This document shows, piece after piece, positions 1 through 64,000 of a stretch of 64,000 bases of DNA. The position numbers were made by a program, and so were the translations under genes. Position 1 is the first letter of the stretch; every line of letters starts with the position of its first letter. Origin of the DNA: Roseobacter cerasinus (GTDB taxonomy: Bacteria; Pseudomonadota; Alphaproteobacteria; Rhodobacterales; Rhodobacteraceae); contig NZ_BLIV01000003.1 in NCBI RefSeq assembly GCF_009811755.1, positions 372,001-436,000 on the forward strand, given 5' to 3'. The notes under the pieces are model-generated. The model had not been told where the DNA came from. It ran no database searches and saw only the letters and a program-made list of their open reading frames with translations.

Positions 1-355
1 ACAAGTCGAATATTTCCGTCGCAAACTGCTGAACTGGCGCGCCGAGCTTCTGGCGGGCAGCCGGGATACCATCGAAGGCCTGCAGGACGGCACACGCAAC
101 ATTCCGGATGTGGCGGATCGCGCGTCCGAAGAGACCGACCGCGCGCTGGAGCTGCGCACCCGGGACCGTCAGCGCAAGCTGGTGAGCAAGATCGACGGTG
201 CGCTGCGCCGCATCGAAGAGGGGGAGTTCGGATATTGCTCGGTGACGGGTGAGCCCATTTCACTGAAACGTCTGGATGCGCGGCCCATCGCCACTATGAG
301 CCTTGAGGCGCAAGAGCGTCATGAGCGGCGCGAAAAGGTGCACCGCGACGATTGA
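1..355 (+). CDS. dksA: RNA polymerase-binding transcription factor DksA (5' partial)
   Basis: The reading frame is open from base 2, so the start lies left of the window; 117 codons plus stop are visible. The visible part carries the DksA coiled-coil region (QVEYFRRKLLNWRAELL), the segment DGTRNIPDVADRASEETDRA and the C-terminal zinc-finger region. Where the classical family has four cysteines, only one (GYCSVTGEPISLKRLD) is seen, which matches the alphaproteobacterial DksA type with a reduced finger. DksA binds RNA polymerase through the secondary channel and works with ppGpp in the stringent response. A hairpin terminator follows the stop. Identification is secure; only the first residues are missing. 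Confidence 0.95.
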   Translation, partial: QVEYFRRKLLNWRAELLAGSRDTIEGLQDGTRNIPDVADRASEETDRALELRTRDRQRKLVSKIDGALRRIEEGEFGYCSVTGEPISLKRLDARPIATMSLEAQERHERREKVHRDD

Positions 356-385
356 TCCGCTGTGATCTGACATTGAAGAATGCGA

Positions 386-416
386 AAACGCCGGAGCTGA
401 GACTTCGGCGTTTTTT
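386..416 (+). terminator. Rho-independent terminator after dksA
   Basis: A stem AACGCCG / CGGCGTT with a short loop is followed by a run of six T, 31 bases after the dksA stop codon. Confidence 0.85.
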
Positions 417-431
417 GTTGCAGGAGAGGTG

Positions 432-1577
432 ATGGTCGAGAGCGCAGTCATTGTCGGCGCCGGGATCGGTGGCCTGGCTTGTGCCACGGCATTGGCCCGC
501 CGCGGCGTGGCCGTTACGGTGTTCGAACGGGCCCCGGCCATCCGGGACGTGGGGGCCGGGCTGCAGATCAGCCCAAATGGTCTCGCGGTTTTGCGTGCGC
601 TGGGGCTGGAGGCCGTGCTTGATGCGCAAGGTGCGGTTCAGGCGACATCGGTGGTGCTCTCGGACTACAAAGCCGGGCGTGAGGTCGCGCGTCTCGACCT
701 CACCCGTTTGGGCGATCAGCGGTATCTCTTTGTGCACCGGCACGATCTTGTTACCGTGCTGGCGCAGGCGGCGAAAGCGGCGGGTGTGACGCTGCGGCTG
801 GGGCAAGCGGTGGCCTCAGTTGTTCCCGGTGATGCGCCGCATATTCTTTTGGGGGATGGGGCGCAGGCGCAGGCGGACGTTGCAATCTGCGCGGATGGCC
901 TGCATTCGGTTGGACGACAAGTGGTCTCGCCCGGCGCAGAGGCGCGGTTTACCGGCCAGGTGGCCTGGCGCGCGACGGTGCCCGCGCAAGGCGCGCTGGC
1001 GCAGGCCCGTGTGTCGATGGGCCCGGGGCGGCATGTGGTCAGCTATCCGTTGCGCGGCGGCAGTATGATGAACCTGGTGGCGGTGCAGGAGCGCGACAGC
1101 TGGGCTGAAGAGGGCTGGCATCATGAGGATGATCCGGCGCATCTGCGCGCGGCTTTTGCGGATTTTGGCGGGCCGGTGGCTGAGCTGTTGTCGGAATTGA
1201 AGCAAGTGAGCCTTTGGGGATTGTTTCGGCATCCGGTGGCGGAGTGCTGGATGCGAGACAATGTGGCGCTGTTAGGGGATGCGGCGCATCCGACGCTGCC
1301 GTTTCTGGCGCAGGGGGCCAACCTCGCGTTGGAAGACGCCTGGGTCTTGGCGGAGTGTTTGGTGGCTGGGGAACCGGAGCGGTATCAGGCGCTGCGGCGG
1401 GACCGTGCGGGTAAGGTGATCGACGCGGCCAGCGGGAATGCATGGAAGTATCATTTGCGGCCAGGTGTGGTGCGGACGTTTGCGCATCTGGGCCTGTCAT
1501 TGGGCAGCCGGGTCGCGCCGGGTATGATGATGCGTCAGTTTGACTGGATTTACCGCCATGATGTGACGGCCAGATGA
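432..1577 (+). CDS. FAD-dependent aromatic-ring monooxygenase (salicylate hydroxylase-like)
   Basis: 381 residues. An N-terminal Rossmann motif GAGIGG (residues 9-14) followed by VFERAP binds FAD, and the late motif LLGDAAHPTLPFLAQGAN is the GD motif of class A flavoprotein monooxygenases. Members hydroxylate aromatic acids such as salicylate or 6-hydroxynicotinate with NAD(P)H and oxygen. The substrate cannot be told from the sequence. AGGAG lies about seven bases before the ATG at 432; a GTG in frame one codon earlier is less well placed. The gene stands alone between the dksA terminator and a convergent ornithine cyclodeaminase, so it has no pathway partner here. Confidence 0.85.
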   Translation: MVESAVIVGAGIGGLACATALARRGVAVTVFERAPAIRDVGAGLQISPNGLAVLRALGLEAVLDAQGAVQATSVVLSDYKAGREVARLDLTRLGDQRYLFVHRHDLVTVLAQAAKAAGVTLRLGQAVASVVPGDAPHILLGDGAQAQADVAICADGLHSVGRQVVSPGAEARFTGQVAWRATVPAQGALAQARVSMGPGRHVVSYPLRGGSMMNLVAVQERDSWAEEGWHHEDDPAHLRAAFADFGGPVAELLSELKQVSLWGLFRHPVAECWMRDNVALLGDAAHPTLPFLAQGANLALEDAWVLAECLVAGEPERYQALRRDRAGKVIDAASGNAWKYHLRPGVVRTFAHLGLSLGSRVAPGMMMRQFDWIYRHDVTAR

Positions 1578-1624
1578 TCTCTTGATCCGGCGGCGCGCGC
1601 CTACGGCGCGCAGTCCATTCTTTG

Positions 1625-1644
1625 GTTTTGGGCACGCCCAAAAC
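1625..1644. terminator. Inverted repeat between convergent genes
   Basis: A perfect 9-bp inverted repeat, GTTTTGGGC / GCCCAAAAC, sits between the convergent monooxygenase and ornithine cyclodeaminase genes. Runs of T or A inside the arms make it a plausible bidirectional terminator, though a separate T tract is lacking. Confidence 0.5.
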
Positions 1645-1647
1645 GGT

Positions 1648-2700
1648 TTAATCCGACCGGGCGCGCTGCAGCATGCCGAAGAGGTCGCGTGGATCGTCCG
1701 GATCGGCCAGCATGTCGAGCGCGGTGTAGAGACCTGTGGCCTGCAGTTGATCGCGGACGTAGCGCAGGGCGGAGAAATCCTCGATCGCGAAGCCGACGGA
1801 ATCGAAGAGGGTGATTTGTTCGTCGGAGCACCGCCCTTCTGCCGCACCGGTCAGCACCTGCCAGATTTCGGTGACCGGGTGATCCTCGGCCAGTTGCTGG
1901 ATCTCGCCTTCAACGCGGGTTTGTTCGGGGTATTCGACGAAAATCTCGGAGCGCTGCAGGATCGCTGGGGCCAGTTCGGTCTTGCCCGGACAGTCGCCGC
2001 CAATGGCGTTGATGTGCACGCCGGAACCGATCATGTTGTCACTCAGGATTGTGGCATATTGCTTGTCGGCGGTGCAGGTGGTGATGATCTGCGCGCCGAG
2101 AATGGCCTCTTCGGCGGTGGTGCATTGGGTTACCGTCAGGCCCAGGCCCGCGAGGTTGGCGGCGCATTTTTCGGTCGCGGCGCGGTCGGTGTCATAAAGG
2201 CGCACCTCGCGCAGTCCGCAGATCGCTTTCATGGCGAGGGTCTGGAATTCCGACTGCGCGCCATTGCCGATCATCGCCATGACTTTGCTGTGCTTGGGGG
2301 CCAGCAGCCGCGCGACCAGCGCTGAGGTCGCCGCGGTGCGCATGGCCGTCAGCAATGTCATCTCGCTGAGCAGCACTGGGTAGCCGGAGGCCACATCCGC
2401 CAGAAGGCCGAAGGCTGTCACGGTTTGCAGCCCCTCGCGGGTGTTCTTGGGGTGGCCGTTCACATATTTGAAGCCGTAGACGTCGCCATCGGACGTGGGC
2501 ATCAGCTCAATCACCCCTTCGGCGGAGTGGCTGGCGACGCGCGGTGTCTTGTCAAAGAGCTGCCAGCGCCGGAAGTCGACCTCGATGTAGTCGGCGAGGC
2601 CGCGCAGCATGTCTTCTGCGCCGATGTAGTGGATCAGCTGCATCATGTGATCGACAGAGACAAAGGGCACAAGCGCCTTGTCGGAGGGGGTGGTGGTCAT
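1648..2700 (-). CDS. ocd: Ornithine cyclodeaminase
   Basis: 350 residues, the normal length of the ornithine cyclodeaminase/mu-crystallin family. It contains the NAD-binding loop MAMIGNGAQSEFQ and a family-typical N-terminal half with GLLADVASGYPVLLSEMTLLTAMRTAA. The enzyme converts L-ornithine directly to L-proline with release of ammonia, using NAD catalytically. It begins 15 bases after the arginase stop with GGGAG before the ATG, so both are one transcript: arginase makes ornithine and this enzyme turns it into proline. Some family members act on other amino or imino acids, but the arginase neighbour favours ornithine. Confidence 0.93.
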   Translation of the reverse strand: MTTTPSDKALVPFVSVDHMMQLIHYIGAEDMLRGLADYIEVDFRRWQLFDKTPRVASHSAEGVIELMPTSDGDVYGFKYVNGHPKNTREGLQTVTAFGLLADVASGYPVLLSEMTLLTAMRTAATSALVARLLAPKHSKVMAMIGNGAQSEFQTLAMKAICGLREVRLYDTDRAATEKCAANLAGLGLTVTQCTTAEEAILGAQIITTCTADKQYATILSDNMIGSGVHINAIGGDCPGKTELAPAILQRSEIFVEYPEQTRVEGEIQQLAEDHPVTEIWQVLTGAAEGRCSDEQITLFDSVGFAIEDFSALRYVRDQLQATGLYTALDMLADPDDPRDLFGMLQRARSD

Positions 2701-2715
2701 CGTTTGATCTCCCGG

Positions 2716-3636
2716 TCAATAGGCGCGTGTGGGACGGTCGAACACGCGGCGGCCCAGGGCTGAGGCCGCCAGATCGACCATCAACTGCGCAGTGCGGCCG
2801 CGTTCATCGAGAAAGGGGTTCAACTCCACCAGATCAAGCGAGGTCATCAGCCCGCTGTCATGCAGCATTTCCATGACCAGATGCGCTTCGCGGATTGTGG
2901 CGCCTCCGGGCACGGTGGTGCCTACGGCCGGGGCGACGGATGGATCCAGGAAATCGACGTCGAGCGAGACATGCAGCATGCCGCCTGCCGCGCTGACCTG
3001 ATCGAGAAAGCGCGCGAGGGGTCTGGCGATGCCGGTCTCGTCGATCTCGCGCATGTCGACGCGCTGGATGGTGGTCTCTTGCAAGGCAGCGCGTTCGGCC
3101 TCGTCAACCGAGCGCAGGCCGACGATGGCGATGTTTTCCTGTGGCAATGGGGTATGGACGTCAGGAAAGCCATGGAAATCTGGCCGGCCTGTCACATAAC
3201 CCAGAGGTGTTCCGTGCAGATTGCCGCTGTCCGTCGTGGCGGGCGTGTGGAAATCGCTGTGCGCGTCGAGCCAGAGCACAAAGAGCGGACGGTTGACGGC
3301 CTGGGCATGGCGCATGGCGCCCAGAACAGTGCCAAGCGCGAGGGCGTGGTCACCGCCGAGAAAGATCGGCAACCCGTCTTGCAACCCTGCCTGCGCTGCC
3401 TCGGCCAAGGCCTCGGTCCAGCCGATGGTTTCCTCCAGCGCGTGCAGGCGGCTGTGCGGCTTGGCCTCGTAAGCGGCTGGGGTCACATTGCCCCGGTCTT
3501 TGATGCGGTGCCCAAGGCTTTCGAGCGCCTCCGCGAGGCCTGCAGTGCGATAGGCATCCGGACCCATCAGGCAGCCACGACGGCGCTTGCCGCTGTCCAC
3601 CGGGGCGCCGTAGAGAATGCAGGTTTGCGCGGTCAT
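2716..3636 (-). CDS. rocF: Arginase
   Basis: 306 residues. The manganese-binding motifs of the ureohydrolase family are complete: GGDHALALG, DAHSDFH and SLDVDFLDP, with a late DLVELNPFLDERGRTA. It hydrolyses L-arginine to ornithine and urea. The frame is open far upstream, but the extension is basic, lacks family similarity and crosses the divergent promoter. The ATG at 3636 with AGAGAGGA just before it gives the family length. It is the first gene of an operon with ornithine cyclodeaminase and is divergent from an Lrp-type regulator, a typical arrangement for inducible arginine catabolism. Confidence 0.95.
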   Translation of the reverse strand: MTAQTCILYGAPVDSGKRRRGCLMGPDAYRTAGLAEALESLGHRIKDRGNVTPAAYEAKPHSRLHALEETIGWTEALAEAAQAGLQDGLPIFLGGDHALALGTVLGAMRHAQAVNRPLFVLWLDAHSDFHTPATTDSGNLHGTPLGYVTGRPDFHGFPDVHTPLPQENIAIVGLRSVDEAERAALQETTIQRVDMREIDETGIARPLARFLDQVSAAGGMLHVSLDVDFLDPSVAPAVGTTVPGGATIREAHLVMEMLHDSGLMTSLDLVELNPFLDERGRTAQLMVDLAASALGRRVFDRPTRAY

Positions 3637-3745
3637 GATGTGTCCTCTCTGGTCTGCAAGAATCAGCGTAATGATCGCTTCGGGTTGTCGACAAGCCATC
3701 ATTTTGATCATATCGTGTTTTGATTGACCATACCGGGTGTATAAA
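3637..3745. promoter_or_regulatory. Divergent control region of rocF-ocd and the Lrp gene
   Basis: This 109-base spacer must hold both divergent promoters. It contains a perfect 10-bp palindrome TTGTCGACAA at 3685-3694 and an AT-rich stretch with two copies of TTTTGAT (3702-3708 and 3718-3724). Either could be the operator of the adjacent Lrp-type regulator; this is inferred from position only. Confidence 0.5.
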
Positions 3746-4171
3746 ATGGACGATGTGGACAATAGGCTGGTTGGACTTCTGCGCCATGACGCCCGCGCGT
3801 CGCTTTCTGATCTGGCACATGCGCTGGGTCTGACGCGGGCCACGGTGCGCAACCGTCTTGCGCGGCTTCAGACCCGGGGCGACATCATCGGCTTCACCGT
3901 TGTGCTGAAAGAAGATGTGCTGAGCGACCCGGTGCGCGGGCTGATGATGGTGGCGATTGAAGGGCGCGGCACGGATCGCATCCTGCGGCATCTGTCGGGG
4001 ATGCCCGAGGTGCGCCGGGTCCATTCGACCAACGGACGCTGGGATGTGATTGTCGAGATTGGCACCGACACGCTGGAACGCTTTGATCAGATCCTGTTTC
4101 AGATTCGGCGGCTGGAGGGCGTTACAGCAAGCGAGACAAGCCTGCTGCTCAGCACCCGCAAGGACAGTTAG
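3746..4171 (+). CDS. Lrp/AsnC-family transcriptional regulator
   Basis: 141 residues from the ATG (an in-frame GTG at 3737 is the alternative start). The N-terminal AsnC-type helix-turn-helix (LVGLLRHDARASLSDLAHAL, then TRATVRNRLARLQ) is followed by a RAM ligand-binding domain with GRWDVIVEIGTDTLERFDQI. Lrp proteins sense amino acids. Its divergent position next to arginase and ornithine cyclodeaminase suggests it activates or represses that operon in response to arginine or ornithine. Its 3' end overlaps the convergent dsbB by four bases. Confidence 0.9.
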   Translation: MDDVDNRLVGLLRHDARASLSDLAHALGLTRATVRNRLARLQTRGDIIGFTVVLKEDVLSDPVRGLMMVAIEGRGTDRILRHLSGMPEVRRVHSTNGRWDVIVEIGTDTLERFDQILFQIRRLEGVTASETSLLLSTRKDS

Positions 4172-4623
4172 GCGCGGCGCGCGGCCATCAGCCAGATCGC
4201 AATGAGCCCGCAGGACAGCAGGGCATTCCACCCGGCCATGCTGATCCCGGCCAATTGCCAGGCAATCTCGTCACAGCGCACCAGCGGCGCGGCCATGATC
4301 TGATCCAGCAGCTGATCCGCACTCATGCCGCCCACCGGCCCGGCGGAGCAACTGGTGGGGCCTTGCCACCAGCCTTGCTCAACCCCCACGTGAAAGGCGC
4401 CGACCCCGGCTGTGGCCGCTGCTGCCAGCGCACCCGCGAGGGCGAGGCCTGCGTGCGAGATCCGCAGGGCCAGCACACCGATCAGAATCGCCACGGCGTG
4501 CGGGTATCGCTGCCAGACGCAGAGCTTGCAGGGCGCATAGCCGAGCATCTGGAAGACATAGGCGCCCGCAAGCAGGCTTGCGGATCCGAGTGTGGCCAGT
4601 CCAATCAGCTGTAGGCGCGTCAT
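4168..4623 (-). CDS. DsbB-family disulfide bond formation protein
   Basis: 151 residues with four hydrophobic segments. The first periplasmic loop carries the CxxC pair (APCKLCVWQRYPHA) and the second loop carries two further cysteines (GPTSCSAG and LVRCDEIA), the redox set that passes electrons from DsbA to quinone in the inner membrane. The ATG at 4623 overlaps the stop of the upstream exoD-like gene in an ATGA arrangement, implying translational coupling; a longer upstream frame would begin inside exoD. A DsbA partner is not in the window. Confidence 0.9.
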   Translation of the reverse strand: MTRLQLIGLATLGSASLLAGAYVFQMLGYAPCKLCVWQRYPHAVAILIGVLALRISHAGLALAGALAAAATAGVGAFHVGVEQGWWQGPTSCSAGPVGGMSADQLLDQIMAAPLVRCDEIAWQLAGISMAGWNALLSCGLIAIWLMAARRA

Positions 4624-5234
4624 AACCCGAGCCACCCTTTGATCAGACTTGCAAGCGTTGCTCCCGCAAACACCAAGGTTGCGATCCACGCGGTGCCAAG
4701 CACCATGCCGAGAATGACGAGGATGCCATCGCGCTGCAGCAGGCCCATAGAGACGATCACAACCGCGATGCCGGGGACGGTGTTGGTGCCGGGGAGCGGC
4801 ACAAGAATGGAGGCGCTGAACAGCACCAGCCCAAGACCGACGAGCCGGTCCAAAGGCGCGCGAGTGAGGGCAGCTTGCCTGGGTCGACTGACGTTTTCGA
4901 TTTTCCGCAGCCAGGGGCCCGCGCGCGTCGCCAAACTGTCCAGCCCCTCAGCCGACACGGTCCGGCGGCCCAGGCGGTCGGGCAACCACGGCGTGCGACG
5001 CCCCATCAGGATTTGCACTGAGACAAACATCAAGGGCAGCGAGACGACCTGCGGAATGCCGTAGAGAAATGGAATGCAGCAGGGCAGCGCCAGAACCAGG
5101 AGGAAGAGGCCAAAGGCACGCTCATGCAACTGCTGGAGAATCCAATCCAGCGTGACCGCCTCGCCCGCCGCTGAAGCTGACAGATTGGACAGGCGTTGCG
5201 AAATGGCCACGTCATTGGTGGCTTCAGCCGTCAT
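4620..5234 (-). CDS. ExoD-family exopolysaccharide synthesis protein
   Basis: 204 residues from the ATG at 5234, chosen because AGGAG is eight bases upstream; an ATG two codons earlier is too close to it. The soluble N-terminus is followed by the ExoD signature region (LLVLALPCCIPFLYGIPQVV) and several hydrophobic helices (FSASILVPLPGTNTVPGIAVV). ExoD of rhizobia affects exopolysaccharide production and alkali tolerance, but its biochemical role is unsettled. It is the first gene of a two-gene unit with dsbB. Confidence 0.85.
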   Translation of the reverse strand: MTAEATNDVAISQRLSNLSASAAGEAVTLDWILQQLHERAFGLFLLVLALPCCIPFLYGIPQVVSLPLMFVSVQILMGRRTPWLPDRLGRRTVSAEGLDSLATRAGPWLRKIENVSRPRQAALTRAPLDRLVGLGLVLFSASILVPLPGTNTVPGIAVVIVSMGLLQRDGILVILGMVLGTAWIATLVFAGATLASLIKGWLGL

Positions 5235-5424
5235 GGGCATCTCTCCTGTGCGCGCTGGGGGCGACGATCGCCCGAGGCCGTTTTGCACCGCATATCAAGT
5301 CACAAACCGATGCGCCAGCACCGGGGAGCGGATGCCAAGTGGTCGGCGGTCCTTGCGGTTCTGGCAAAAAAGCGCGTCTTTGCGCTGGACGGCGGGCGCA
5401 ACCTTGGGTACGGAAGGGCAGAGT

Positions 5425-5510
5425 GCCCAAGTGGCGGAATGGTAGACGCAGCGGATTCAAAATCCGCCGGTAGTGATACCGTGCCGGTTCGAGTCCGGCC
5501 TTGGGTACCA
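5425..5510 (+). tRNA. tRNA-Leu (anticodon CAA)
   Basis: 86 bases including an encoded CCA. The acceptor arm GCCCAAG pairs with CTTGGGT, the anticodon stem GCGGA/TCCGC encloses loop TTCAAAA (anticodon CAA, codon UUG), the T-loop is GGTTCGAGTCC, and a long variable arm typical of leucine tRNAs is present. The A36-A37-A38 run is the site that MiaA recognises, and miaA lies in this window. Confidence 0.95.
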
Positions 5511-5749
5511 ACTGATTTCATTCAGATTTCCGCACCACGCTGTTCGAGCCGATGGTTGCGGCAGCTGAAAGGTCCGGGGTTGAGAAAGCTCCGGATGACC
5601 CTGGTGATCCCGCTGAGCGCGGTTATTTCGAACGACTTTTCATAAAATTTCGCACATCATCTGACGCTGAATTGCGTCAGGTCAAAGCGGGCGCTATATG
5701 TATCGGCAAAATTCCCTCCAAAGTAGTATTTGCGCAGGAGCTGCCTACC

Positions 5750-5938
5750 ATGAAGTTCGACCATGTGTCTCTGGAAAAGGGCCGAGAGGCGCTTCACGAA
5801 AACACACTGTTTATCGATCCCGACAAAGATCCGACCAGCTGGAATATGCATGTTGCCATGAATGCCATTCTCTGCGCGCTGGAAGATCACACGGAACAGT
5901 TGAAAAAGGTCGAGGATATGTTGAAGGCCCGCGACTAG
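5750..5938 (+). CDS. Small conserved-looking hypothetical protein
   Basis: 62 residues, acidic and soluble, beginning MKFDHVSLEKGREALHENTL and ending in a charged helix (EDHTEQLKKVEDMLKARD). CAGGAG lies nine bases before the ATG at 5750, and codon use matches neighbouring genes. The frame is open upstream but that part reads unlike protein. I do not recognise a family. The C-terminal helix could be a short coiled coil. It follows the tRNA-Leu gene and precedes a convergent nucleotidyltransferase. Confidence 0.7.
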   Translation: MKFDHVSLEKGREALHENTLFIDPDKDPTSWNMHVAMNAILCALEDHTEQLKKVEDMLKARD

Positions 5939-5994
5939 GTTGGACGTCCGCGGCACCCTCGTGGAGTGATTGGCGGGGGTGCCCCCGGACCAGG

Positions 5995-6627
5995 CTATTG
6001 TGCAGCAGCTTGCGCCCGCTCCGCACGCCACCGCGCCCAATCCTCCGGCGTATCAAGATCGCGCCTTGCGCGCTGTCCCGGCAAGGGGATCAGGGCAACC
6101 CGGTCGCCCGCCTGGACCACAACCTCCCGTCCGCCGCCATCGCCTGTGAGCGTGGAAAAGGCGGGGAATAGCGCGGACGCAAAGACAATCGGGTGCCCCG
6201 GCTTGCCGTCCGCTGTGCTGCCGCGCCAGATCAACGTGTCAGAGGTCAGGTCAACGGCGTTCAGAACCTGCAGGAGGTCGCTCTGCTGCAAGTCGGGCAG
6301 GTCAGCGAGCAACAGCATCGCGGCGGGCGGCGCGCCGGGCAGGGCGGCAAAGGCCGTGCGCAGGCTTGCATTCATCCCCTCATCTGCATCCGGCACCGCC
6401 ACCCGGTTGACGGCAAGAGCATCCAGACATTGATAGCGGGGATGGGGTGGCGATGGCAGTGCCAGCAATACGGGCCCGGATGTGACCGAGCAGGCCAGAT
6501 TCGCCTGTCGCCGCAGCAGCGGCATGCCCTCGACCGGCTCCAGCAATTTGTCTGTGCCGCGCATCCGGCTGGACTGTCCTGCGGCCAGCAGAATGATCGG
6601 TATGTCGCTGATCGGTGGGACTGTCAT
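5995..6627 (-). CDS. MobA/MocA-like nucleotidyltransferase
   Basis: 210 residues from the ATG at 6627; upstream in-frame codons lack family similarity. It has the NTP-transferase motif LAAGQSSRMRGTDKLLEPV (residues 11-29) with the G-loop and invariant lysine, and LLLADLPDL as the metal-binding region. The family includes MocA (CTP:molybdopterin cytidylyltransferase) and MobA (guanylyltransferase); the GxSxRMRGTDKLL form is closer to MocA, which serves xanthine dehydrogenase or CO dehydrogenase-type enzymes. No molybdoenzyme is adjacent, so the acceptor is uncertain. Confidence 0.8.
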   Translation of the reverse strand: MTVPPISDIPIILLAAGQSSRMRGTDKLLEPVEGMPLLRRQANLACSVTSGPVLLALPSPPHPRYQCLDALAVNRVAVPDADEGMNASLRTAFAALPGAPPAAMLLLADLPDLQQSDLLQVLNAVDLTSDTLIWRGSTADGKPGHPIVFASALFPAFSTLTGDGGGREVVVQAGDRVALIPLPGQRARRDLDTPEDWARWRAERAQAAAQ

Positions 6628-6668
6628 GCGCCACCCTAGCGCAACTTCGGTATAATCGAAAGCGATGC

Positions 6669-9086
6669 TTAGCCGCGCATGCGGGCCCCATCCGGATCGA
6701 AGAGCGGTTTGGTCAAGACTTGCGCGGGGCGCATTTGCCCAAGGATCTCGATGTCGACTTGCGGTGCGCCGCCTGACAGATCTGTTGGCAGAAAGCCCAG
6801 GGCCACGGATGTCTGTGTGTGATGCGCATAGCCACCCGAGGTGCAAAACCCCACAACCTCGCCGCCCAGCCAGATCGGCTCATAACCATGTACGTCCGCA
6901 CCGTCAGCGGCGACCGCAAAGGCCACCAAGCGGCGGCTGGGGCCTGCGCCACGCTCGGCCTCTGCCGCCGCGCGACCGATGAAGTCGGCGGTCTTGTCGA
7001 AGTGGATAAATCGGTCGAGACCCGTCTCGGCGGCAGTGTAGTCGGGCGAATACTCGGCCATCCAACTGCCAAAGAACTTGTCGAGGCGCAGCGACATCAT
7101 CGCGCGCATGCCAAAGGGCGTGATCCCCAGTGGCTGACCCGCAGCCCAGAGCGTGGACCACAGCGCGCGCTGGCTTATCGGATCACAATAGATCTCATAC
7201 CCAAGATCACCGGTGTAGCTGACCCGCTGCACGATGCAGTCGCTCATTCCCACGGTCAGGCGGCGCACGTCGAGGAAAGCCATATCAGAGATGTCAGCGC
7301 GGGCGCAGGCGGAAAGCAGGTCGCGCGCACGGGGGCCTGCGATCTGAAAGCCACTGCGCAGGTCACTTATGTTTTCGAGGGTTGCGCCGTCTTCCTGATG
7401 CAGGAGGAACCAGCGCCAGTGAAAGGCCTGCGCGCTGTAAGACGCGGTGAGCTGGAATTCGGTTTCGCTGAGGCACGAGAGGGTGAAATCGCCGATCAAG
7501 CGGCCTTTGCGCGAGAGCATGGGACTTAGGCTGAGCCGCCCGGGTGCGGGCACGCGACCGGCCATGATACGGTTGAGCCAGGCCCGCGCGCGCGGGCCGG
7601 TGACGCGGTACTTGCCGAAGTTCTGCAGCTCGTTGATCCCCACAGCATGGCGCACCGCATGCACCTCCCGCGCGGTTGCGGCGAAGGCGTCGGAGCGGCG
7701 GAAAGACGGCGTCTCATACGTCGGTTCATCGCCTTGTGCGAAGTAATTCGCGACCTCCAACCCGTACTGCTGGCCCCAGACGGCCCCCATGTCGGAGAAG
7801 ATGTCATACATCGGCGTTGTGCGATTGGGGCGGGCTGCGGGCAGCTCTTCGTTCGGGTAGGCGACGGAGAATCTTTTCTGATAGTTTTCAATGACTTTCG
7901 GCAGCGTGTAGCCCGGTGTGATCCAGTCACCGAAACGCGCCACATCCATCGCCATGGTGTCGCGCTCGGTCTCGCCGTGGATCATCCATTGCGCGAGCAT
8001 CAGGCCCACGCCACCACCTTGCGAGAAGCCCGCCATTACCCCGCAGGCGGACCAGTAGTTGCGCAGGCCCGGCACCGGGCCCATCAGCGGGTTGCCGTCA
8101 GGCGCAAAGGTGAAGGGGCCGTGAATGACCGATTTGACCCCGGCGCGTTCCAGGTCGGGAAAGCGTTTGTAAGCAAAATCAATGCTCTGTTCGATCTTGT
8201 CAAAGTCGTTGGGCAGCAGGTCTTGTCCGAACTCCCAGGATGTGCCCTCGACCGCCCAGGGGCGGCAGTGTTGTTCATAGAACCCGATACACAGACCCTT
8301 GCCCTCCTGCCGCAGATAGCTTTCGCCTGCCGGGTCCATCACATGCGGGTGCTCGTGCCCCTCGGCCATCATCTCGGCGATCAGCGGCACTTCTTCGGTG
8401 ACCAGATACTGGTGCTCCATCGGGTGCAGCGGTAGGTAGACCCCTGCCATCGCGCCGACTTCGCGCGCCCAAAGTCCGGCTGCGTTGACAATGTGCTCCG
8501 CATGGATCGTGCCTTTGTCGGTGACCACGTCCCAGGTGCCGTCCGGGCGCGGATTGGTCTCGCGCACCATGCAGTGGGTCTCGATGGTCGCCCCGCCCAT
8601 GCGCGCGGCCTTGGCGTAGGCATGGGTGGTGCCGGAGGGGTCAAGATGGCCGTCGAGCGGGTCGTAAAGCGCGCCGAGGATGCCATCGATGTTGGTCACA
8701 GGCGCGATCTGCTTGATCTCCTCGGGGGTGACGATCTCAGTCTCCAACCCCATAAAGCGGTGCTTGGCGCGCTCGGCCAGCAGCATGTCAAAGCGGTCGC
8801 GATTGTCCGCAAGGGTCACGCCGCCCACGTGGTGCAGCCCGCAGGACAGGCCGGTGATCTCCTCCAACTCCTTGTAAAGGTTGATTGTGTAGCCTTGCAG
8901 AGCGGCCATGTTGGTGTCGCCGTTCAGCGTGTGAAAGCCGCCCGCCGCATGCCATGTCGACCCGGCTGTCAGCTCGGCGCGTTCCAGCAGCATCACGTCG
9001 GACCACCCCAGTTTGGTAAGGTGATAGAGCACGGAGCAGCCGACAACACCGCCTCCGATCACGGCAACACGGGTTGTGGTTTGCAT
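6669..9086 (-). CDS. FAD-dependent demethylase of the dimethylglycine/sarcosine dehydrogenase family (GcvT fusion)
   Basis: 805 residues in two halves. The first half is a DAO-type FAD oxidoreductase: GGGVVGC near residue 11 and TAGSTWHAAGG at residues 40-50, whose histidine is the covalent flavin attachment point in mitochondrial relatives. The second half is a GcvT-like aminomethyltransferase and barrel domain that takes the released one-carbon unit to tetrahydrofolate. Members oxidatively demethylate dimethylglycine, sarcosine or related N-methyl compounds from glycine betaine breakdown; the substrate is not decidable here. A same-length paralogue lies at 10894-13314 on the other strand. 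Confidence 0.88.
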   Translation of the reverse strand: MQTTTRVAVIGGGVVGCSVLYHLTKLGWSDVMLLERAELTAGSTWHAAGGFHTLNGDTNMAALQGYTINLYKELEEITGLSCGLHHVGGVTLADNRDRFDMLLAERAKHRFMGLETEIVTPEEIKQIAPVTNIDGILGALYDPLDGHLDPSGTTHAYAKAARMGGATIETHCMVRETNPRPDGTWDVVTDKGTIHAEHIVNAAGLWAREVGAMAGVYLPLHPMEHQYLVTEEVPLIAEMMAEGHEHPHVMDPAGESYLRQEGKGLCIGFYEQHCRPWAVEGTSWEFGQDLLPNDFDKIEQSIDFAYKRFPDLERAGVKSVIHGPFTFAPDGNPLMGPVPGLRNYWSACGVMAGFSQGGGVGLMLAQWMIHGETERDTMAMDVARFGDWITPGYTLPKVIENYQKRFSVAYPNEELPAARPNRTTPMYDIFSDMGAVWGQQYGLEVANYFAQGDEPTYETPSFRRSDAFAATAREVHAVRHAVGINELQNFGKYRVTGPRARAWLNRIMAGRVPAPGRLSLSPMLSRKGRLIGDFTLSCLSETEFQLTASYSAQAFHWRWFLLHQEDGATLENISDLRSGFQIAGPRARDLLSACARADISDMAFLDVRRLTVGMSDCIVQRVSYTGDLGYEIYCDPISQRALWSTLWAAGQPLGITPFGMRAMMSLRLDKFFGSWMAEYSPDYTAAETGLDRFIHFDKTADFIGRAAAEAERGAGPSRRLVAFAVAADGADVHGYEPIWLGGEVVGFCTSGGYAHHTQTSVALGFLPTDLSGGAPQVDIEILGQMRPAQVLTKPLFDPDGARMRG

Positions 9087-9214
9087 TTGAGCGCCTCCGG
9101 GTCTGGGATGCGGCCACCTTGAAAAGCGCCCGGCGCCCAGGCTGGTTCAGAAGCGACAGGTTTTGCCGTTTTCGGGGCGCCGCGCCCCGACATATTGCCA
9201 GGCGCGGCGCAGGC

Positions 9215-9670
9215 TCAGGCGGCGCGATCCACCGTGTGCTGCATGCGAAAGCCGACAGCCAGCCGGTTCCAGATGTTTATGGTGCCAATGGCGACGCTGT
9301 AGTCGGTGATCTCCTTGTCCGAGTAGTGCTCGCGCATCGCTTCATAGGCCTCATCCGGGGCGCCGGTCTCGGCAACTTTGGTCAAGGCGTCCGTCCAGGC
9401 GAGCAGGGCGCGCTCGCGCGGGGTGTAGACAGCGGCCTCGTGCCAGACGGCGACCAGCGCGATCCACTGTTCCGACAGCCCGTCTTTGCGCGCCTCGCGG
9501 GTGTGCATGTCGACGCAATAGGCGCAGCCGTTGATCAGCGAGGCCCGCAGTTTCAGCAGGTGGATCAGCCGTCGCTCCAACCCGGCGTCCTGGGCCACGT
9601 ATTGCTCTAACCCATAAACCGCTTTCACAGCGTCTGGGGCGGCGGTCATGTAATCGAGGCGTTGGGTCAT
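9215..9670 (-). CDS. Carboxymuconolactone decarboxylase/AhpD-family protein
   Basis: 151 residues, all-alpha. It has the peroxidase-type active site LINGCAYCVDMHTREARKDG, with the CxxC and downstream histidine of the AhpD core. Such proteins reduce alkyl hydroperoxides through a disulfide relay, or act as thiol-dependent oxidoreductases of unknown substrate. The start is 12 bases after the stop of an Rrf2-type regulator, so the pair is co-transcribed and probably answers a redox or nitrosative signal. A role as a true decarboxylase is unlikely given the cysteines. Confidence 0.88.
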   Translation of the reverse strand: MTQRLDYMTAAPDAVKAVYGLEQYVAQDAGLERRLIHLLKLRASLINGCAYCVDMHTREARKDGLSEQWIALVAVWHEAAVYTPRERALLAWTDALTKVAETGAPDEAYEAMREHYSDKEITDYSVAIGTINIWNRLAVGFRMQHTVDRAA

Positions 9671-9682
9671 CTTGATGTCCTT

Positions 9683-10195
9683 TCAGGGGATTGGTTTGCG
9701 CATGTGAATGTCAAAGAAGGCGCAGCCGCGGGCCGCGATGCTGCCATCGTCGGCGGCGGCCAGATCGGCCAGCAAATCCGCAAGGGTCGTGCGGCGCAAT
9801 TCGGCGCGGTAGGCCCGTTCGGCGCGCAGCATGGCGGCATTGATCTGACAGGGCGCCTTGAACTGCGCAGCGGGCAGGGGGTTTGGCCCATTCTGACGGA
9901 TCTCCTTGCAGCGGAAGGCAGGCTCCGGCCCCTCCAAGGCCAGCACCACGTCAAGCAGCGTGATATCTTCCGGCGCGCGGGCGAGCCTGTAGCCGCCGCG
10001 CGGGCCAGGCTCCGTCTGCAAGAGGCCCGCCTTGGAGAGCGCCTGCAGGTGCTTCAACAGGTAGCTGGTTGAGACGCCGTGGAATTCCGCCATGGCTTTT
10101 GCAGACAGCAACCCGCCCTCCGGCAGCGCGGCGAGTAATGTGGCGCAATGCAGCGCCTGTTCTATTCCGTCACTTAGCTTCACGAGGCATTCCAT
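9683..10195 (-). CDS. Rrf2-family transcriptional regulator
   Basis: 170 residues from the ATG at 10195; a GTG at 10183 gives the family-typical start V-K-L-S-D-G and cannot be excluded. The winged helix (SAKAMAEFHGVSTSYLLKHL, GPRGGYRLAR) is complete. Behind it are cysteines in FRCKEI, APCQINA and GCAFFD, fewer and differently spaced than the three iron-sulfur ligands of IscR, so a cluster is possible but not shown. It heads an operon with the AhpD-like gene. A GGATA-N5-TATCC inverted repeat just upstream is a candidate autoregulatory operator. Confidence 0.88.
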   Translation of the reverse strand: MECLVKLSDGIEQALHCATLLAALPEGGLLSAKAMAEFHGVSTSYLLKHLQALSKAGLLQTEPGPRGGYRLARAPEDITLLDVVLALEGPEPAFRCKEIRQNGPNPLPAAQFKAPCQINAAMLRAERAYRAELRRTTLADLLADLAAADDGSIAARGCAFFDIHMRKPIP

Positions 10196-10203
10196 CGAAT
10201 CAT

Positions 10204-10218
10204 GGATATAAATTATCC
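10204..10218. promoter_or_regulatory. Candidate Rrf2 operator
   Basis: Perfect inverted repeat GGATA-N5-TATCC with an AT-only centre, nine bases upstream of the Rrf2 gene start. Position and symmetry suggest binding of the regulator itself; not tested. Confidence 0.45.
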
Positions 10219-10356
10219 GCGATAAGATGGGATGCAAGGGATGATGTTCCAGACCAGTGGACGCAACTTGGCTGGGCTAAGACGTGTAAATCTCACAGGC
10301 GTGTGGCGGCCAAACACCCAAGATCGCACAAGACACGCGCAGTGGCGGGCCGGCCG

Positions 10357-10680
10357 TTAGAACTTCGCGCAGCCGCTAAACCCTTCACCTTCGAGGAAAT
10401 CGCCAAAATCCAGCTGATCCGCCTCCTCCAGCTGAATGGCAAAGTTCAAAGACGCGGCCAGAACCCGGGTTTGATCGTAGGTGTCGTTGCATCTGTATTG
10501 GGTCGACCAGTCGTTCCATCGGATATCGAACACCATCCTCTGATCGTTTTGCCGGTAGAAATAGCCGCGCACGTCCTCTTTGTGCACCACATATCGACCG
10601 TTGATCACGATCATATCGGCCACGGCGCCCGACGCCTGCAAACAGAGGATCAAGGCAGCGGTCAGGCGTGTGAGTGTCAT
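10357..10680 (-). CDS. Small secreted hypothetical protein
   Basis: 107 residues. An N-terminal signal peptide (MTLTRLTAALILCLQASGAVA, cleavage near residue 21) is followed by a polar domain with two cysteines (QYRCND and FSGCAKF) that could form a disulfide in the periplasm. I do not recognise a family. It lies between the Rrf2 unit and the divergent second FAD/GcvT gene and shares its upstream spacer (10681-10893) with the latter. Confidence 0.65.
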   Translation of the reverse strand: MTLTRLTAALILCLQASGAVADMIVINGRYVVHKEDVRGYFYRQNDQRMVFDIRWNDWSTQYRCNDTYDQTRVLAASLNFAIQLEEADQLDFGDFLEGEGFSGCAKF

Positions 10681-10893
10681 GAGGTGTCCTTCGATGCGTC
10701 AGTGCGGTGGTCGGTGTCTGCTCAGGATGCCGCGTCTGTTTCTGCGCGGCAACCTCTTTGCTGATGCGCAATGCGGGGTCATCCCTCAGCTTCGGATTGT
10801 CCGCCTGCGACAGATCATGTCGCGCTTCAGCAATTCGGAGGTGGTGCGCTGCGGCAGGGTGGTCCTCAGTTGTCGCCGCACAGGACCCACCCC

Positions 10894-13314
10894 ATGCGCT
10901 CCCATGCTCAGGCCGTTGTGATTGGAGGTGGCGTGATCGGCTGCTCGATCCTCTACCATCTGACCAAGCTGGGGTGGCGGGATGTGGTGCTGCTGGAGCG
11001 GGATGAGTTGACGAGCGGGTCCACGTGGCATGCAGCGGCGAATATCCACGGGCTGCACGACAGCACCAATATCAGCCGCATCCAGCACTATACGATGACC
11101 CTATACAAAGACTTGGAGGCAGAGACGGGGCAGAGCTGCGGCGTGTTTCAGCCAGGCTCGCTCTATCTGGCGCAGACCGAGGCGCGGGAGCATCAGCTGC
11201 GGTTGCAAGCGGCGAAGGCGAAGCTCTACGGCATGAACTTTCATGAGGTGTCGCGCCAGCAGGCGGAGGCGCTGCATCCGCTGGTCAGCTACGATGGCAT
11301 CCGCTGCATCATGTGGGAACCGGACGGCGGCAATGTGGACCCCTCTGGGGTGACGAATGCGTATGCGGCGGGCGCGCGGCAGAACGGGGCGGAGATCATC
11401 CGGTTCTGCCCGGTAACAGGCACCGAGCCGCAAGCCGACGGCAGCTGGATCGTGCGCACACCAAAAGGCGATATCCACACCGATTGGGTCGTGAATGCGG
11501 CCGGGCTTTGGGGCCGCGAGTTGGCGGCGCTGGCCGGTGTGACGCTGCCGCTGCAGCCCACCGAGCACCAGTATTTCGTGACCGAGACCATTGCGGAGAT
11601 TGCAGCACTTGACCGGCGGCTGCCCTCGGTAGCGGACCGGGACGGCGAGTATTATCTGCGCCAGGAAGGCAAGGGGCTACTGGTTGGCGCTTATGAGAAG
11701 GATGTGCGCTTCTGGGCCGAGGAGGGCACGCCGCAGGGCTTTGGGCATGAGCTCTTTGCAGATGATCTGGAGCGCATCGAGGAGAACATGCTGCGCGCTA
11801 TCGACCGTGTGCCGGTGGTGGGCGCGGCGGGCATCAAGCGCGTGATCAATGGGCCGATGATCTGGTCGCCGGATTCGAATGTGCTGTTCGGGCCGGTGCC
11901 GGAGCTGTCGCATTACTTCTGTTGCAACGGGATCATCCCAGGCTTCTCGCAGTCGGGTGGCATGGGGCTTCTGGCGGCTGATTGGATTGTCACGGGTGAG
12001 ACGCGCTATGACATGTTCGCCTGGGATGTTGCGCGGTTTGGAGATTGGGCGGATGCGGCGTTCACCAAAGCGCGTGTGGCAGACCAATACGCCAACCGCT
12101 TCAAGATCCACTTTCCGAATGAAGAGCGCACGGCAGGGCGACCCGTACGGACGCGCCCGGTGTATGAGGCGCAAAGGGCTGCGGGCGCGGTCTTTGGCCT
12201 GAACTCCGGGTGGGAGCATCCGCTGTGGTATAGTGCAGAGCCCGGCACCGTCGAGACAGAGGGGTTCACGCGGCAGAACTGGTTCGAGCCGGTGGGCGCG
12301 GAATGCCGGATTCTGCGGGAGCGGGCGGGGATCATCGACATCTCGAATTTCGCCAGATACCGCTGCGCCGGGCCGGGGGCGGAGCAGTGGCTGAACGCGG
12401 TTTTTGCGAACCGGATGCCTTGGGCCGTGGGCCGCTCCTGTCTGACCCCGCTGATCGGTAAGCGCGGCGGGATCGCCGGGGATTTCACGGTGACACGCAG
12501 GGGTGAGGCGGAGTTCTGGGTGATCGGCTCAGGCATGGCCGAACGCTATCACCAGCGGTTCTTCAAAGAGGTGCCGCTGCCCGAAGACACCATATTCGAG
12601 AGCTGGACTGAGAGGATGTGCGGTTTCAACGTGGCTGGGCCAGCTGCGCGCGACATGCTGCAAGGGCTGACGGAGACGTCGTTGGAGACGGCGGATTTTC
12701 CGTTCATGGCGAGCCGCTGGATCGAGGTCAGCGACATCCGCGTTCTGGCGCTACGGGTGAGTTTCACCGGTGATCTGGGCTGGGAGCTGCATTGCAATGC
12801 GGCCGATCAGCTGCGGCTGTGGGAAGCCCTGATGCAGGCAGGTAGGACTGTGGGCGCGGGGCCGGTGGGCAGCCGGGCGCTGATGAGCCTGCGCATCGAG
12901 AAGGGGTATGGCTCCTGGTCGCGCGAGTATTCCCCTGAGTATTGGCCGCAGGAGGTGGGGCTGGAGCGGCTCTGCAAACTGGAGAAGGACTTCCTCAACA
13001 AGGATGCGGTGGCGGAGACACTGGCCAAAGCGCCGCGTCAGCGGCTGGTGTTGCTGGCGCTGGATGGTGCGCAGACCGATGCCTCAAACGCGGATGCGAC
13101 GGGCGGTGAGCCGATCTTCAAAGATGGTGTGGGCATCGGGCGCGTGACCTCGGGGGCCTACGGCTATTCGGTTGGTCAGAGTCTGGCGCTAGGCTTCGTC
13201 AAGGATGCGGTGCCGGGCGACACGGTCGAGGTCATGGTTTTGGGGCGACCGCATGGGGCAGTGATCCTGCATGAGGCACCGTTTGACCCCCAAGGCATAC
13301 GGCTGCGCGCGTAG
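10894..13314 (+). CDS. FAD-dependent demethylase of the dimethylglycine/sarcosine dehydrogenase family, second copy
   Basis: 806 residues from the ATG at 10894, with AGGA eight bases upstream; the open frame to 10771 has no family similarity. The N-terminal FAD domain has GGGVIGCS and SGSTWHAAANIHG around residues 11-53 with the conserved histidine, and the C-terminal part is GcvT-like (RVSFTGDLGWELHC, LRIEKGYGSWSREYSPEY). It aligns along its full length with the 805-residue protein at 6669-9086, but the pocket-facing segments differ (AAANIHGLHDST against AAGGFHTLNGDT). The two probably act on different methylated amines. Confidence 0.88.
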   Translation: MRSHAQAVVIGGGVIGCSILYHLTKLGWRDVVLLERDELTSGSTWHAAANIHGLHDSTNISRIQHYTMTLYKDLEAETGQSCGVFQPGSLYLAQTEAREHQLRLQAAKAKLYGMNFHEVSRQQAEALHPLVSYDGIRCIMWEPDGGNVDPSGVTNAYAAGARQNGAEIIRFCPVTGTEPQADGSWIVRTPKGDIHTDWVVNAAGLWGRELAALAGVTLPLQPTEHQYFVTETIAEIAALDRRLPSVADRDGEYYLRQEGKGLLVGAYEKDVRFWAEEGTPQGFGHELFADDLERIEENMLRAIDRVPVVGAAGIKRVINGPMIWSPDSNVLFGPVPELSHYFCCNGIIPGFSQSGGMGLLAADWIVTGETRYDMFAWDVARFGDWADAAFTKARVADQYANRFKIHFPNEERTAGRPVRTRPVYEAQRAAGAVFGLNSGWEHPLWYSAEPGTVETEGFTRQNWFEPVGAECRILRERAGIIDISNFARYRCAGPGAEQWLNAVFANRMPWAVGRSCLTPLIGKRGGIAGDFTVTRRGEAEFWVIGSGMAERYHQRFFKEVPLPEDTIFESWTERMCGFNVAGPAARDMLQGLTETSLETADFPFMASRWIEVSDIRVLALRVSFTGDLGWELHCNAADQLRLWEALMQAGRTVGAGPVGSRALMSLRIEKGYGSWSREYSPEYWPQEVGLERLCKLEKDFLNKDAVAETLAKAPRQRLVLLALDGAQTDASNADATGGEPIFKDGVGIGRVTSGAYGYSVGQSLALGFVKDAVPGDTVEVMVLGRPHGAVILHEAPFDPQGIRLRA

Positions 13315-13350
13315 CTTGCTTTTCATATAAGTATATGCTTATGTGATTCC

Positions 13351-13665
13351 ATGGAACAGGATGATATCTTCAAGGCGCTGGCTGACCCCACGCGGCGGCG
13401 CATCTTCGACAAGCTGTCGGCGGGGGCGATGAACGCCAGTGCGCTGCGCGAGGGGATCGCGATCAGCCAGCCTGCGATGTCACAGCATCTGTCAGTGCTG
13501 CGCGGCGCGGGGCTGGTGCGGGAAGAACGCCAAGGGCGCTATGTGAACTATGAGGTGAACCCCGACGGGCTTGCCGAAATCGCGCTCTGGCTCGGCAAAT
13601 ACCGCGCCTATTGGCCCGCGCGGATCGACGCGCTGCGCGATCTTTTGAAGGAGATGGATCAATGA
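13351..13665 (+). CDS. ArsR-family HTH regulator
   Basis: 104 residues forming a single winged helix: FKALADPTRRRIFDKLS, then ISQPAMSQHLSVLRGAGLV and a wing with GRYVNYEV. No metal-binding cysteines are present, so it is of the non-metal SdpR/YczG-like type commonly paired with an SRPBCC protein. Its stop overlaps the start of the next gene in an ATGA, so the two are translated together. Confidence 0.9.
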   Translation: MEQDDIFKALADPTRRRIFDKLSAGAMNASALREGIAISQPAMSQHLSVLRGAGLVREERQGRYVNYEVNPDGLAEIALWLGKYRAYWPARIDALRDLLKEMDQ

Positions 13666-13979
13666 GTGATGAGACCGAGCTTGTGCAGGACTATGATCTC
13701 GACGCGCCTCCTGAGAAGGTCCGGCGGGCGGTCAGCATTCCTGAGTTTCGCGAACAGTGGTTGCCAACCGAGGATCTGGCCGATCCAGCGCCAGCGGAGA
13801 CCGGTGGGCGCATCAGCTATGACATGAAAGAGGATGCGCCACTGCCGGGCAGCCGGGTGAGCTTTGAGATCACACCCAATGATCAAGGAGGCACCCGGTT
13901 GCGCGTGATCCACCGGGTGACACAGCCGTCGACCGTGGCGGCCAACATAAACGGGCCGGGCCTGATGATGGCCGCCTGA
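13662..13979 (+). CDS. SRPBCC (AHSA1/START-like) protein
   Basis: 105 residues, start chosen at the ATGA overlap with the ArsR gene. The sequence begins like AHSA1 proteins ([25 protein letters not shown]) and continues with a beta-rich helix-grip fold. It is shorter than the usual ~140-150 residues: the long C-terminal helix is missing after [10 protein letters not shown], and the tail ends NGPGLMMAA. ArsR-SRPBCC pairs are common; the SRPBCC partner is thought to bind a hydrophobic ligand. The ligand is unknown. Confidence 0.78.
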
Positions 13980-14022
13980 CCCCTGTTTTCGACCTAAAAT
14001 TCAACGTGAAGGAGCTTCGCCG

Positions 14023-14640
14023 ATGCGCGATACGATGCAACTCGTCCCTATGGTTGTCGAACAATCGAGCCGTGGAGAGCGGTCATTTGATATCTACTCC
14101 CGCCTGCTGCGCGAGCGGATCATCTTCATGAACGGGGAGGTGAACGATCAGATCTCCGCTCTGGTCTGTGCGCAGCTGCTGTTTCTGGAGGCGGACAATC
14201 CCAGCAAACCGATCCACATGTATATCAACTCACCGGGCGGCGTGGTGACCAGTGGCCTGGCGATGTATGACACGATGCAATACATCCGCGCGCCGGTGCA
14301 TACGCTCTGCATGGGCACGGCCTGGTCGATGGGGTCGTTCCTTCTGATGGCGGGAGCGGCGGGGCACCGCGCGGCGCTGCCCAATGCAAATGTGATGATC
14401 CACCAGCCGGCGGGCGGCTATCAGGGCAAAGCCACAGATATCCTGATCCACGCCGAAGAGACCCGCAAAACCAAGGAGCGGATGATCCAGCTCTACGCCA
14501 AGCATTGCAAGAAAGACGCGAAGGCCTTTGAGGCGGGCATGGATCGCGACAACTTCATGACACCGGAAGAGGCATTGGAGTGGGGGCTGATCGATGAAGT
14601 ACTTGAGGCACGCAGTGCGGAGAGCGGTGAGCCGGTCTAG
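14023..14640 (+). CDS. ClpP-family serine protease, probable paralogue
   Basis: 205 residues. The ClpP fold is clear, with [20 protein letters not shown] and a triad that I place at S102 (GTAWSMGS), H127 (MIHQP) and D176 ([12 protein letters not shown]). The housekeeping alphaproteobacterial ClpP reads GQAASMGS at the nucleophile and is normally followed by clpX. This copy has an altered nucleophile loop and no clpX nearby, so it is probably a second ClpP. It would form a barrel that degrades proteins fed by an AAA+ unfoldase. A gene for a degenerate IrrE-like protein follows after 84 bases. Confidence 0.88.
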
Positions 14641-14724
14641 GCGCAAGATCGGGGGAGGGCGCATCCTCTGCTGTGCCGAACTGTTGAGAATTCGCAGAAT
14701 GATAACCTTTCCAGCTTACCAGCA

Positions 14725-15288
14725 ATGGCAGAAATTGACTACGAGGTTCTCAATATGCCTGCCAGGCACTTGCCCTATCCCTATGTCCAGCCTGATGCAT
14801 CACGCCAAACGCGCCTTGAAATCGAAGTTCTGGCGGACAAATGCGCTCATGAGTGGGGCTACCGAAGCGGAAAATCTTTGGACGCGGTTTGCAAGGCCGC
14901 TGGCGTCGATATCGAGTACTCTCGCCGACCAAATGAAATCATGCTCGACGTCCCACTAGACGATCAACCGATCATCTGGCTGCCACGCACCGGGCGCAAG
15001 CGCGATGACCGCGTCATAATCGCCACAGCTCTTGGGCATTGGGCCACGCATGTGGATGACACGCGCAAAGCCAACCCGGGCTGCGGCGTGCAAGCGCTGT
15101 ATGAACCAGACACGCCTGAAGCGCTGGAAGAGGCAAATGCCTTTGGACTGGCCTTTCTCATGCCCACAGAAGAGTTCATGGAGTCCTGGGCTCAGGGACG
15201 ATCGCAAGCTGCTTCTGACTGCTTTGATGTGCCCACGAAGATCGCCTATTTGCGCGCCAAAGGCCTCGATTTGGGCGATACGGCCTAA
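14725..15288 (+). CDS. ImmA/IrrE-like protein with degenerate zinc site
   Basis: 187 residues. The middle resembles the ImmA/IrrE metallopeptidase core: IIATALGHWATH occupies the place of the HExxH helix, and EEANAFGLAFLMP matches the third-ligand segment. Of the HExxH residues only the last histidine (H105) remains; positions 101-102 are T and A. E136 is kept. The protein is therefore probably not a normal zinc peptidase and may bind or regulate a partner instead. It follows the ClpP paralogue on the same strand. No clear Shine-Dalgarno precedes the ATG. Family placement is from motif reading only. Confidence 0.6.
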   Translation: MAEIDYEVLNMPARHLPYPYVQPDASRQTRLEIEVLADKCAHEWGYRSGKSLDAVCKAAGVDIEYSRRPNEIMLDVPLDDQPIIWLPRTGRKRDDRVIIATALGHWATHVDDTRKANPGCGVQALYEPDTPEALEEANAFGLAFLMPTEEFMESWAQGRSQAASDCFDVPTKIAYLRAKGLDLGDTA

Positions 15289-15731
15289 GTCGAGCGGTTT
15301 TGCTCTGCTCGCATCCGCAGACCCGCAAGCCCGGCCAAGCCTGTCAGCACGAGAGGTAGACCTGCTGGAAGGGGAACAGGTTCGGGTGCCCGGGTGCTGA
15401 CCTCCCAAGACAAGGATCTGGTGATATCGTCCGTGGCGACCCCGGATACGGCGGCTGGAGAAAACTGAATGATGCCAAAAGAATCGAAAAACAGAGTAGC
15501 TGACGTATTGTTGGGAGAGCAGATGCCGGTGCCGGACCCTGACGCTTCCAAGCATCCATCTGTAACCACTATGTTTTGAAATGTCCCATTTGTAGACAAG
15601 TCGAAGGTCCGCTTGCCACCCGCGAAAGGGTTGGTCATACCCGAGATCGTGATATCGATGATGGCTGCATGTTTCACCGGTGTGACAAAGAAAGCCAACG
15701 CAGCGGCCTCGATTGACTTCCGAAATGACAT
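15285..15731 (-). CDS. VPLPA-CTERM sorted surface/secreted protein
   Basis: 148 residues from the ATG at 15731, with a purine-rich GGGGGACAGG just before it. A short signal-like N-terminus (MSFRKSIEAAALAFFVTPVKHA) leads to a beta-rich, low-lysine body with two cysteines. The C-terminus ends in VPLPAG, a hydrophobic segment (LPLVLTGLAGLAGL) and a basic tail (RMRAEQNRST), the three-part VPLPA-CTERM sorting signal recognised by a cognate exosortase. The body is not recognised. It overlaps the convergent IrrE-like gene by four bases. Confidence 0.8.
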   Translation of the reverse strand: MSFRKSIEAAALAFFVTPVKHAAIIDITISGMTNPFAGGKRTFDLSTNGTFQNIVVTDGCLEASGSGTGICSPNNTSATLFFDSFGIIQFSPAAVSGVATDDITRSLSWEVSTRAPEPVPLPAGLPLVLTGLAGLAGLRMRAEQNRST

Positions 15732-16185
15732 ACCTGTCCCCCAAAGCAAATTTGCGCAATCATTGTTCGCGCGCACATTGAAACAAAGCAATTCGGATGG
15801 AATATTGCTTTCTATTCGAAGATCTATTTTTGTTTTGGATCAATGAGTTGCCTCTTCTTTTTCCCTATTGAGGACAGTCTCGGACGTGTGCGACGACTGC
15901 TTCAGGTTTGGCGACGTTACCGGAGTGGGCTGCACCTCTCTAAGTACAAGAGATTCCCCTATCGAGGGCGTTCGCAGCAGGGAAAACGGGGCGCGATTGA
16001 CCACGACGGAAGCAGCAAACTGGCATTGTGTTAGTGTCGCGTCATCACCAGGGATCGAGATGGCATGCGTGTGGCATGCACCACGCTACGGCAGTGCGGG
16101 CGCTGGTTGCCTCATCTGCATCCCGATGTGTAGCCACGCCGCTCAAGCGCGGGTTTTAAGGCGCGAGTGTCAAGCCCAACGCCAC
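15732..16185. other. Non-coding stretch of 454 bases
   Basis: This spacer upstream of the VPLPA-CTERM gene and downstream of the CorC-like gene is richer in A and T than its surroundings near 15780-15850. It has short open frames on the plus strand with poor codon use and no clear ribosome site. A partial tandem duplication, TGGCATGC repeated at 16061 and 16072, is visible. I see no gene or RNA I can support. Confidence 0.5.
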
Positions 16186-17505
16186 TCAGACACGATCCGC
16201 CAAAGGCCGGATTTTCAGCCCGGTGACACGGTTGCCATCGCGGGCCATGACCTCAAAGCGAAACCCGTGGAACGAAAACACCTGGCCGACGGTCGGGATC
16301 ATCTGCGCCTCGTGGATCACCAGACCGGCCACCGTGTTGGCTTCCTCGTCCGGAAGGTTCCAGTCCGTCGCGCGGTTGAGGTCGCGGATGGTCATGGCGC
16401 CCTCCACCTCGAAGTGCCCGTCGGGGCCGGGTGTCACGGCCTGATCGTCGCCGGGGTCGAATTCATCGGTGATCTCACCCACAATCTCTTCGAGGATGTC
16501 TTCCAGTGTGATCAGCCCCTGCAGCGAGCCGTATTCATCGACCACCAGCGCAAAATGCGTGTGCCGCCGCAGGAACTGGCGCATCTGCTCGTCGAGGGTC
16601 GAGGTTTCGGGCACAAAATAGGGCTCCATCGCCACATCCGTGATCTTGAAATCGCGCAGCTTGCTGGCATCGCCGTCCGGGCCGCCGATGATCTTGTACA
16701 TGGCGCGCAAGAGGTCCTTGGCGTGGATCACGCCGATGATGTTCTCCTGATCATCCAAGTAGAGGGGCAGCCGCGTGTGGCTGGAGGTGAGGCACTGCTC
16801 AAGGATGTCCTGCGGGGCATCTTCGGCGTTGATCATCTCAATGCCGGAGCGGTGCAGCATGATCTCTTCCACCACCCGGTCACCCAGATCCAGCGCGCCG
16901 AGAATACGGTCCCGGTCCTCCTTTTCCACCACGCCTTCGGAGTGACCCAGATGCAGCGCGCCCGCGATCTCTTCGCGCACGGCGAGGATGTTACTGTCGG
17001 GGTCGATCGTCACGCCAAAGACGCGCAGCACCCCACGCACCAACAGACGAACGATGGCAACGATGGGCGAGAAGATCTTGACCACAATCGAGATCGGCCC
17101 GGAGACCATCGAGGCGGCGGTCTCGGAATTGGTGATGGCATAGGTCTTGGGCAGCACCTCGGCAAAGATCAGCACCAGCAGCGTCATCACAAGGGTGGCG
17201 AGCGCCACGCCGCTTTCGCCAAAGGCGCGGGTGAAAATCACCGTGGCCAGCGAGGCCGCGAGGATGTTCACCAGGTTGTTGCCAAGGAGCACCGAGCCGA
17301 TCAGGCGTTCGTTGTCCTCGGTGATCCGCAGCGCGCGCTGCGCCCCTTTGGAGCCCTTGTCGGCCTGCGCGCGCAGCTTGCCGCGCGAGGCGGCGGTCAG
17401 CGCGGTTTCGGAGCCCGAGAAAAACCCGGAGAGAACAAGAAGGAAGATGATTACGCCCGCTGTAAGCCAAAACGCGCCATCAAGCGTTGCAGTCGCCGTT
17501 TCCAT
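16186..17505 (-). CDS. CorC/HlyC-family membrane protein (DUF21-CBS-transporter domain)
   Basis: 439 residues from the ATG at 17505; an in-frame TTG at 17535 is the alternative. An N-terminal DUF21 domain of about 190 residues with four hydrophobic segments (FFSGSETALTAASRGKLRAQ) is followed by two CBS domains and a C-terminal CorC_HlyC domain (FEVEGAMTIRDLNRATDWNL). Proteins of this type (CNNM/MpfA-like) take part in magnesium or cobalt homeostasis at the inner membrane. The CBS pair probably senses nucleotide. It is a single gene, divergent from the metallophosphoesterase-like gene. Confidence 0.9.
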   Translation of the reverse strand: METATATLDGAFWLTAGVIIFLLVLSGFFSGSETALTAASRGKLRAQADKGSKGAQRALRITEDNERLIGSVLLGNNLVNILAASLATVIFTRAFGESGVALATLVMTLLVLIFAEVLPKTYAITNSETAASMVSGPISIVVKIFSPIVAIVRLLVRGVLRVFGVTIDPDSNILAVREEIAGALHLGHSEGVVEKEDRDRILGALDLGDRVVEEIMLHRSGIEMINAEDAPQDILEQCLTSSHTRLPLYLDDQENIIGVIHAKDLLRAMYKIIGGPDGDASKLRDFKITDVAMEPYFVPETSTLDEQMRQFLRRHTHFALVVDEYGSLQGLITLEDILEEIVGEITDEFDPGDDQAVTPGPDGHFEVEGAMTIRDLNRATDWNLPDEEANTVAGLVIHEAQMIPTVGQVFSFHGFRFEVMARDGNRVTGLKIRPLADRV

Positions 17506-17580
17506 TTGGAATGCTGTCCTATGATGAGATTGCAATGGTTATGGGCATGAGACCTGCCTCATTCAAGTCGGGAGAGGAAC

Positions 17581-18396
17581 ATGCTGCGTGATCTTGGCGT
17601 GATCAACGGGCCGGTGTTGCTCTTTGGTGGGCCGTATTCCAATGCGCAGGCAACGCGGGCGCTGTTGGGGGAGGCGCTGGCCCGGGGCATCACTGGCGGG
17701 CAGATGATCTGCACCGGTGATATTGTCGCCTATGGGGCCGCGCCGCAGATCTGTGTGGAACTGATCCGCCAGAGCGGGGCGGCGGTGGTGGCGGGCAATT
17801 GCGAAAAGCAGATCGGGGCGGGGGCTTTGGAGTGTGGCTGCGGCTTCGAGGAGGGCAGTACCTGCGACATGCTGAGCCTTGGCTGGTATCCGTATGCACG
17901 GGCGCATGTGAACGAGGCGGCGCGGGCCTGGATGCGCGCCTGTCCGGATATCGTGAGCTTTCGACATCAGGGCGCGCGCTATGCGGTGATCCATGGCGGG
18001 GTGACGGATGTGGCGCGGTTTGTCTGGCCGAATGACGATGCGGCGGTGTTCACGGAGGAGTGGGACGCCATCGAGGATCAGATCGGCCCGGTGGATCATG
18101 TCGTCGCGGGGCATTGCGGGTTGGCCTTCATCCGCGAAACGGCGCGCGGGCTATGGCTGAACCCCGGCGTGATCGGCCTGCCGCCTCACGACGGGCGGCA
18201 GCAGACGCGGTTCGGGCTGCTGGATGGCGGTGAGATGCGCATTCACCGGCTGCGCTATGACGCGGAGGCCGCAGCGGCGGAGATGCAGCGGGCCGGGCTG
18301 ACGCAAGGCTATCACACAGGGTTGCTGACCGGCTACTGGCCGTCGGAGGAGATCTTGCCGGAGGATTTGCGCTCCCCATCTTTGGCCAGCGGATGA
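17581..18396 (+). CDS. Metallophosphoesterase-fold protein lacking the first metal motif
   Basis: 271 residues, GGGAGAGGAAC before the ATG. Motifs of the calcineurin-like fold are seen: GDIVAYG (residues 46-52), AGNCE in place of GNHE, VIHGGVTD and VVAGHCG. The first motif, normally D-x-H-G-N, reads GGPYSN (residues 16-21), so the usual aspartate and histidine ligands are absent. A cysteine-rich patch (LECGCGFEEGSTCDML) follows. It may be an unusual phosphatase or a non-catalytic relative. Its last 64 bases overlap the convergent xerD in antisense. Confidence 0.75.
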   Translation: MLRDLGVINGPVLLFGGPYSNAQATRALLGEALARGITGGQMICTGDIVAYGAAPQICVELIRQSGAAVVAGNCEKQIGAGALECGCGFEEGSTCDMLSLGWYPYARAHVNEAARAWMRACPDIVSFRHQGARYAVIHGGVTDVARFVWPNDDAAVFTEEWDAIEDQIGPVDHVVAGHCGLAFIRETARGLWLNPGVIGLPPHDGRQQTRFGLLDGGEMRIHRLRYDAEAAAAEMQRAGLTQGYHTGLLTGYWPSEEILPEDLRSPSLASG

Positions 18397-19304
18397 TGGG
18401 TCAGCACCAGATCTGACAGGCGCGCTTCGAGCACATGGGTGTAGATCTCGGTGGTGGCCACATCCGCATGGCCCAGCAGCGTCTGGATCGCGCGCAGATC
18501 GGCGCCGTTGGCCAAAAGATGCGTGGCGAAGGCATGGCGCAGGGTGTGTGGGGTCACTTTGGATGGCGACACACCGGCACTCACCGCAAGCTCCTTGATC
18601 AGCAGGTAAAAGCGGTGGCGCGTGAGATGCCCTGCCGCGCTATGCGACATGAAGAGATATTTGGAGGGCGGCTTGCGTGCCCCGCGCCGTGCGTCTTCGA
18701 GCGCATCGCGGACCTTCAGCCAAGCGGCCAGCGCCTCCCGTGCGGGGGGGGACAGAGGCACCATGCGTTCCTTGCCGCCCTTGCCGCGGATGAGCAGCAT
18801 GCGCGGGTCGCCGCGCGCCGCAGCGACAGGCAGGCTGACCAGTTCGGAGACACGCATCCCCGTGGCATAAAGCAGCTCCATCAGGCAGGTGTTGCGCAGC
18901 CGGTCCCGCTCAGATCGGCCCGAGGCGCGTGCGGCCTCCAACAACCTGTCCACCTCGTCCTCGCTCAGTGTTTTGGGCAGACGTTTGTCGCGGCCGGGGC
19001 CGGAGATCTGGATGGCCGGGTTTTCGGCACGCCAGCCTTCTTCAAAGGCAAAACGGTAGAGCTGTTTGATGGCGGAGAGGCGCCGCGCGCGCGTGGCGCG
19101 TGACAGGCCATCAGCATCGCAGGCGATCAGGTAGGCCTCCACATCTGCTTTCTGCGCGGCCTGAAAATCGGTGTTGCGCCGCGCCAGCCAACCCTCAAAG
19201 TCTTGCAGGTCTCGGCCATAAGCCAGCAGCGTGTTGCGCGCGGCACCGAGCTCAGCGGCCTGCGCGTCCAGAAAGGCAGAGATCAAGTGAGCGCTCGCAC
19301 TCAT
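18333..19304 (-). CDS. xerD: Site-specific tyrosine recombinase XerD
   Basis: 323 residues. An N-terminal SAM-like core-binding domain (residues 1-90) is followed by the catalytic domain with R151 (TGMRVSEL), the lysine turn GKGGKER, H254 and R257 (HTLRHAFATH), H280 (LGHAD) and nucleophile Y289 (TEIYTHV). XerD with XerC resolves chromosome dimers at dif, under FtsK control. XerD rather than XerC is inferred from the GPGRDKRLPKTLS linker. It is the last gene of an operon, overlapping the 543-aa gene by four bases. A 20-residue hydrophilic tail extends beyond the usual end. Confidence 0.92.
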   Translation of the reverse strand: MSASAHLISAFLDAQAAELGAARNTLLAYGRDLQDFEGWLARRNTDFQAAQKADVEAYLIACDADGLSRATRARRLSAIKQLYRFAFEEGWRAENPAIQISGPGRDKRLPKTLSEDEVDRLLEAARASGRSERDRLRNTCLMELLYATGMRVSELVSLPVAAARGDPRMLLIRGKGGKERMVPLSPPAREALAAWLKVRDALEDARRGARKPPSKYLFMSHSAAGHLTRHRFYLLIKELAVSAGVSPSKVTPHTLRHAFATHLLANGADLRAIQTLLGHADVATTEIYTHVLEARLSDLVLTHHPLAKDGERKSSGKISSDGQ

Positions 19305-20932
19305 CTGAACCGCTCCAGCAGCAGAACTTGCAGGCTGGCGCGGCGCATGGTGTCGTCAAAGCCCAGGGCGCGCAGCGTGGCCAAGGCCTCTGTGAGCGCG
19401 CGGGGGTTGCCATCGACCCCATCCTCCAGCAGGACCAGCGTGGTCAGAATAACCTCCCCCAAGTGGCCGGCTTTGGCGCGGGTCACCAGATCTGCGCGCG
19501 CGGTCCCCTTCGCGAAGGCATCGCGAATGGCGGCGGCAACCGGATCATCCGCAGGCAGTGTGCGGGGGTCCCCCGCCGCAATCGCCTTGGGCAAGGCGCG
19601 GGTTACGCGCGCGGCGGCCTGCGCGTAGTCAGGGGACAACAGCGCAAGCGTTTCTGCAAGCTCCGCCATCTTTCCTGTCAACGGGATGCGCCCCAGACGT
19701 GTGGCGAAGAGGCTGGCGAAGGTGGTCTCCAACCCTGCGTCCTGCATCGCGGCCCAGGCGGCAGGCAGGGTCTTGGTCACCGCATCTGGTGAGCCGGTCT
19801 CCAACGCCGTGTCAAACTGCTGGACCGCGCGCACGCGGTCCCAGACCCCGCCGGAGGCGGCGGGCCGCCGGTCGGAGTAAAGGCCAAGCAAGCGGTTGTC
19901 AGGCAAGGCACCGGTTTGCGCCAATCTCTCAGCAGCCTCCAGCTGCGCTTTCCAGCCCGCCAGGTCCCGCAGATCGGCCACGGCATAGGCGCGGGGCAAG
20001 CGCTGCGTCGGCAGCGGCTCACCAATGGCTTCATGCAATCGGAAAAGAAGCGGCGTGATGGTACGCGCAGGCCGCAAAGGTCGTGCGCCTTCAAAGGCCT
20101 CGGGATGCAGGAACCGGTCGAGCAGGTCCGCTTCCGCCTCGTTCAATCCCCCGATCGCGCGGCCGGTGTCAAAAAGCAGGGCAGCGAAGGCCCAATCCCC
20201 CTTGCGGGCGGCGCAGAAGATGCGCGCAGACAGGCGTGGCGACAGATGTGGCTGTGCGGCGAGGATGTTGCATGCGGCCCACTCTTGCCCGGTGAGCAGG
20301 GCAAGATCCATGTAGGCGGAGAAATGTGCCCTGTCGCGGGTCACATCCGCCTGTTCGATCAGGGCCAGCGCCGGGTCGAGCGCACCATAGCGCTGCAGCG
20401 TGGCAACGCGGGCCAGCGTGAAGATGTCTTTCTCCAACGCATCGCGGCCCGGAGCTTCGGCCTCGGTCAGCAGGGCGGTGAAGAGCAGCGCCTGCGCGGC
20501 GGGCAGCCGAAAGTCAGGCAGGGAGGTCAGCTGGTGGCTGAGGGCCTCAGGGGCGCTCGCCTTCCAAAGATCCTGCGGCAGGCCCGTCACATCGCTGGGC
20601 ACCAGGCCGATGACGCGCGGGGCCTCCTGATCCAGCGGTTGCACATCCACCACAGGGGCCACGCCGGACGAGGTCACCGGCGGCTCCCCGTTTGGCAGGG
20701 CCACCGAGGTCATGGCGGGTTGGCCCGGGTTTTGTTGCACCCAGTCGATCACCGACAGTGGCGGCTCCTGCGCCGTCAGCGCGCCTGCGGTCGCGACCGC
20801 CCCGAGACAGGCCAGTGCGGTTGAGACTATCCCGGATGCACGTCGATTTTGTCCGCCGCGAAATGACGGCGGTTGCGCCGAAACACGCGATCGGGTTCGC
20901 TTGGCCGACAATCGAACCGCCTTACTGAGCAT
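19301..20932 (-). CDS. Secreted or membrane-anchored hypothetical protein
   Basis: 543 residues. The basic N-terminus (MLSKAVRLSAKRTRSR) precedes a hydrophobic segment near residues 36-54 (IVSTALACLGAVATAGALTA), so it is exported or anchored. The rest is helical and rich in Ala and Leu, with repeat-like helices resembling a TPR/alpha-solenoid but no motif I can name. It lies between the 49-aa membrane protein (11-base overlap) and xerD (4-base overlap). The tight coupling to xerD suggests a role in envelope or division events near chromosome segregation; this is only an inference from context. Confidence 0.75.
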   Translation of the reverse strand: MLSKAVRLSAKRTRSRVSAQPPSFRGGQNRRASGIVSTALACLGAVATAGALTAQEPPLSVIDWVQQNPGQPAMTSVALPNGEPPVTSSGVAPVVDVQPLDQEAPRVIGLVPSDVTGLPQDLWKASAPEALSHQLTSLPDFRLPAAQALLFTALLTEAEAPGRDALEKDIFTLARVATLQRYGALDPALALIEQADVTRDRAHFSAYMDLALLTGQEWAACNILAAQPHLSPRLSARIFCAARKGDWAFAALLFDTGRAIGGLNEAEADLLDRFLHPEAFEGARPLRPARTITPLLFRLHEAIGEPLPTQRLPRAYAVADLRDLAGWKAQLEAAERLAQTGALPDNRLLGLYSDRRPAASGGVWDRVRAVQQFDTALETGSPDAVTKTLPAAWAAMQDAGLETTFASLFATRLGRIPLTGKMAELAETLALLSPDYAQAAARVTRALPKAIAAGDPRTLPADDPVAAAIRDAFAKGTARADLVTRAKAGHLGEVILTTLVLLEDGVDGNPRALTEALATLRALGFDDTMRRASLQVLLLERFR

Positions 20933-21071
20933 CCAGTGTCACGGGCACACGCACCTCATCCTGCGGAGCGCTGAAATCCGCCCCGAAAAACGGGCCCACA
21001 TAGGCGTAGCCGACAAGGCCCACGCCTCCCACCACGAGAAGAAAGACCAAAAGCTTGAGGATGCGAAACAT
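20922..21071 (-). CDS. 49-residue single-pass membrane protein
   Basis: A complete small gene, ATG at 21071 to TAA at 20922. The protein starts MFRILKLLVFLLVVGGVGLV, one transmembrane helix, then GYAYVGPFFGADFSAP and a short acidic tail. Third-base GC preference matches the neighbours, and the stop overlaps the next gene start by 11 bases, which supports real translation. It is the first gene of the xerD operon and diverges from aroK. I do not know a function. The pattern of a tiny inner-membrane protein with a conserved-looking loop is common in Rhodobacteraceae. Confidence 0.75.
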   Translation of the reverse strand: MFRILKLLVFLLVVGGVGLVGYAYVGPFFGADFSAPQDEVRVPVTLDAQ

Positions 21072-21153
21072 CGTTGAACTGCCTTGTTTGCCTGCCTGTT
21101 TTTATCAAATATATATATGGCCTTTTGTGCAATATCACGTCATTCAGAGAATT

Positions 21154-21747
21154 ATGAGCGAATTTCAGCAATCCGTGACCGAAGGGAACCACACTGCGGG
21201 TTTTATGTTGAAAAAGACCGTTGTGATGGTGGGCATGATGGGCGCGGGCAAGACGGCAGTGGGCCGGGCGCTGGCACAGCTGTTGCGGGTGCCTTTCCTC
21301 GATTCGGATCAGGAGATTGAGGCGGCGGCCAATATGACCGTGCCGGAGATCTTTGCGCGTGACGGGGAGCCGTTTTTTCGCGCCCGCGAGACGGAGGTGA
21401 TCTCGCGGCTGCTGGGGGGGTGCCCTTGCATCCTCTCTACGGGGGGCGGCGCGTTTCTCTCACCTGTGAACCAGGCCAATATCTCACACAGCGGGGTTGC
21501 GGTCTGGCTGGATGCGGATTTGGAACTGCTGTGGACCCGCGTGCGGCATCGCGATACGCGGCCACTGTTGCGCACCGCCGATCCGAAGAAGACGCTGACC
21601 GATCTCTATGCAGCCCGTGTGCCCGAATACTCCAAGGCGGACTTGCGCGTGCCTTGCGCACCGCCGGTTGCCATCGAGAAGATGGCGCAACGGGTGGCGG
21701 ATGTGCTGCTCACCCGGGCCGACGTTCTGGAGCGCGATGATGCGTGA
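21154..21747 (+). CDS. aroK: Shikimate kinase
   Basis: 197 residues from the ATG at 21154, which has AGAGA just before it; a later ATG at 21205 begins directly at the kinase core. The P-loop GMMGAGKT (residues 27-34), the shikimate-binding LDSDQEIE, FFRARETEVI and STGGGAFLSP are all present. It phosphorylates shikimate at the 3-hydroxyl with ATP in aromatic amino acid synthesis. It overlaps aroB, and the aroK-aroB order is common in Proteobacteria. The spacer to the divergent 49-aa gene contains an ATATATATGG tract. Confidence 0.95.
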   Translation: MSEFQQSVTEGNHTAGFMLKKTVVMVGMMGAGKTAVGRALAQLLRVPFLDSDQEIEAAANMTVPEIFARDGEPFFRARETEVISRLLGGCPCILSTGGGAFLSPVNQANISHSGVAVWLDADLELLWTRVRHRDTRPLLRTADPKKTLTDLYAARVPEYSKADLRVPCAPPVAIEKMAQRVADVLLTRADVLERDDA

Positions 21748-22855
21748 AACCGTCACGGTCGATTTGCCGGGGCGCGCCTATGAGGTGCGGATCGGGCCGG
21801 GACTGATCGCGCGCGCGGGCGTCGAGATGGCGCCGCTTTTGAGCCGCCCCAAGGTGAGCATTCTGACGGATGAGACGGTGGCGGCGTTGCATCTGGATGG
21901 GCTGACGGCGGGGCTGGCCGCTGAGGGGATCGCGGCGGAGGCGCTGGCGCTGTCTGCGGGCGAGGCGACCAAGTCCTGGGGACCGCTGGAGCAAAGCGTG
22001 GGCTGGCTGCTCGACAGACAGGTCGAGCGCGGCGATATCGTGGTGGCCTTTGGCGGCGGGGTGATCGGAGATCTGGCGGGCTTTGCCGCGGCAATCCTGC
22101 GGCGGGGCGTGCGCTTTGTGCAGATCCCCACGTCATTGCTGGCGCAGGTCGACAGCTCGGTGGGGGGAAAGACCGGGATCAACGCAGCGCAGGGCAAAAA
22201 CCTGATTGGCGCGTTTCACCAGCCTTCGCTGGTCCTGGCCGATACGGAGGTTCTGGGCACGCTGGTGCCGCGCGATTTCCTTGCAGGCTATGGTGAGGTG
22301 GTGAAATACGGGCTGCTGGGCGATGCGAGTTTTTTCGAGTGGCTGGAGGGGCAGGGCCCGGCGCTCGCTGCGGGCGACGTGGCGACGCGCGTTGAGGCCG
22401 TCCGCCGTTCGGTCCAGATGAAGGCCGATATCGTTACCCGCGACGAGACCGAACAAGGGGACCGGGCGCTGCTGAACCTCGGGCACACGTTTGGACACGC
22501 TTTGGAAGCAGCGACGGGCTATTCCGACCGGCTGTTGCATGGGGAGGGCGTGGCCATCGGCTGCGCCATGGCCTTTGAGCTGTCGTCGCGCATGGGGCTC
22601 TGTTCTCAGGAGGACCCAAGCCGGGTGCGTGCGCATCTCAAGGCGATGGGAATGAAGACCGATCTGGCCGACATCCCTGGCGAGTTGCCAGATGCAGACG
22701 CGCTGATGGGGTTGATGGCGCAGGACAAGAAGGTGGTTCAGGGCACGTTGCGCTTTATCCTCGCGCGCGGGATTGGTGAGGCGTTCATCACCTCCGATGT
22801 GCCAGGCGAGATGGTGCGCGGTGTGATCCGTGATGGGGTGTCGGCGAAGGTCTAG
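21740..22855 (+). CDS. aroB: 3-dehydroquinate synthase
   Basis: 371 residues; the ATG at 21740 is preceded by GGAG at seven bases, though an ATG one codon earlier is possible. Family motifs include FGGGVIGDLAGFAAA (NAD site), PTSLLAQVDSSVGGKTGINA, the zinc ligands in GYGEVVKYG and LNLGHTFGHALEA, and LLHGEGVAIG. It converts DAHP to 3-dehydroquinate, the second step of the shikimate pathway. It overlaps aroK by eight bases and is the last gene of that unit. Confidence 0.95.
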   Translation: MRETVTVDLPGRAYEVRIGPGLIARAGVEMAPLLSRPKVSILTDETVAALHLDGLTAGLAAEGIAAEALALSAGEATKSWGPLEQSVGWLLDRQVERGDIVVAFGGGVIGDLAGFAAAILRRGVRFVQIPTSLLAQVDSSVGGKTGINAAQGKNLIGAFHQPSLVLADTEVLGTLVPRDFLAGYGEVVKYGLLGDASFFEWLEGQGPALAAGDVATRVEAVRRSVQMKADIVTRDETEQGDRALLNLGHTFGHALEAATGYSDRLLHGEGVAIGCAMAFELSSRMGLCSQEDPSRVRAHLKAMGMKTDLADIPGELPDADALMGLMAQDKKVVQGTLRFILARGIGEAFITSDVPGEMVRGVIRDGVSAKV

Positions 22856-22955
22856 CTGACCCCGGCTGCATCAAGGTCTGGATCTTGTGTCTTCCGCCTG
22901 CCGACGGGTTGCTCCGCAGCATTTTCTGGTGGTAATCGGCATGTGGTCATCTGCG

Positions 22956-22977
22956 CCGGGGGATGCCTGCCCCCCGG
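22956..22977. other. GC-rich hairpin downstream of aroB
   Basis: Stem CCGGGGG / CCCCCGG with an 8-base loop, in the 287-base gap between aroB and the convergent ssb. There is no T run, so it may act as an mRNA end barrier rather than a canonical terminator. The rest of the gap holds nothing I can support. Confidence 0.4.
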
Positions 22978-23142
22978 ACGCCATAAGATCGTTTCAAGGC
23001 AAAGAAGTGCCACGCTTTAAACCGGCCGCCCTACCTGCGCACAGGGCCATGGGGATGCTGCGGGCCGATGATCACCTTGGTGCAGGCGTCATCCTCCAAA
23101 CCTGATTGCCCCTTTCGGGTCAGCAGCCTGGTCGTCAGGTCT

Positions 23143-23640
23143 TTAGAAGGGGATTTCATCATCCAGATCGCGCGATGGGGCCGGGCTGCCCGATCCTCCA
23201 CCGCTGCCGCCTCCATAGCTGTCACCGCCACGATCGTCATAGCCCATGGAGCCGCCACCACCGCCGCCTCCCATGCTGCCACCGCCGTCGCGCCCGTCGA
23301 GCATGGTGAGCGTGCCGCCATACCCCTGCAATACAACTTCGGTTGAATAGCGGTCCTGACCGGATTGATCCTGCCATTTGCGGGTCTGCAACTGACCTTC
23401 GATATAGACTTTGGAGCCCTTGCGCAGATATTGCTCGGCCACGCGCACCAGACCTTCCTGGAAGATCGCAACCGAGTGCCACTCGGTCTTTTCGCGCCGC
23501 TCGCCGGTATTGCGGTCTTTCCAGGTCTCGGAGGTGGCGATGCGCAGATTGCAGACCTTGCCGCCGTTCTGAAAACTGCGCACCTCAGGGTCGCGCCCCA
23601 GATTGCCGATGAGAATTACCTTGTTCACAGAGCCGGCCAT
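23143..23640 (-). CDS. ssb: Single-stranded DNA-binding protein
   Basis: 165 residues from the ATG at 23640, preceded by a strong AAGGAGGGG. The OB-fold domain (residues 1-110) starts [20 protein letters not shown] and includes [11 protein letters not shown] glycine-rich linker follows, ending in the acidic tip DLDDEIPF that recruits replication and repair enzymes. SSB coats single-stranded DNA in replication, recombination and repair. It is monocistronic; downstream RecG and LigA homologues in this window are its functional partners, though not linked by transcription. Confidence 0.96.
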
Positions 23641-23832
23641 CCTGCTCCCCTCCTTATTTGCTTTCCGTCCCCGGGGCGGGGCAGCCACAGACGAATCCCG
23701 ACCCCGATGTTCCAATCGAACCTACACCGCCAAAGCCGGACTGACCACGCCAGTTGATACCTTGAGTTGAACTGACCGCCACGCGACGCAAAAGGCTGGC
23801 ATGAAAGCGCAATCCGGGGTATTCCGCTGGCC

Positions 23833-24444
23833 ATGAGGGATACGAGGGCAGTGTGGGGCGGCGGTCTGGCAAGCGCGCTGATTGCAGCGGCGGTTGCGGT
23901 GACATCTGTGCCGGTCATGGCGCAAACGGTGTCAAGCAAGAACCGTACGAAACTCTTTGCATCGCAAACCAAGATCCTGGATACCCGCGCGGCGGGTCAG
24001 TACAACAGCTCGGTCCGGCTGCAGCCGCCCACCGTGCATACGCCAAGCAAGTGGGCCATCCCGCAGTATGATGGCCGCTACCGTGGCGAATATGTGCAGA
24101 TGGCCACCGATGCGGCCCGGCGCCACGGGATCCCCGAGAACCTGTTCTTGCGGCTGGTACAGCAGGAATCGAACTGGAACCCACGGGCCAAGTCGCACAA
24201 GGGCGCGTTGGGGCTTGCGCAGTTGATGCCCGCGACGGCGCGCAGCCTTGGGGTTGATCCGCTGAACCCGCGCGAAAACCTCGATGGGGGCGCACGCTAT
24301 CTCAAGGCGCAGTATCGCACCTTTGGAAACTGGCGCCTCGCGCTGGCCGCCTACAACGCGGGGCCGGGGGCCGTGAAGAAATACGGGGGTGTGCCGCCTT
24401 TCCGTGAGACGCGCAATTACGTTGAGGTGATCGGCGGGCAGTGA
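23833..24444 (+). CDS. Lytic transglycosylase (SLT domain)
   Basis: 203 residues with a signal peptide (residues 1-30, ending VPVMAQ). The SLT fold occupies residues 85-200: catalytic glutamate in [14 protein letters not shown], then [18 protein letters not shown] and [16 protein letters not shown]. It cleaves the MurNAc-GlcNAc bond of peptidoglycan in the periplasm with formation of anhydro-MurNAc. The gene is divergent from ssb and stands alone, so the process it serves (general turnover or assembly of a machine) is not shown. Confidence 0.9.
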
Positions 24445-24586
24445 TGTGCTCCGACATCTCGGCGCAGGGGACCCGCACGTGCGACGACACGGGGTGCACC
24501 GTTTTGGCGTGTTTTCGCTGAGCCCTGTAACCTTCTGAAGACAGGCGTTAAAAAGCAAGCCGCTTTGCGGTTTACCCGCGAGAATT

Positions 24587-24609
24587 CGACGGTTTGCGAG
24601 AAACCGTCG
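24587..24609 (+). other. Stem-loop in the leader of the 168-aa secreted protein
   Basis: Perfect 9-bp inverted repeat CGACGGTTT / AAACCGTCG with a 5-base loop, 90 bases before the next start codon. No T run follows. It could be an operator or an mRNA structure; the sequence alone does not decide. Confidence 0.4.
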
Positions 24610-24699
24610 GAACCATTCCAGACACCCACCCGTTTTGCTGCTGACGCGGCGCTGCTGAGAGCGGCGCCTGCATCGCAAGACAATAAAGGAGTAGATTGA

Positions 24700-25206
24700 A
24701 TGTTCCGTTTTGTAAAAACCACGACCGCCGCTGCGACCGTCAGCCTGAGCGCTCTGATCGCATCCAGCGCCTTTGCCGGGCAAGGGATCAGTGACATCGA
24801 TGTGCAGGCGGGCATTGCCGCACCCCAGGGCAGCAATGCGCTGGATTATTACCCGACCATCGCCGAGGACCTTGAACGCGAGATCCTGGAGCGTGTCGCG
24901 GTCAGTGATGACCCAACCGGCCCAAAAATCAAAGTCCAGATCCGGCGCGTAAGCCTGGATGGTGATACAATCCTGCCGGATTCCGCTGAATTCAATGAGC
25001 TGGAAGGTTACGTTAACTATAACGGTGGGAGCCGTGACGTCGGCGAGGTTATCAAGCTCTCCGCCTACACCGACAACACCGCCGCCCCGGCTGGGGTTGT
25101 GACGATCCCACCCAGCCAGGCGGACTTCTACGACGCCATGATCACCGCCTTTGCGGATCGCGTGATCGAGCTTGTGCCTGCTGAGGACATTCAGGCCGAC
25201 GGATAA
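24700..25206 (+). CDS. Secreted hypothetical protein
   Basis: 168 residues with a clear signal peptide (MFRFVKTTTAAATVSLSALI, cleavage after SSAFA near residue 26). AAAGGAG lies before the ATG. The mature part is acidic, without cysteines, and contains DYYPTIAEDLEREILERVA and RRVSLDGDTILPDSAEF. I do not recognise a family. It stands alone between the transglycosylase and the convergent ABC transporter genes, after a 255-base leader with a stem-loop. Confidence 0.7.
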   Translation: MFRFVKTTTAAATVSLSALIASSAFAGQGISDIDVQAGIAAPQGSNALDYYPTIAEDLEREILERVAVSDDPTGPKIKVQIRRVSLDGDTILPDSAEFNELEGYVNYNGGSRDVGEVIKLSAYTDNTAAPAGVVTIPPSQADFYDAMITAFADRVIELVPAEDIQADG

Positions 25207-25334
25207 CAAATTGGGGAGCGGTGGGGACATCCCGCCGCTTCTTCATGATGCACTGCGATGCCGCCGCCCCGTGGCTCGACGTGCAGGCGGCGCAGGGTGT
25301 CTTCCCACCCATCCTGCGCCGCATTCCTTTTCCG

Positions 25335-27425
25335 CTATTCGGCGGCAACCCCCACTTCGATCACCGGGTCCATCTCTGCCAGTTTGTCGTCGCTGAGGTG
25401 GCATTTGATCTGATGATTGCCCGGCAATGTCCGCACCGGCGGCACCTCTTTCTCACACAGCCCGCCTGGCACTTGTGATTTCCAGCGACAGCGCGTTTGA
25501 AACGGGCAGCCGGACGGTGGGTTCATGGCAGAGGGGATATCGCCCTCCAGCACGATGGTCTTCTTGCTGACAGACGTATCTGCAATCGGCACGGCAGAGA
25601 GCAGCGCTTCCGTATAGGGGTGATAAGGCGGTGCAAAGACCTGATCGGTGGTGCCAAGCTCCACCACATGGCCCAGATACATCACCATCACCCGGTCGCT
25701 GAGATACCGCACGATGCTGAGATCGTGTGAGATAAAGAGCAGCGTCGTCTTATGTTCGCGCTGGATCTCCATCAGCAGGTCGGTCACCGCCGCCTGCACC
25801 GACACATCCAGCGCCGAGACAGGCTCATCTGCCACCACGATCTTGGCGTCCCCCGCAAAGGCCCGCGCGATCCCGACCCGTTGCTTCTGCCCGCCCGAGA
25901 GCTGACGCGGCATGCGATCGGCAAAGGCGCGCGGCAGCTTGACCAGGTCCAGCAGCTCCAGCATCCGCTCCCTGCGATCCCGGTCCGTCTCTCCGATGCC
26001 AAAGATCTCCAGCGCGCGGATGATCTGCCGACCGACGGTCATTGACGGATTGAGCGTGTCGAAGGGGTTCTGAAAGACCATCTGCACATCTGACACCATC
26101 TTGGTGTCACGGTCCTCGATGGGTGTGTCCTGAATGGCTGTGTTGCCCAGCAGGATCTCGCCTTCGGTCGCAGTCTCCAGCCCCATGAGAACCTTGGCAA
26201 ATGTCGACTTCCCGCAGCCGGATTCGCCCACAATGGCCAGCGTCTCGCTCTCCCGCGCCTCGAAACTCAAGGTCTCATTGGCCTTCACGACCTTGGTGTC
26301 ACCGCCCCCGAAGATCGCATTGGCGGCCACCTCGTAATACTTCTTGAGCTTGTCCATCTTCAGGACCACATCCCCCGCAGCAGGTTTGGTCTTTGCATCC
26401 CGCACATGTGGGGGGGCAGTCCAGTCGATCTCCTCGAATCGCAAACAACGCGTCTCATGCCGCGCATTTGCTGCCACCGGCGCCATCGCAATGGCCCCCT
26501 GATCGCAGCGGCCCGCTTCGAAGTAATCGCACCGAGGCCCGAAGTTGCACCCCGGCGGACGCTCATGGGGCAGGGGGAAGTTGCCCGGAATGGCCACCAG
26601 AGGGCGCGCGGTCTTGTCCGCCCCTGGCAGCGGGATCGACCGAAAGAGCGCCTGCGTATAGGGATGCCGCATCTTGTCAAAGACGTCCGTGATGGAGCCG
26701 CGCTCCACCGCTTCCCCGGAATACATCACGCAGATGCGGTCACAGGTCTCCAGCACCAGACCGAGGTTGTGCGAGATAAACAGCATCGACGTGCCGTATT
26801 TCTTACCCAGATCTTTGACCAGCTCGACCACAGCCGCCTCCACCGTGACATCCAGCGCCGTGGTCGGCTCATCGAGGATCAACAGCGAGGGCTCCGACAT
26901 CAGCGCCATGGCGATCACGATGCGCTGCTGCTGCCCGCCAGACAGCTGATGCGGGAAGGAATTCAACATGCGCACCAGGTCGGGCAGCTTCACGTCCGTC
27001 ACCACCTGCAAGGCCCGATCATAGGCGTCCTTTTCCGACATCCCCTGATGGATCATCGGCACTTCCATCAACTGCTTGCCGATCTTCATCGCCGGGTTCA
27101 GCGATGCCATCGGCTCCTGATAGATCATCGCAATCTCGGAGCCGCGAATGTCGCGCAGCTCTTCCGCGCTCATCTGCCCCAGATCACGCCCCTTGAACTT
27201 GATGGAGCCTCCGACAATGCGCCCGTTCTGCCCCAGATCCTGCATCACCCCAAGTGCCACCGTGGATTTGCCGCAACCTGACTCGCCCACCAGACCCAGG
27301 GCCTCCCCAGGGCGAACAGTCACCGAAAAATCCATGACCGCGGGGATCTCCCGCAGCCGCGTGAAAAAGGAAATCGACAGCTTGTCGATCTCCAGAATGG
27401 GACCATCGTCGTCGGTCTTTGCCAT
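25335..27425 (-). CDS. Fused double ATP-binding protein of a peptide-type ABC transporter
   Basis: 696 residues from the ATG at 27425, with AGGAG at about ten bases. Two complete ABC domains are fused, equivalent to DppD plus DppF: Walker A GESGCGKSTVAL and GESGCGKSTFAK, signatures LSGGQQQRIVIA and LSGGQKQRVGIA, Walker B LLILDEPTTALDV and VVADEPVSALDV. Each is followed by an oligopeptide C-terminal cysteine motif (PPGCNFGPRC, PSGCPFQTRC). It powers uptake of a peptide, sugar or opine. It is third in the operon after the two permeases. Confidence 0.92.
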   Translation of the reverse strand: MAKTDDDGPILEIDKLSISFFTRLREIPAVMDFSVTVRPGEALGLVGESGCGKSTVALGVMQDLGQNGRIVGGSIKFKGRDLGQMSAEELRDIRGSEIAMIYQEPMASLNPAMKIGKQLMEVPMIHQGMSEKDAYDRALQVVTDVKLPDLVRMLNSFPHQLSGGQQQRIVIAMALMSEPSLLILDEPTTALDVTVEAAVVELVKDLGKKYGTSMLFISHNLGLVLETCDRICVMYSGEAVERGSITDVFDKMRHPYTQALFRSIPLPGADKTARPLVAIPGNFPLPHERPPGCNFGPRCDYFEAGRCDQGAIAMAPVAANARHETRCLRFEEIDWTAPPHVRDAKTKPAAGDVVLKMDKLKKYYEVAANAIFGGGDTKVVKANETLSFEARESETLAIVGESGCGKSTFAKVLMGLETATEGEILLGNTAIQDTPIEDRDTKMVSDVQMVFQNPFDTLNPSMTVGRQIIRALEIFGIGETDRDRRERMLELLDLVKLPRAFADRMPRQLSGGQKQRVGIARAFAGDAKIVVADEPVSALDVSVQAAVTDLLMEIQREHKTTLLFISHDLSIVRYLSDRVMVMYLGHVVELGTTDQVFAPPYHPYTEALLSAVPIADTSVSKKTIVLEGDIPSAMNPPSGCPFQTRCRWKSQVPGGLCEKEVPPVRTLPGNHQIKCHLSDDKLAEMDPVIEVGVAAE

Positions 27426-27490
27426 CTTTGGGTCTCCTATCAGGAGGGCCAGCACCGCACCAAGGCATCTTCTGGCCAAAAATATCCTCG

Positions 27491-27520
27491 GGGGTCCGGG
27501 GGCAGACAGCCCCCGGTCCG
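27491..27520. repeat. Intercistronic GC hairpin, possible dispersed repeat
   Basis: CCGGGGGC / GCCCCCGG (27496-27503 and 27509-27516) with a 5-base loop, in the 100-base gap between the permease and ATPase genes. It is preceded by AAAAATATCC. It may stabilise mRNA ends or be one copy of a dispersed element. Confidence 0.45.
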
Positions 27521-27525
27521 GTTCA

Positions 27526-28743
27526 TCAGTCGCGCAGGCTCTCCTCGCGCAGCCCATCCGCCAGCAAATTCAGCCCCAACACCATGGTCATCAAGGCCAC
27601 CGCAGGCACCACCGCCGGATGCACATAGGCGCGCAGCAGCTGCCTGCCGGAGTTGATCGTGGTCCCCCAGTCGGGGCTTTCCGACGCCAGCCCCAGACCA
27701 AAGAACCCCAGCGTGCCCAAAAGGATTGTGGTGTACCCGATGCGCAAACAGAAATCGACAATGAGCGGCCCACGCGCATTCGGCAGGATTTCCCACAGCA
27801 TGATGTACCACGGCCCTTCGCCCCGGGTCTGCGCGGCAGACACATAGTCCCGTGTCTTGATGTCCATGGCAAGGCCCCGCACGATCCGGAAGACCGTGGG
27901 CGAGTTGACAAAGACCACCGAGACAAAGACCACCAGGATGCCCGGATCGATGTCAAAAAGATCGATTGCGCCCGGCAGGCCCGGGATGCGGTAGCCCGGC
28001 GTGGCGACCACCGCGCCACCGGTCGAGACCAGCGACAGATAGAGCCAGCCCAATACACCGATCACACAAGCCAGCAGCGGCGTGCGCAGCTTTGGCTGCG
28101 TGTGATAGCGCGAATTCAGCAGGATCGTTGCAAAGACCAGCGGGAATATGAAAAGAAACAGCGCCATATAGTTCGGGATGCCCGTCAGCACGATCTCCGG
28201 CGTGACCAGCAAATAGAACAGGAGGATCACGGGGAAGGCCAGGATGAGGTTGGCCAGAAACGACAGCACCGTATCGAGCCGCCCACCATAATACCCCGCA
28301 GGCAGGCCCAACGTGATCCCCACCATGAAGGCAAAGAGCGTCGCCAGCGGGGCAATCTGAACGACAATCCACGCGCCCTTGATCACCCGGCTGAACACAT
28401 CCCGCGCCAGATTGTCGCCGCCCAGCAGGAAATAAGCGTATTGCCCCTCATCCGGGCGGCGCAGCGCCGTGCCGGGTGGCTTGTTCTTCATGCCGGAGAT
28501 CTGGCTCAGCGGATCATGGGTCACAATCATATCCAGCGGGCCGCCCAGCACGCCTGCAAAGACCCAGAACATGACCAGCGCAAAGCCGATCATGCCGATG
28601 GTGCTGTCAAAAAGCTTGCCGTAGAGCCCAAGCCTGCGCTTGAAGGCGAGCGACGGCGCAAAGACCACGATCAGCGCAATCCAGACCGGCATGAGCTGCT
28701 GCATCACCCGCAGAAAAATCTCGCCCCATGTCAATGGTTCCAT
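27526..28743 (-). CDS. ABC transporter permease (DppC-like)
   Basis: 405 residues, longer than the usual ~300. It has an N-terminal helix pair, a binding-protein-dependent transport domain with the EAA-type loop (AAQTRGEGPWYIMLWEILPN), and about six membrane segments. Extra length comes from a central insertion containing GGAVVATPGYRIPG and LPGAIDLFDIDP. It forms the channel with the DppB-like subunit. The gene starts 11 bases after the upstream permease stop. Substrate class is peptide/nickel/opine-like by family, not resolved further. Confidence 0.88.
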   Translation of the reverse strand: MEPLTWGEIFLRVMQQLMPVWIALIVVFAPSLAFKRRLGLYGKLFDSTIGMIGFALVMFWVFAGVLGGPLDMIVTHDPLSQISGMKNKPPGTALRRPDEGQYAYFLLGGDNLARDVFSRVIKGAWIVVQIAPLATLFAFMVGITLGLPAGYYGGRLDTVLSFLANLILAFPVILLFYLLVTPEIVLTGIPNYMALFLFIFPLVFATILLNSRYHTQPKLRTPLLACVIGVLGWLYLSLVSTGGAVVATPGYRIPGLPGAIDLFDIDPGILVVFVSVVFVNSPTVFRIVRGLAMDIKTRDYVSAAQTRGEGPWYIMLWEILPNARGPLIVDFCLRIGYTTILLGTLGFFGLGLASESPDWGTTINSGRQLLRAYVHPAVVPAVALMTMVLGLNLLADGLREESLRD

Positions 28744-28754
28744 GATCGGGCTCC

Positions 28755-29795
28755 CTACGAGATGCGAATACGCGGGTTGAGATAGACGTAGCCGATATCC
28801 GAAATCAGCTGCGTGACCAGCACCACGATGACCGACACCACCGAGACCGCGAGCAGCAGTTCGATGTCGTTATTCCCTGCAGCCTGCACCAGCACCCACC
28901 CAAACCCCTTGTAGTTGAACAGAGTCTCGACAATCACCACACCGTTCAGCAGCCAGGGGAACTGCAGCATAATCACCGTGAAGGGCGCGATCAGCGCATT
29001 CCGCAGCGCATGTTTCAAGACGATATTGCCAAAAGAAACGCCCTTCAGGCGCGCGGTGCGGATGTATTGTGCGGTCATCACTTCGGTCATGCTGGCCCGC
29101 GTCATTCGCGCGATATAGCCCATGCCATAGAGCGCGATAGTCACCACAGGCAGTGTGAAGTTGACGAAATTGGCGTCCTCCATGGCCGAGGTGGCTGACC
29201 CATTGAAAATCTTCCAGCCGGCTGAGGAGGCAAAGACCGCAATGAAAATCACGCCCGAGACATATTCCGGCGTGGCGGTCGAGGCGATCGAGAAAGTCGA
29301 GAGCGAGCGATCGAGTTTCGAGCCTTCTCGCATTCCCGCCAGCACGCCGACAATCAGCGCCATGGGCACCATCACCAGCATGACAAAGAACATCAGCTTT
29401 CCCGTCAGGCCCAACCGCTCCGCTACGATCGCGCTCACGTCGCTTTTGAAGACGGTGGAGAACCCCCAATCGTTCTGCAGCACGCCGCAGAAGGTTGCGT
29501 GCTCCGCCTCGGGTGTGAGCGTGTCAAAGCATTTGCCCCGCAGCTCACCGTCGACCTCCTTCACCCAGCCGGGCAGCACACCCAGCCACTGGCCGAACTT
29601 TACCGGCATGGGTTCCAGATAACCGTTCTTGTCGAGGTAACTTGCCACCGCCTCATCCGACATGCGGAAATTGCCCTGGGTCTTGGCGAGTTTCTCAAGA
29701 TTGGGATAGAGATTCGTCAGCCAGAAGACGATGAACGTCAGGCAAAGGGCCGTCAGCAGCATGACGCCAAGGCGCCTGAGTATGAATAGTCCCAT
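28755..29795 (-). CDS. ABC transporter permease (DppB-like)
   Basis: 346 residues. The N-terminal MGLFILRRLGVMLLTALCLT signature of DppB-type permeases is followed by a ~90-residue periplasmic segment with two cysteines (GKCFDT, TFCGVLQN) and then the transport domain with the EAA loop (TARLKGVSFGNIVLKHALRN). First gene of the three-gene unit. No substrate-binding protein gene is adjacent on either side, so the receptor must be encoded elsewhere. Confidence 0.88.
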   Translation of the reverse strand: MGLFILRRLGVMLLTALCLTFIVFWLTNLYPNLEKLAKTQGNFRMSDEAVASYLDKNGYLEPMPVKFGQWLGVLPGWVKEVDGELRGKCFDTLTPEAEHATFCGVLQNDWGFSTVFKSDVSAIVAERLGLTGKLMFFVMLVMVPMALIVGVLAGMREGSKLDRSLSTFSIASTATPEYVSGVIFIAVFASSAGWKIFNGSATSAMEDANFVNFTLPVVTIALYGMGYIARMTRASMTEVMTAQYIRTARLKGVSFGNIVLKHALRNALIAPFTVIMLQFPWLLNGVVIVETLFNYKGFGWVLVQAAGNNDIELLLAVSVVSVIVVLVTQLISDIGYVYLNPRIRIS

Positions 29796-30001
29796 TGGTC
29801 CCCGTTGTCAGGCCCGCGCGGATAGGTTGCGCCGGTTTTTGGACCGCGATTGCGTGCGGCTCCGAATTTTTGATCCAACTATGAGGCATGAGTTCGGGGG
29901 CGGCGTCAATGTAAGCTTGCGCCAGAACCTAGCACATTTGCGACATCTCGCGGGTCGCAAATGGATGACATCTTGGCGACGGTTTGATGACAGTCTGAGG
30001 G

Positions 30002-30808
30002 TCAGGCCGCTTTCAGGGTGGCGGCCGAGGCCCGGCGCAGCGCCGTTGGGGTGGCCCGTGTGTGATGCTGCATGAAGCGCGTGAAATAGGCCGCGCTGCC
30101 AAACCCGAGGTGGCGCGCGATGTCCTGTGCAGGCACATTCGTTTCAGCCAGCAGGCAGCGTGCTTCATGCAGAACCCGCTCGGTCAGCAGTTCCGCCGCC
30201 GTCTTGCCTGTAGCGGCCTTGCAGGCGCGGGTCAAATGTGTGGGTGTGACCCCCAAAGCTTCCGCATGGTCCGACATGGTCATTGGCGTCGCGAAATGTG
30301 CATTGATCTGCGCGCAATAGGCGCTGCACAGGCGGGCCGCTGCGTTGCGCCGCGCCGGTGCGTGTTCTTCCATTGCGATCTGCCGCTGAATCCAGACCGA
30401 AATCAATGCGCCAAATGCTTCCATCGATTGGCGGCAGAGCGGGCGCCCGCTGGATTGCTCTCGTCCCGCCGCTTCGATCAGCGTGTTGAGCTCATTCATC
30501 ACCATGGAATCGCGGATGCGCAGAAGGCGGGGGATCTTTGGCATCAGCAGATCGGTTTCCTGCGGGATGACCACCACCTGCGCGATCGACTGGCGCCCCA
30601 GTTCAAGCGAAAAGAGGTGACACGCGGGCAGGACAATGGCGCTGTGTGTGCCAACCCCCTGACGTTGCCCGTCCATCAACACGCGCCCCTGGCCGCGGGT
30701 CACCCAGATCAGCAAATGCGCCGGTCGGTCATGCACAAGCGACAAGCGCCAATCCTGCCCCATGCTGAGCTGTGACAATGTCTGAATGATCGGTCGGTCG
30801 ATAGCCAT
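30002..30808 (-). CDS. AraC-family transcriptional regulator
   Basis: 268 residues. An N-terminal cupin-like effector domain (residues 20-100, including GTHSAIVLPACHLFSLELG) is followed by the double helix-turn-helix of AraC/XylS (residues ~165-262; TPTHLTRACKAATGKTAAEL and the second HTH IARHLGFGSAAYFTRFMQHH). It probably controls uptake or use of a carbon or nitrogen source. It lies upstream of the ABC transporter on the same strand with a 206-base gap, so it could regulate that operon. Confidence 0.9.
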   Translation of the reverse strand: MAIDRPIIQTLSQLSMGQDWRLSLVHDRPAHLLIWVTRGQGRVLMDGQRQGVGTHSAIVLPACHLFSLELGRQSIAQVVVIPQETDLLMPKIPRLLRIRDSMVMNELNTLIEAAGREQSSGRPLCRQSMEAFGALISVWIQRQIAMEEHAPARRNAAARLCSAYCAQINAHFATPMTMSDHAEALGVTPTHLTRACKAATGKTAAELLTERVLHEARCLLAETNVPAQDIARHLGFGSAAYFTRFMQHHTRATPTALRRASAATLKAA

Positions 30809-30906
30809 AACATCCCCGGTTTGCGACGACGCTATTTAGTTTAGGTTACCGGAAGGTTAATGCCAGCCTTACCCTCCAGGCTTGGATGGCGTCAGCGGCA
30901 TTCGGC

Positions 30907-31794
30907 TTAGTGCGGGCGCACGCGCTGCCACCCCTCCATCTTGGAGCGGAACCAGGTGCGCTGGCGCTTGGCGAATTGCCGGGTAGCGATGATCGCGCGC
31001 TCCCGCGCGGCCTCCAATGTGATCTCTCCGCGCAGATGGGCCACAAGCTCCGGCGCGCCAATTGCGCGATGCGCGGGCAGGCTGGGGTCATACTCCGGCA
31101 GCACGGCGCGGGCCTCGTCCAGCGCGCCGGCAGCCAGCATCATATCGAACCGCTGCACAATCCGCCCATTGAGCCAGTCTTTCGGGGCGTCGAACACCAG
31201 CGTGTTGGCCTCCGTCTCCGCCAACGTCGGATGACCGGTCTGCGCCTGCCACTGCGTCAGGCTGCGCCCTGTGGTGGTCATCACCTCCCACGCGCGCTGC
31301 ACCCGCGCGCGGTTGGCTGGGTCGATACGGGCGCGGGTCTCCGCATCCAGCCCCGCAAGCATCTCCTCCAATGTCAATGTGTCCGCATGCGCGCGCACCT
31401 CCGGCGGTGTGGCGGGGATGTCCGCGAGGCCTTGCGTCAGCGCCATGAAATACAGCCCCGTGCCTCCGACGATGATGGGTCGCGCAGCGCCTAGCAAGGG
31501 TGTGACCTCACGCAGCCAGTGCCCGGCAGAGTAGGGGGCCTCCGCCTCGATATGCCCATAGAGGTGATGCGGAATGCCGGCCATCTCATCAAGGCTCGGG
31601 CGCGCCGTGAGCACCTGCCAGCAGCCATAGACCTGACTGGCATCCGCGTTCACGATCACGCCGCCCTGCCGGTCTGCAATCTCCAGCGCCAGCGCGGATT
31701 TGCCCGAGGCCGTCGGCCCCGCGATCAGCACTGGTTTGTCCGGTGACAGCCCGCCTATGAGCGCGGTCCTGTCCGAGATCGGCTCCGTGGCCAT
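30907..31794 (-). CDS. miaA: tRNA dimethylallyltransferase
   Basis: 295 residues. The P-loop [17 protein letters not shown] (residues 23-39), [19 protein letters not shown] and [18 protein letters not shown] are standard, and the C-terminal [14 protein letters not shown] binds the anticodon stem. The enzyme adds a dimethylallyl group to A37 of tRNAs that read UNN codons, as in the tRNA-Leu(CAA) of this window. The prenyl donor comes from the MEP pathway, to which the nearby dxr belongs. It is divergent from pyrH. Confidence 0.94.
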
Positions 31795-31889
31795 TTTCTT
31801 GCCATCCTGCGCAAGCGTGCATTGAAGTCCGGCTGCTTTTCCGACATTTTGCCGCCGAACAAAACCCCGTACCGCAGGAGCTCTCCCCC

Positions 31890-32621
31890 ATGTCCGACGC
31901 CGCGCCGCAGGCTGCCTTTAAACGTGTGATGCTGAAAATCTCGGGCGAGGCGCTGATGGGCGATCAGGGGTTCGGCCTGCACCCGCCCACGGTGGAGCGC
32001 ATCGCGCAGGAGGTCAAATCGGTGCATGACCTCGGCGTCGAGATCTGCATGGTGATCGGCGGTGGCAATGTGTTCCGGGGCCTGCAAGGCTCGGCTCAGG
32101 GGATGGAGCGGACCACGGCGGACTACATGGGTATGCTGGCCACGGTCATGAACGCGCTGGCGATGCAGTCGGCGCTGGAGGGGCTTGGGGTCTTCACCCG
32201 GGTGATCAGCGCGATAACCATGAACGAAGTGGCGGAGCCCTACATCCGCCGCCGGGCCGTGCGGCACCTTGAGAAAAAGCGGGTCTGCATCTTTGCGGCC
32301 GGAACGGGCAACCCCTATTTCACCACCGACACCGCCGCGACATTGCGCGCGAACGAGATGTCCTGCGAGGCGATCTTCATGGGCAAGAACGGTGTGGACG
32401 GTGTCTATGACAAGGACCCGGCCAAACACGACGATGCGAAACGCTACGAGACGGTCAGCTACGATGACGTGTTGGCCAAGCGGCTTGGGGTCATGGATGC
32501 ATCGGCCATTGCGCTCGCCCGGGACAACAATCTGCCGATCTTCGTCTTCTCGCTGGATGAGCCGGATGGCTTCCGCGCGGTTCTCGCAGGCGAGGGCACC
32601 TATACGCGGGTGCAGGGCTAG
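31890..32621 (+). CDS. pyrH: UMP kinase
   Basis: 243 residues. [19 protein letters not shown] is the amino acid kinase nucleotide site, and [28 protein letters not shown] and [15 protein letters not shown] are typical of bacterial PyrH. It forms hexamers that phosphorylate UMP to UDP and are inhibited by UTP. GCAGGAG precedes the ATG. It heads the pyrH-frr-uppS-cdsA-dxr-rseP gene string; the usual rpsB-tsf genes are not upstream here. Confidence 0.95.
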
Positions 32622-32747
32622 GATAGGCCCGAGGATCAGCGGCAACTCTTTCTGGCCTTTCGCGCCCGTCCTGATCTATACACGTTTTCAAACACGTAAG
32701 GCGTGCATCGCGCATGCCCGGCACGACACTTGTGGCAGGACGGACTT

Positions 32748-33311
32748 ATGTCAGACGATTTTATGCTCGACACCGATGATCTGGAACGGCGGATGGATGG
32801 CGCGATGGCAAATCTGCGCACCGAGTTCGCCTCGCTGCGCACGGGCCGCGCGTCGGCCTCGATGCTGGAGCCGGTGATGGTGGACGCCTACGGCTCGATG
32901 ACGCCGATCAACCAGGTCGGCACCGTGAACGTGCCTGAGCCGCGTATGGTCACCATCAATGTGTGGGACAAGGGCTTGGTGAATAAGGTCGAGAAGGCCA
33001 TTCGCGAAAGCGGGCTGGGCATCAACCCGCAGCTCAACGGCACCATCATCATGCTGCCGATCCCGGAGCTGAATGAGGAGCGCCGTCGCGAGCTGACCAA
33101 GGTCGCCGGTCAATATGCGGAAAGTGGCCGCGTGTCGGTGCGCAACATCCGCCGCGACGGGATGGATCAGATCAAGAAGGCCAAGGGGGATGGTCTCTCC
33201 GAAGATGATCAGAAGCTTTGGGAAGGCGAGGTTCAGGAAATAACGGATCGTTATATAAAACTGATCGATACTCTGCTTGAGACCAAGCAGGGCGAAATCA
33301 TGCAGGTCTGA
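32748..33311 (+). CDS. frr: Ribosome recycling factor
   Basis: 187 residues from the ATG at 32748 with CAGGACGG before it; the longer frame starting at 32703 lacks similarity. The sequence [35 protein letters not shown] and the C-terminal [15 protein letters not shown] are hallmark RRF segments. Together with EF-G it splits post-termination ribosomes. It lies 126 bases after pyrH in the conserved order. Confidence 0.96.
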
Positions 33312-33436
33312 CCGGCCGACCGCCCAGGCCCTTTGTCGCGCCAGCGCGCGTCGCAAAACACCGCAGAGGCCCGCATCGGCGGGCGATCTGCTTTTCACGG
33401 AGACGCCAGGTGGCGCGCTCCTTGCAGGAGACACAT

Positions 33437-34177
33437 ATGGCGGGCTTGCCCCAACCCCAAGTCGAGCTTATCCCGGGTTGCCCGCGGCATGTTGCGATTA
33501 TCATGGATGGCAATGGCCGTTGGGCGACGCAGCGCGGGCGGCCCCGGCTTTACGGGCATCACGCGGGTGCGCGCCGGGTGCGGGAGATCGTTGAATCCTG
33601 CCCCGAATTCGGGGTCGACTATCTGACGATCTTTGCCTTCTCGACCGAGAACTGGAAGCGCACGCAGGTGGAAGTTGCGGGGCTGATGAACCTCTTTCGC
33701 CGCTATATCATCAAGGAGACACGCGCGCTGGTGGAATCCGGTGTGCGGGTGCGCTTCATCGGGGACCGGCTGCGGCTCGATAAGAAGCTGACGGCGATGA
33801 TGAGCGATCTTGAGGTGGCGACCCAGCAGAACAGTCGTGTGAACCTGACCATTGCCATCAACTATGGCGGGCGCGATGAGGTGGCGCGCGCAACCAGGCG
33901 CTTGGCGCAGGACGTGGCCGAAGGCAAGCTCAGCCCCGATGCCGTTGATGAAGAGACCCTGCCACGCTATCTCGACACCCACGTCCTGCCGGATCCTGAT
34001 CTTGTGATCCGCACCAGCGGGGAGGCGCGTATCTCGAACTTCCTGCTGTGGCAGTCCGCATATTCCGAATACGAATTCATCGACACGCTGTGGCCTGATT
34101 TCACCCGTGAGGAGTTCCAGCTCCTGTGCGAATCCTTCGGGTGCCGCGATCGCCGCTATGGCGGCGTGAAGGCATAG
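33437..34177 (+). CDS. uppS: Isoprenyl (undecaprenyl) diphosphate synthase
   Basis: 246 residues from the ATG at 33437, with AGGAG six bases upstream. The catalytic aspartate is D24 in IIMDGNGRWATQRG, followed by HHAGARRVREI, FAFSTENWKR, and the late DLVIRTSGEARISNFLLWQ. It condenses isopentenyl units in cis to make C55 undecaprenyl diphosphate, the carrier for peptidoglycan and O-antigen. The gene is followed after five bases by cdsA. Confidence 0.95.
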   Translation: MAGLPQPQVELIPGCPRHVAIIMDGNGRWATQRGRPRLYGHHAGARRVREIVESCPEFGVDYLTIFAFSTENWKRTQVEVAGLMNLFRRYIIKETRALVESGVRVRFIGDRLRLDKKLTAMMSDLEVATQQNSRVNLTIAINYGGRDEVARATRRLAQDVAEGKLSPDAVDEETLPRYLDTHVLPDPDLVIRTSGEARISNFLLWQSAYSEYEFIDTLWPDFTREEFQLLCESFGCRDRRYGGVKA

Positions 34178-34182
34178 GGCCC

Positions 34183-34977
34183 GTGGCCGAGACGGCAGAA
34201 AAATGGTCAGATCTCGCGGTGCGCATGGGCTCTGGTGCGGCCATGGTTGTGCTGGGTCTGGCCGGGGTCTGGGCCGGTGGCCACGTCTTCCACGTGATGG
34301 TTGCGGCGATCTGCGGCATCATGGTGTGGGAACTGGCCGTCATGATCAAGGCGCCGGACCGCGTGCCGTTGCAGATGGGGCTGCTCACAGGGGCCGCGCT
34401 GCTGCTGGCGAGCTACCTGCCGGCGGGGTTTGCGCTGCCGATCCTTCTGGCCTCGGCGCTGGTGGGCTTTGGTCAGCTGATCCGCTTCCGCACGATCTAC
34501 ATGGTCTTCACGGTCATGGTGCTGCTGGCGGGCTTTGGCATGATGGCGGTGCGCGACACGCTTGGGTTCAACTGGATGCTGTGGATGGTGCTGGTTGTCG
34601 TGGCAACCGATGTGGTCGGCTATTTCGCGGGCCGCATGATCGGCGGGCCAAAGTTCTGGCCGCGCGTCAGCCCCAAGAAAACCTGGGCTGGCACCGGCTT
34701 TGGCTGGGTTGGGGCGGGTCTGGTTGGCGCGCTTTTCATGGCAAACACCGGGGCGGGGCCGCAGCTCATCGGGATTTCGGTCGCGGTCTCCATGGCCAGC
34801 CAGATGGGCGACATTGCCGAAAGTGCGATCAAGCGCCGGGTCGGGGTCAAGGACAGTTCCAACCTGATCCCCGGGCACGGCGGGCTGCTCGACCGGTTCG
34901 ATGGCATGTTGGGGGCAGCCATCTTCCTGCTGATCATCGGCGGGCCACTCATCGGCTCCACCGTGATGCTGAGGTAG
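34183..34977 (+). CDS. cdsA: Phosphatidate cytidylyltransferase
   Basis: 264 residues, GTG start at 34183 chosen because it lies five bases after uppS and gives the expected length. It is an integral membrane protein with about eight hydrophobic segments and the C-terminal signature GVKDSSNLIPGHGGLLDRFD. It makes CDP-diacylglycerol from phosphatidic acid and CTP for phospholipid synthesis. A long open frame also covers this gene in another phase (from 34203) but is an artefact that runs into dxr. Confidence 0.93.
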   Translation: MAETAEKWSDLAVRMGSGAAMVVLGLAGVWAGGHVFHVMVAAICGIMVWELAVMIKAPDRVPLQMGLLTGAALLLASYLPAGFALPILLASALVGFGQLIRFRTIYMVFTVMVLLAGFGMMAVRDTLGFNWMLWMVLVVVATDVVGYFAGRMIGGPKFWPRVSPKKTWAGTGFGWVGAGLVGALFMANTGAGPQLIGISVAVSMASQMGDIAESAIKRRVGVKDSSNLIPGHGGLLDRFDGMLGAAIFLLIIGGPLIGSTVMLR

Positions 34978-34979
34978 TT

Positions 34980-36152
34980 GTGCGGCGGGTCAGCATCCTC
35001 GGAGCGACTGGCTCCATCGGGCAAAACACAATTGATCTGATCGCGCGGGCGCCGGAAGACTATCACGTTATGGCGCTCACCGGGGCGGGCAACGTTGCCC
35101 AGCTGGCCGCTGATGCGCGGCGCCTTGGGGCGGATGTAGCCGTTACCGCTCATGACCATTTGCTGGAGGATCTGCGCGCCGCGCTGGCGGGCAGCGCGGT
35201 GGAAGCCGCCGCCGGGACGCAGGCGATCATCGATGCCGCCGCCCGTCCGGCTGATTGGGTCATGTCGGCGATTGTGGGGGCGGCGGGGCTGGCGCCTGGG
35301 CTGGCCGCACTGGCGCAGGGTGGCACATTGGCGCTGGCCAACAAGGAATCGCTGGTCTGCGCAGGCCAACTCATGCTCACCACGGCCAAGACGCACAACG
35401 CGCGGCTCTTGCCTGTGGACAGCGAGCATTCGGCGGTCTTCCAAGGATTGGTCGGTGAGGACATGGCCGCGGTTGAACGGATCATCATCACCGCAAGTGG
35501 CGGCGCTTTTCGCGACTGGCCCATAGAGAAATTGGCGAAGGCCACGCTGGCCGAGGCGTCCAGTCATCCGAATTGGGACATGGGGCAGCGTATCACCATC
35601 GATTCCGCCTCCATGTTCAACAAGGCGATGGAACTGATTGAAACAAAGGAGTTTTTCGGCGTCCCCCCTGCGCAGATCGAGGTGCTGGTGCACCCCGAAT
35701 CGCTGATCCACGCCATGGTTGGCTTTCGCGATGGCGCCCTGATGGCCCACGTGGGCCCGCCGGATATGCGGCACGCCATCGGCTATGCGCTGCACTGGCC
35801 GGAGCGGCGTAACCTGCCGGTGGAGCGGCTCGATCTCGCGCAGATCGGTCAGTTGAGTTTTCAGGCCCCGTGCGAGACCCGCTGGCCCGCCCTGCGTTTG
35901 GCGCGCGAGGTGATGGAAACGGGCGGCCTGGCCGGAGCGGTGTTCAACGCCGCCAAGGAAGCGGCGCTGGATGCGTTCATCGCCGAAGAGATCCGCTTTA
36001 ACGAGATGGCCATCGTTGTCGAAGAGGTTCTGACGCGGATGTCAGCGGCGTCAGACCACATTGCGGGTGAGATGACCCTTGATAACGTGGCCCAGATCGA
36101 CCATCTGGCACGACAAGAGGCCCGTGCGGTCATGAAGAGCAGAGCAGGGTAG
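34980..36152 (+). CDS. dxr: 1-deoxy-D-xylulose 5-phosphate reductoisomerase
   Basis: 390 residues, GTG start at 34980 only two bases after the cdsA stop, which places the NADPH motif SILGATGSIGQNT at residues 5-17 as in the family. Other marks are LANKESLVCAG, LPVDSEHSAVFQ, ITASGGAFRDWP and HPNWDMGQRITIDSASMFNK. It is the second step of the MEP route to isopentenyl diphosphate, which supplies uppS and miaA in this window. Confidence 0.96.
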   Translation: MRRVSILGATGSIGQNTIDLIARAPEDYHVMALTGAGNVAQLAADARRLGADVAVTAHDHLLEDLRAALAGSAVEAAAGTQAIIDAAARPADWVMSAIVGAAGLAPGLAALAQGGTLALANKESLVCAGQLMLTTAKTHNARLLPVDSEHSAVFQGLVGEDMAAVERIIITASGGAFRDWPIEKLAKATLAEASSHPNWDMGQRITIDSASMFNKAMELIETKEFFGVPPAQIEVLVHPESLIHAMVGFRDGALMAHVGPPDMRHAIGYALHWPERRNLPVERLDLAQIGQLSFQAPCETRWPALRLAREVMETGGLAGAVFNAAKEAALDAFIAEEIRFNEMAIVVEEVLTRMSAASDHIAGEMTLDNVAQIDHLARQEARAVMKSRAG

Positions 36153-36155
36153 GTT

Positions 36156-37508
36156 TTGGACATTTTTACGCTGATCCCGCAGTTTGGCGGGCTGGTCTGG
36201 ACCATCGCCGCCTTTGTGGTGGCGCTGTCGGTGATCGTGGCGATCCACGAATACGGGCATTATATTGTGGGCCGCTGGTCGGGCATTCATGCGGATGTCT
36301 TTTCCATCGGGTTTGGGCCGGTGCTGTGGTCCCACGTGGACAGGCGCGGCACCCGCTGGCAGATCGCCGCGCTGCCCTTTGGTGGCTATGTGAAATTCGC
36401 AGGCGATGCCAATGCCGCCTCCGGTAAGGACGAGGCCGCCATGGCCGAGGCGCAGGCCGACCCCGCGCGGCTGCGCGCCACCATGCACGGCGCGCCGCTT
36501 TGGGCTCGGACCGCAACCGTGGCGGCGGGTCCGATCTTCAACTTCGCGCTCTCCATTGTGGTCTTTGCCGCTGTGATCGTGACGAGCGGCGTGTCGCGCG
36601 ACCCCTTGACCGTTGGCGAACTGCGCCCCCTGCCGGTGGAAATTCGCGGGCTGCAGACTGGAGATGAGATCATTGGAATCAACGGGGAGGCCATCCCAAG
36701 CACAGAAGACGCGGTCGCCTATTCCGCTTTTATTGATGCGCTGCCGTTGCAGCCGCAACTGGACTATACGGTGGTGCGGGAGGGCTCTGAACGCATCGTG
36801 CGAGGCGCCTATCTGCTGCCGCCGCTGGTGTCGGCGGTGACCCCGCAAAGCGCTGCTTTGGGAGCGGGTCTGGAAGTCGATGATGTGATCATCGTCGTGG
36901 ATGACACACCCATCTTTGCCTTCGATCAGTTGAAGGAGAAGGTAGAGGGCGGCAATGGTGCGCCTCTGGCCCTACGCGTGTGGCGCGACGGTGAAGAACT
37001 GGATATGACGCTGACCCCACGTCGAGTGGATGAACCTCAGCCGGGTGGCGGGTTCGCAACGCAATGGCGGATTGGAATTGCGGGTGGTCTGGCCTTTGAA
37101 CCTGCAACCGAAACGCCCGGTGTGGGCGCGGCCTTGGCCAGCGGTGCGCGGCAGACGGTGCGCATCATCGAGGGCTCGCTGAGCGGGTTGGCGCATATGA
37201 TCACGGGGGCCATCAGCACCTGCAACCTCAGCGGGCCCATTGGCATCGCGCAGACCTCGGGTGCTATGGCCAGCCAGGGGGCGCAGTCGTTCATCTGGTT
37301 CATCGCGGTGCTGAGCACGGCCGTGGGGCTGCTGAACCTCTTCCCGGTCCCCGCCCTTGATGGCGGGCATCTGGTCTTCTATGCCTATGAGGCGGTTGCG
37401 GGCAAACCACCCAGCGACAAGGCGTTGCAAGTGCTGATGACGCTGGGATTTGCGACGGTGCTGAGCCTGATGCTTTTCGCACTTGGGAATGATGTATTCT
37501 GCCCATAA
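36156..37508 (+). CDS. rseP: Site-2 metalloprotease RseP
   Basis: 450 residues with a TTG start three bases after dxr. The zinc-binding HEYGH is at residues 31-35 in the first membrane helix, two PDZ-like domains lie near residues 115-200 and 210-280, and the C-terminal NLFPVPALDGGHL supplies the third ligand. RseP cleaves anti-sigma factors and signal peptides within the inner membrane and controls envelope stress. Position before bamA is conserved in many Proteobacteria. Confidence 0.94.
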   Translation: MDIFTLIPQFGGLVWTIAAFVVALSVIVAIHEYGHYIVGRWSGIHADVFSIGFGPVLWSHVDRRGTRWQIAALPFGGYVKFAGDANAASGKDEAAMAEAQADPARLRATMHGAPLWARTATVAAGPIFNFALSIVVFAAVIVTSGVSRDPLTVGELRPLPVEIRGLQTGDEIIGINGEAIPSTEDAVAYSAFIDALPLQPQLDYTVVREGSERIVRGAYLLPPLVSAVTPQSAALGAGLEVDDVIIVVDDTPIFAFDQLKEKVEGGNGAPLALRVWRDGEELDMTLTPRRVDEPQPGGGFATQWRIGIAGGLAFEPATETPGVGAALASGARQTVRIIEGSLSGLAHMITGAISTCNLSGPIGIAQTSGAMASQGAQSFIWFIAVLSTAVGLLNLFPVPALDGGHLVFYAYEAVAGKPPSDKALQVLMTLGFATVLSLMLFALGNDVFCP

Positions 37509-37608
37509 GGCACCTCTACCCCGCCCAATCGTCCTGTTTTTGCCACATTTGATCAAAGAGTGGCCGCATTCTGCGTGTACGCCATGGGTATCGAAACGGA
37601 GAGATCCC

Positions 37609-37752
37609 ATGCAAACGATCAACAACGGATACCGTAGCCTGAGCCTCCTGGTGGATTTGAACCGGGATAGGATGCTCTATTTTGGAGCCATCGCGCTGTC
37701 GCTGGGTGCCGCGTCCTGGATCACCACGGCCTTGGGTCAGGCCCTCCACTGA
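37609..37752 (+). CDS. 47-residue small membrane protein
   Basis: ATG at 37609 preceded by GGAG. The protein begins MQTINNGYRSLSLLVDLNRD and ends in one hydrophobic segment (MLYFGAIALSLGAASWITTA) with a short tail. The frame is open further upstream but that part is unlike protein. It lies between rseP and bamA. Function unknown; the orderly ribosome site and codon use support translation. Confidence 0.65.
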   Translation: MQTINNGYRSLSLLVDLNRDRMLYFGAIALSLGAASWITTALGQALH

Positions 37753-37831
37753 GGCCGAAAAGCAACACAGGTCGCGCGCGACCTATGGCCCACTGCGGGC
37801 GCATCTAGTGAGTCGATAATTTCTGACCACA

Positions 37832-37863
37832 TGGTTTTGACAAAACCAACCTTTGCCGATACT
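37832..37863 (+). promoter_or_regulatory. bamA promoter with overlapping palindrome
   Basis: A perfect palindrome TGGTTTTG-A-CAAAACCA (37832-37848) contains a consensus -35 TTGACA (37837-37842). A -10-like GATACT follows at 37858-37863, spacing 15. The palindrome would let a dimeric repressor cover the -35. Confidence 0.5.
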
Positions 37864-37899
37864 CAGTTAACCATAAAGTACTGAGCATCGGGGCAGATC

Positions 37900-40257
37900 A
37901 TGAATTGGGCAAATCGGGGCGCGGACCCGCGTGTTTCCGGCCGCAGCAGAACAGTTGCGACGTCGGTTCGGACAGTCGGGTTTTGTCTGGCCATTTCGGC
38001 ACTTTCCATCGCGCAGCCCTCGCCAGCGCAGGTCCGGCAATTCCAGCTGAATTCCATTGCGATCGACGGCAATCTGCGCGTCGGCGATGCGGCCATCCTG
38101 ACCCGCGCGGGCATCGCGCCGGGTCAGACTGTCAGCGCGGCAGAGCTGAATGCGGCGCTCCAGCGGCTGGTCGACTCAGGTCTTTTTGAAAGCGTTGATT
38201 TCGACCCGACCAACAACGGCCTGCAGATCACCGTGGTGGAGTTTCCAACCATCAACCGGATCAGTTTCGAGGGCAACCGACGTCTCAATGACGAGGCGTT
38301 GTCCGCTGCGATCAACTCCAGCGAACGGCGCGTCTTCAACCCGGCCCAGGTGGAGCGGGATGCGGATCTGATTGCAGATGCCTATGCGACGCAGGGGCGG
38401 CTCTCCGCCCGGGTGTCGCCCACGATCATTCGCCGGTCAGACAACAGGGTCGATCTGGTGTTCGAGGTCCTCGAAGGTGACAACATCGAAATCGAACGTC
38501 TGAGCTTTGTCGGCAATCGCGCGTTTAGTGACCGTCGCCTGCGCCGTGTGCTTGAGACCAAACAGGCAGGGTTGCTGCGCAGCTTGATTCGGGCGGACAC
38601 TCTGGTCGAGGACCGTATTGAATTTGATCGCCAGCTGCTGCGGGATTTCTACCTGTCGCGCGGCTATGTCGATTTCCGCATCAATTCGGTGAATGCCCAG
38701 CTGACCGAAGAGCGGGACGGCTATTTCCTGGTCTTCAATGTTCAGGAAGGTCAGCGCTTCCGTTTTGGTGAGATCACGGCGACCAGCGACCTCCCTGGTG
38801 TGGATGCGGACGCGTATCTGGATATCGTGAAGGTCAAACCCGGTGTGACCTATTCTCCGTCTCTGTTGGAGAACGACATTGCGCGGCTGGAACGGCAGGC
38901 CCTGCGGGATGGTGTCGATTTCCTGCGTGTTGAACCGCGCGTGACACGGGATGACCGCAATCTGACCCTGAATGTCGAATACATGCTGACACGCGGGCCG
39001 CGCGTCTTTGTCGAGCGGATTGATATCGAAGGCAATACCACGACGCTGGATCAGGTCATCCGGCGCCAGTTCCGCAGCGTGGAAGGTGACCCGTTCAACC
39101 CGCGTGAGATCCGCGAAGCGGCGGAGCGCATTCGGGCCCTTGGCTATTTCGAGACTGCGGAGGTCAACGCCCGCGAAGGCTCGACCCCGGATCAGGTGGT
39201 TGTGGACGTGGATGTCGAAGAGGCACCGACAGGATCGTTCAGTTTCGGGGCGTCGTTCTCCAACAACGATGGTATTGGCTTTGCCATCCGGTTTGCCGAG
39301 GAAAATTTCTTAGGTCGCGGTCAGCGCGTTGGCGTCACGGTCTCGACAACCGAAGATTCGGAGCGATACAGATTGAACTTCGTCGAACCAGCCTTCCTGG
39401 GACGCGATGTTGCGTTTGGTTTCAATCTTGATCTGAATGAAACCGATAGCTCCTTTACAACGTTTGATACCAAACGATTCCGTTTCCAGCCGTCCCTGAC
39501 CTACCCGGTTGGTGAGAACTCCACCTTGCAGCTGCGCTACACCATCGAACAGTCTGAGATGCTGGTCCGGGACACGCCGGAGAACGGGGCCGTGATCGGG
39601 AACGAGATTGCAGCGGGCAAGCAGGTCAGCAGCGCCATCGGCTATCAGTTCACCTACGACAGCCGGTTGCGCGGGCTGGACCCGAATTCCGGCTATCTGT
39701 TGCAGTTCTCGCAGGATTTCGCAGGTCTTGGCGGCGATTCCGAGTACATCAGAACCACAGCGCGCGCGGTTGGTGAAACCAAAGTCCTCAATGAAGAGAT
39801 CACCCTGCGCGCCTCGCTGGAAGGCGGCGCGCTGGCGTGGAGCGGTGGTGCGAACCGTGCAGTAGATCGTTTCCAGAACAACACCGATATCATTCGCGGA
39901 TTTGAACCAGGCGGGATTGGCCCGCGCGATGTGTCGCGCAGTGATGAGGACCCTCTGGGCGGCAACCTCTACGTCGCGGCGCGGTTTGATGCAGAGTTTC
40001 CCATTGGTATTCCGGAGGAGTTTGGCATCACCGGCGGGCTTTTCTACGATGTGGGCAATGTGTGGGATCTGAGCGACGTGAATACGGCGGGCGGTACCAT
40101 TGTCGGCGAAGGTGGCTCTTTCCGTCACGTGATTGGCTTCTCGATCCTGTGGGACACGCCCATCGGCCCTCTGCGCTTCAACTTCTCTGAAGCGATCAAG
40201 AAAGAGGATTTTGACCGCGACCAGACGTTCGAGTTCACACTGAACACGACCTTCTGA
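37900..40257 (+). CDS. bamA: Outer membrane protein assembly factor BamA
   Basis: 785 residues. The signal peptide ends near residue 43 (QPSPAQ). Five POTRA domains follow (residues ~45-440; for example NRISFEGNRRLNDEAL and VERIDIEGNTTTLDQVIRR), then the C-terminal beta-barrel with NTDIIRGFEPGGIGPRD and a final phenylalanine that is the outer membrane insertion signal. BamA is the core of the BAM machine inserting beta-barrel proteins. It heads the run bamA-skp-fabZ-lpxA-lpxI-lpxB and has its own promoter. Confidence 0.97.
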   Translation: MNWANRGADPRVSGRSRTVATSVRTVGFCLAISALSIAQPSPAQVRQFQLNSIAIDGNLRVGDAAILTRAGIAPGQTVSAAELNAALQRLVDSGLFESVDFDPTNNGLQITVVEFPTINRISFEGNRRLNDEALSAAINSSERRVFNPAQVERDADLIADAYATQGRLSARVSPTIIRRSDNRVDLVFEVLEGDNIEIERLSFVGNRAFSDRRLRRVLETKQAGLLRSLIRADTLVEDRIEFDRQLLRDFYLSRGYVDFRINSVNAQLTEERDGYFLVFNVQEGQRFRFGEITATSDLPGVDADAYLDIVKVKPGVTYSPSLLENDIARLERQALRDGVDFLRVEPRVTRDDRNLTLNVEYMLTRGPRVFVERIDIEGNTTTLDQVIRRQFRSVEGDPFNPREIREAAERIRALGYFETAEVNAREGSTPDQVVVDVDVEEAPTGSFSFGASFSNNDGIGFAIRFAEENFLGRGQRVGVTVSTTEDSERYRLNFVEPAFLGRDVAFGFNLDLNETDSSFTTFDTKRFRFQPSLTYPVGENSTLQLRYTIEQSEMLVRDTPENGAVIGNEIAAGKQVSSAIGYQFTYDSRLRGLDPNSGYLLQFSQDFAGLGGDSEYIRTTARAVGETKVLNEEITLRASLEGGALAWSGGANRAVDRFQNNTDIIRGFEPGGIGPRDVSRSDEDPLGGNLYVAARFDAEFPIGIPEEFGITGGLFYDVGNVWDLSDVNTAGGTIVGEGGSFRHVIGFSILWDTPIGPLRFNFSEAIKKEDFDRDQTFEFTLNTTF

Positions 40258-40261
40258 TGCC

Positions 40262-40822
40262 ATGACACGGATGGCGGGCATCCTTCCGGTCCTGCTGGCG
40301 GTCATCTGTCTGCTCATGCCGCCGCAGCCTGCTGCGGCACAGCGGATCGGCCCGGTTCAGAGCCCCATTCTGACCATCGATTCGGACCGTTTGTTTGCCG
40401 AAAGTGAATACGGCAAGCGCACCGTGGTCGAGTTTGAGACGCTTGGAGCAGAACTCGCGGCTGAGAACCGGCAGATTGAGCAGGCGCTACAAGACGAAGA
40501 GCAGGCTCTGACGGAGCAGCGCGGCACCATGGAGGCCGATGCCTTTCGCGCGCTGGCGGATGCATTTGACGAAAAAGTGCAAAACACCCGCCGGACACAG
40601 GATGCCAAGACCCGGGAACTCAACCAGGCACTTGAGCAGAGACGGGGGGTGTTCCTGAAGGCTGCGGCCCCTGTGCTGGAGACACTGATGCGCGAGGCTG
40701 GAGCGGCTGTGGTGATGGAACAGCGCTCTGTGTTTCTGAGCCTCAACGCGATTGACATCACCGATGTTGCGATTGAGCGGCTGGACGCTGTTCTGGGCGA
40801 AGGGGAGAGCCCCGCGGACTAG
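40262..40822 (+). CDS. OmpH/Skp-family periplasmic chaperone
   Basis: 186 residues, start four bases after bamA. A signal peptide (MTRMAGILPVLLAVICLL, ending PAAAQ) precedes a short beta element (PILTIDSDRLF) and a long coiled-coil helical arm rich in Glu, Gln and Arg (residues 65-140), then a return strand (AGAAVVMEQRSVFLSLNAID). It is the Skp design: a trimeric chaperone that carries unfolded outer membrane proteins to BamA, which explains the linkage. Confidence 0.9.
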   Translation: MTRMAGILPVLLAVICLLMPPQPAAAQRIGPVQSPILTIDSDRLFAESEYGKRTVVEFETLGAELAAENRQIEQALQDEEQALTEQRGTMEADAFRALADAFDEKVQNTRRTQDAKTRELNQALEQRRGVFLKAAAPVLETLMREAGAAVVMEQRSVFLSLNAIDITDVAIERLDAVLGEGESPAD

Positions 40823-40918
40823 ACCGCGTGGACGCCTTCGGTTCATTGCCGTGCTTGCTCCGCTGCCCCGGTCTTGCTACGGAAGAGGCAAGCCCTTGAA
40901 CACAAAAGGACAGCAGAG

Positions 40919-41389
40919 ATGACAGACACAGCCGCAGGCACCCTCGTTTCAGCCGATATCCAACTGATCCAGCGTATTCTTCCGCATCGATACCCCTTCC
41001 TGCTGGTGGACCGCGTTGTTGATATCGATGGCACCTCCTCGGCACGCGGTATCAAAAATGTCACCATGAACGAGCCGCATTTTCAGGGGCATTTTCCAGG
41101 GCTGCCGATCATGCCGGGTGTCACGATCGTCGAAGCCATGGCGCAGGCATCAGCCGTGATGGTGGGTGTGTCGCTGAACATGGCGGATCAGGATATGAAG
41201 GTCTATTTTATGGCCATCGATAAGGCCAAGTTTCGTCGCAAGGTGGTGCCGGGGGATGTGTTGCAGATGCAGATCGAGACTCTGCGCGGCAAGCCGGGTG
41301 GCAAGGTCTGGCGCTTTGGCGGCACCGCTACGGTCGACGGCGAAATGGCAGCCGAGTGTGAGTTCACAGCCATGATGGACCTGGGATAG
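40919..41389 (+). CDS. fabZ: 3-hydroxyacyl-[acyl-carrier-protein] dehydratase
   Basis: 156 residues from the ATG at 40919 with AAAAGGA before it. The hotdog signature is clear: [14 protein letters not shown] and [18 protein letters not shown], with the catalytic histidine in GHFPG and the glutamate in IVEAMAQ. It dehydrates 3-hydroxyacyl-ACP in fatty acid synthesis and competes with LpxA for hydroxyacyl-ACP, which accounts for its place in this cluster. lpxD, usually between skp and fabZ, is absent here. Confidence 0.95.
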
Positions 41390-41394
41390 CGGCC

Positions 41395-42177
41395 GTGGGC
41401 AATATACACCCCAGCGCGGTGATCGAGGAGGGCGCCCGCATCGATCCGACGGCGATGATTGGTCCGTTTTGCTGCGTCGGGCCGCAGGTCGTGCTTGGCG
41501 CAGGCGTGCATCTCAAGAGTCATGTGGTGGTCACCGGCCAGACAGACGTGGGTGATGAGACCGTAATTTTTCCCTTTTCAGTGATCGGCGAGATCCCGCA
41601 AGACTTGAAGTTCAAGGGTGAGGCGACGCAGCTGATCATCGGCAAGCGCAATCGCATCCGTGAACATGTGACCATGAATTGTGGCACCGAAGGCGGCGGC
41701 GGGGTCACCCGGATCGGCGATGACAATCTCTTCATGGCAGGCTGCCACATCGCCCATGATACGATGATCGGAAATCGCTGTGTGATCGTCAACTCGGTTG
41801 CGATCGCCGGACATTGCATTTTGGAGGATGACGTCATCGTTGGTGGGCTTTCGGGCGTGCATCAGTTCGTGCGCATCGGGCGCGGCGCGATCATCGGCGC
41901 GGTGACCATGGTGACCAATGACGTGATTCCATACGGTTTGGTACAGGCGCCCCGGGGCGAGCTTGATGGTCTGAATCTCGTGGGGCTGAAGCGGCGCGGC
42001 GTGGCCCGCTCGGACATCACAGCGTTGCGCGCGGCCTTTCAGATGCTAGCGCAGGGCGAGGGCACGTTCCATGACCGGGCGCGCCGCCTCAAGGAGGAGA
42101 CCACCAGCGACTATGTGCGCGAGATTGTGGATTTCATCCTGGCCGACAGTGACCGCCACTTCCTGACGCCGGGTTGA
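41395..42177 (+). CDS. lpxA: Acyl-ACP:UDP-N-acetylglucosamine O-acyltransferase
   Basis: 260 residues, GTG start five bases after fabZ. The protein is a left-handed beta-helix of hexapeptide repeats (IHPSAVIEEGARIDPTAMIG, IGKRNRIREHVTMN) with the catalytic histidine region GCHIAHDTMIGN. The C-terminal helical domain is intact. It adds the 3-hydroxyacyl chain to UDP-GlcNAc, the first step of lipid A. Its stop overlaps the lpxI start (TGATG). Confidence 0.96.
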   Translation: MGNIHPSAVIEEGARIDPTAMIGPFCCVGPQVVLGAGVHLKSHVVVTGQTDVGDETVIFPFSVIGEIPQDLKFKGEATQLIIGKRNRIREHVTMNCGTEGGGGVTRIGDDNLFMAGCHIAHDTMIGNRCVIVNSVAIAGHCILEDDVIVGGLSGVHQFVRIGRGAIIGAVTMVTNDVIPYGLVQAPRGELDGLNLVGLKRRGVARSDITALRAAFQMLAQGEGTFHDRARRLKEETTSDYVREIVDFILADSDRHFLTPG

Positions 42178-42968
42178 TGCTGGCGCTGATCGCAGGACGC
42201 GGCGGCCTGCCGGCCCGGATCGCGCAAGGGATGCCGCAAGCTCCCTTGGTCTGTGCGCTTCAGGGATTTGAACCGGAGGGGCTGGCACCCGATCTGACGT
42301 TCCGGCTGGAACAGATCGGCAGTCTATTGTCCCAATTGCAGCAACGCGGTGTCACGGATGTGTGTTTTTGCGGCGGTATCGAGCGCCCGCCGGTGGATCC
42401 GGCAGCCATTGATGCCGCGACCTTGCCGCTGGTGCCAAAGCTGATGGCGGCCATGGCTGCCGGTGATGATGGTGCGTTGCGGGCGGTGATTGGTATTTTC
42501 GAAGAGAAGGGCTTTGCTGTACGGGCGGCACATGAGTTGGTGCCTGATCTGCTTGTGCCCGAGGGTGTGCTGAGCGCGGCGCAACCGGATGAGCAGATGA
42601 CCTCCGACATGGCGCGCGGCAGCGAGGTGCTGGCGGTTCTTGCGCCGCTGGATGTGGGGCAGGGCTGTGTTGTTGGTGCGGGGCAGATCTGGGGGATCGA
42701 GACCTTGGGCGGGACCGACCACATGCTCCAGACCCTGCCGGAGGGGGCGGCCCGCGCGCGCGCGGTGCTGGTCAAGGGGCCCAAGCGCGGGCAGGATCTG
42801 CGGGTGGATATGCCGACCATCGGGCCTGACACGATGCACATGCTGGCGGAGGCCGGGTTGGCGGGTTTGATCGTGGAGGCCGGCCGCGTCATCCTGCTGG
42901 AACCTGAGGTCACCGTGGCTGCCGCAGATGCGGCGGGTCTGGTGCTCTGGTCCCGGCTGCCGGACTGA
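42177..42968 (+). CDS. lpxI: UDP-2,3-diacylglucosamine diphosphatase LpxI
   Basis: 263 residues, the LpxI type found in alphaproteobacteria rather than LpxH. It starts MLALIAGRGGLPARIAQ, and contains VTDVCFCGGIERPP, GDDGALRAVIGIFEEKGF and a late LLVKGPKRGQDLRVDMPTIG-like stretch (near residues 195-222). It hydrolyses UDP-diacylglucosamine to lipid X and UMP. Both junctions overlap the neighbouring lpx genes, so synthesis is coupled. Confidence 0.93.
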   Translation: MLALIAGRGGLPARIAQGMPQAPLVCALQGFEPEGLAPDLTFRLEQIGSLLSQLQQRGVTDVCFCGGIERPPVDPAAIDAATLPLVPKLMAAMAAGDDGALRAVIGIFEEKGFAVRAAHELVPDLLVPEGVLSAAQPDEQMTSDMARGSEVLAVLAPLDVGQGCVVGAGQIWGIETLGGTDHMLQTLPEGAARARAVLVKGPKRGQDLRVDMPTIGPDTMHMLAEAGLAGLIVEAGRVILLEPEVTVAAADAAGLVLWSRLPD

Positions 42969-44137
42969 TGCGGGTCTTTATCATTGCGGGTGAACCGTCT
43001 GGCGACAAGCTGGGCGGGGCATTGATGGCTGGGCTGAAGGCCCTGTGCCCGGAGGTGCAGTTTGACGGCATCGGCGGGGCGGACATGCAGGCGCAGGGGC
43101 TGGTGAGCCGCTTTCCCATGGACGAGCTGAGCGTGATGGGCATCGCGGAGATCCTGCCCAAGTATCGCGCGCTGATGGCGCGGATCAACGAGACGGCGCA
43201 GGCCGTGATCGACACGGCGCCGGATGTGATGATCACCATCGACAGCCCGGATTTTTCCTTGCGCGTGGCCAGGCGGGTGAAGGCGGCAAGCGATGTCCGG
43301 ACGGTGCACTATGTGGCGCCGACTGTCTGGGTCTGGCGTCCCAAGCGGGCGCAGAAGATGGCAAAGGTCATCGACCATGTGCTGGCGCTGTTCCCGTTTG
43401 AGCCGCCGCTGATGACGCTCGACGGCATGGTCTGTGATTTTGTGGGGCACCCTGTGGTGGCTGAGCGTCAGGCAACAGGCGCCGAAGCACAGGCGTTTCG
43501 GGAGGCGCATGGCATCGCGGATGCGCCGCTGTTGCTGGTGCTGCCCGGCTCTCGGCGCGGTGAGGTTGAGCGGCTGGGGGGTATTTTTGGCCATGCCATA
43601 GCACCCGTTCTGGCGGCCCATCCAGATCTGAAGATCGTGGTGCCTGCCGCCGCACCTGTGGCGGATCTGGTTCTTGAGAAGGTCGCAGACTGGCCCGGTG
43701 CTCCACTGGTTCTGGACCCGCGCGAGATGGATCTGGAGGAGGCAAGCCAGATCAAACTGGCGGCCTTCGGCGCTGCGGACATCGCACTCGCAGCTTCCGG
43801 CACGGTGTCGTTGGAACTGGCGGCCGCGCGCACGCCCATGGTTATTGCCTATAAGATGAACTGGCTTTCGTTCAATATTATCAAATTGATGGCGCTGGTG
43901 GATACGGTGACGCTGGTGAACCTCGTGTCGGACACCCGCGTGGTGCCCGATTTTCTGGGGCCAGACTGCACGCCTGAGAAGATTGGCGCGGGATTGCTGG
44001 AGGTCATGGCTGCACCGGAGGCGCAGCGGGATGCTATGCAGGTGACCATGCAGCGCCTTGGGGCAGGCGGGGACGACCCCGGCCTGCGTGCCGCCCGCGC
44101 GGTGCTGTCGCGCCTCTCTGATAAAAGTACAGGCTGA
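42968..44137 (+). CDS. lpxB: Lipid-A-disaccharide synthase
   Basis: 389 residues. MRVFIIAGEPSGDKLGGALM at the start, FDGIGGADMQAQGL, YVAPTVWVWRPKRAQK and LPGSRRGEVERL are standard LpxB (GT19) segments, and AASGTVSLELA closes the UDP site. It joins lipid X to UDP-diacylglucosamine. It is the last gene of the run; its end faces mnmA across a hairpin. Confidence 0.96.
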   Translation: MRVFIIAGEPSGDKLGGALMAGLKALCPEVQFDGIGGADMQAQGLVSRFPMDELSVMGIAEILPKYRALMARINETAQAVIDTAPDVMITIDSPDFSLRVARRVKAASDVRTVHYVAPTVWVWRPKRAQKMAKVIDHVLALFPFEPPLMTLDGMVCDFVGHPVVAERQATGAEAQAFREAHGIADAPLLLVLPGSRRGEVERLGGIFGHAIAPVLAAHPDLKIVVPAAAPVADLVLEKVADWPGAPLVLDPREMDLEEASQIKLAAFGAADIALAASGTVSLELAAARTPMVIAYKMNWLSFNIIKLMALVDTVTLVNLVSDTRVVPDFLGPDCTPEKIGAGLLEVMAAPEAQRDAMQVTMQRLGAGGDDPGLRAARAVLSRLSDKSTG

Positions 44138-44178
44138 CGCCTGACATGATGCGTTTGACCCCTGCCGGGGCCAAACAG

Positions 44179-44196
44179 GCGCCACGGGCGTGGCGC
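44179..44196. terminator. Hairpin between convergent lpxB and mnmA
   Basis: Perfect inverted repeat GCGCCACG / CGTGGCGC with a 2-base centre (realistic loop of six), 42 bases after lpxB. No T run; it may end transcription in both directions weakly. Confidence 0.4.
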
Positions 44197-44206
44197 GGCG
44201 CTTGTC

Positions 44207-45349
44207 TCAGCCTTTGTGGATCCAGCCGCCGCCGTAGATCCGGCTGCTGTCGGGGTCGTAGAAGACGCAGGCCTGACCGGGGGAGACCCCTTCTTCGGGG
44301 GTGATCAGCTCAACAGTGGCTTCGGTCGCGCTGGTCGGGCGCAGGATGGCGTCTGTTGGCGGGCGGGTCGAGCGGACCTTGACCGCAAGCGGCCAGGTGT
44401 CACGGGATGTGAAGGGTGCATCCCCCAGCCAGTTGATTTCGCGCACCGGCACAGTGCGGGTGGCCAGCATGTCTTTTGGCCCGACGATGACCTGTTTCGA
44501 TTCAGGATCGAGTTTGACAACGTAGAGCGGCTCAGCCAGACCGCCGATGCCCAGACCGCGCCGTTGCCCGATGGTGTAGTTGACCACCCCGTCATGTGCG
44601 CCCAGCACGCGGCCATCTGCATGCACGATCTCTCCGGGGGCGGCCGCTTCGGGGCGCAGTTTGCGGATCACGGAGGCATAGTCTCCGTTGGGTACAAAGC
44701 AGATGTCCTGGCTGTCGGGCTTGTCCGCCACGCTCAGATCATATTTGGCTGCAAGTGCGCGGGTCTCGGATTTGGATGTGAGGTGCCCAAGCGGGAAGCG
44801 CAGAAAATCCAATTGCTCTGGCGTGGTCGAGAACAGGAAATAGCTTTGGTCGCGGGCGGTATCCGCGGCGGAGTGTAGCTCCGCTCCCTCCGGGCCCATT
44901 TTGCGCTGGATGTAGTGCCCTGTTGCCATACAGTCGGCATCCAGATCGCGCGCCGTCTCCAGCAGATCCTTGAACTTCACGCGTTCATTGCAGCGGATGC
45001 AGGGCACAGGGGTCGCTCCGCCCAGATAACTGTCGGCAAACTCGTCGATCACCGCATCCTTGAAGATGTTCTCATAGTCGAGGACGTAGTGCGGGAACCC
45101 CATGGTTTCCGCCACGCGGCGGGCGTCGTGGATATCGAGCCCGGCGCAGCAGGCGCCCTTTTTGGCCAGCGCCGCCCCGTGATCGTAGAGCTGCAACGTA
45201 ACGCCAACCACATCGTAGCCTTCATCCGCCAGCATCGCTGCCACAACTGAGCTATCCACGCCGCCGGACATGGCCACAACCACGCGCGTTTCGGACGGCG
45301 GTTTTGCAAATCCAAGCGAATTCAGAGGTATGGCGGTGTCGCGCGGCAT
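44207..45349 (-). CDS. mnmA: tRNA-specific 2-thiouridylase MnmA
   Basis: 380 residues from the ATG at 45349. The PP-loop [10 protein letters not shown] (residues 26-35), catalytic cysteines in [12 protein letters not shown] and [12 protein letters not shown], and [13 protein letters not shown] are all in place. It thiolates U34 of tRNA for Lys, Glu and Gln using sulfur relayed from a cysteine desulfurase. It is convergent with lpxB and divergent from sciP. Confidence 0.95.
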
Positions 45350-45472
45350 CAGGTGTCTCCGGGGTCCGTGAAAATATAGGAAAATCCTAATTACTCTCAA
45401 GAGCGCGCTTCATCGGTCTTTAAGGCCCGGAGGTCAAGGTCTGCGTCAAGACAGTTACTGCGGGTATGAGTG

Positions 45473-45751
45473 ATGTATCTTAAGAAAGTAGATGGGCCAC
45501 GATCTGTGACGCTGGCAGATGGGACCGTGATGACGCAGGCAGACCTCCCTCCAGCCAGCACAATGCGCTGGGTTGCCTCGCGCAAGGCCGCTGTGGTGCG
45601 TGGGGTGGCCTATGGGCTGATCACGCAAAGCGACGCGTTGAAGCGGTATCAGATCAGCGAAGATGAGTTTCATGAGTGGGTCAAGGCTGTCTCGGAGCAT
45701 GGCGAGGATGCTCTGAAAGCCACAGCACTACAAAGATATAGACAACCTTAA
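45473..45751 (+). CDS. sciP: CtrA inhibitor SciP (DUF1153)
   Basis: 92 residues, ATG at 45473 (an in-frame GTG sits one codon earlier). It is a small helix-turn-helix protein of the DUF1153 type: MYLKKVDGPRSVTLADGTV, LPPASTMRWVASRKAAVVRG and EDEFHEWVKAVSEHG. In Caulobacter SciP binds CtrA and stops it recruiting RNA polymerase late in the cell cycle. It lies 96 bases upstream of ctrA on the same strand, so the activator and its inhibitor form a neighbouring pair. Confidence 0.92.
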   Translation: MYLKKVDGPRSVTLADGTVMTQADLPPASTMRWVASRKAAVVRGVAYGLITQSDALKRYQISEDEFHEWVKAVSEHGEDALKATALQRYRQP

Positions 45752-45789
45752 GTTGTTCAAGTAGGTTTCTTGCAGACGGTAACGTGTGA

Positions 45790-45813
45790 TTAACCTTTTT
45801 TGTTCACGGTTAA
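45790..45813. promoter_or_regulatory. Inverted repeat in the ctrA promoter region
   Basis: TTAACC-N12-GGTTAA, 35-58 bases upstream of the ctrA start. It holds two TTAA cores but not at the 7-base spacing of a classical CtrA box, so it may bind CtrA weakly, another regulator, or nothing. Confidence 0.35.
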
Positions 45814-45847
45814 TCCTGACAAACGGACATCCGATGCGGAGAAAATC

Positions 45848-46567
45848 ATGCGCGTACTGCTAGTGGAAGATGACCCCACAACCTCTAAGAGCATCGAGTT
45901 GATGCTGACCCACGCAAATCTGAACGTCTATGCGACCGATTTGGGAGAGGAAGGGATCGATCTGGCAAAGCTTTACGACTACGATCTGATCCTCCTGGAC
46001 CTCGATTTGCCGGATATGAATGGCCATGAGGTCTTGCGCCAACTGCGCCTGTCGCGGATTGAGACGCCGATTTTGATCCTGTCTGGGGCGGATGACACGG
46101 AGAACAAGATCAAGGGATTTGGATTTGGTGCAGATGACTATCTGACCAAGCCGTTCCATCGCGAAGAGCTGGTGGCCCGAATCCATGCGATCATTCGCCG
46201 CTCGAAAGGGCATTCGCAATCGGTGATCAACACCGGGCTGATCTCGGTTAACCTCGACGCGAAGACTGTGAGCGCCGACAACAAACCAGTGCATCTGACC
46301 GGTAAGGAATATCAGATGCTGGAGCTGTTGTCGCTGCGCAAGGGCACAACCCTGACCAAGGAGATGTTCCTCAACCACCTCTACGGCGGCATGGATGAGC
46401 CTGAGCTCAAGATCATTGACGTCTTCATTTGCAAGCTGCGCAAGAAGCTGAGCACGGCGACCGATGGAGAAAACTACATCGAAACGGTTTGGGGGCGTGG
46501 TTACGTGCTGCGAGACCCGGAGCCCTCCCAGGCCGATGACAGCCAAAGGCTTGCCATAGGCGCCTGA
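45848..46567 (+). CDS. ctrA: Cell cycle response regulator CtrA
   Basis: 239 residues from the ATG at 45848; an upstream in-frame start covers the promoter region. The receiver domain has MRVLLVEDD, the phospho-acceptor D51 (LLDLDLP) and K-P in LTKPFHRE. The OmpR-type DNA-binding domain has [31 protein letters not shown] and [12 protein letters not shown]. CtrA controls the cell cycle, motility and gene transfer agents in Rhodobacteraceae, where it is often non-essential. Confidence 0.97.
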
Positions 46568-46577
46568 CTATGAGCAG

Positions 46578-46612
46578 TGGCGGTGGCGGTCCCCTTGGAC
46601 CACCGCCGTTGC
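46578..46612 (+). terminator. Imperfect stem-loop after ctrA
   Basis: GGCGGTGG-CGG-TCC pairs with GGACCACCGCC across a CCTT loop, with a three-base bulge. No T run follows, so termination is possible but unproven. Confidence 0.35.
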
Positions 46613-46674
46613 CAGACACTCGCTTCCGACGAAATCAACTGGACCTGACCTTGGCCTGCGCATATCTAGTTTGA

Positions 46675-50906
<4,232 letters not shown>

Positions 50907-50946
50907 GGCCCTTTCGAGCGGCGCTCAAACATATTTGTTCGCATAT

Positions 50947-50961
50947 GTTCTTAATAAGTTC
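50947..50961. promoter_or_regulatory. LexA (SOS) box
   Basis: GTTC-TTAATAA-GTTC, an exact GTTC-N7-GTTC direct repeat as bound by alphaproteobacterial LexA. A third GTTC stands six bases upstream (50937-50940). It is 53 bases before the start of the 42-residue membrane protein. Confidence 0.65.
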
Positions 50962-51014
50962 TTTACATCACCTTGCAGATATGAGAACAAAGAGGCAACA
51001 AGAGGGAGTTGCCC

Positions 51015-51143
51015 ATGTCCTTGCTTTTCGAAATCGCCTCCGTCGCGTCCAGGTCACACAGGACGCTGCTGCAGGATGCCGCTGGTTTGATGGCTCTCGT
51101 TGTGATGCTTTTGGTGGGGCTGCATATCCCGTCCCTGATCTGA
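51015..51143 (+). CDS. 42-residue membrane protein, probable SOS-induced gene
   Basis: ATG at 51015 with AGAGGGAG before it; stop at 51143. The protein begins MSLLFEIASVASRSHRTLLQ and ends in a single transmembrane helix (GLMALVVMLLVGLHIPSL) close to the C-terminus. A LexA box lies upstream and a strong terminator downstream, so it is a stand-alone unit. In Caulobacter the LexA-controlled small membrane protein SidA (29 residues) blocks division after DNA damage. This gene resembles it in size, topology and control, but I see no sequence proof of homology. Confidence 0.7.
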   Translation: MSLLFEIASVASRSHRTLLQDAAGLMALVVMLLVGLHIPSLI

Positions 51144-51286
51144 TTTCTGCCTGCGATCTCGCGCCGCGCACAGGCCAGTTGCTTCCCCGAACTGGCACAT
51201 GAGACGAACGCTGCCTGTTCCGATCTCATCAGGGTTTGCCCCCCTGTCCTTGTGCTTCGGATCCCCCGTGAGAGACGCATTGCCTG

Positions 51287-51324
51287 GCGCCGCCGTCCTG
51301 CTCGGGACGTGCGGCGCTTTTTTT
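51287..51324 (+). terminator. Strong Rho-independent terminator
   Basis: A 12-bp stem GCGCCGCCGTCC / GGACG-T-GCGGCGC (one bulged T) with a 6-base loop and seven T. It ends the transcript of the 42-residue protein, leaving about 145 bases of untranslated RNA between its stop and the stem. Confidence 0.85.
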
Positions 51325-51354
51325 AAAAGAAGTATAGGCGAGGCGCAGACCGGC

Positions 51355-51516
51355 TCAGTGGTGGCCTTGCACGAAAATGGGCGCGGAGAGATCTTTCATC
51401 ATCTTGAACGCGCCGCCACCCATGTCGCGGCGGAAGACCTGCGACAGGAACGGCTCGGTATTGCGCCCGGCTTTGAGCCCCACGCGGTCGTCAAATATCT
51501 GAAACTGGCTTGTCAT
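51355..51516 (-). CDS. 53-residue small hypothetical protein
   Basis: ATG at 51516, stop at 51355. The product starts MTSQFQIFDDRVGLKAGRNT, continues FLSQVFRRDMGGGAFKMM and ends with APIFVQGHH. Codon use strongly prefers C or G at third positions as in real genes here, but the ribosome site is weak. It lies 70 bases downstream of the NifU-like gene start side and points away from it. Function unknown. Confidence 0.55.
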   Translation of the reverse strand: MTSQFQIFDDRVGLKAGRNTEPFLSQVFRRDMGGGAFKMMKDLSAPIFVQGHH

Positions 51517-51586
51517 AGTGCTCAGGGTGTTTCGCCCGCACCAGGAATGACAGCATTTACTTAAAAATCGCCAATTCGGGCAAGGA

Positions 51587-52039
51587 TCAGGCGCAATCGG
51601 CCCGCAGCGCCTGTGCCATCGCCTCGCAGGCAGCTTCAATGCTCAGCAAGATCGAAGCGTGACGATTCTTGTAGTCTTTGGCCGGTTCCAAGACCTCAAA
51701 ACCATCAAAAGGGGCGGGGGGCACGGGGCCATTGTCTTTCAGCATAGCCTGCAAGGCGTCTCTGCCGGCTTCGAGCTCTGGCAGGGTTCGTCCTATGATG
51801 GCGCCGCCTGTCACCGCGGCTGCCGCTTGCCCCAGCGCGCAGGCCTTCACGTCCTGGCCAAAGGCGCTGATGCGACCCTCTTCGACGTTCAAATCCACGG
51901 TCACAGCAGAGCCGCAGAGCGGCGAGCGTTTTTTTACCGACGCCATCGGGTGGTCCAGCCGGGTCAAATGCGGGATATCCGATGCCAGCGCCAGAATGCG
52001 GCCTGAGTAAAGTTTGATCAGATCGTTTTCACCAGACAT
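51587..52039 (-). CDS. NifU/SufU-like iron-sulfur cluster scaffold
   Basis: 150 residues of the NifU N-terminal (IscU-like) fold. Three cysteines are placed as cluster or zinc ligands: [20 protein letters not shown] and [11 protein letters not shown]. The first segment ([19 protein letters not shown]) is also typical. It may receive sulfur from SufS and build or store Fe-S clusters. It is divergent from hisI, and the nearest neighbours offer no further clue. Confidence 0.85.
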
Positions 52040-52117
52040 GACGCACCCGCGCTCTTCCGTTGCTTTCGGCTTTCATACATAAGTCCTCGGGCAACAGATG
52101 CAAAAAGGTTTTTTGGC

Positions 52118-52489
52118 ATGACGCAGGAGCTGGCGGCGTTCGATCCTGACACGCTGACATACAACGACGCGGGGTTGATCCCTGCCATTGCTCAGGATGC
52201 GGTGAATGGGGATGTGCTGATGATGGCCTGGATGAACCGTGCCGCCGTGGCCCGTACCTTGGAGAGTGGGCGTGTGACGTATTGGAGCCGCTCGCGACAG
52301 GCCTTCTGGATCAAGGGTGAGACCAGCGGCCACCATCAGAAACTCATCGAGATGCGGGTGGATTGTGATCGGGATTGCCTGTTGCTGCAGGTGGAGCAGA
52401 TCGGGCTTGCCTGCCACACCGGGCGGCGCAGCTGTTTTTACACAGGTGTGTCGGATGCGGGTGAAGTGGAATTGATGCAGCCTGAGTAA
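52118..52489 (+). CDS. hisI: Phosphoribosyl-AMP cyclohydrolase
   Basis: 123 residues, a stand-alone HisI without the HisE domain. [40 protein letters not shown] and the metal-binding [12 protein letters not shown] and [11 protein letters not shown] are complete. It opens the purine ring of PR-AMP in histidine synthesis. It is separated from other his genes, which are not in the window, and converges with gluQ. Confidence 0.95.
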
Positions 52490-52492
52490 GCC

Positions 52493-53350
52493 TTAGCCAA
52501 GGGGCAGGCCGACTATCCGGCGAATGTCATCCGGCTGCGCGCCTTCGGCCCGATAAAGTGATATGGCGCGCGCGTCGTCCCGCTTGGCCAGCCGCTTTCC
52601 GGCATCGTCGCGGATCAACCGGTGATGGTGGTAGATCGGGATCGGCAGCCCCAGCAGATGCGCCAGCAGTACATGGATGCGCGTGGCGTCAAACAGATCA
52701 ACGCCGCGGACCACATGGCTGATTTGCTGTGCGTGGTCATCGACCACCACGCAAAGATGATAAGCCGCCGCCATGCCGCGCCGGGCGACGGCGACATCGC
52801 CAATGGTGGTTAGCAGATCGGTGGCCTCCAAGGCATGAGTCCCGCAGACCTCCGCACCTGTCTCGACAAATGCGGGTAGGGGGCCTGCGACCGCCAGCGC
52901 CTTGGCCATATCGAGCCGGATTGCGTCATCCTCGGTGGCCTTGGACATCGGGCGCCCTCGGCAGGTGCCGGGATAGATGCGGCCATCGGGGCCATGGGTG
53001 GGCACGCCCTCCTGCGGCGCATCAGCGGCGGCGGCGATGTCCGCCCGGCTGCAGGAACAAGGGTAGGTCAGGTCCAGTTGGTCCAGCTGCGCAAGTGCAG
53101 CCCGAAACCGTGCCCCGGACCGGGATTGCTTCATCACCGGCTCCGGCCAGCTGAGCCCAAGCCAACGCAGGTCTTCGACAGCCAGGTCTTCATATTCGGG
53201 TTTTGAACGGATGCGGTCGATGTCATCCATCCGCAGCAGGAATTCACCACCCGCGCGGCGCGCCATGTCAAAGGCGGTCAGGGCCGAAAACGCGTGGCCC
53301 AAATGCAAGGGCCCGGTGGGAGATGGCGCAAACCGGGTTCGGAATGTCAC
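52493..53350 (-). CDS. gluQ: Glutamyl-Q tRNA(Asp) synthetase
   Basis: 285 residues, far shorter than a glutamyl-tRNA synthetase because the anticodon-binding domain is missing. RFAPSPTGPLHLGHAFSA carries the HIGH motif and KRLAKRDDARAI stands for KMSKS. Cysteines in YPCSCSRAD and YPGTCRG form the zinc site. It attaches glutamate to queuosine at position 34 of tRNA-Asp. It overlaps the upstream methyltransferase by four bases. Confidence 0.93.
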   Translation of the reverse strand: MTFRTRFAPSPTGPLHLGHAFSALTAFDMARRAGGEFLLRMDDIDRIRSKPEYEDLAVEDLRWLGLSWPEPVMKQSRSGARFRAALAQLDQLDLTYPCSCSRADIAAAADAPQEGVPTHGPDGRIYPGTCRGRPMSKATEDDAIRLDMAKALAVAGPLPAFVETGAEVCGTHALEATDLLTTIGDVAVARRGMAAAYHLCVVVDDHAQQISHVVRGVDLFDATRIHVLLAHLLGLPIPIYHHHRLIRDDAGKRLAKRDDARAISLYRAEGAQPDDIRRIVGLPLG

Positions 53351-53961
53351 GTCTTCTCAAGGATATATACGTTGGATTTCAAGCCAATGCCCGGCAAATG
53401 GGGCCCACGCTCCCGCACCAGAAGCCGTGCCGCGCCGCAGTCCGTCCATTCGCAGATCCGCCCCTCATTGGCCGGGTCCTGCAACGCGTGATCGTTCAAC
53501 GACATGACCAGGAGGGCGCCGCGCCGCAGCCCGTGCATCAGGTCATCGAAGACAGAGATCGGAGCCGCCCCCGCGCCAATCACACCGATGGCGGCCACTG
53601 CGGCATAGTCATCAATCTCCACGGGCAGCGCGCCCTCCACGGTGCACAGCTCCAACTGGCGATAAAGCCGCTTGGCACGCGCCTGCTGCAACATCTCGGG
53701 CGAAAGATCGACGCCGTCGACGGTCTCAAACCCGGCAAGCTTCAGCGCCAAACCGGAGAGGCCGGTGCCGCAGCCGAAATCCAGAACAGGGCGGGTGAGA
53801 TCCGACACGGATCTGGCCAGAGCCTCGGCACAGCGGTTCGGCGTCACATAGCCGTTTTCGCGCACCTCGGCGTCGTAGCTGGCCGACCATGCATCATAGA
53901 GGGTGCGCGTATCTTCCGGGGCGCGCGCGGCGTAGACCTTGTCGAGATATCCTTGCGTCAT
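53347..53961 (-). CDS. Class I SAM-dependent methyltransferase
   Basis: 204 residues. The SAM-binding motif VLDFGCGTGLSGLALKLAG (motif I) and VDGVDLSPEMLQQAR (motif II) are clear, and the N-terminus YDAWSASYDAEVRENGY is like Williams-Beuren-type or UbiE-like methyltransferases. The substrate is unknown. It overlaps gluQ in ATGA, so it is cotranslated with a tRNA-modifying enzyme and follows trmFO by 22 bases; a tRNA or small-molecule target is conceivable. Confidence 0.85.
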   Translation of the reverse strand: MTQGYLDKVYAARAPEDTRTLYDAWSASYDAEVRENGYVTPNRCAEALARSVSDLTRPVLDFGCGTGLSGLALKLAGFETVDGVDLSPEMLQQARAKRLYRQLELCTVEGALPVEIDDYAAVAAIGVIGAGAAPISVFDDLMHGLRRGALLVMSLNDHALQDPANEGRICEWTDCGAARLLVRERGPHLPGIGLKSNVYILEKT

Positions 53962-53983
53962 GGTGCAAGGATAGCCTTTCGGA

Positions 53984-55357
53984 CTAGGCCGCGTCTAGGG
54001 CTGCCGCGCCAAGCCACTCTTTCCACGCGATTTTCGCGCGATCCGTGTAGGCCTTGTAGCGATCCTTGCGCCCGCGCCGCCCGCCTTTCAGGCCCTGGAC
54101 TGGCGGGAACAACCCGAAGTTCACATTCATCGGCTGGAAGGTCTTGGCCTCCGCACCGCCGGTGATATGGGTGATCAGCGCGCCGGTCGCGGTGCAGTCG
54201 GGCGGCACATCCACCGGCTGGCCCAGGATATCGCCAGCGGCGAGCCGCCCCGCAAGCAACCCCATGGCCGCCGATTCCACATAGCCTTCAACGCCGGTGA
54301 TCTGCCCGGCAAAGCGGACGTTTGGGCGCGAGCGCAGGCGCATCTGCGCATCGAGAAGTGTGGGGGAGTTCAGAAACGTGTTGCGGTGAATGCCGCCCAA
54401 ACGGGCAAAGCTCGCACTCTCCAGCCCCGGAATGCGTTTAAAAACATCTGTTTGTGCGCCGTATTTCATCTTGGTCTGGAAACCCACGATATTGTAGAGC
54501 GTGCCCAGCTTGTTGTCTCGGCGCAGTTGCACGACGGCATAGGGTTTCACATCCGGCTGATGCGGGTTGGTCAAGCCGACGGGCTTCATCGGACCAAACC
54601 GCAGCGTCTCGCGCCCGCGTTCAGCCATCACCTCAATGGGCAGGCAGCCGTCGAAGTAGGGGGTGGGGTCGGGGGAAGATGTCGCTTCGCCCTCGTGAAA
54701 CTCGGTCTTGTCAGCACTCAACAGCGCGTCGATGAAGGCCTCATACTGGTCCCGGTCCATCGGACAGTTCAGATAGGCGGTGCGCTCTTCCTCGGTCTCG
54801 CCCTTGTCATAGCGCGACTGCATCCAGGCCGTCGACATGTCGATACTGTCGAAATAGACGATGGGGGCAATGGCGTCGAAGAAGGCCAGCGCCTCCGCTC
54901 CGGTTTCTGCGGCAATCGCCTGACCCAAGGCGGAGGAGGTGAGCGGCCCGGTGGCGATGATCCAGTGGCCGTCCTCGGGCAGCTCTGTGATCTCGCCATA
55001 TTCCACCCGCACATTCGGATGCGCCATCAAAGCGTCTGTAACCGATTGCGCAAAAGGGTCGCGGTCCACCGCAAGCGCACCGCCAGCAGGCAATTTGTGC
55101 TGATCGGCAGTTCGCATGATCAGGCCGCCCGCCTGGCGCATTTCCCAGTGCAACAGGCCCACGGCGTTCTGCTCGTCGTCATCCGAGCGGAAGGAGTTGG
55201 AGCAGACCATCTCCCCCAGAAGGCCCGTCTGATGTGCGAAGGTGCCGACGTCGGGCCGCATTTCGTGCAGCACAACCGTCACACCCATCTGCGCCGCCTG
55301 CCAGGCCGCTTCCGATCCGGCCATGCCGCCGCCCACGATATGCAACTCTTGTGTCAT
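53984..55357 (-). CDS. trmFO: Methylenetetrahydrofolate--tRNA-(uracil-5-)-methyltransferase TrmFO
   Basis: 457 residues from the ATG at 55357 (alternative MCRM at 55366). The FAD motif [25 protein letters not shown] with the catalytic cysteine region, [20 protein letters not shown] and [18 protein letters not shown] are hallmark. It makes m5U54 in tRNA with methylene-THF as donor, replacing the SAM-dependent TrmA. It is the first of three genes with the methyltransferase and gluQ. Confidence 0.96.
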
Positions 55358-55518
55358 GCGGCACATCTAGTTCAGCCGCCCAGCCTGCGCAACAGCCCCG
55401 GCGGCCCCGTGTCGCCGCAGCCACCACAGGCCTGTGACGCTGCGTCAGGCGCGGGGCGGCGCTTGCTCTCTCAAGGGAATTCGAACAGGGTTCCGCGAGC
55501 ACCACATCCGGAGGGATC

Positions 55519-55938
55519 ATGCCGCTGAAAATGGATGCCGCCGCGCTGAATGCCTTCCTTGATCAGGCTTTTGAGCAGGTGGCGGATGATTTTGTCGTGG
55601 AAGACGTGGCGACGGATCGGCTCACCGTGAGGCTTGAGGTCAGCGACAAGCATCTGCGCCCCGGCGGCACGGTGTCAGGCCCCACGATGTTTGCGCTGGC
55701 GGATGTGGGGGCCTATCTCATGACCCTCGCTCGCATCGGGCCGCAGGCTTTGGCTGTCACGACCAACTGCGCCATCGACTTCATGCACAAACCTGCCGCC
55801 CGCACGGATCTGCTGGGGGAGGTGCGCCTGCTCAAGCTTGGCAAGCAGCTCTCTGTCTGCGATGTCCTGATATACTCGAAGGGGCAGGAGCCGCCTGTCG
55901 CTCGCGCCAGCCTGACCTATGCCATTCCTCCACAATAA
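55519..55938 (+). CDS. PaaI-family hotdog thioesterase
   Basis: 139 residues. The HGG-type active-site region reads HLRPGGTVSGPTMFALADV, and FMHKPAARTDLLGEVRLLKL continues the hotdog fold. Members hydrolyse aryl- or acyl-CoA esters. No phenylacetate or related genes are near, so the substrate is open. It is divergent from trmFO. Confidence 0.85.
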   Translation: MPLKMDAAALNAFLDQAFEQVADDFVVEDVATDRLTVRLEVSDKHLRPGGTVSGPTMFALADVGAYLMTLARIGPQALAVTTNCAIDFMHKPAARTDLLGEVRLLKLGKQLSVCDVLIYSKGQEPPVARASLTYAIPPQ

Positions 55939-56062
55939 GCCGACAATTGCGCTGTCATGACGTCACATCACATTAACGACAATTTTTAGTTTTTGCGTTG
56001 CGCTCTTTGCGGACGCGGCATACCGAGATAAAGTAGATCGAGATTTTTAAGAGGTAAATCGC

Positions 56063-57052
56063 GTGTTCAAGAGTGTTTTGTCCGCATCCGCTTTCGCCAT
56101 TCTGGCTGGCCAGGTGGCCGCAGCGCCGCTCACGGTTGAGGAGATCTTCGGATCCTTTGGCGCGGTGACGCAAGATTTTTCCGGCAATAGCGAATCTGAA
56201 GGGCGTGTCATCATTGCAGGCGACGCCACCGGCAACATCATCATCAACGACCGGAACGAGGGCACCGCCGCAGATGGCTTTGACGATCTGATCATCCTTG
56301 GTGATGCAACGGACGCCAACATCACGGTCGGCAAATCCGGCGGCGTGACAATTGAGGGCGACCTGACCGATTCAAACCTTCAGCTGAACGGTGGTGTTCA
56401 GACTGTCACGTTGGGCGGTCTCCGCACGGGCGGCAATTTCAACCAGAATGAAGACATTCTGATCGAGAATGCACCGACCCCAAATGTCCCGGAGATCGAT
56501 TTTGCGGTTTTTGAAGCAGAATCCAAAAGACTGAGTCAATTGCCCGGCCCCAATACCGTGACCACCAACGGCAGCGGTCAACGCGTGTTTGGTGGCGCTC
56601 CGGTGCTCAACATTGACTTCAGCTTTCTGGCAGCGGGCACGGGTGTGTTTGACCTCACCGGTCTCGATACGCTTTTGATCAACGTCGCCGGGGATTTTGG
56701 CGATGTCTCACTGAACTTCGTTGACCACCTTGGCATTGCGCCGATCGATGCGGCCACGGGCGTGATCTGGAACTTCTTTGAGGCGACGGGTGTGATCAAC
56801 TTCAACAGCACCGTCTTTGGCCATGTGCTGGCACCCGGTGCAACCATCGAGCTTGGGGCCAGCAATGAAGGGTCGGTCATTGCGCAGTCGATCCTGTCGG
56901 ACAATGGCGAATTGCACCCCTTGGAGTTCACCGGAAACATCCCGCCAAGCGATGATCCGGCCCCTGTGCCACTGCCTGCGGGCGGCTTGCTGTTGCTGAG
57001 CGGTGTTGCGGCCATGATCGTCGCGCGTCGGCAGCGTAAAGCTGCCGCTTGA
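56063..57052 (+). CDS. Choice-of-anchor A surface protein with VPLPA-CTERM
   Basis: 329 residues, GTG start with GAGGTA before it. A signal peptide (MFKSVLSASAFAILAGQVAA) leads to a beta-rich choice-of-anchor A domain (residues ~25-290; VIIAGDATGNIIINDRN, GGLRTGGNFN, FNSTVFGHVLAPGATIEL). The C-terminus has VPLPAGG, a hydrophobic helix and RRQRKAAA, the VPLPA-CTERM signal. It is presumably exported and processed by an exosortase, as for the 148-residue protein at 15285. Confidence 0.88.
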   Translation: MFKSVLSASAFAILAGQVAAAPLTVEEIFGSFGAVTQDFSGNSESEGRVIIAGDATGNIIINDRNEGTAADGFDDLIILGDATDANITVGKSGGVTIEGDLTDSNLQLNGGVQTVTLGGLRTGGNFNQNEDILIENAPTPNVPEIDFAVFEAESKRLSQLPGPNTVTTNGSGQRVFGGAPVLNIDFSFLAAGTGVFDLTGLDTLLINVAGDFGDVSLNFVDHLGIAPIDAATGVIWNFFEATGVINFNSTVFGHVLAPGATIELGASNEGSVIAQSILSDNGELHPLEFTGNIPPSDDPAPVPLPAGGLLLLSGVAAMIVARRQRKAAA

Positions 57053-57056
57053 TCCA

Positions 57057-57084
57057 TAAAAAAGGGCCGGGACTGAGCCCGGCC
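57057..57084 (-). terminator. Terminator of the DUF1127 gene
   Basis: On the minus strand GGCCGGG-(5)-CCCGGCC is followed by a run of T (the A run at 57057-57063 on the plus strand). It lies 34 bases beyond the DUF1127 stop and may also stop the convergent anchor-A gene. Confidence 0.75.
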
Positions 57085-57117
57085 TTGAGGAAGAGGTCTG
57101 GTCGCGTACCGGGGAGG

Positions 57118-57351
57118 TTACGCGCGCCAGAACACCTTTGCAGCCTCATCGCGAGCCTGCTCCGGTGTCAGCCCCACATCGCGCAACTCCCAATCCGTCA
57201 GCTTTTTCAAAGCGCGGCGGGTCTCTCGGCGAGTGGCCCATTTCGACAGGCAGACCGCAAATTCAACCGCAATGACGGCCAGCATTGGCACGATGCGTGC
57301 CTCCGCCAGATAGGTCAGTGTTTCGGTCGAAAGTGAAGTCGCGCGTGCCAT
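57118..57351 (-). CDS. DUF1127 family protein
   Basis: 77 residues from the ATG at 57351 with AGGAGA before it. The C-terminal half RRALKKLTDWELRDVGLTPE is the DUF1127 signature, and a hydrophobic stretch precedes it (VPMLAVIAVEFAVCLSKW). DUF1127 proteins are small, often arginine-rich, and in alphaproteobacteria some affect RNA and phosphate or carbon metabolism. It is divergent from a MocR regulator with a shared operator-rich spacer. Confidence 0.88.
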   Translation of the reverse strand: MARATSLSTETLTYLAEARIVPMLAVIAVEFAVCLSKWATRRETRRALKKLTDWELRDVGLTPEQARDEAAKVFWRA

Positions 57352-57366
57352 GGGGAAATCTCCTAA

Positions 57367-57382
57367 ATTGTATTGACACAAT
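57367..57382. promoter_or_regulatory. Inverted repeat near DUF1127 start
   Basis: ATTGT-N6-ACAAT, 16 bases upstream of the DUF1127 start codon. The same half sites recur at 57441-57457, suggesting two sites for one protein. Confidence 0.45.
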
Positions 57383-57401
57383 GTAGCAACATAGCTACAT
57401 T
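57373..57401 (+). promoter_or_regulatory. MocR promoter with internal palindrome
   Basis: TTGACA (57373-57378), 17-base spacer and TACATT (57396-57401) form a near-consensus sigma-70 promoter. A perfect inverted repeat ATGTAGC-N6-GCTACAT (57381-57400) fills the spacer and reaches into the -10, a good place for repressor binding. Confidence 0.65.
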
Positions 57402-57404
57402 ATA

Positions 57405-57423
57405 TTGATACGATGCTTGATAC
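57405..57423. promoter_or_regulatory. Direct repeat TTGATAC
   Basis: TTGATAC at 57405-57411 and 57417-57423, 12 bases apart. MocR proteins often bind direct repeats; this pair lies at or just downstream of the likely transcription start. Confidence 0.4.
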
Positions 57424-57440
57424 ATTCACGCTAGGAAAAC

Positions 57441-57457
57441 ATTGTAATGGGTACAAT
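57441..57457. promoter_or_regulatory. Inverted repeat over the MocR start codon
   Basis: ATTGTA-N5-TACAAT covers the ATG at 57447. Same half-site family as 57367-57382. Confidence 0.45.
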
Positions 57458-58862
57458 TTGGCAACCGGAACTCGTGTCGGGGCAGGGGCCCAAATACCAG
57501 GCGGTTGTCAGCAGCATACGGCGGGGTATTGATGAGGGCGCATTGAAGCCGGACGACAAGCTGCCGCCGGTGCGGGAACTGGCTTGGACGCTTGGCATCA
57601 CCCCGGGGACAGTTGCACGGGCCTATACCATCCTCACGGACGAGGGCACGTTGAAGGCAGAAGTCGGGCGCGGCACATTTGTGGCGCCGCCCAGCCCGAT
57701 GCGGGTGTCGGATGAGCCGATCGAGATTGACGTGATCCCACATGCCGTCTGCGAGGATGAAGACCGATATGCGGTAAGCCTGTTCTCTCCCCATCTGCCC
57801 TGCGTCGGGCAGGACAAGGTGATCTGCCAGCTGATGGCACAGGTAGCAAAGGAGCCACCCTCGGGCGTGATGCATTACCCCAGCCGCGACAGTGCGCGCG
57901 CGGCACGGCGCGCGGTACTTCGGTGGCTGGAGGGCACGCCACTGGGCCCGCTCGGCGAGAAGGACATCACCCTGTGTCATGGCGGGCAGAACGGCATCCT
58001 GCTGATCCTGCAATCGGTGCTTCAGGGGCGGAAGCCGGCGATTCTCATCGAAGAACTGGCCTATCCGGGATTTCGCCGTGTGGCAGAGATGTTGAGGGCC
58101 GATGTGGTGCCCGTCGCTATGGATGAAGACGGCCTCATCCCGGAGGCATTTGAAGCGGCGGTCAAGGCGCATGATGCGCAGGTGCTGTGCACCTCGCCCG
58201 AAGTGCACAATCCTACGGGGGGTTTTACCCCGGTGGCCCGGAGGGAGCAGATCGCCAAAATCGCGCGGCGGCATGACGTACAGATCCTCGAAGATGACTG
58301 TTACAGGATGGGCGTGAACCGTGCGCCGACCTACCGGATGCTGGCACCGGAACGGGGCTGGTATGTGTCGTCTATTGCCAAAACGATCACCCCGTCGCTG
58401 CGCTTTGGCTTTGCCATCGCGCCTGAGGGCAAATGGTCGATCTTGCGCCGCACGGCCGAGCACAGCTTCTTTGGCCTCGCCACGCCGCTTTGCGATCTGA
58501 GTGCGATGCTGCTGATGCATCCGCAGATTGATGATCTGACGCAGGAAACCCGCCGCGCCTTCAACACCTATGTGCAAAGCGCGGTCAATATTCTGGGCGG
58601 ATATGACCTGAGCTGGCGCGAGGACGTGCCGTTTTTGTGGCTCCGCTTGCCCATGGGCTGGCGGGCCGGGGCCTTTTGTCAGGCAGCGGAAGCGGTTGGC
58701 GTGCAGATCAGATCAGCGGAGGAGTTTGTCTGCCGCGACGCCCGCGCGCCGCATGCGGTGCGGATGGCGATCAATGCAGGGGTGTCCCTGAAAAGCTTTG
58801 ACGCCGCGATGCTGCGACTGCGCGACTTGCTGGACGGCCCGCCCGAGCAGATCAGCGTCTAG
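57447..58862 (+). CDS. MocR-type regulator (GntR HTH fused to aminotransferase domain)
   Basis: 471 residues. An N-terminal GntR winged helix (residues ~15-85; DDKLPPVRELAWTLGITPGT) is joined to a fold-type I aminotransferase domain with SSIAKTITPSLRFG as the PLP-lysine region and SPEVHNPTGGFTP. MocR proteins sense PLP or amino acid derivatives and regulate vitamin B6, GABA or taurine genes. The start is supported by conserved N-terminal length. Likely target is the divergent DUF1127 gene and itself. Confidence 0.9.
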   Translation: MGTIWQPELVSGQGPKYQAVVSSIRRGIDEGALKPDDKLPPVRELAWTLGITPGTVARAYTILTDEGTLKAEVGRGTFVAPPSPMRVSDEPIEIDVIPHAVCEDEDRYAVSLFSPHLPCVGQDKVICQLMAQVAKEPPSGVMHYPSRDSARAARRAVLRWLEGTPLGPLGEKDITLCHGGQNGILLILQSVLQGRKPAILIEELAYPGFRRVAEMLRADVVPVAMDEDGLIPEAFEAAVKAHDAQVLCTSPEVHNPTGGFTPVARREQIAKIARRHDVQILEDDCYRMGVNRAPTYRMLAPERGWYVSSIAKTITPSLRFGFAIAPEGKWSILRRTAEHSFFGLATPLCDLSAMLLMHPQIDDLTQETRRAFNTYVQSAVNILGGYDLSWREDVPFLWLRLPMGWRAGAFCQAAEAVGVQIRSAEEFVCRDARAPHAVRMAINAGVSLKSFDAAMLRLRDLLDGPPEQISV

Positions 58863-58945
58863 ATTTAGGTCCACAGGCTTCCACTGGAAACAGCAAAGAC
58901 ATAATATCTTGCTCCGAAGCCACAGGAACCGGACGCGACCAATAG

Positions 58946-59300
58946 TCAGAGTTGCAAATCAATGCTGCGACAAAACTGGGTCAGCTGTATCCAGAAAGTG
59001 TTTTCAGTCCATATCTGCGGGTTTCGACACAAAAAGCGACCGAACTGTCAGGATCCTTAAAGTTCCTCTTCGATGACGTGGGTGAGAATTGGGGCGTGGC
59101 GATTGCGGCAAGGTCAGCATGGCGACGCCATGGTGTGGGAGACGCTGAAGCAGCTGAAAGACCAGCATCGAAACCCGCTTGCCCACCCCAACGTGACCGT
59201 AAGCCTTGAGGAGGCAATAGGGGTCATCGGAGTAGCCTATGATGTCATCCATGAAATGCTGCGGGCCATGCCAGACGCGTCGGAGACGGCAACCGACTAA
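58946..59300 (+). pseudogene. Frameshifted remnant of a hypothetical gene
   Basis: Two fragments in different frames. Up to about 59100 one frame reads LQINAATKLGQLYPESVFSP and KATELSGSLKFLFDD; from about 59130 another frame reads TLKQLKDQHRNPLAHPNVTV and EEAIGVIGVAYDVIHEMLRA and ends at 59300. The HRNPLAHP-x-EEA pattern is like the C-terminus of a widespread hypothetical family. A start codon, ribosome site and N-terminal part are missing. Confidence 0.45.
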
Positions 59301-59468
59301 CCGCGCCGCTAAGTCAGCTTTTGTCTTGGTCGCGAAGATGCTGGCGCCCCTACCGGAGAGGCTCCAACATCGTCTGACTCCAAGCCTAAAGCGGGTCAAG
59401 AGATGGGGTAAAATAATACCTATTTTATAACCATATGATTTTATGAAGCTTTATGCCGATACCATCGC

Positions 59469-59496
59469 TTGACGCGCCAATTGCCTTGGTTATAAC
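59469..59496 (+). promoter_or_regulatory. rplM-rpsI promoter
   Basis: TTGACG, 16-base spacer, TATAAC, about 65 bases upstream of the rplM start. Confidence 0.7.
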
Positions 59497-59560
59497 CGCA
59501 CAATCGAATTCAGGCCCATGGCGTCAGCCGCAGGCCTTCACCTCAACCGGGGAACCGTCC

Positions 59561-60022
59561 ATGAAAACTTTCTCTGCAACTCCCGCAGATATCGACAAGA
59601 AATGGATCCTGATCGACGCCGAGGGCGTTGTTCTGGGCCGTCTCGCGTCGATCGTGGCCATGCGTCTGCGTGGCAAGCACAAGCCGTCGTTCACACCGCA
59701 TATGGATATGGGCGACAACGTGATCATCATCAACGCTGACAAGGTGCAACTCACCGGCAAGAAGCGCGAAGAAAACCACTATTGGCACACCGGCCACCCG
59801 GGCGGGATCAAGTCGCGCACCAAGGCGCAGATCCTCGAAGGCGCGCATCCCGAGCGTGTCGTGACCCTCGCGGTCAAGCGCATGCTGCCGGGCAACCGTC
59901 TGAGCCGTCAGCAAATGACCAACCTGCGTGTCTACGCAGGCGGTGATCACCCTCACGAGGCGCAGAGCCCCGAAGTTCTGGATGTGAAATCCATGAACAG
60001 CAAAAACACCCGGAGTGCATGA
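59561..60022 (+). CDS. rplM: 50S ribosomal protein L13
   Basis: 153 residues from the ATG at 59561 ([20 protein letters not shown]). [38 protein letters not shown] and [19 protein letters not shown] are standard. L13 is an early assembly protein of the large subunit. It overlaps or abuts rpsI, the usual pair. Confidence 0.97.
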
Positions 60023-60024
60023 GC

Positions 60025-60513
60025 ATGGCTGAAGAAATTAACACACTCGAAGAGCTAGGCCAGGCTGCTGGTCTCGAAGCCGCTCCTGAAGTGGTCGAAA
60101 CCCCGCGCGAGCCCGTGCGTGACGATCTGGGTCGCTCCTATGCCACCGGCAAGCGGAAAGACGCGGTTGCCCGGGTCTGGATCAAGCCCGGCTCCGGCAA
60201 AGTCACCGTGAACGGCAAGCCCCAGAACGATTATTTCGCGCGCCCCGTGCTGCAGATGATCCTGGCGCAACCGTTCTCCGTCTCTGGCACCGAAGGTCAG
60301 TTCGACGTGGTTGCCACCGTCAAGGGCGGTGGCCTCTCCGGTCAGGCCGGTGCGGTCAAGCACGGTATCTCAAAGGCGCTGCAGCTTTACGATCCGTCCC
60401 TGCGCGGTGCGCTGAAAGCCGCTGGCTTCCTGACCCGCGACAGCCGCGTGGTCGAGCGGAAGAAATACGGTAAGGCCAAGGCGCGTAAGAGCTTCCAGTT
60501 CTCCAAGCGTTAA
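60025..60513 (+). CDS. rpsI: 30S ribosomal protein S9
   Basis: 162 residues from the ATG at 60025, favoured over the ATG at 60019 by the distance to CGGAG. The S9 domain starts at [16 protein letters not shown] and ends [16 protein letters not shown], the tail that contacts P-site tRNA. An acidic N-terminal extension of about 35 residues is typical of alphaproteobacteria. A terminator follows. Confidence 0.96.
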
Positions 60514-60540
60514 GCCGGACAGCCCCTTGTCCAAATCAAA

Positions 60541-60570
60541 AAGGTCGCCCTGTTCGGGCGGCCTTTTTTG
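60541..60570. terminator. Bidirectional terminator between rpsI and the TetR gene
   Basis: GGTCGCCC / GGGCGGCC stem with TGTTC loop, T run on the right and A run on the left, so it serves both convergent genes. Confidence 0.85.
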
Positions 60571-60588
60571 TGTCTTCTGGAAGGGGCC

Positions 60589-61206
60589 TCAGCTGTCCGG
60601 GGTGATCAGCCCGAGACCGCGCAGATAGATTCCGATTCCGCTTTCCAGAAGGTCATCCGCAGGGAAGGGCGAAGCGCGCCCGGGCGAGTTCCGGGCAAAA
60701 AGCTCGACCACCCCGTGGCTCAGCGCCCAGATATGCGCCGAGAACATGGAGGCAGGCGGGCGTTTGTCCTCCGGGATATGCTGGCTGAGGTCGGTTGCCG
60801 CTTTTTCCAAAACATCATTGGCGCGGGTCGCGGCGGCGGCCAAGTCCGGCGTACGGTTCACTGAAATCCCGCTCTCAAACATCGCGATGTAGTGGCCGGG
60901 ATATTTGCGCGCAAAGGCAAGATAGGCGCGTCCGGTTGCGGAAAACGCAGCCAGCGCAGAGGGTTGCCCCTTGTCATAGGCATATTGCATCAGATCGGCA
61001 AAGATCTCGTAGCCCTGCAACGCGGCTTCGGCGATCAGATCTTCGCGGCCTTCGAAATGCCGATAGACCGCTGCGGGCGTCACGCCCGCTTGTTTGGCCG
61101 CCTCAGAAAGGGTGAACCCCATCGGTCCCCGCGCCTCGATCAGCTGCAGCGCCGCGTCAATCAGAGCCTGACGCAGGTTCCCGTGGTGGTAGCCGCGCTT
61201 AGGCAT
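60589..61206 (-). CDS. TetR-family transcriptional regulator
   Basis: 205 residues from the ATG at 61206. The N-terminal HTH ([20 protein letters not shown], then [20 protein letters not shown]) is followed by a TetR C-terminal ligand domain of the WHG type. It overlaps the polyphosphate kinase gene by eight bases and is co-transcribed with it. Ligand unknown. Confidence 0.9.
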
Positions 61207-62068
61207 CCCAGACGTCCAAACCGCCGCAGACGGACGCATCGACCGGGCCAATCGCTTTCTCGTCCTTGCGGTCGTAGTCCAGCCCATGCAGCACCGCACG
61301 GATGGCGTTCAGCCGCGCGCGGCGCTTGTCGTCGGAGCGCAGAATCGTCCAGGGTGCGACATCCGTATGGCTGCGCTCCAATGTTTCGGAAATGGCCTGC
61401 GTGTAGGCCTCCCAGCGCTTCAGCCCCTCGACGTCGATCCAGCTGAGCTTCCACTGTTTCAGCGGGTCGCTTTCGCGCGCCAGCAACCGGCGCAGTTGCT
61501 CGGCTTGTCCGACGTTCAGCCAGAGCTTGAAGAGGTGCACGCCTTCGTCCACCAGCATATCTTCGAACTGGGGGACCTGATGGAAGAAGTGTTGGCGCTG
61601 CGCGTCCGTGCAGAAGTCAAACACCTTCTCCACCACGCCGCGATTGTACCAGCTGCGATCGAAGAACACGATCTCACCAGCGGTTGGCAGTTGTCGGGCA
61701 TAGCGCTGGAAATACCATTCACCTGCCTCGGTTTCGGTGGGTTTGGACAGCGCTACGATCCGCGCTGTGCGCGGGTGAAGGTTGGCGCGGAACCGCTTGA
61801 TTGTGCCGCCTTTTCCGGCGCCGTCGCGTCCCTCGAAGACGATCACGACTCGCGCGCCGCTTTCGCGCACCCAGGCCTGCATTTTCACCAGTTCGATCTG
61901 CAGTACGGCCAGCTCTTTCTCATAGGGTTTGCGCGCCATCCTGTCGCCGTGCGGATAGGTCGTTGAAAGAATATCCCCCCGATCCGCCCGGCGAATGGCC
62001 TCGCGCACCTCACGGGGGGCTTCAGTTTCGAAAAACTTGCTGATGGCGCCGTCAAATGGCAGGTCCAT
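61199..62068 (-). CDS. ppk2: Polyphosphate kinase 2 family protein
   Basis: 289 residues. Walker [17 protein letters not shown] (residues ~78-93), Walker [14 protein letters not shown] and a lid region ([17 protein letters not shown]) are those of class I PPK2. These enzymes move phosphate between polyphosphate and nucleoside diphosphates, commonly making GTP or ATP from polyP. GGAGGG precedes the ATG. It shares a transcript with the TetR gene. Confidence 0.93.
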
Positions 62069-62117
62069 GGGCCCTCCGGGGCAGTGGGTCTGGCTTCAAT
62101 ATGGGATGTTAATACCC

Positions 62118-63113
62118 TTAACGCAAACCCGCACGGGCCGCTGCGCGGTCAATCGCGGCAACAACGGCGTCGGTCGCGACCTGATGTGGCATATGGCCCA
62201 CACCCTCAAGCCGGGTCAGCACCGCACCATCGATTTGCTGCGCCAGTGGTTCGCTGTGAATGTGGATGGGCACGATTTCATCTGCGGTGCCGTGCAGGAT
62301 TTCAACAGGCAAGGTCAGCTCGGAATAGCGCTTGGACATCTCCACCACATGGGGACGCAAGCTGTTGATTTGTTGCGCATTTGCGCGGAAGGTCTGACGG
62401 CGCAGTGTGAGGTCAGGGCCAATATGCGCCAGATACCCCTCGGGCATCTGCTGCGGCCAAAAGATCGATTCAGCGCTGCTGCGCACCAGAGAGCCGGGCG
62501 CCAAGGCCGAGACCAGCGGCGGTACAATCAGGTTGCCGAGTGTCGTGTCCATGATGCGGTATTGCCAGTCCAGCTCGCCCGGCCAGGGCTGAGACACGCC
62601 TGAGACCATGACAAGGGCTGCAGTGCCCTTGGGGCGGGAGAGAGTCCAGGCGAGGGCCACCGCGCCGCCAAAGGAATGGCCAAGAATGATCGGGTTGGTG
62701 ACACCCAGCGCGTCAGCGGCTTCCTGCAACATTGCGGCCTGATCGGCGGGCGATTCAGCATTGCGGTTCAGTGATCCCCCAAACCGGGCGGACGCGCGAT
62801 CCGTCCAGCCGAGGCCCGGCCGGTCAAGAAGGATCACGCGGTAGCGGTCTTTCAACTGATGCGCCAGATCGAAGGTAAACTCGCGCAGGCTGCCCGACGC
62901 CCCGTGCAGCAGCACAAGATCGGGGCCGTTGTCACCCAACACCTGCACATGCACGCGCCGCGATCCCGTTGCAATGAGTTGCCCGGTTGGAGGAAAGTCG
63001 GCGCTGGCCTGCGCCTCCCGCGCCGTCGCGCGCCATTGCACCACGGCCACCAGCGCCAGCACAAGCAGCGTTGCGATCACCACCCGTCTAACGCCCGATT
63101 GCATCGATGTCAT
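62118..63113 (-). CDS. Alpha/beta hydrolase with N-terminal membrane anchor
   Basis: 331 residues, ATG at 63113 with AGGA nine bases before it. A membrane helix (residues ~10-26, [17 protein letters not shown]) is followed by the hydrolase fold: oxyanion [12 protein letters not shown], nucleophile [12 protein letters not shown] and histidine GVGHMPHQV. Esterase or haloperoxidase-like activity is possible. Its first 26 bases overlap the end of metA, so the two are coupled. Confidence 0.85.
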
Positions 63114-64000
63114 AGGGTGTGTCCTGATACACCTCCGTCAGCCAGTTGCCGTAGAGCAGATGCGCATGGCTGCGCCACCGATTGAGCGGGGCGCGCGTCG
63201 GGTCATCCTGCGGATAGTAGTTCTGCGGCACGTTGATTGGTGTACCGCTGGCCACGTCCCGGTCGTATTCCTGTTTCAGCGTGTCGCTGTCATACTCGAA
63301 GTGGTTGAAGATATAGAGCGCGCGATGCGCTGGATCTTCGACAAGGCAGGGGCCGACCTCATCACTGCCCAGCAGCGTTTTCAGTCCCGGTGCGGCGTCA
63401 ATCTCGCCTTGCCGCATTTCGGTCCAGCGCGAGACGGGGATCACGCAGTCGTCGGAAAACCCGCGCAGGTATTGCGAGGCCGGCGCCAGATTTTGGTGTC
63501 GGAAACAGCCAAAGGCTTTTGCCTCCAGCATGTGTTTCTTGACCCCGTGGAAGTGGTTGATCATCGCCATCCCGCCCCAGCACACGCCGAAGGTCGAGGT
63601 CACATTGGTCTGGGTCCAGTCCATGACCTCGCGCAGCTCGTCCCAATAGGTGACGGCGTCGAACTCCAGATGCTCGATGGGCGCGCCGGTGATGATCAGC
63701 CCGTCGAATTTCTCGGACTTCACCTCCTGAAACGGGCGGTAAAAGCTCTCCATATGCTCCGCAGCGGTGTTTTTGGTCTGATGTTCAGACATGCGGATCA
63801 GGGTCAGCTCGATCTGCAGCGGTGTGGCCCCGATCAGGCGAGCGAACTGAGTCTCCGTCTGGATCTTCATGGGCATCAGGTTCAACAGGCCAATGCGCAG
63901 GGGGCGAATGTCCTGCCGGGCCGCCTGATCCTCATCCATCACCATCACACCCTCGCGCGTGAGCACGTCATAGGCAGGCAGGTCGGAGGGGATCTTGATG
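63088..64000 (-). CDS. metA: Homoserine O-acetyltransferase, MetA type (5' partial)
   Basis: 304 codons plus the stop are visible; the frame runs off the right edge about two codons before the expected start (the visible start reads [20 protein letters not shown]). The catalytic cysteine is in [11 protein letters not shown], with HFEYDSDTL supplying the His/Glu. The specificity loop reads [11 protein letters not shown] with glutamate, the acetyl-CoA type, where the E. coli succinyl-CoA enzyme has glycine. It activates homoserine for methionine synthesis. It is first in a unit with the hydrolase. Confidence 0.93.

What the first reader, a model, noticed from the sequence alone, without database searches (positions are those of the whole stretch)
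50937..51324. LexA box in front of an unannotated 42-residue membrane protein: SidA-like division inhibitor?
Seen: an exact GTTC-N7-GTTC (plus an extra GTTC upstream), a ribosome site, a 42-codon gene with one C-terminal transmembrane helix, and a strong terminator, together forming a self-contained unit just after recG. Known: alphaproteobacterial LexA binds GTTC-N7-GTTC, and Caulobacter SidA is a LexA-controlled small membrane inhibitor of cell division. Inference: this is a Rhodobacteraceae counterpart.
Basis: partly seen in the sequence, partly recalled or inferred. Interest (0 to 1): 0.75.

Follow-up and report, generated by a model that had tools for sequence, protein, structure and literature searches.

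The report
SOS-type small membrane protein with structured RNA
Behind the DNA-repair gene recG, this bacterium and most of its relatives carry an unannotated gene for a 42-residue membrane protein that looks controlled by the DNA-damage response and whose message ends in a conserved folded RNA; its job is untested, but it is a good candidate for how these bacteria pause when their DNA is damaged.

Summary
Conservation makes the unit real. A profile of the 42-residue protein hits 257 of 295 family genomes; recG was found in 170 of 171 loci examined; pN/pS is 0.17. The operator is nearly invariant over 121 distinct windows, and 6 of 26 recG regions from genomes that mostly escaped the profile carry exact GTTC-N7-GTTC and GAAC-N7-GAAC boxes together. 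LexA control is therefore likely. Against it: a complete genome in which no LexA was found keeps gene and operator, and the window box has an atypical spacer (rank 22 of 90). New: the 3' untranslated region folds into a covarying multi-branch RNA, found once each in 85 of 295 genomes and directly behind the protein in 73 of 73 cases where both places were listed, with no Rfam match. 'Division inhibitor like SidA' is a reasonable, untested guess; SidA homology was not tested. Whether the published R. sphaeroides RSP_7527-UdsC unit is this locus is undecided.

The parts
50937..50961 (+). upstream operator half: GTTC-N6-GTTC-N7-GTTC
   Evidence: conserved in 137 of 140 loci with recG (N7 pair)
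50962..50967 (+). TTTACA, -35-like element
   Evidence: conserved position; promoter role inferred, consensus scan negative
50985..50999 (+). downstream GAAC-N7-CAAC, degenerate box overlapping the likely -10 or start region
   Evidence: exact GAAC-N7-GAAC at this place in 9 of 26 recG regions of mostly profile-negative genomes
51002..51008 (+). ribosome-site-like GAGGGAG
51015..51143 (+). 42-residue single-helix membrane protein
51146..51286 (+). structured RNA core of the 3' untranslated region
51287..51324 (+). terminator hairpin and U tract
   Evidence: terminator-like end in 139 of 141 loci

Best explanation
A stand-alone transcript of about 330 nt (start inferred near 50992) is repressed by LexA and released when RecA inactivates LexA after DNA damage. 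LexA would sit on two inverted box regions that flank and overlap the promoter, an arrangement also seen at recA. The transcript encodes a 42-residue single-pass inner-membrane protein, N-terminus inside, and ends in a structured RNA. My commitment on the protein: it slows or blocks cell division while DNA is repaired, probably by its helix contacting membrane partners of the divisome (about 0.35 for this step alone). The 3' RNA is a small RNA released from the message or a control element of it. Shown here: conservation of frame, operator, RNA fold and place. Inferred: LexA binding, damage induction, topology and any function. The confidence below is for the LexA-controlled membrane protein with structured RNA, not for the division step.
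For: Protein conserved and under purifying selection. Operator conserved. Six of 26 recG regions from mostly profile-negative genomes have exact boxes on both sides, G119, G019, G172, G317, G290, G125. recA and lexA boxes of the same genomes have the same half-sites, and the recA operator starts AATGTTCTC and ends AATGAGAAC like this one. Among good-quality genomes the protein profile misses 4 of 6 without a lexA hit against 28 of 254 with one. Covarying RNA, single-copy and directly behind the protein.
Against: G192, 100% complete, has no LexA DNA-binding domain hit and only a 27% hit to the peptidase half, yet keeps protein and operator. Window box spacer ranks 22 of 90 and the common family spacers score lower still. 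In two of the four lexA-negative, protein-negative genomes (G071, G101) the recG query found nothing either. 7 of 26 regions show no box at all. No expression data. A GTTC direct repeat of 10-11 bp could also suit another regulator.
Confidence: 0.6

Rival explanations
1. An SOS-induced membrane-active peptide like TisB or DinQ: a type I toxin whose message is held in check by structure or an antisense RNA and which damps membrane energy rather than blocking the divisome.
For: Small hydrophobic protein and strongly structured message; TisB and DinQ are described as LexA- or SOS-controlled membrane peptides (starts of abstracts in listings only: PMC8145889, PMC3567139).
Against: Fixed behind recG across the family with a conserved polar N-terminal half and no charge in the last 18 residues, unlike sporadic toxin loci (recalled). 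An antisense RNA was not searched for beyond the simple promoter scan.
Confidence: 0.2
2. The operator belongs to another regulator that binds GTTC direct repeats; DNA damage is not the signal.
For: Retention in LexA-less G192; conserved A before the last GTTC and conserved CAAC instead of GAAC, unlike recA and lexA boxes.
Against: Divergent relatives show exact LexA-type boxes at the same place, up to perfect inverted twins in G290. CenR, the one alternative checked, binds TGA-N8-TGA (PMC9275681, passages).
Confidence: 0.2
3. The RNA is the main product and the peptide is secondary: a trans-acting small RNA with C-rich unpaired motifs.
For: Covariation and conserved unpaired UCUGCC, CUGCC and GUCCC-like motifs.
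Against: The protein is detected more widely than the RNA (257 against 85 of 295; the RNA search used strict filters) and is under purifying selection.
Confidence: 0.15
4. This is the counterpart of the R. sphaeroides RSP_7527-UdsC unit, so the RNA part is already partly described.
For: RSP_7527: about 300-nt message for a small hypothetical protein with a processed 3' small RNA (PMC6238624, passages); its promoter fusion rises with hydrogen peroxide and falls under singlet oxygen (PMC8625941, passages).
Against: Its promoter was assigned to RpoHII from sequence and the message is induced at elevated temperature. The passages read mention neither recG nor LexA. Position relative to recG could not be checked.
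Confidence: 0.15

Closest known systems
SidA of Caulobacter crescentus
   Same: Small single-helix inner-membrane protein under LexA (PMC4211646 and PMC12700426, passages)
   Different: 29 residues against 42; no homology tested; no structured 3' RNA known to me; FtsW contact untested here
DidA of Caulobacter crescentus
   Same: Small damage-induced membrane protein with one helix (PMC4211646, passages)
   Different: 71 residues, induced by DriD independently of SOS
TisB and DinQ of Escherichia coli
   Same: SOS-controlled membrane peptides
   Different: Have antisense RNAs; here none is known; taxonomically unrelated; seen only as starts of abstracts in listings
RSP_7527-UdsC of Rhodobacter sphaeroides
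   Same: Short message with a small protein and a 3' untranslated-region RNA, same bacterial family
   Different: 67-nt processed RNA; promoter called RpoHII-dependent; relation to this locus undetermined

Membership tests
LexA regulon of alphaproteobacteria | GTTC-N7-GTTC (or its complement) in the promoter, conserved in relatives | tested here: met
   spacer atypical in the window
LexA regulon of alphaproteobacteria | Loss or retention parallels lexA | tested here: inconclusive
   4 of 6 against 28 of 254 good-quality genomes missed by the protein profile, but G192 and G202 keep the unit
LexA regulon of alphaproteobacteria | LexA binding and RecA-dependent induction | not testable with these tools
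   none
SidA | Short protein with one transmembrane helix | tested here: met
   hydropathy and charge, one helix 3-41 with pLDDT 91.6; membrane location itself is predicted only
SidA | Sequence homology to SidA | not tested
   SidA sequence not available; original paper not held
SidA | Contacts FtsW and blocks division | not testable with these tools
   none
Type I toxin-antitoxin | Antisense RNA against the message | tested here: inconclusive
   only a simple promoter scan, none found on either strand
Structured RNA families of Rfam 15 | Match to a described family | tested here: not met
   no match at gathering level; weak sX13 (19.9 of 50 bits) and BcKCsr2 (16 of 40 bits, other strand) only; no match over the element in 8 loci
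RSP_7527-UdsC | Same locus (behind recG) | not tested
   position of recG in R. sphaeroides 2.4.1 not available to me

The most novel reading that the evidence does not exclude
A family-wide, LexA-controlled dual-function RNA: one SOS transcript that delivers both a membrane peptide acting on division and a folded RNA with C-rich loops acting on other messages, fixed behind recG in most Rhodobacteraceae and unannotated.
Probability: 0.3. Interest if true: 0.85.

Novelty: new variant of a known kind. Interest (0 to 1): 0.66.

Why it matters
I know of no named effector of an SOS division checkpoint in this family of abundant, largely marine bacteria. The locus is conserved enough to be a core part of their DNA-damage response, small enough to escape annotation, and it pairs a peptide with a structured RNA. 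One deletion series in a tractable strain would ask two questions at once: how these cells stop dividing after damage, and whether their SOS response also acts through an RNA.

Tried and rejected
Judging the box by itself: rejected, chance-level. Filing by domain: Pfam and NCBIfam give nothing. Rfam: no family over the RNA. CenR as regulator: its motif TGA-N8-TGA does not fit. The conserved ATGAGAACAAA as an upstream start codon: rejected, the frame is not kept across the 30 loci, so it is DNA-level conservation. Homologues outside the family: in a class sample of 289 genomes the 4 same-family genomes listed match, 20 others only at E 0.003-0.095 with partial matches. Ruegeria pomeroyi small-RNA list: the places of its trans-encoded RNAs are not in what I saw (PMC4809877, outline, abstract, passages). 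Scoring the box with a matrix of recA and lexA boxes was uninformative for divergent relatives too: most of their exact boxes also score low.

Full report
What is there. The window lies in a 4.47-Mb genome. Genome G005, given as same genus, has a contig of 573784 bases, the same length as a contig titled Roseobacter insulae (loci L039 and L196), so the genus is probably the one that holds Roseobacter. recG ends at 50906. Thirty bases later come three GTTC half-sites (50937-50961), TTTACA (50962-50967), 17 nt, GAAC-N7-CAAC (50985-50999), a ribosome-site-like stretch, an ATG at 51015 and a 42-codon frame to 51143, then about 140 nt and a terminator ending at 51324.

The motif alone means nothing. 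GTTC-N7-GTTC is expected 1.06 times in the window and found once; in the genome it occurs 49+41 times against 59+51 for the pattern read backwards. The evidence must come from relatives.

The gene is real. In 59 genomes, own included, 34 have a match at E up to 1: the 18 other same-genus genomes at 1.4e-6 or better, 11 of 16 from other genera of the family below 0.01, and none of 24 from other families better than 0.45. A profile of 28 sequences hits 257 of 295 family genomes at E up to 0.01. In a class sample of 289 genomes, the 4 same-family genomes listed match and 20 others show only weak partial matches. Over the last 36 codons of 123 distinct sequences, 339 pairs at 75% or more nucleotide identity give mean pS 0.502 and pN 0.086, and differences fall 1660/748/4904 on codon positions 1/2/3. 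AlphaFold2 on 37 aligned sequences gives one helix, residues 3-41, mean pLDDT 91.6. The last 18 residues carry no charge in any of the 123 sequences; the 17 before them average 2.2 positive residues, so N-inside is inferred. Pfam and NCBIfam are silent.

The place is fixed. The C-terminal part of recG is found in 170 of 171 loci; the exception, L272, begins close before the protein. These 171 include 30 chosen by the operator pattern and some genomes more than once. Of 161 measured distances from recG to the operator, 160 are 10-149 nt and one about 410.

The operator is strongly conserved. Leaving out the 30 pattern-selected loci, 140 loci had recG; 137 have GTTC-N7-GTTC within 400 nt and 130 the extended form. 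The three without the motif are L157, L230 (spacer one base shorter) and L258. The consensus of 121 distinct windows is tttGTTCnCaAATGTTCTcAaAAAGTTCTTTACa, a variable stretch, aAaATGAGAACAAAgrggCAACA. GTTC-N7-GTTCTTTAC occurs in 202 of 295 family genomes; its reversed control in 24, counted by eye. In the own genome the exact form is found once.

Is it LexA? For: recA and lexA of the own genome and relatives have GAAC-N7-GAAC boxes, and the recA operator begins AATGTTCTC and ends AATGAGAAC like this one. I then looked behind recG in 30 genomes: 28 of the 38 that the profile missed, and G192 and G202, which have the protein but no lexA hit. Ten profile-negative genomes were left out as less complete or more fragmented. 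recG was found in 26 of the 30. Of these 26 regions, 15 have GTTC-N7-GTTC and 9 GAAC-N7-GAAC, against 0.1 and 0.25 in dinucleotide shuffles; six have both. Many hold a small frame with a hydrophobic tail (by eye), so the profile undercounts the protein. The degenerate downstream half of the main group thus looks like a decayed or retuned LexA box. Six regions (G237, G209, G151, G098, G236, G059) show neither box nor an evident frame, and G322 a frame without a box; in G098 the extended pattern lies on another contig than recG.

Against: the N7 spacer of the window ranks 22 of 90 by a matrix from 20 boxes, and common family versions score lower. lexA by PF01726 is missing in 15 of 295 genomes; the whole LexA protein then found truncated copies in two of them, G275 and G164, and weak peptidase-half hits in G101 and G192. 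Of the 6 good-quality genomes without a lexA hit, 4 (G071, G101, G209, G237) are also missed by the protein profile and 2 (G192, G202) are not; with lexA it is 28 missed of 254, several of which hold a diverged copy. In G071 and G101 the recG query found nothing either. G192 is listed as complete, so there the unit stands without LexA, or LexA was lost recently.

The stretch between stop codon and terminator is conserved and ends in a terminator-like signal in 139 of 141 loci. On 42 sequences, taken from 86 representatives as the closer lineages, RNAalifold found a closing helix and two hairpins, 13 of 14 pairs with changes on both sides. An earlier alignment of 96 more varied sequences gave only the closing helix and the terminator. 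For my 28-pair structure, 84.9% of cells are paired (76.5% in shuffles), 24 pairs have changes on both sides (15.1) and 131 cells (51.9); sliding the partners drops pairing to 32-48%. The structure was drawn from these sequences, so the paired percentage leans towards it; the double changes weigh more. The window's 51144-51325 folds at z -4.19, terminator included. A covariance model, run on the window and 67 loci, matched 28 of the 67 at E below 0.001, among them L141, L151 and L277, which were not used to build it; the others gave weaker or no matches. In whole genomes it hits 85 of 295, once in each; where the protein's place was also listed (73), the RNA starts 4-75 nt behind it in 73 of 73, 8 more start 184-212 nt after the operator, and 4 could not be placed. 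Strict filters were used, so 85 is a lower bound. Unpaired C-rich motifs recur: UCUGCC right after the frame, CUGCC in a loop, GUCCC or UCCCC in another loop and in a bulge of the closing helix (by eye). Rfam has no match there.

How it most likely works. Derepression by RecA and LexA after damage, synthesis of the peptide in the inner membrane, and action on division; the RNA as small RNA or as control of the message. LexA control is supported by comparison, the division step only by analogy: SidA is described as a 29-residue inner-membrane inhibitor that contacts FtsW (PMC4211646, passages), and Caulobacter LexA boxes are GTTC-N7-GTTC (PMC12700426, passages).

Literature. In ten searches of the open-access library I recognised no listed paper as being on this locus, apart from the open UdsC question. 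In silico LexA targets of D. shibae in the passages seen do not name it (PMC6473078). RSP_7527-UdsC of R. sphaeroides (PMC9779115, PMC8625941, PMC6238624; passages, plus one section of the second) is a 300-nt message for a small hypothetical protein with a 67-nt 3' small RNA; its promoter is called RpoHII-dependent from sequence. If it is this locus, the RNA part is not new. Passages on LexA in PMC6363796 and PMC7305329 did not bear on the locus.

Verdict. Observation confirmed; interpretation partly supported; a real, family-wide, probably LexA-controlled unit with a structured RNA. New variant of a known kind.

Noticed in passing
window about 51330-51530, minus strand: Remnant of a gene that is long in the relative L033 (1807-3120 minus, 437 residues, looks like a chemoreceptor by eye); in the window only a C-terminal piece is seen and it contains a stop.
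   Followed up: partly
   Followed up: partly
G031:C1:3113079-3113770, minus: lexA is read in two pieces, the first with a stop inside, although the operator and small protein are kept (locus L054).
   Followed up: no
L210:1130-1384, L138:69-313, L060:179-220, minus strand: Sub-threshold matches to the Rfam family Ysr141 (46.1, 22.1 and 24.1 of 196 bits), away from the RNA element and probably within the recG part; not examined.
   Followed up: no
L006, L065, L066, L069, L030 (own genome, near position 1501): Other GTTC-N7-GTTC sites shortly before frames, among them one before a uvrA-like gene (L030) and one before a likely DNA-repair gene (L069), both named by eye; candidates for the LexA regulon.
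   Followed up: no
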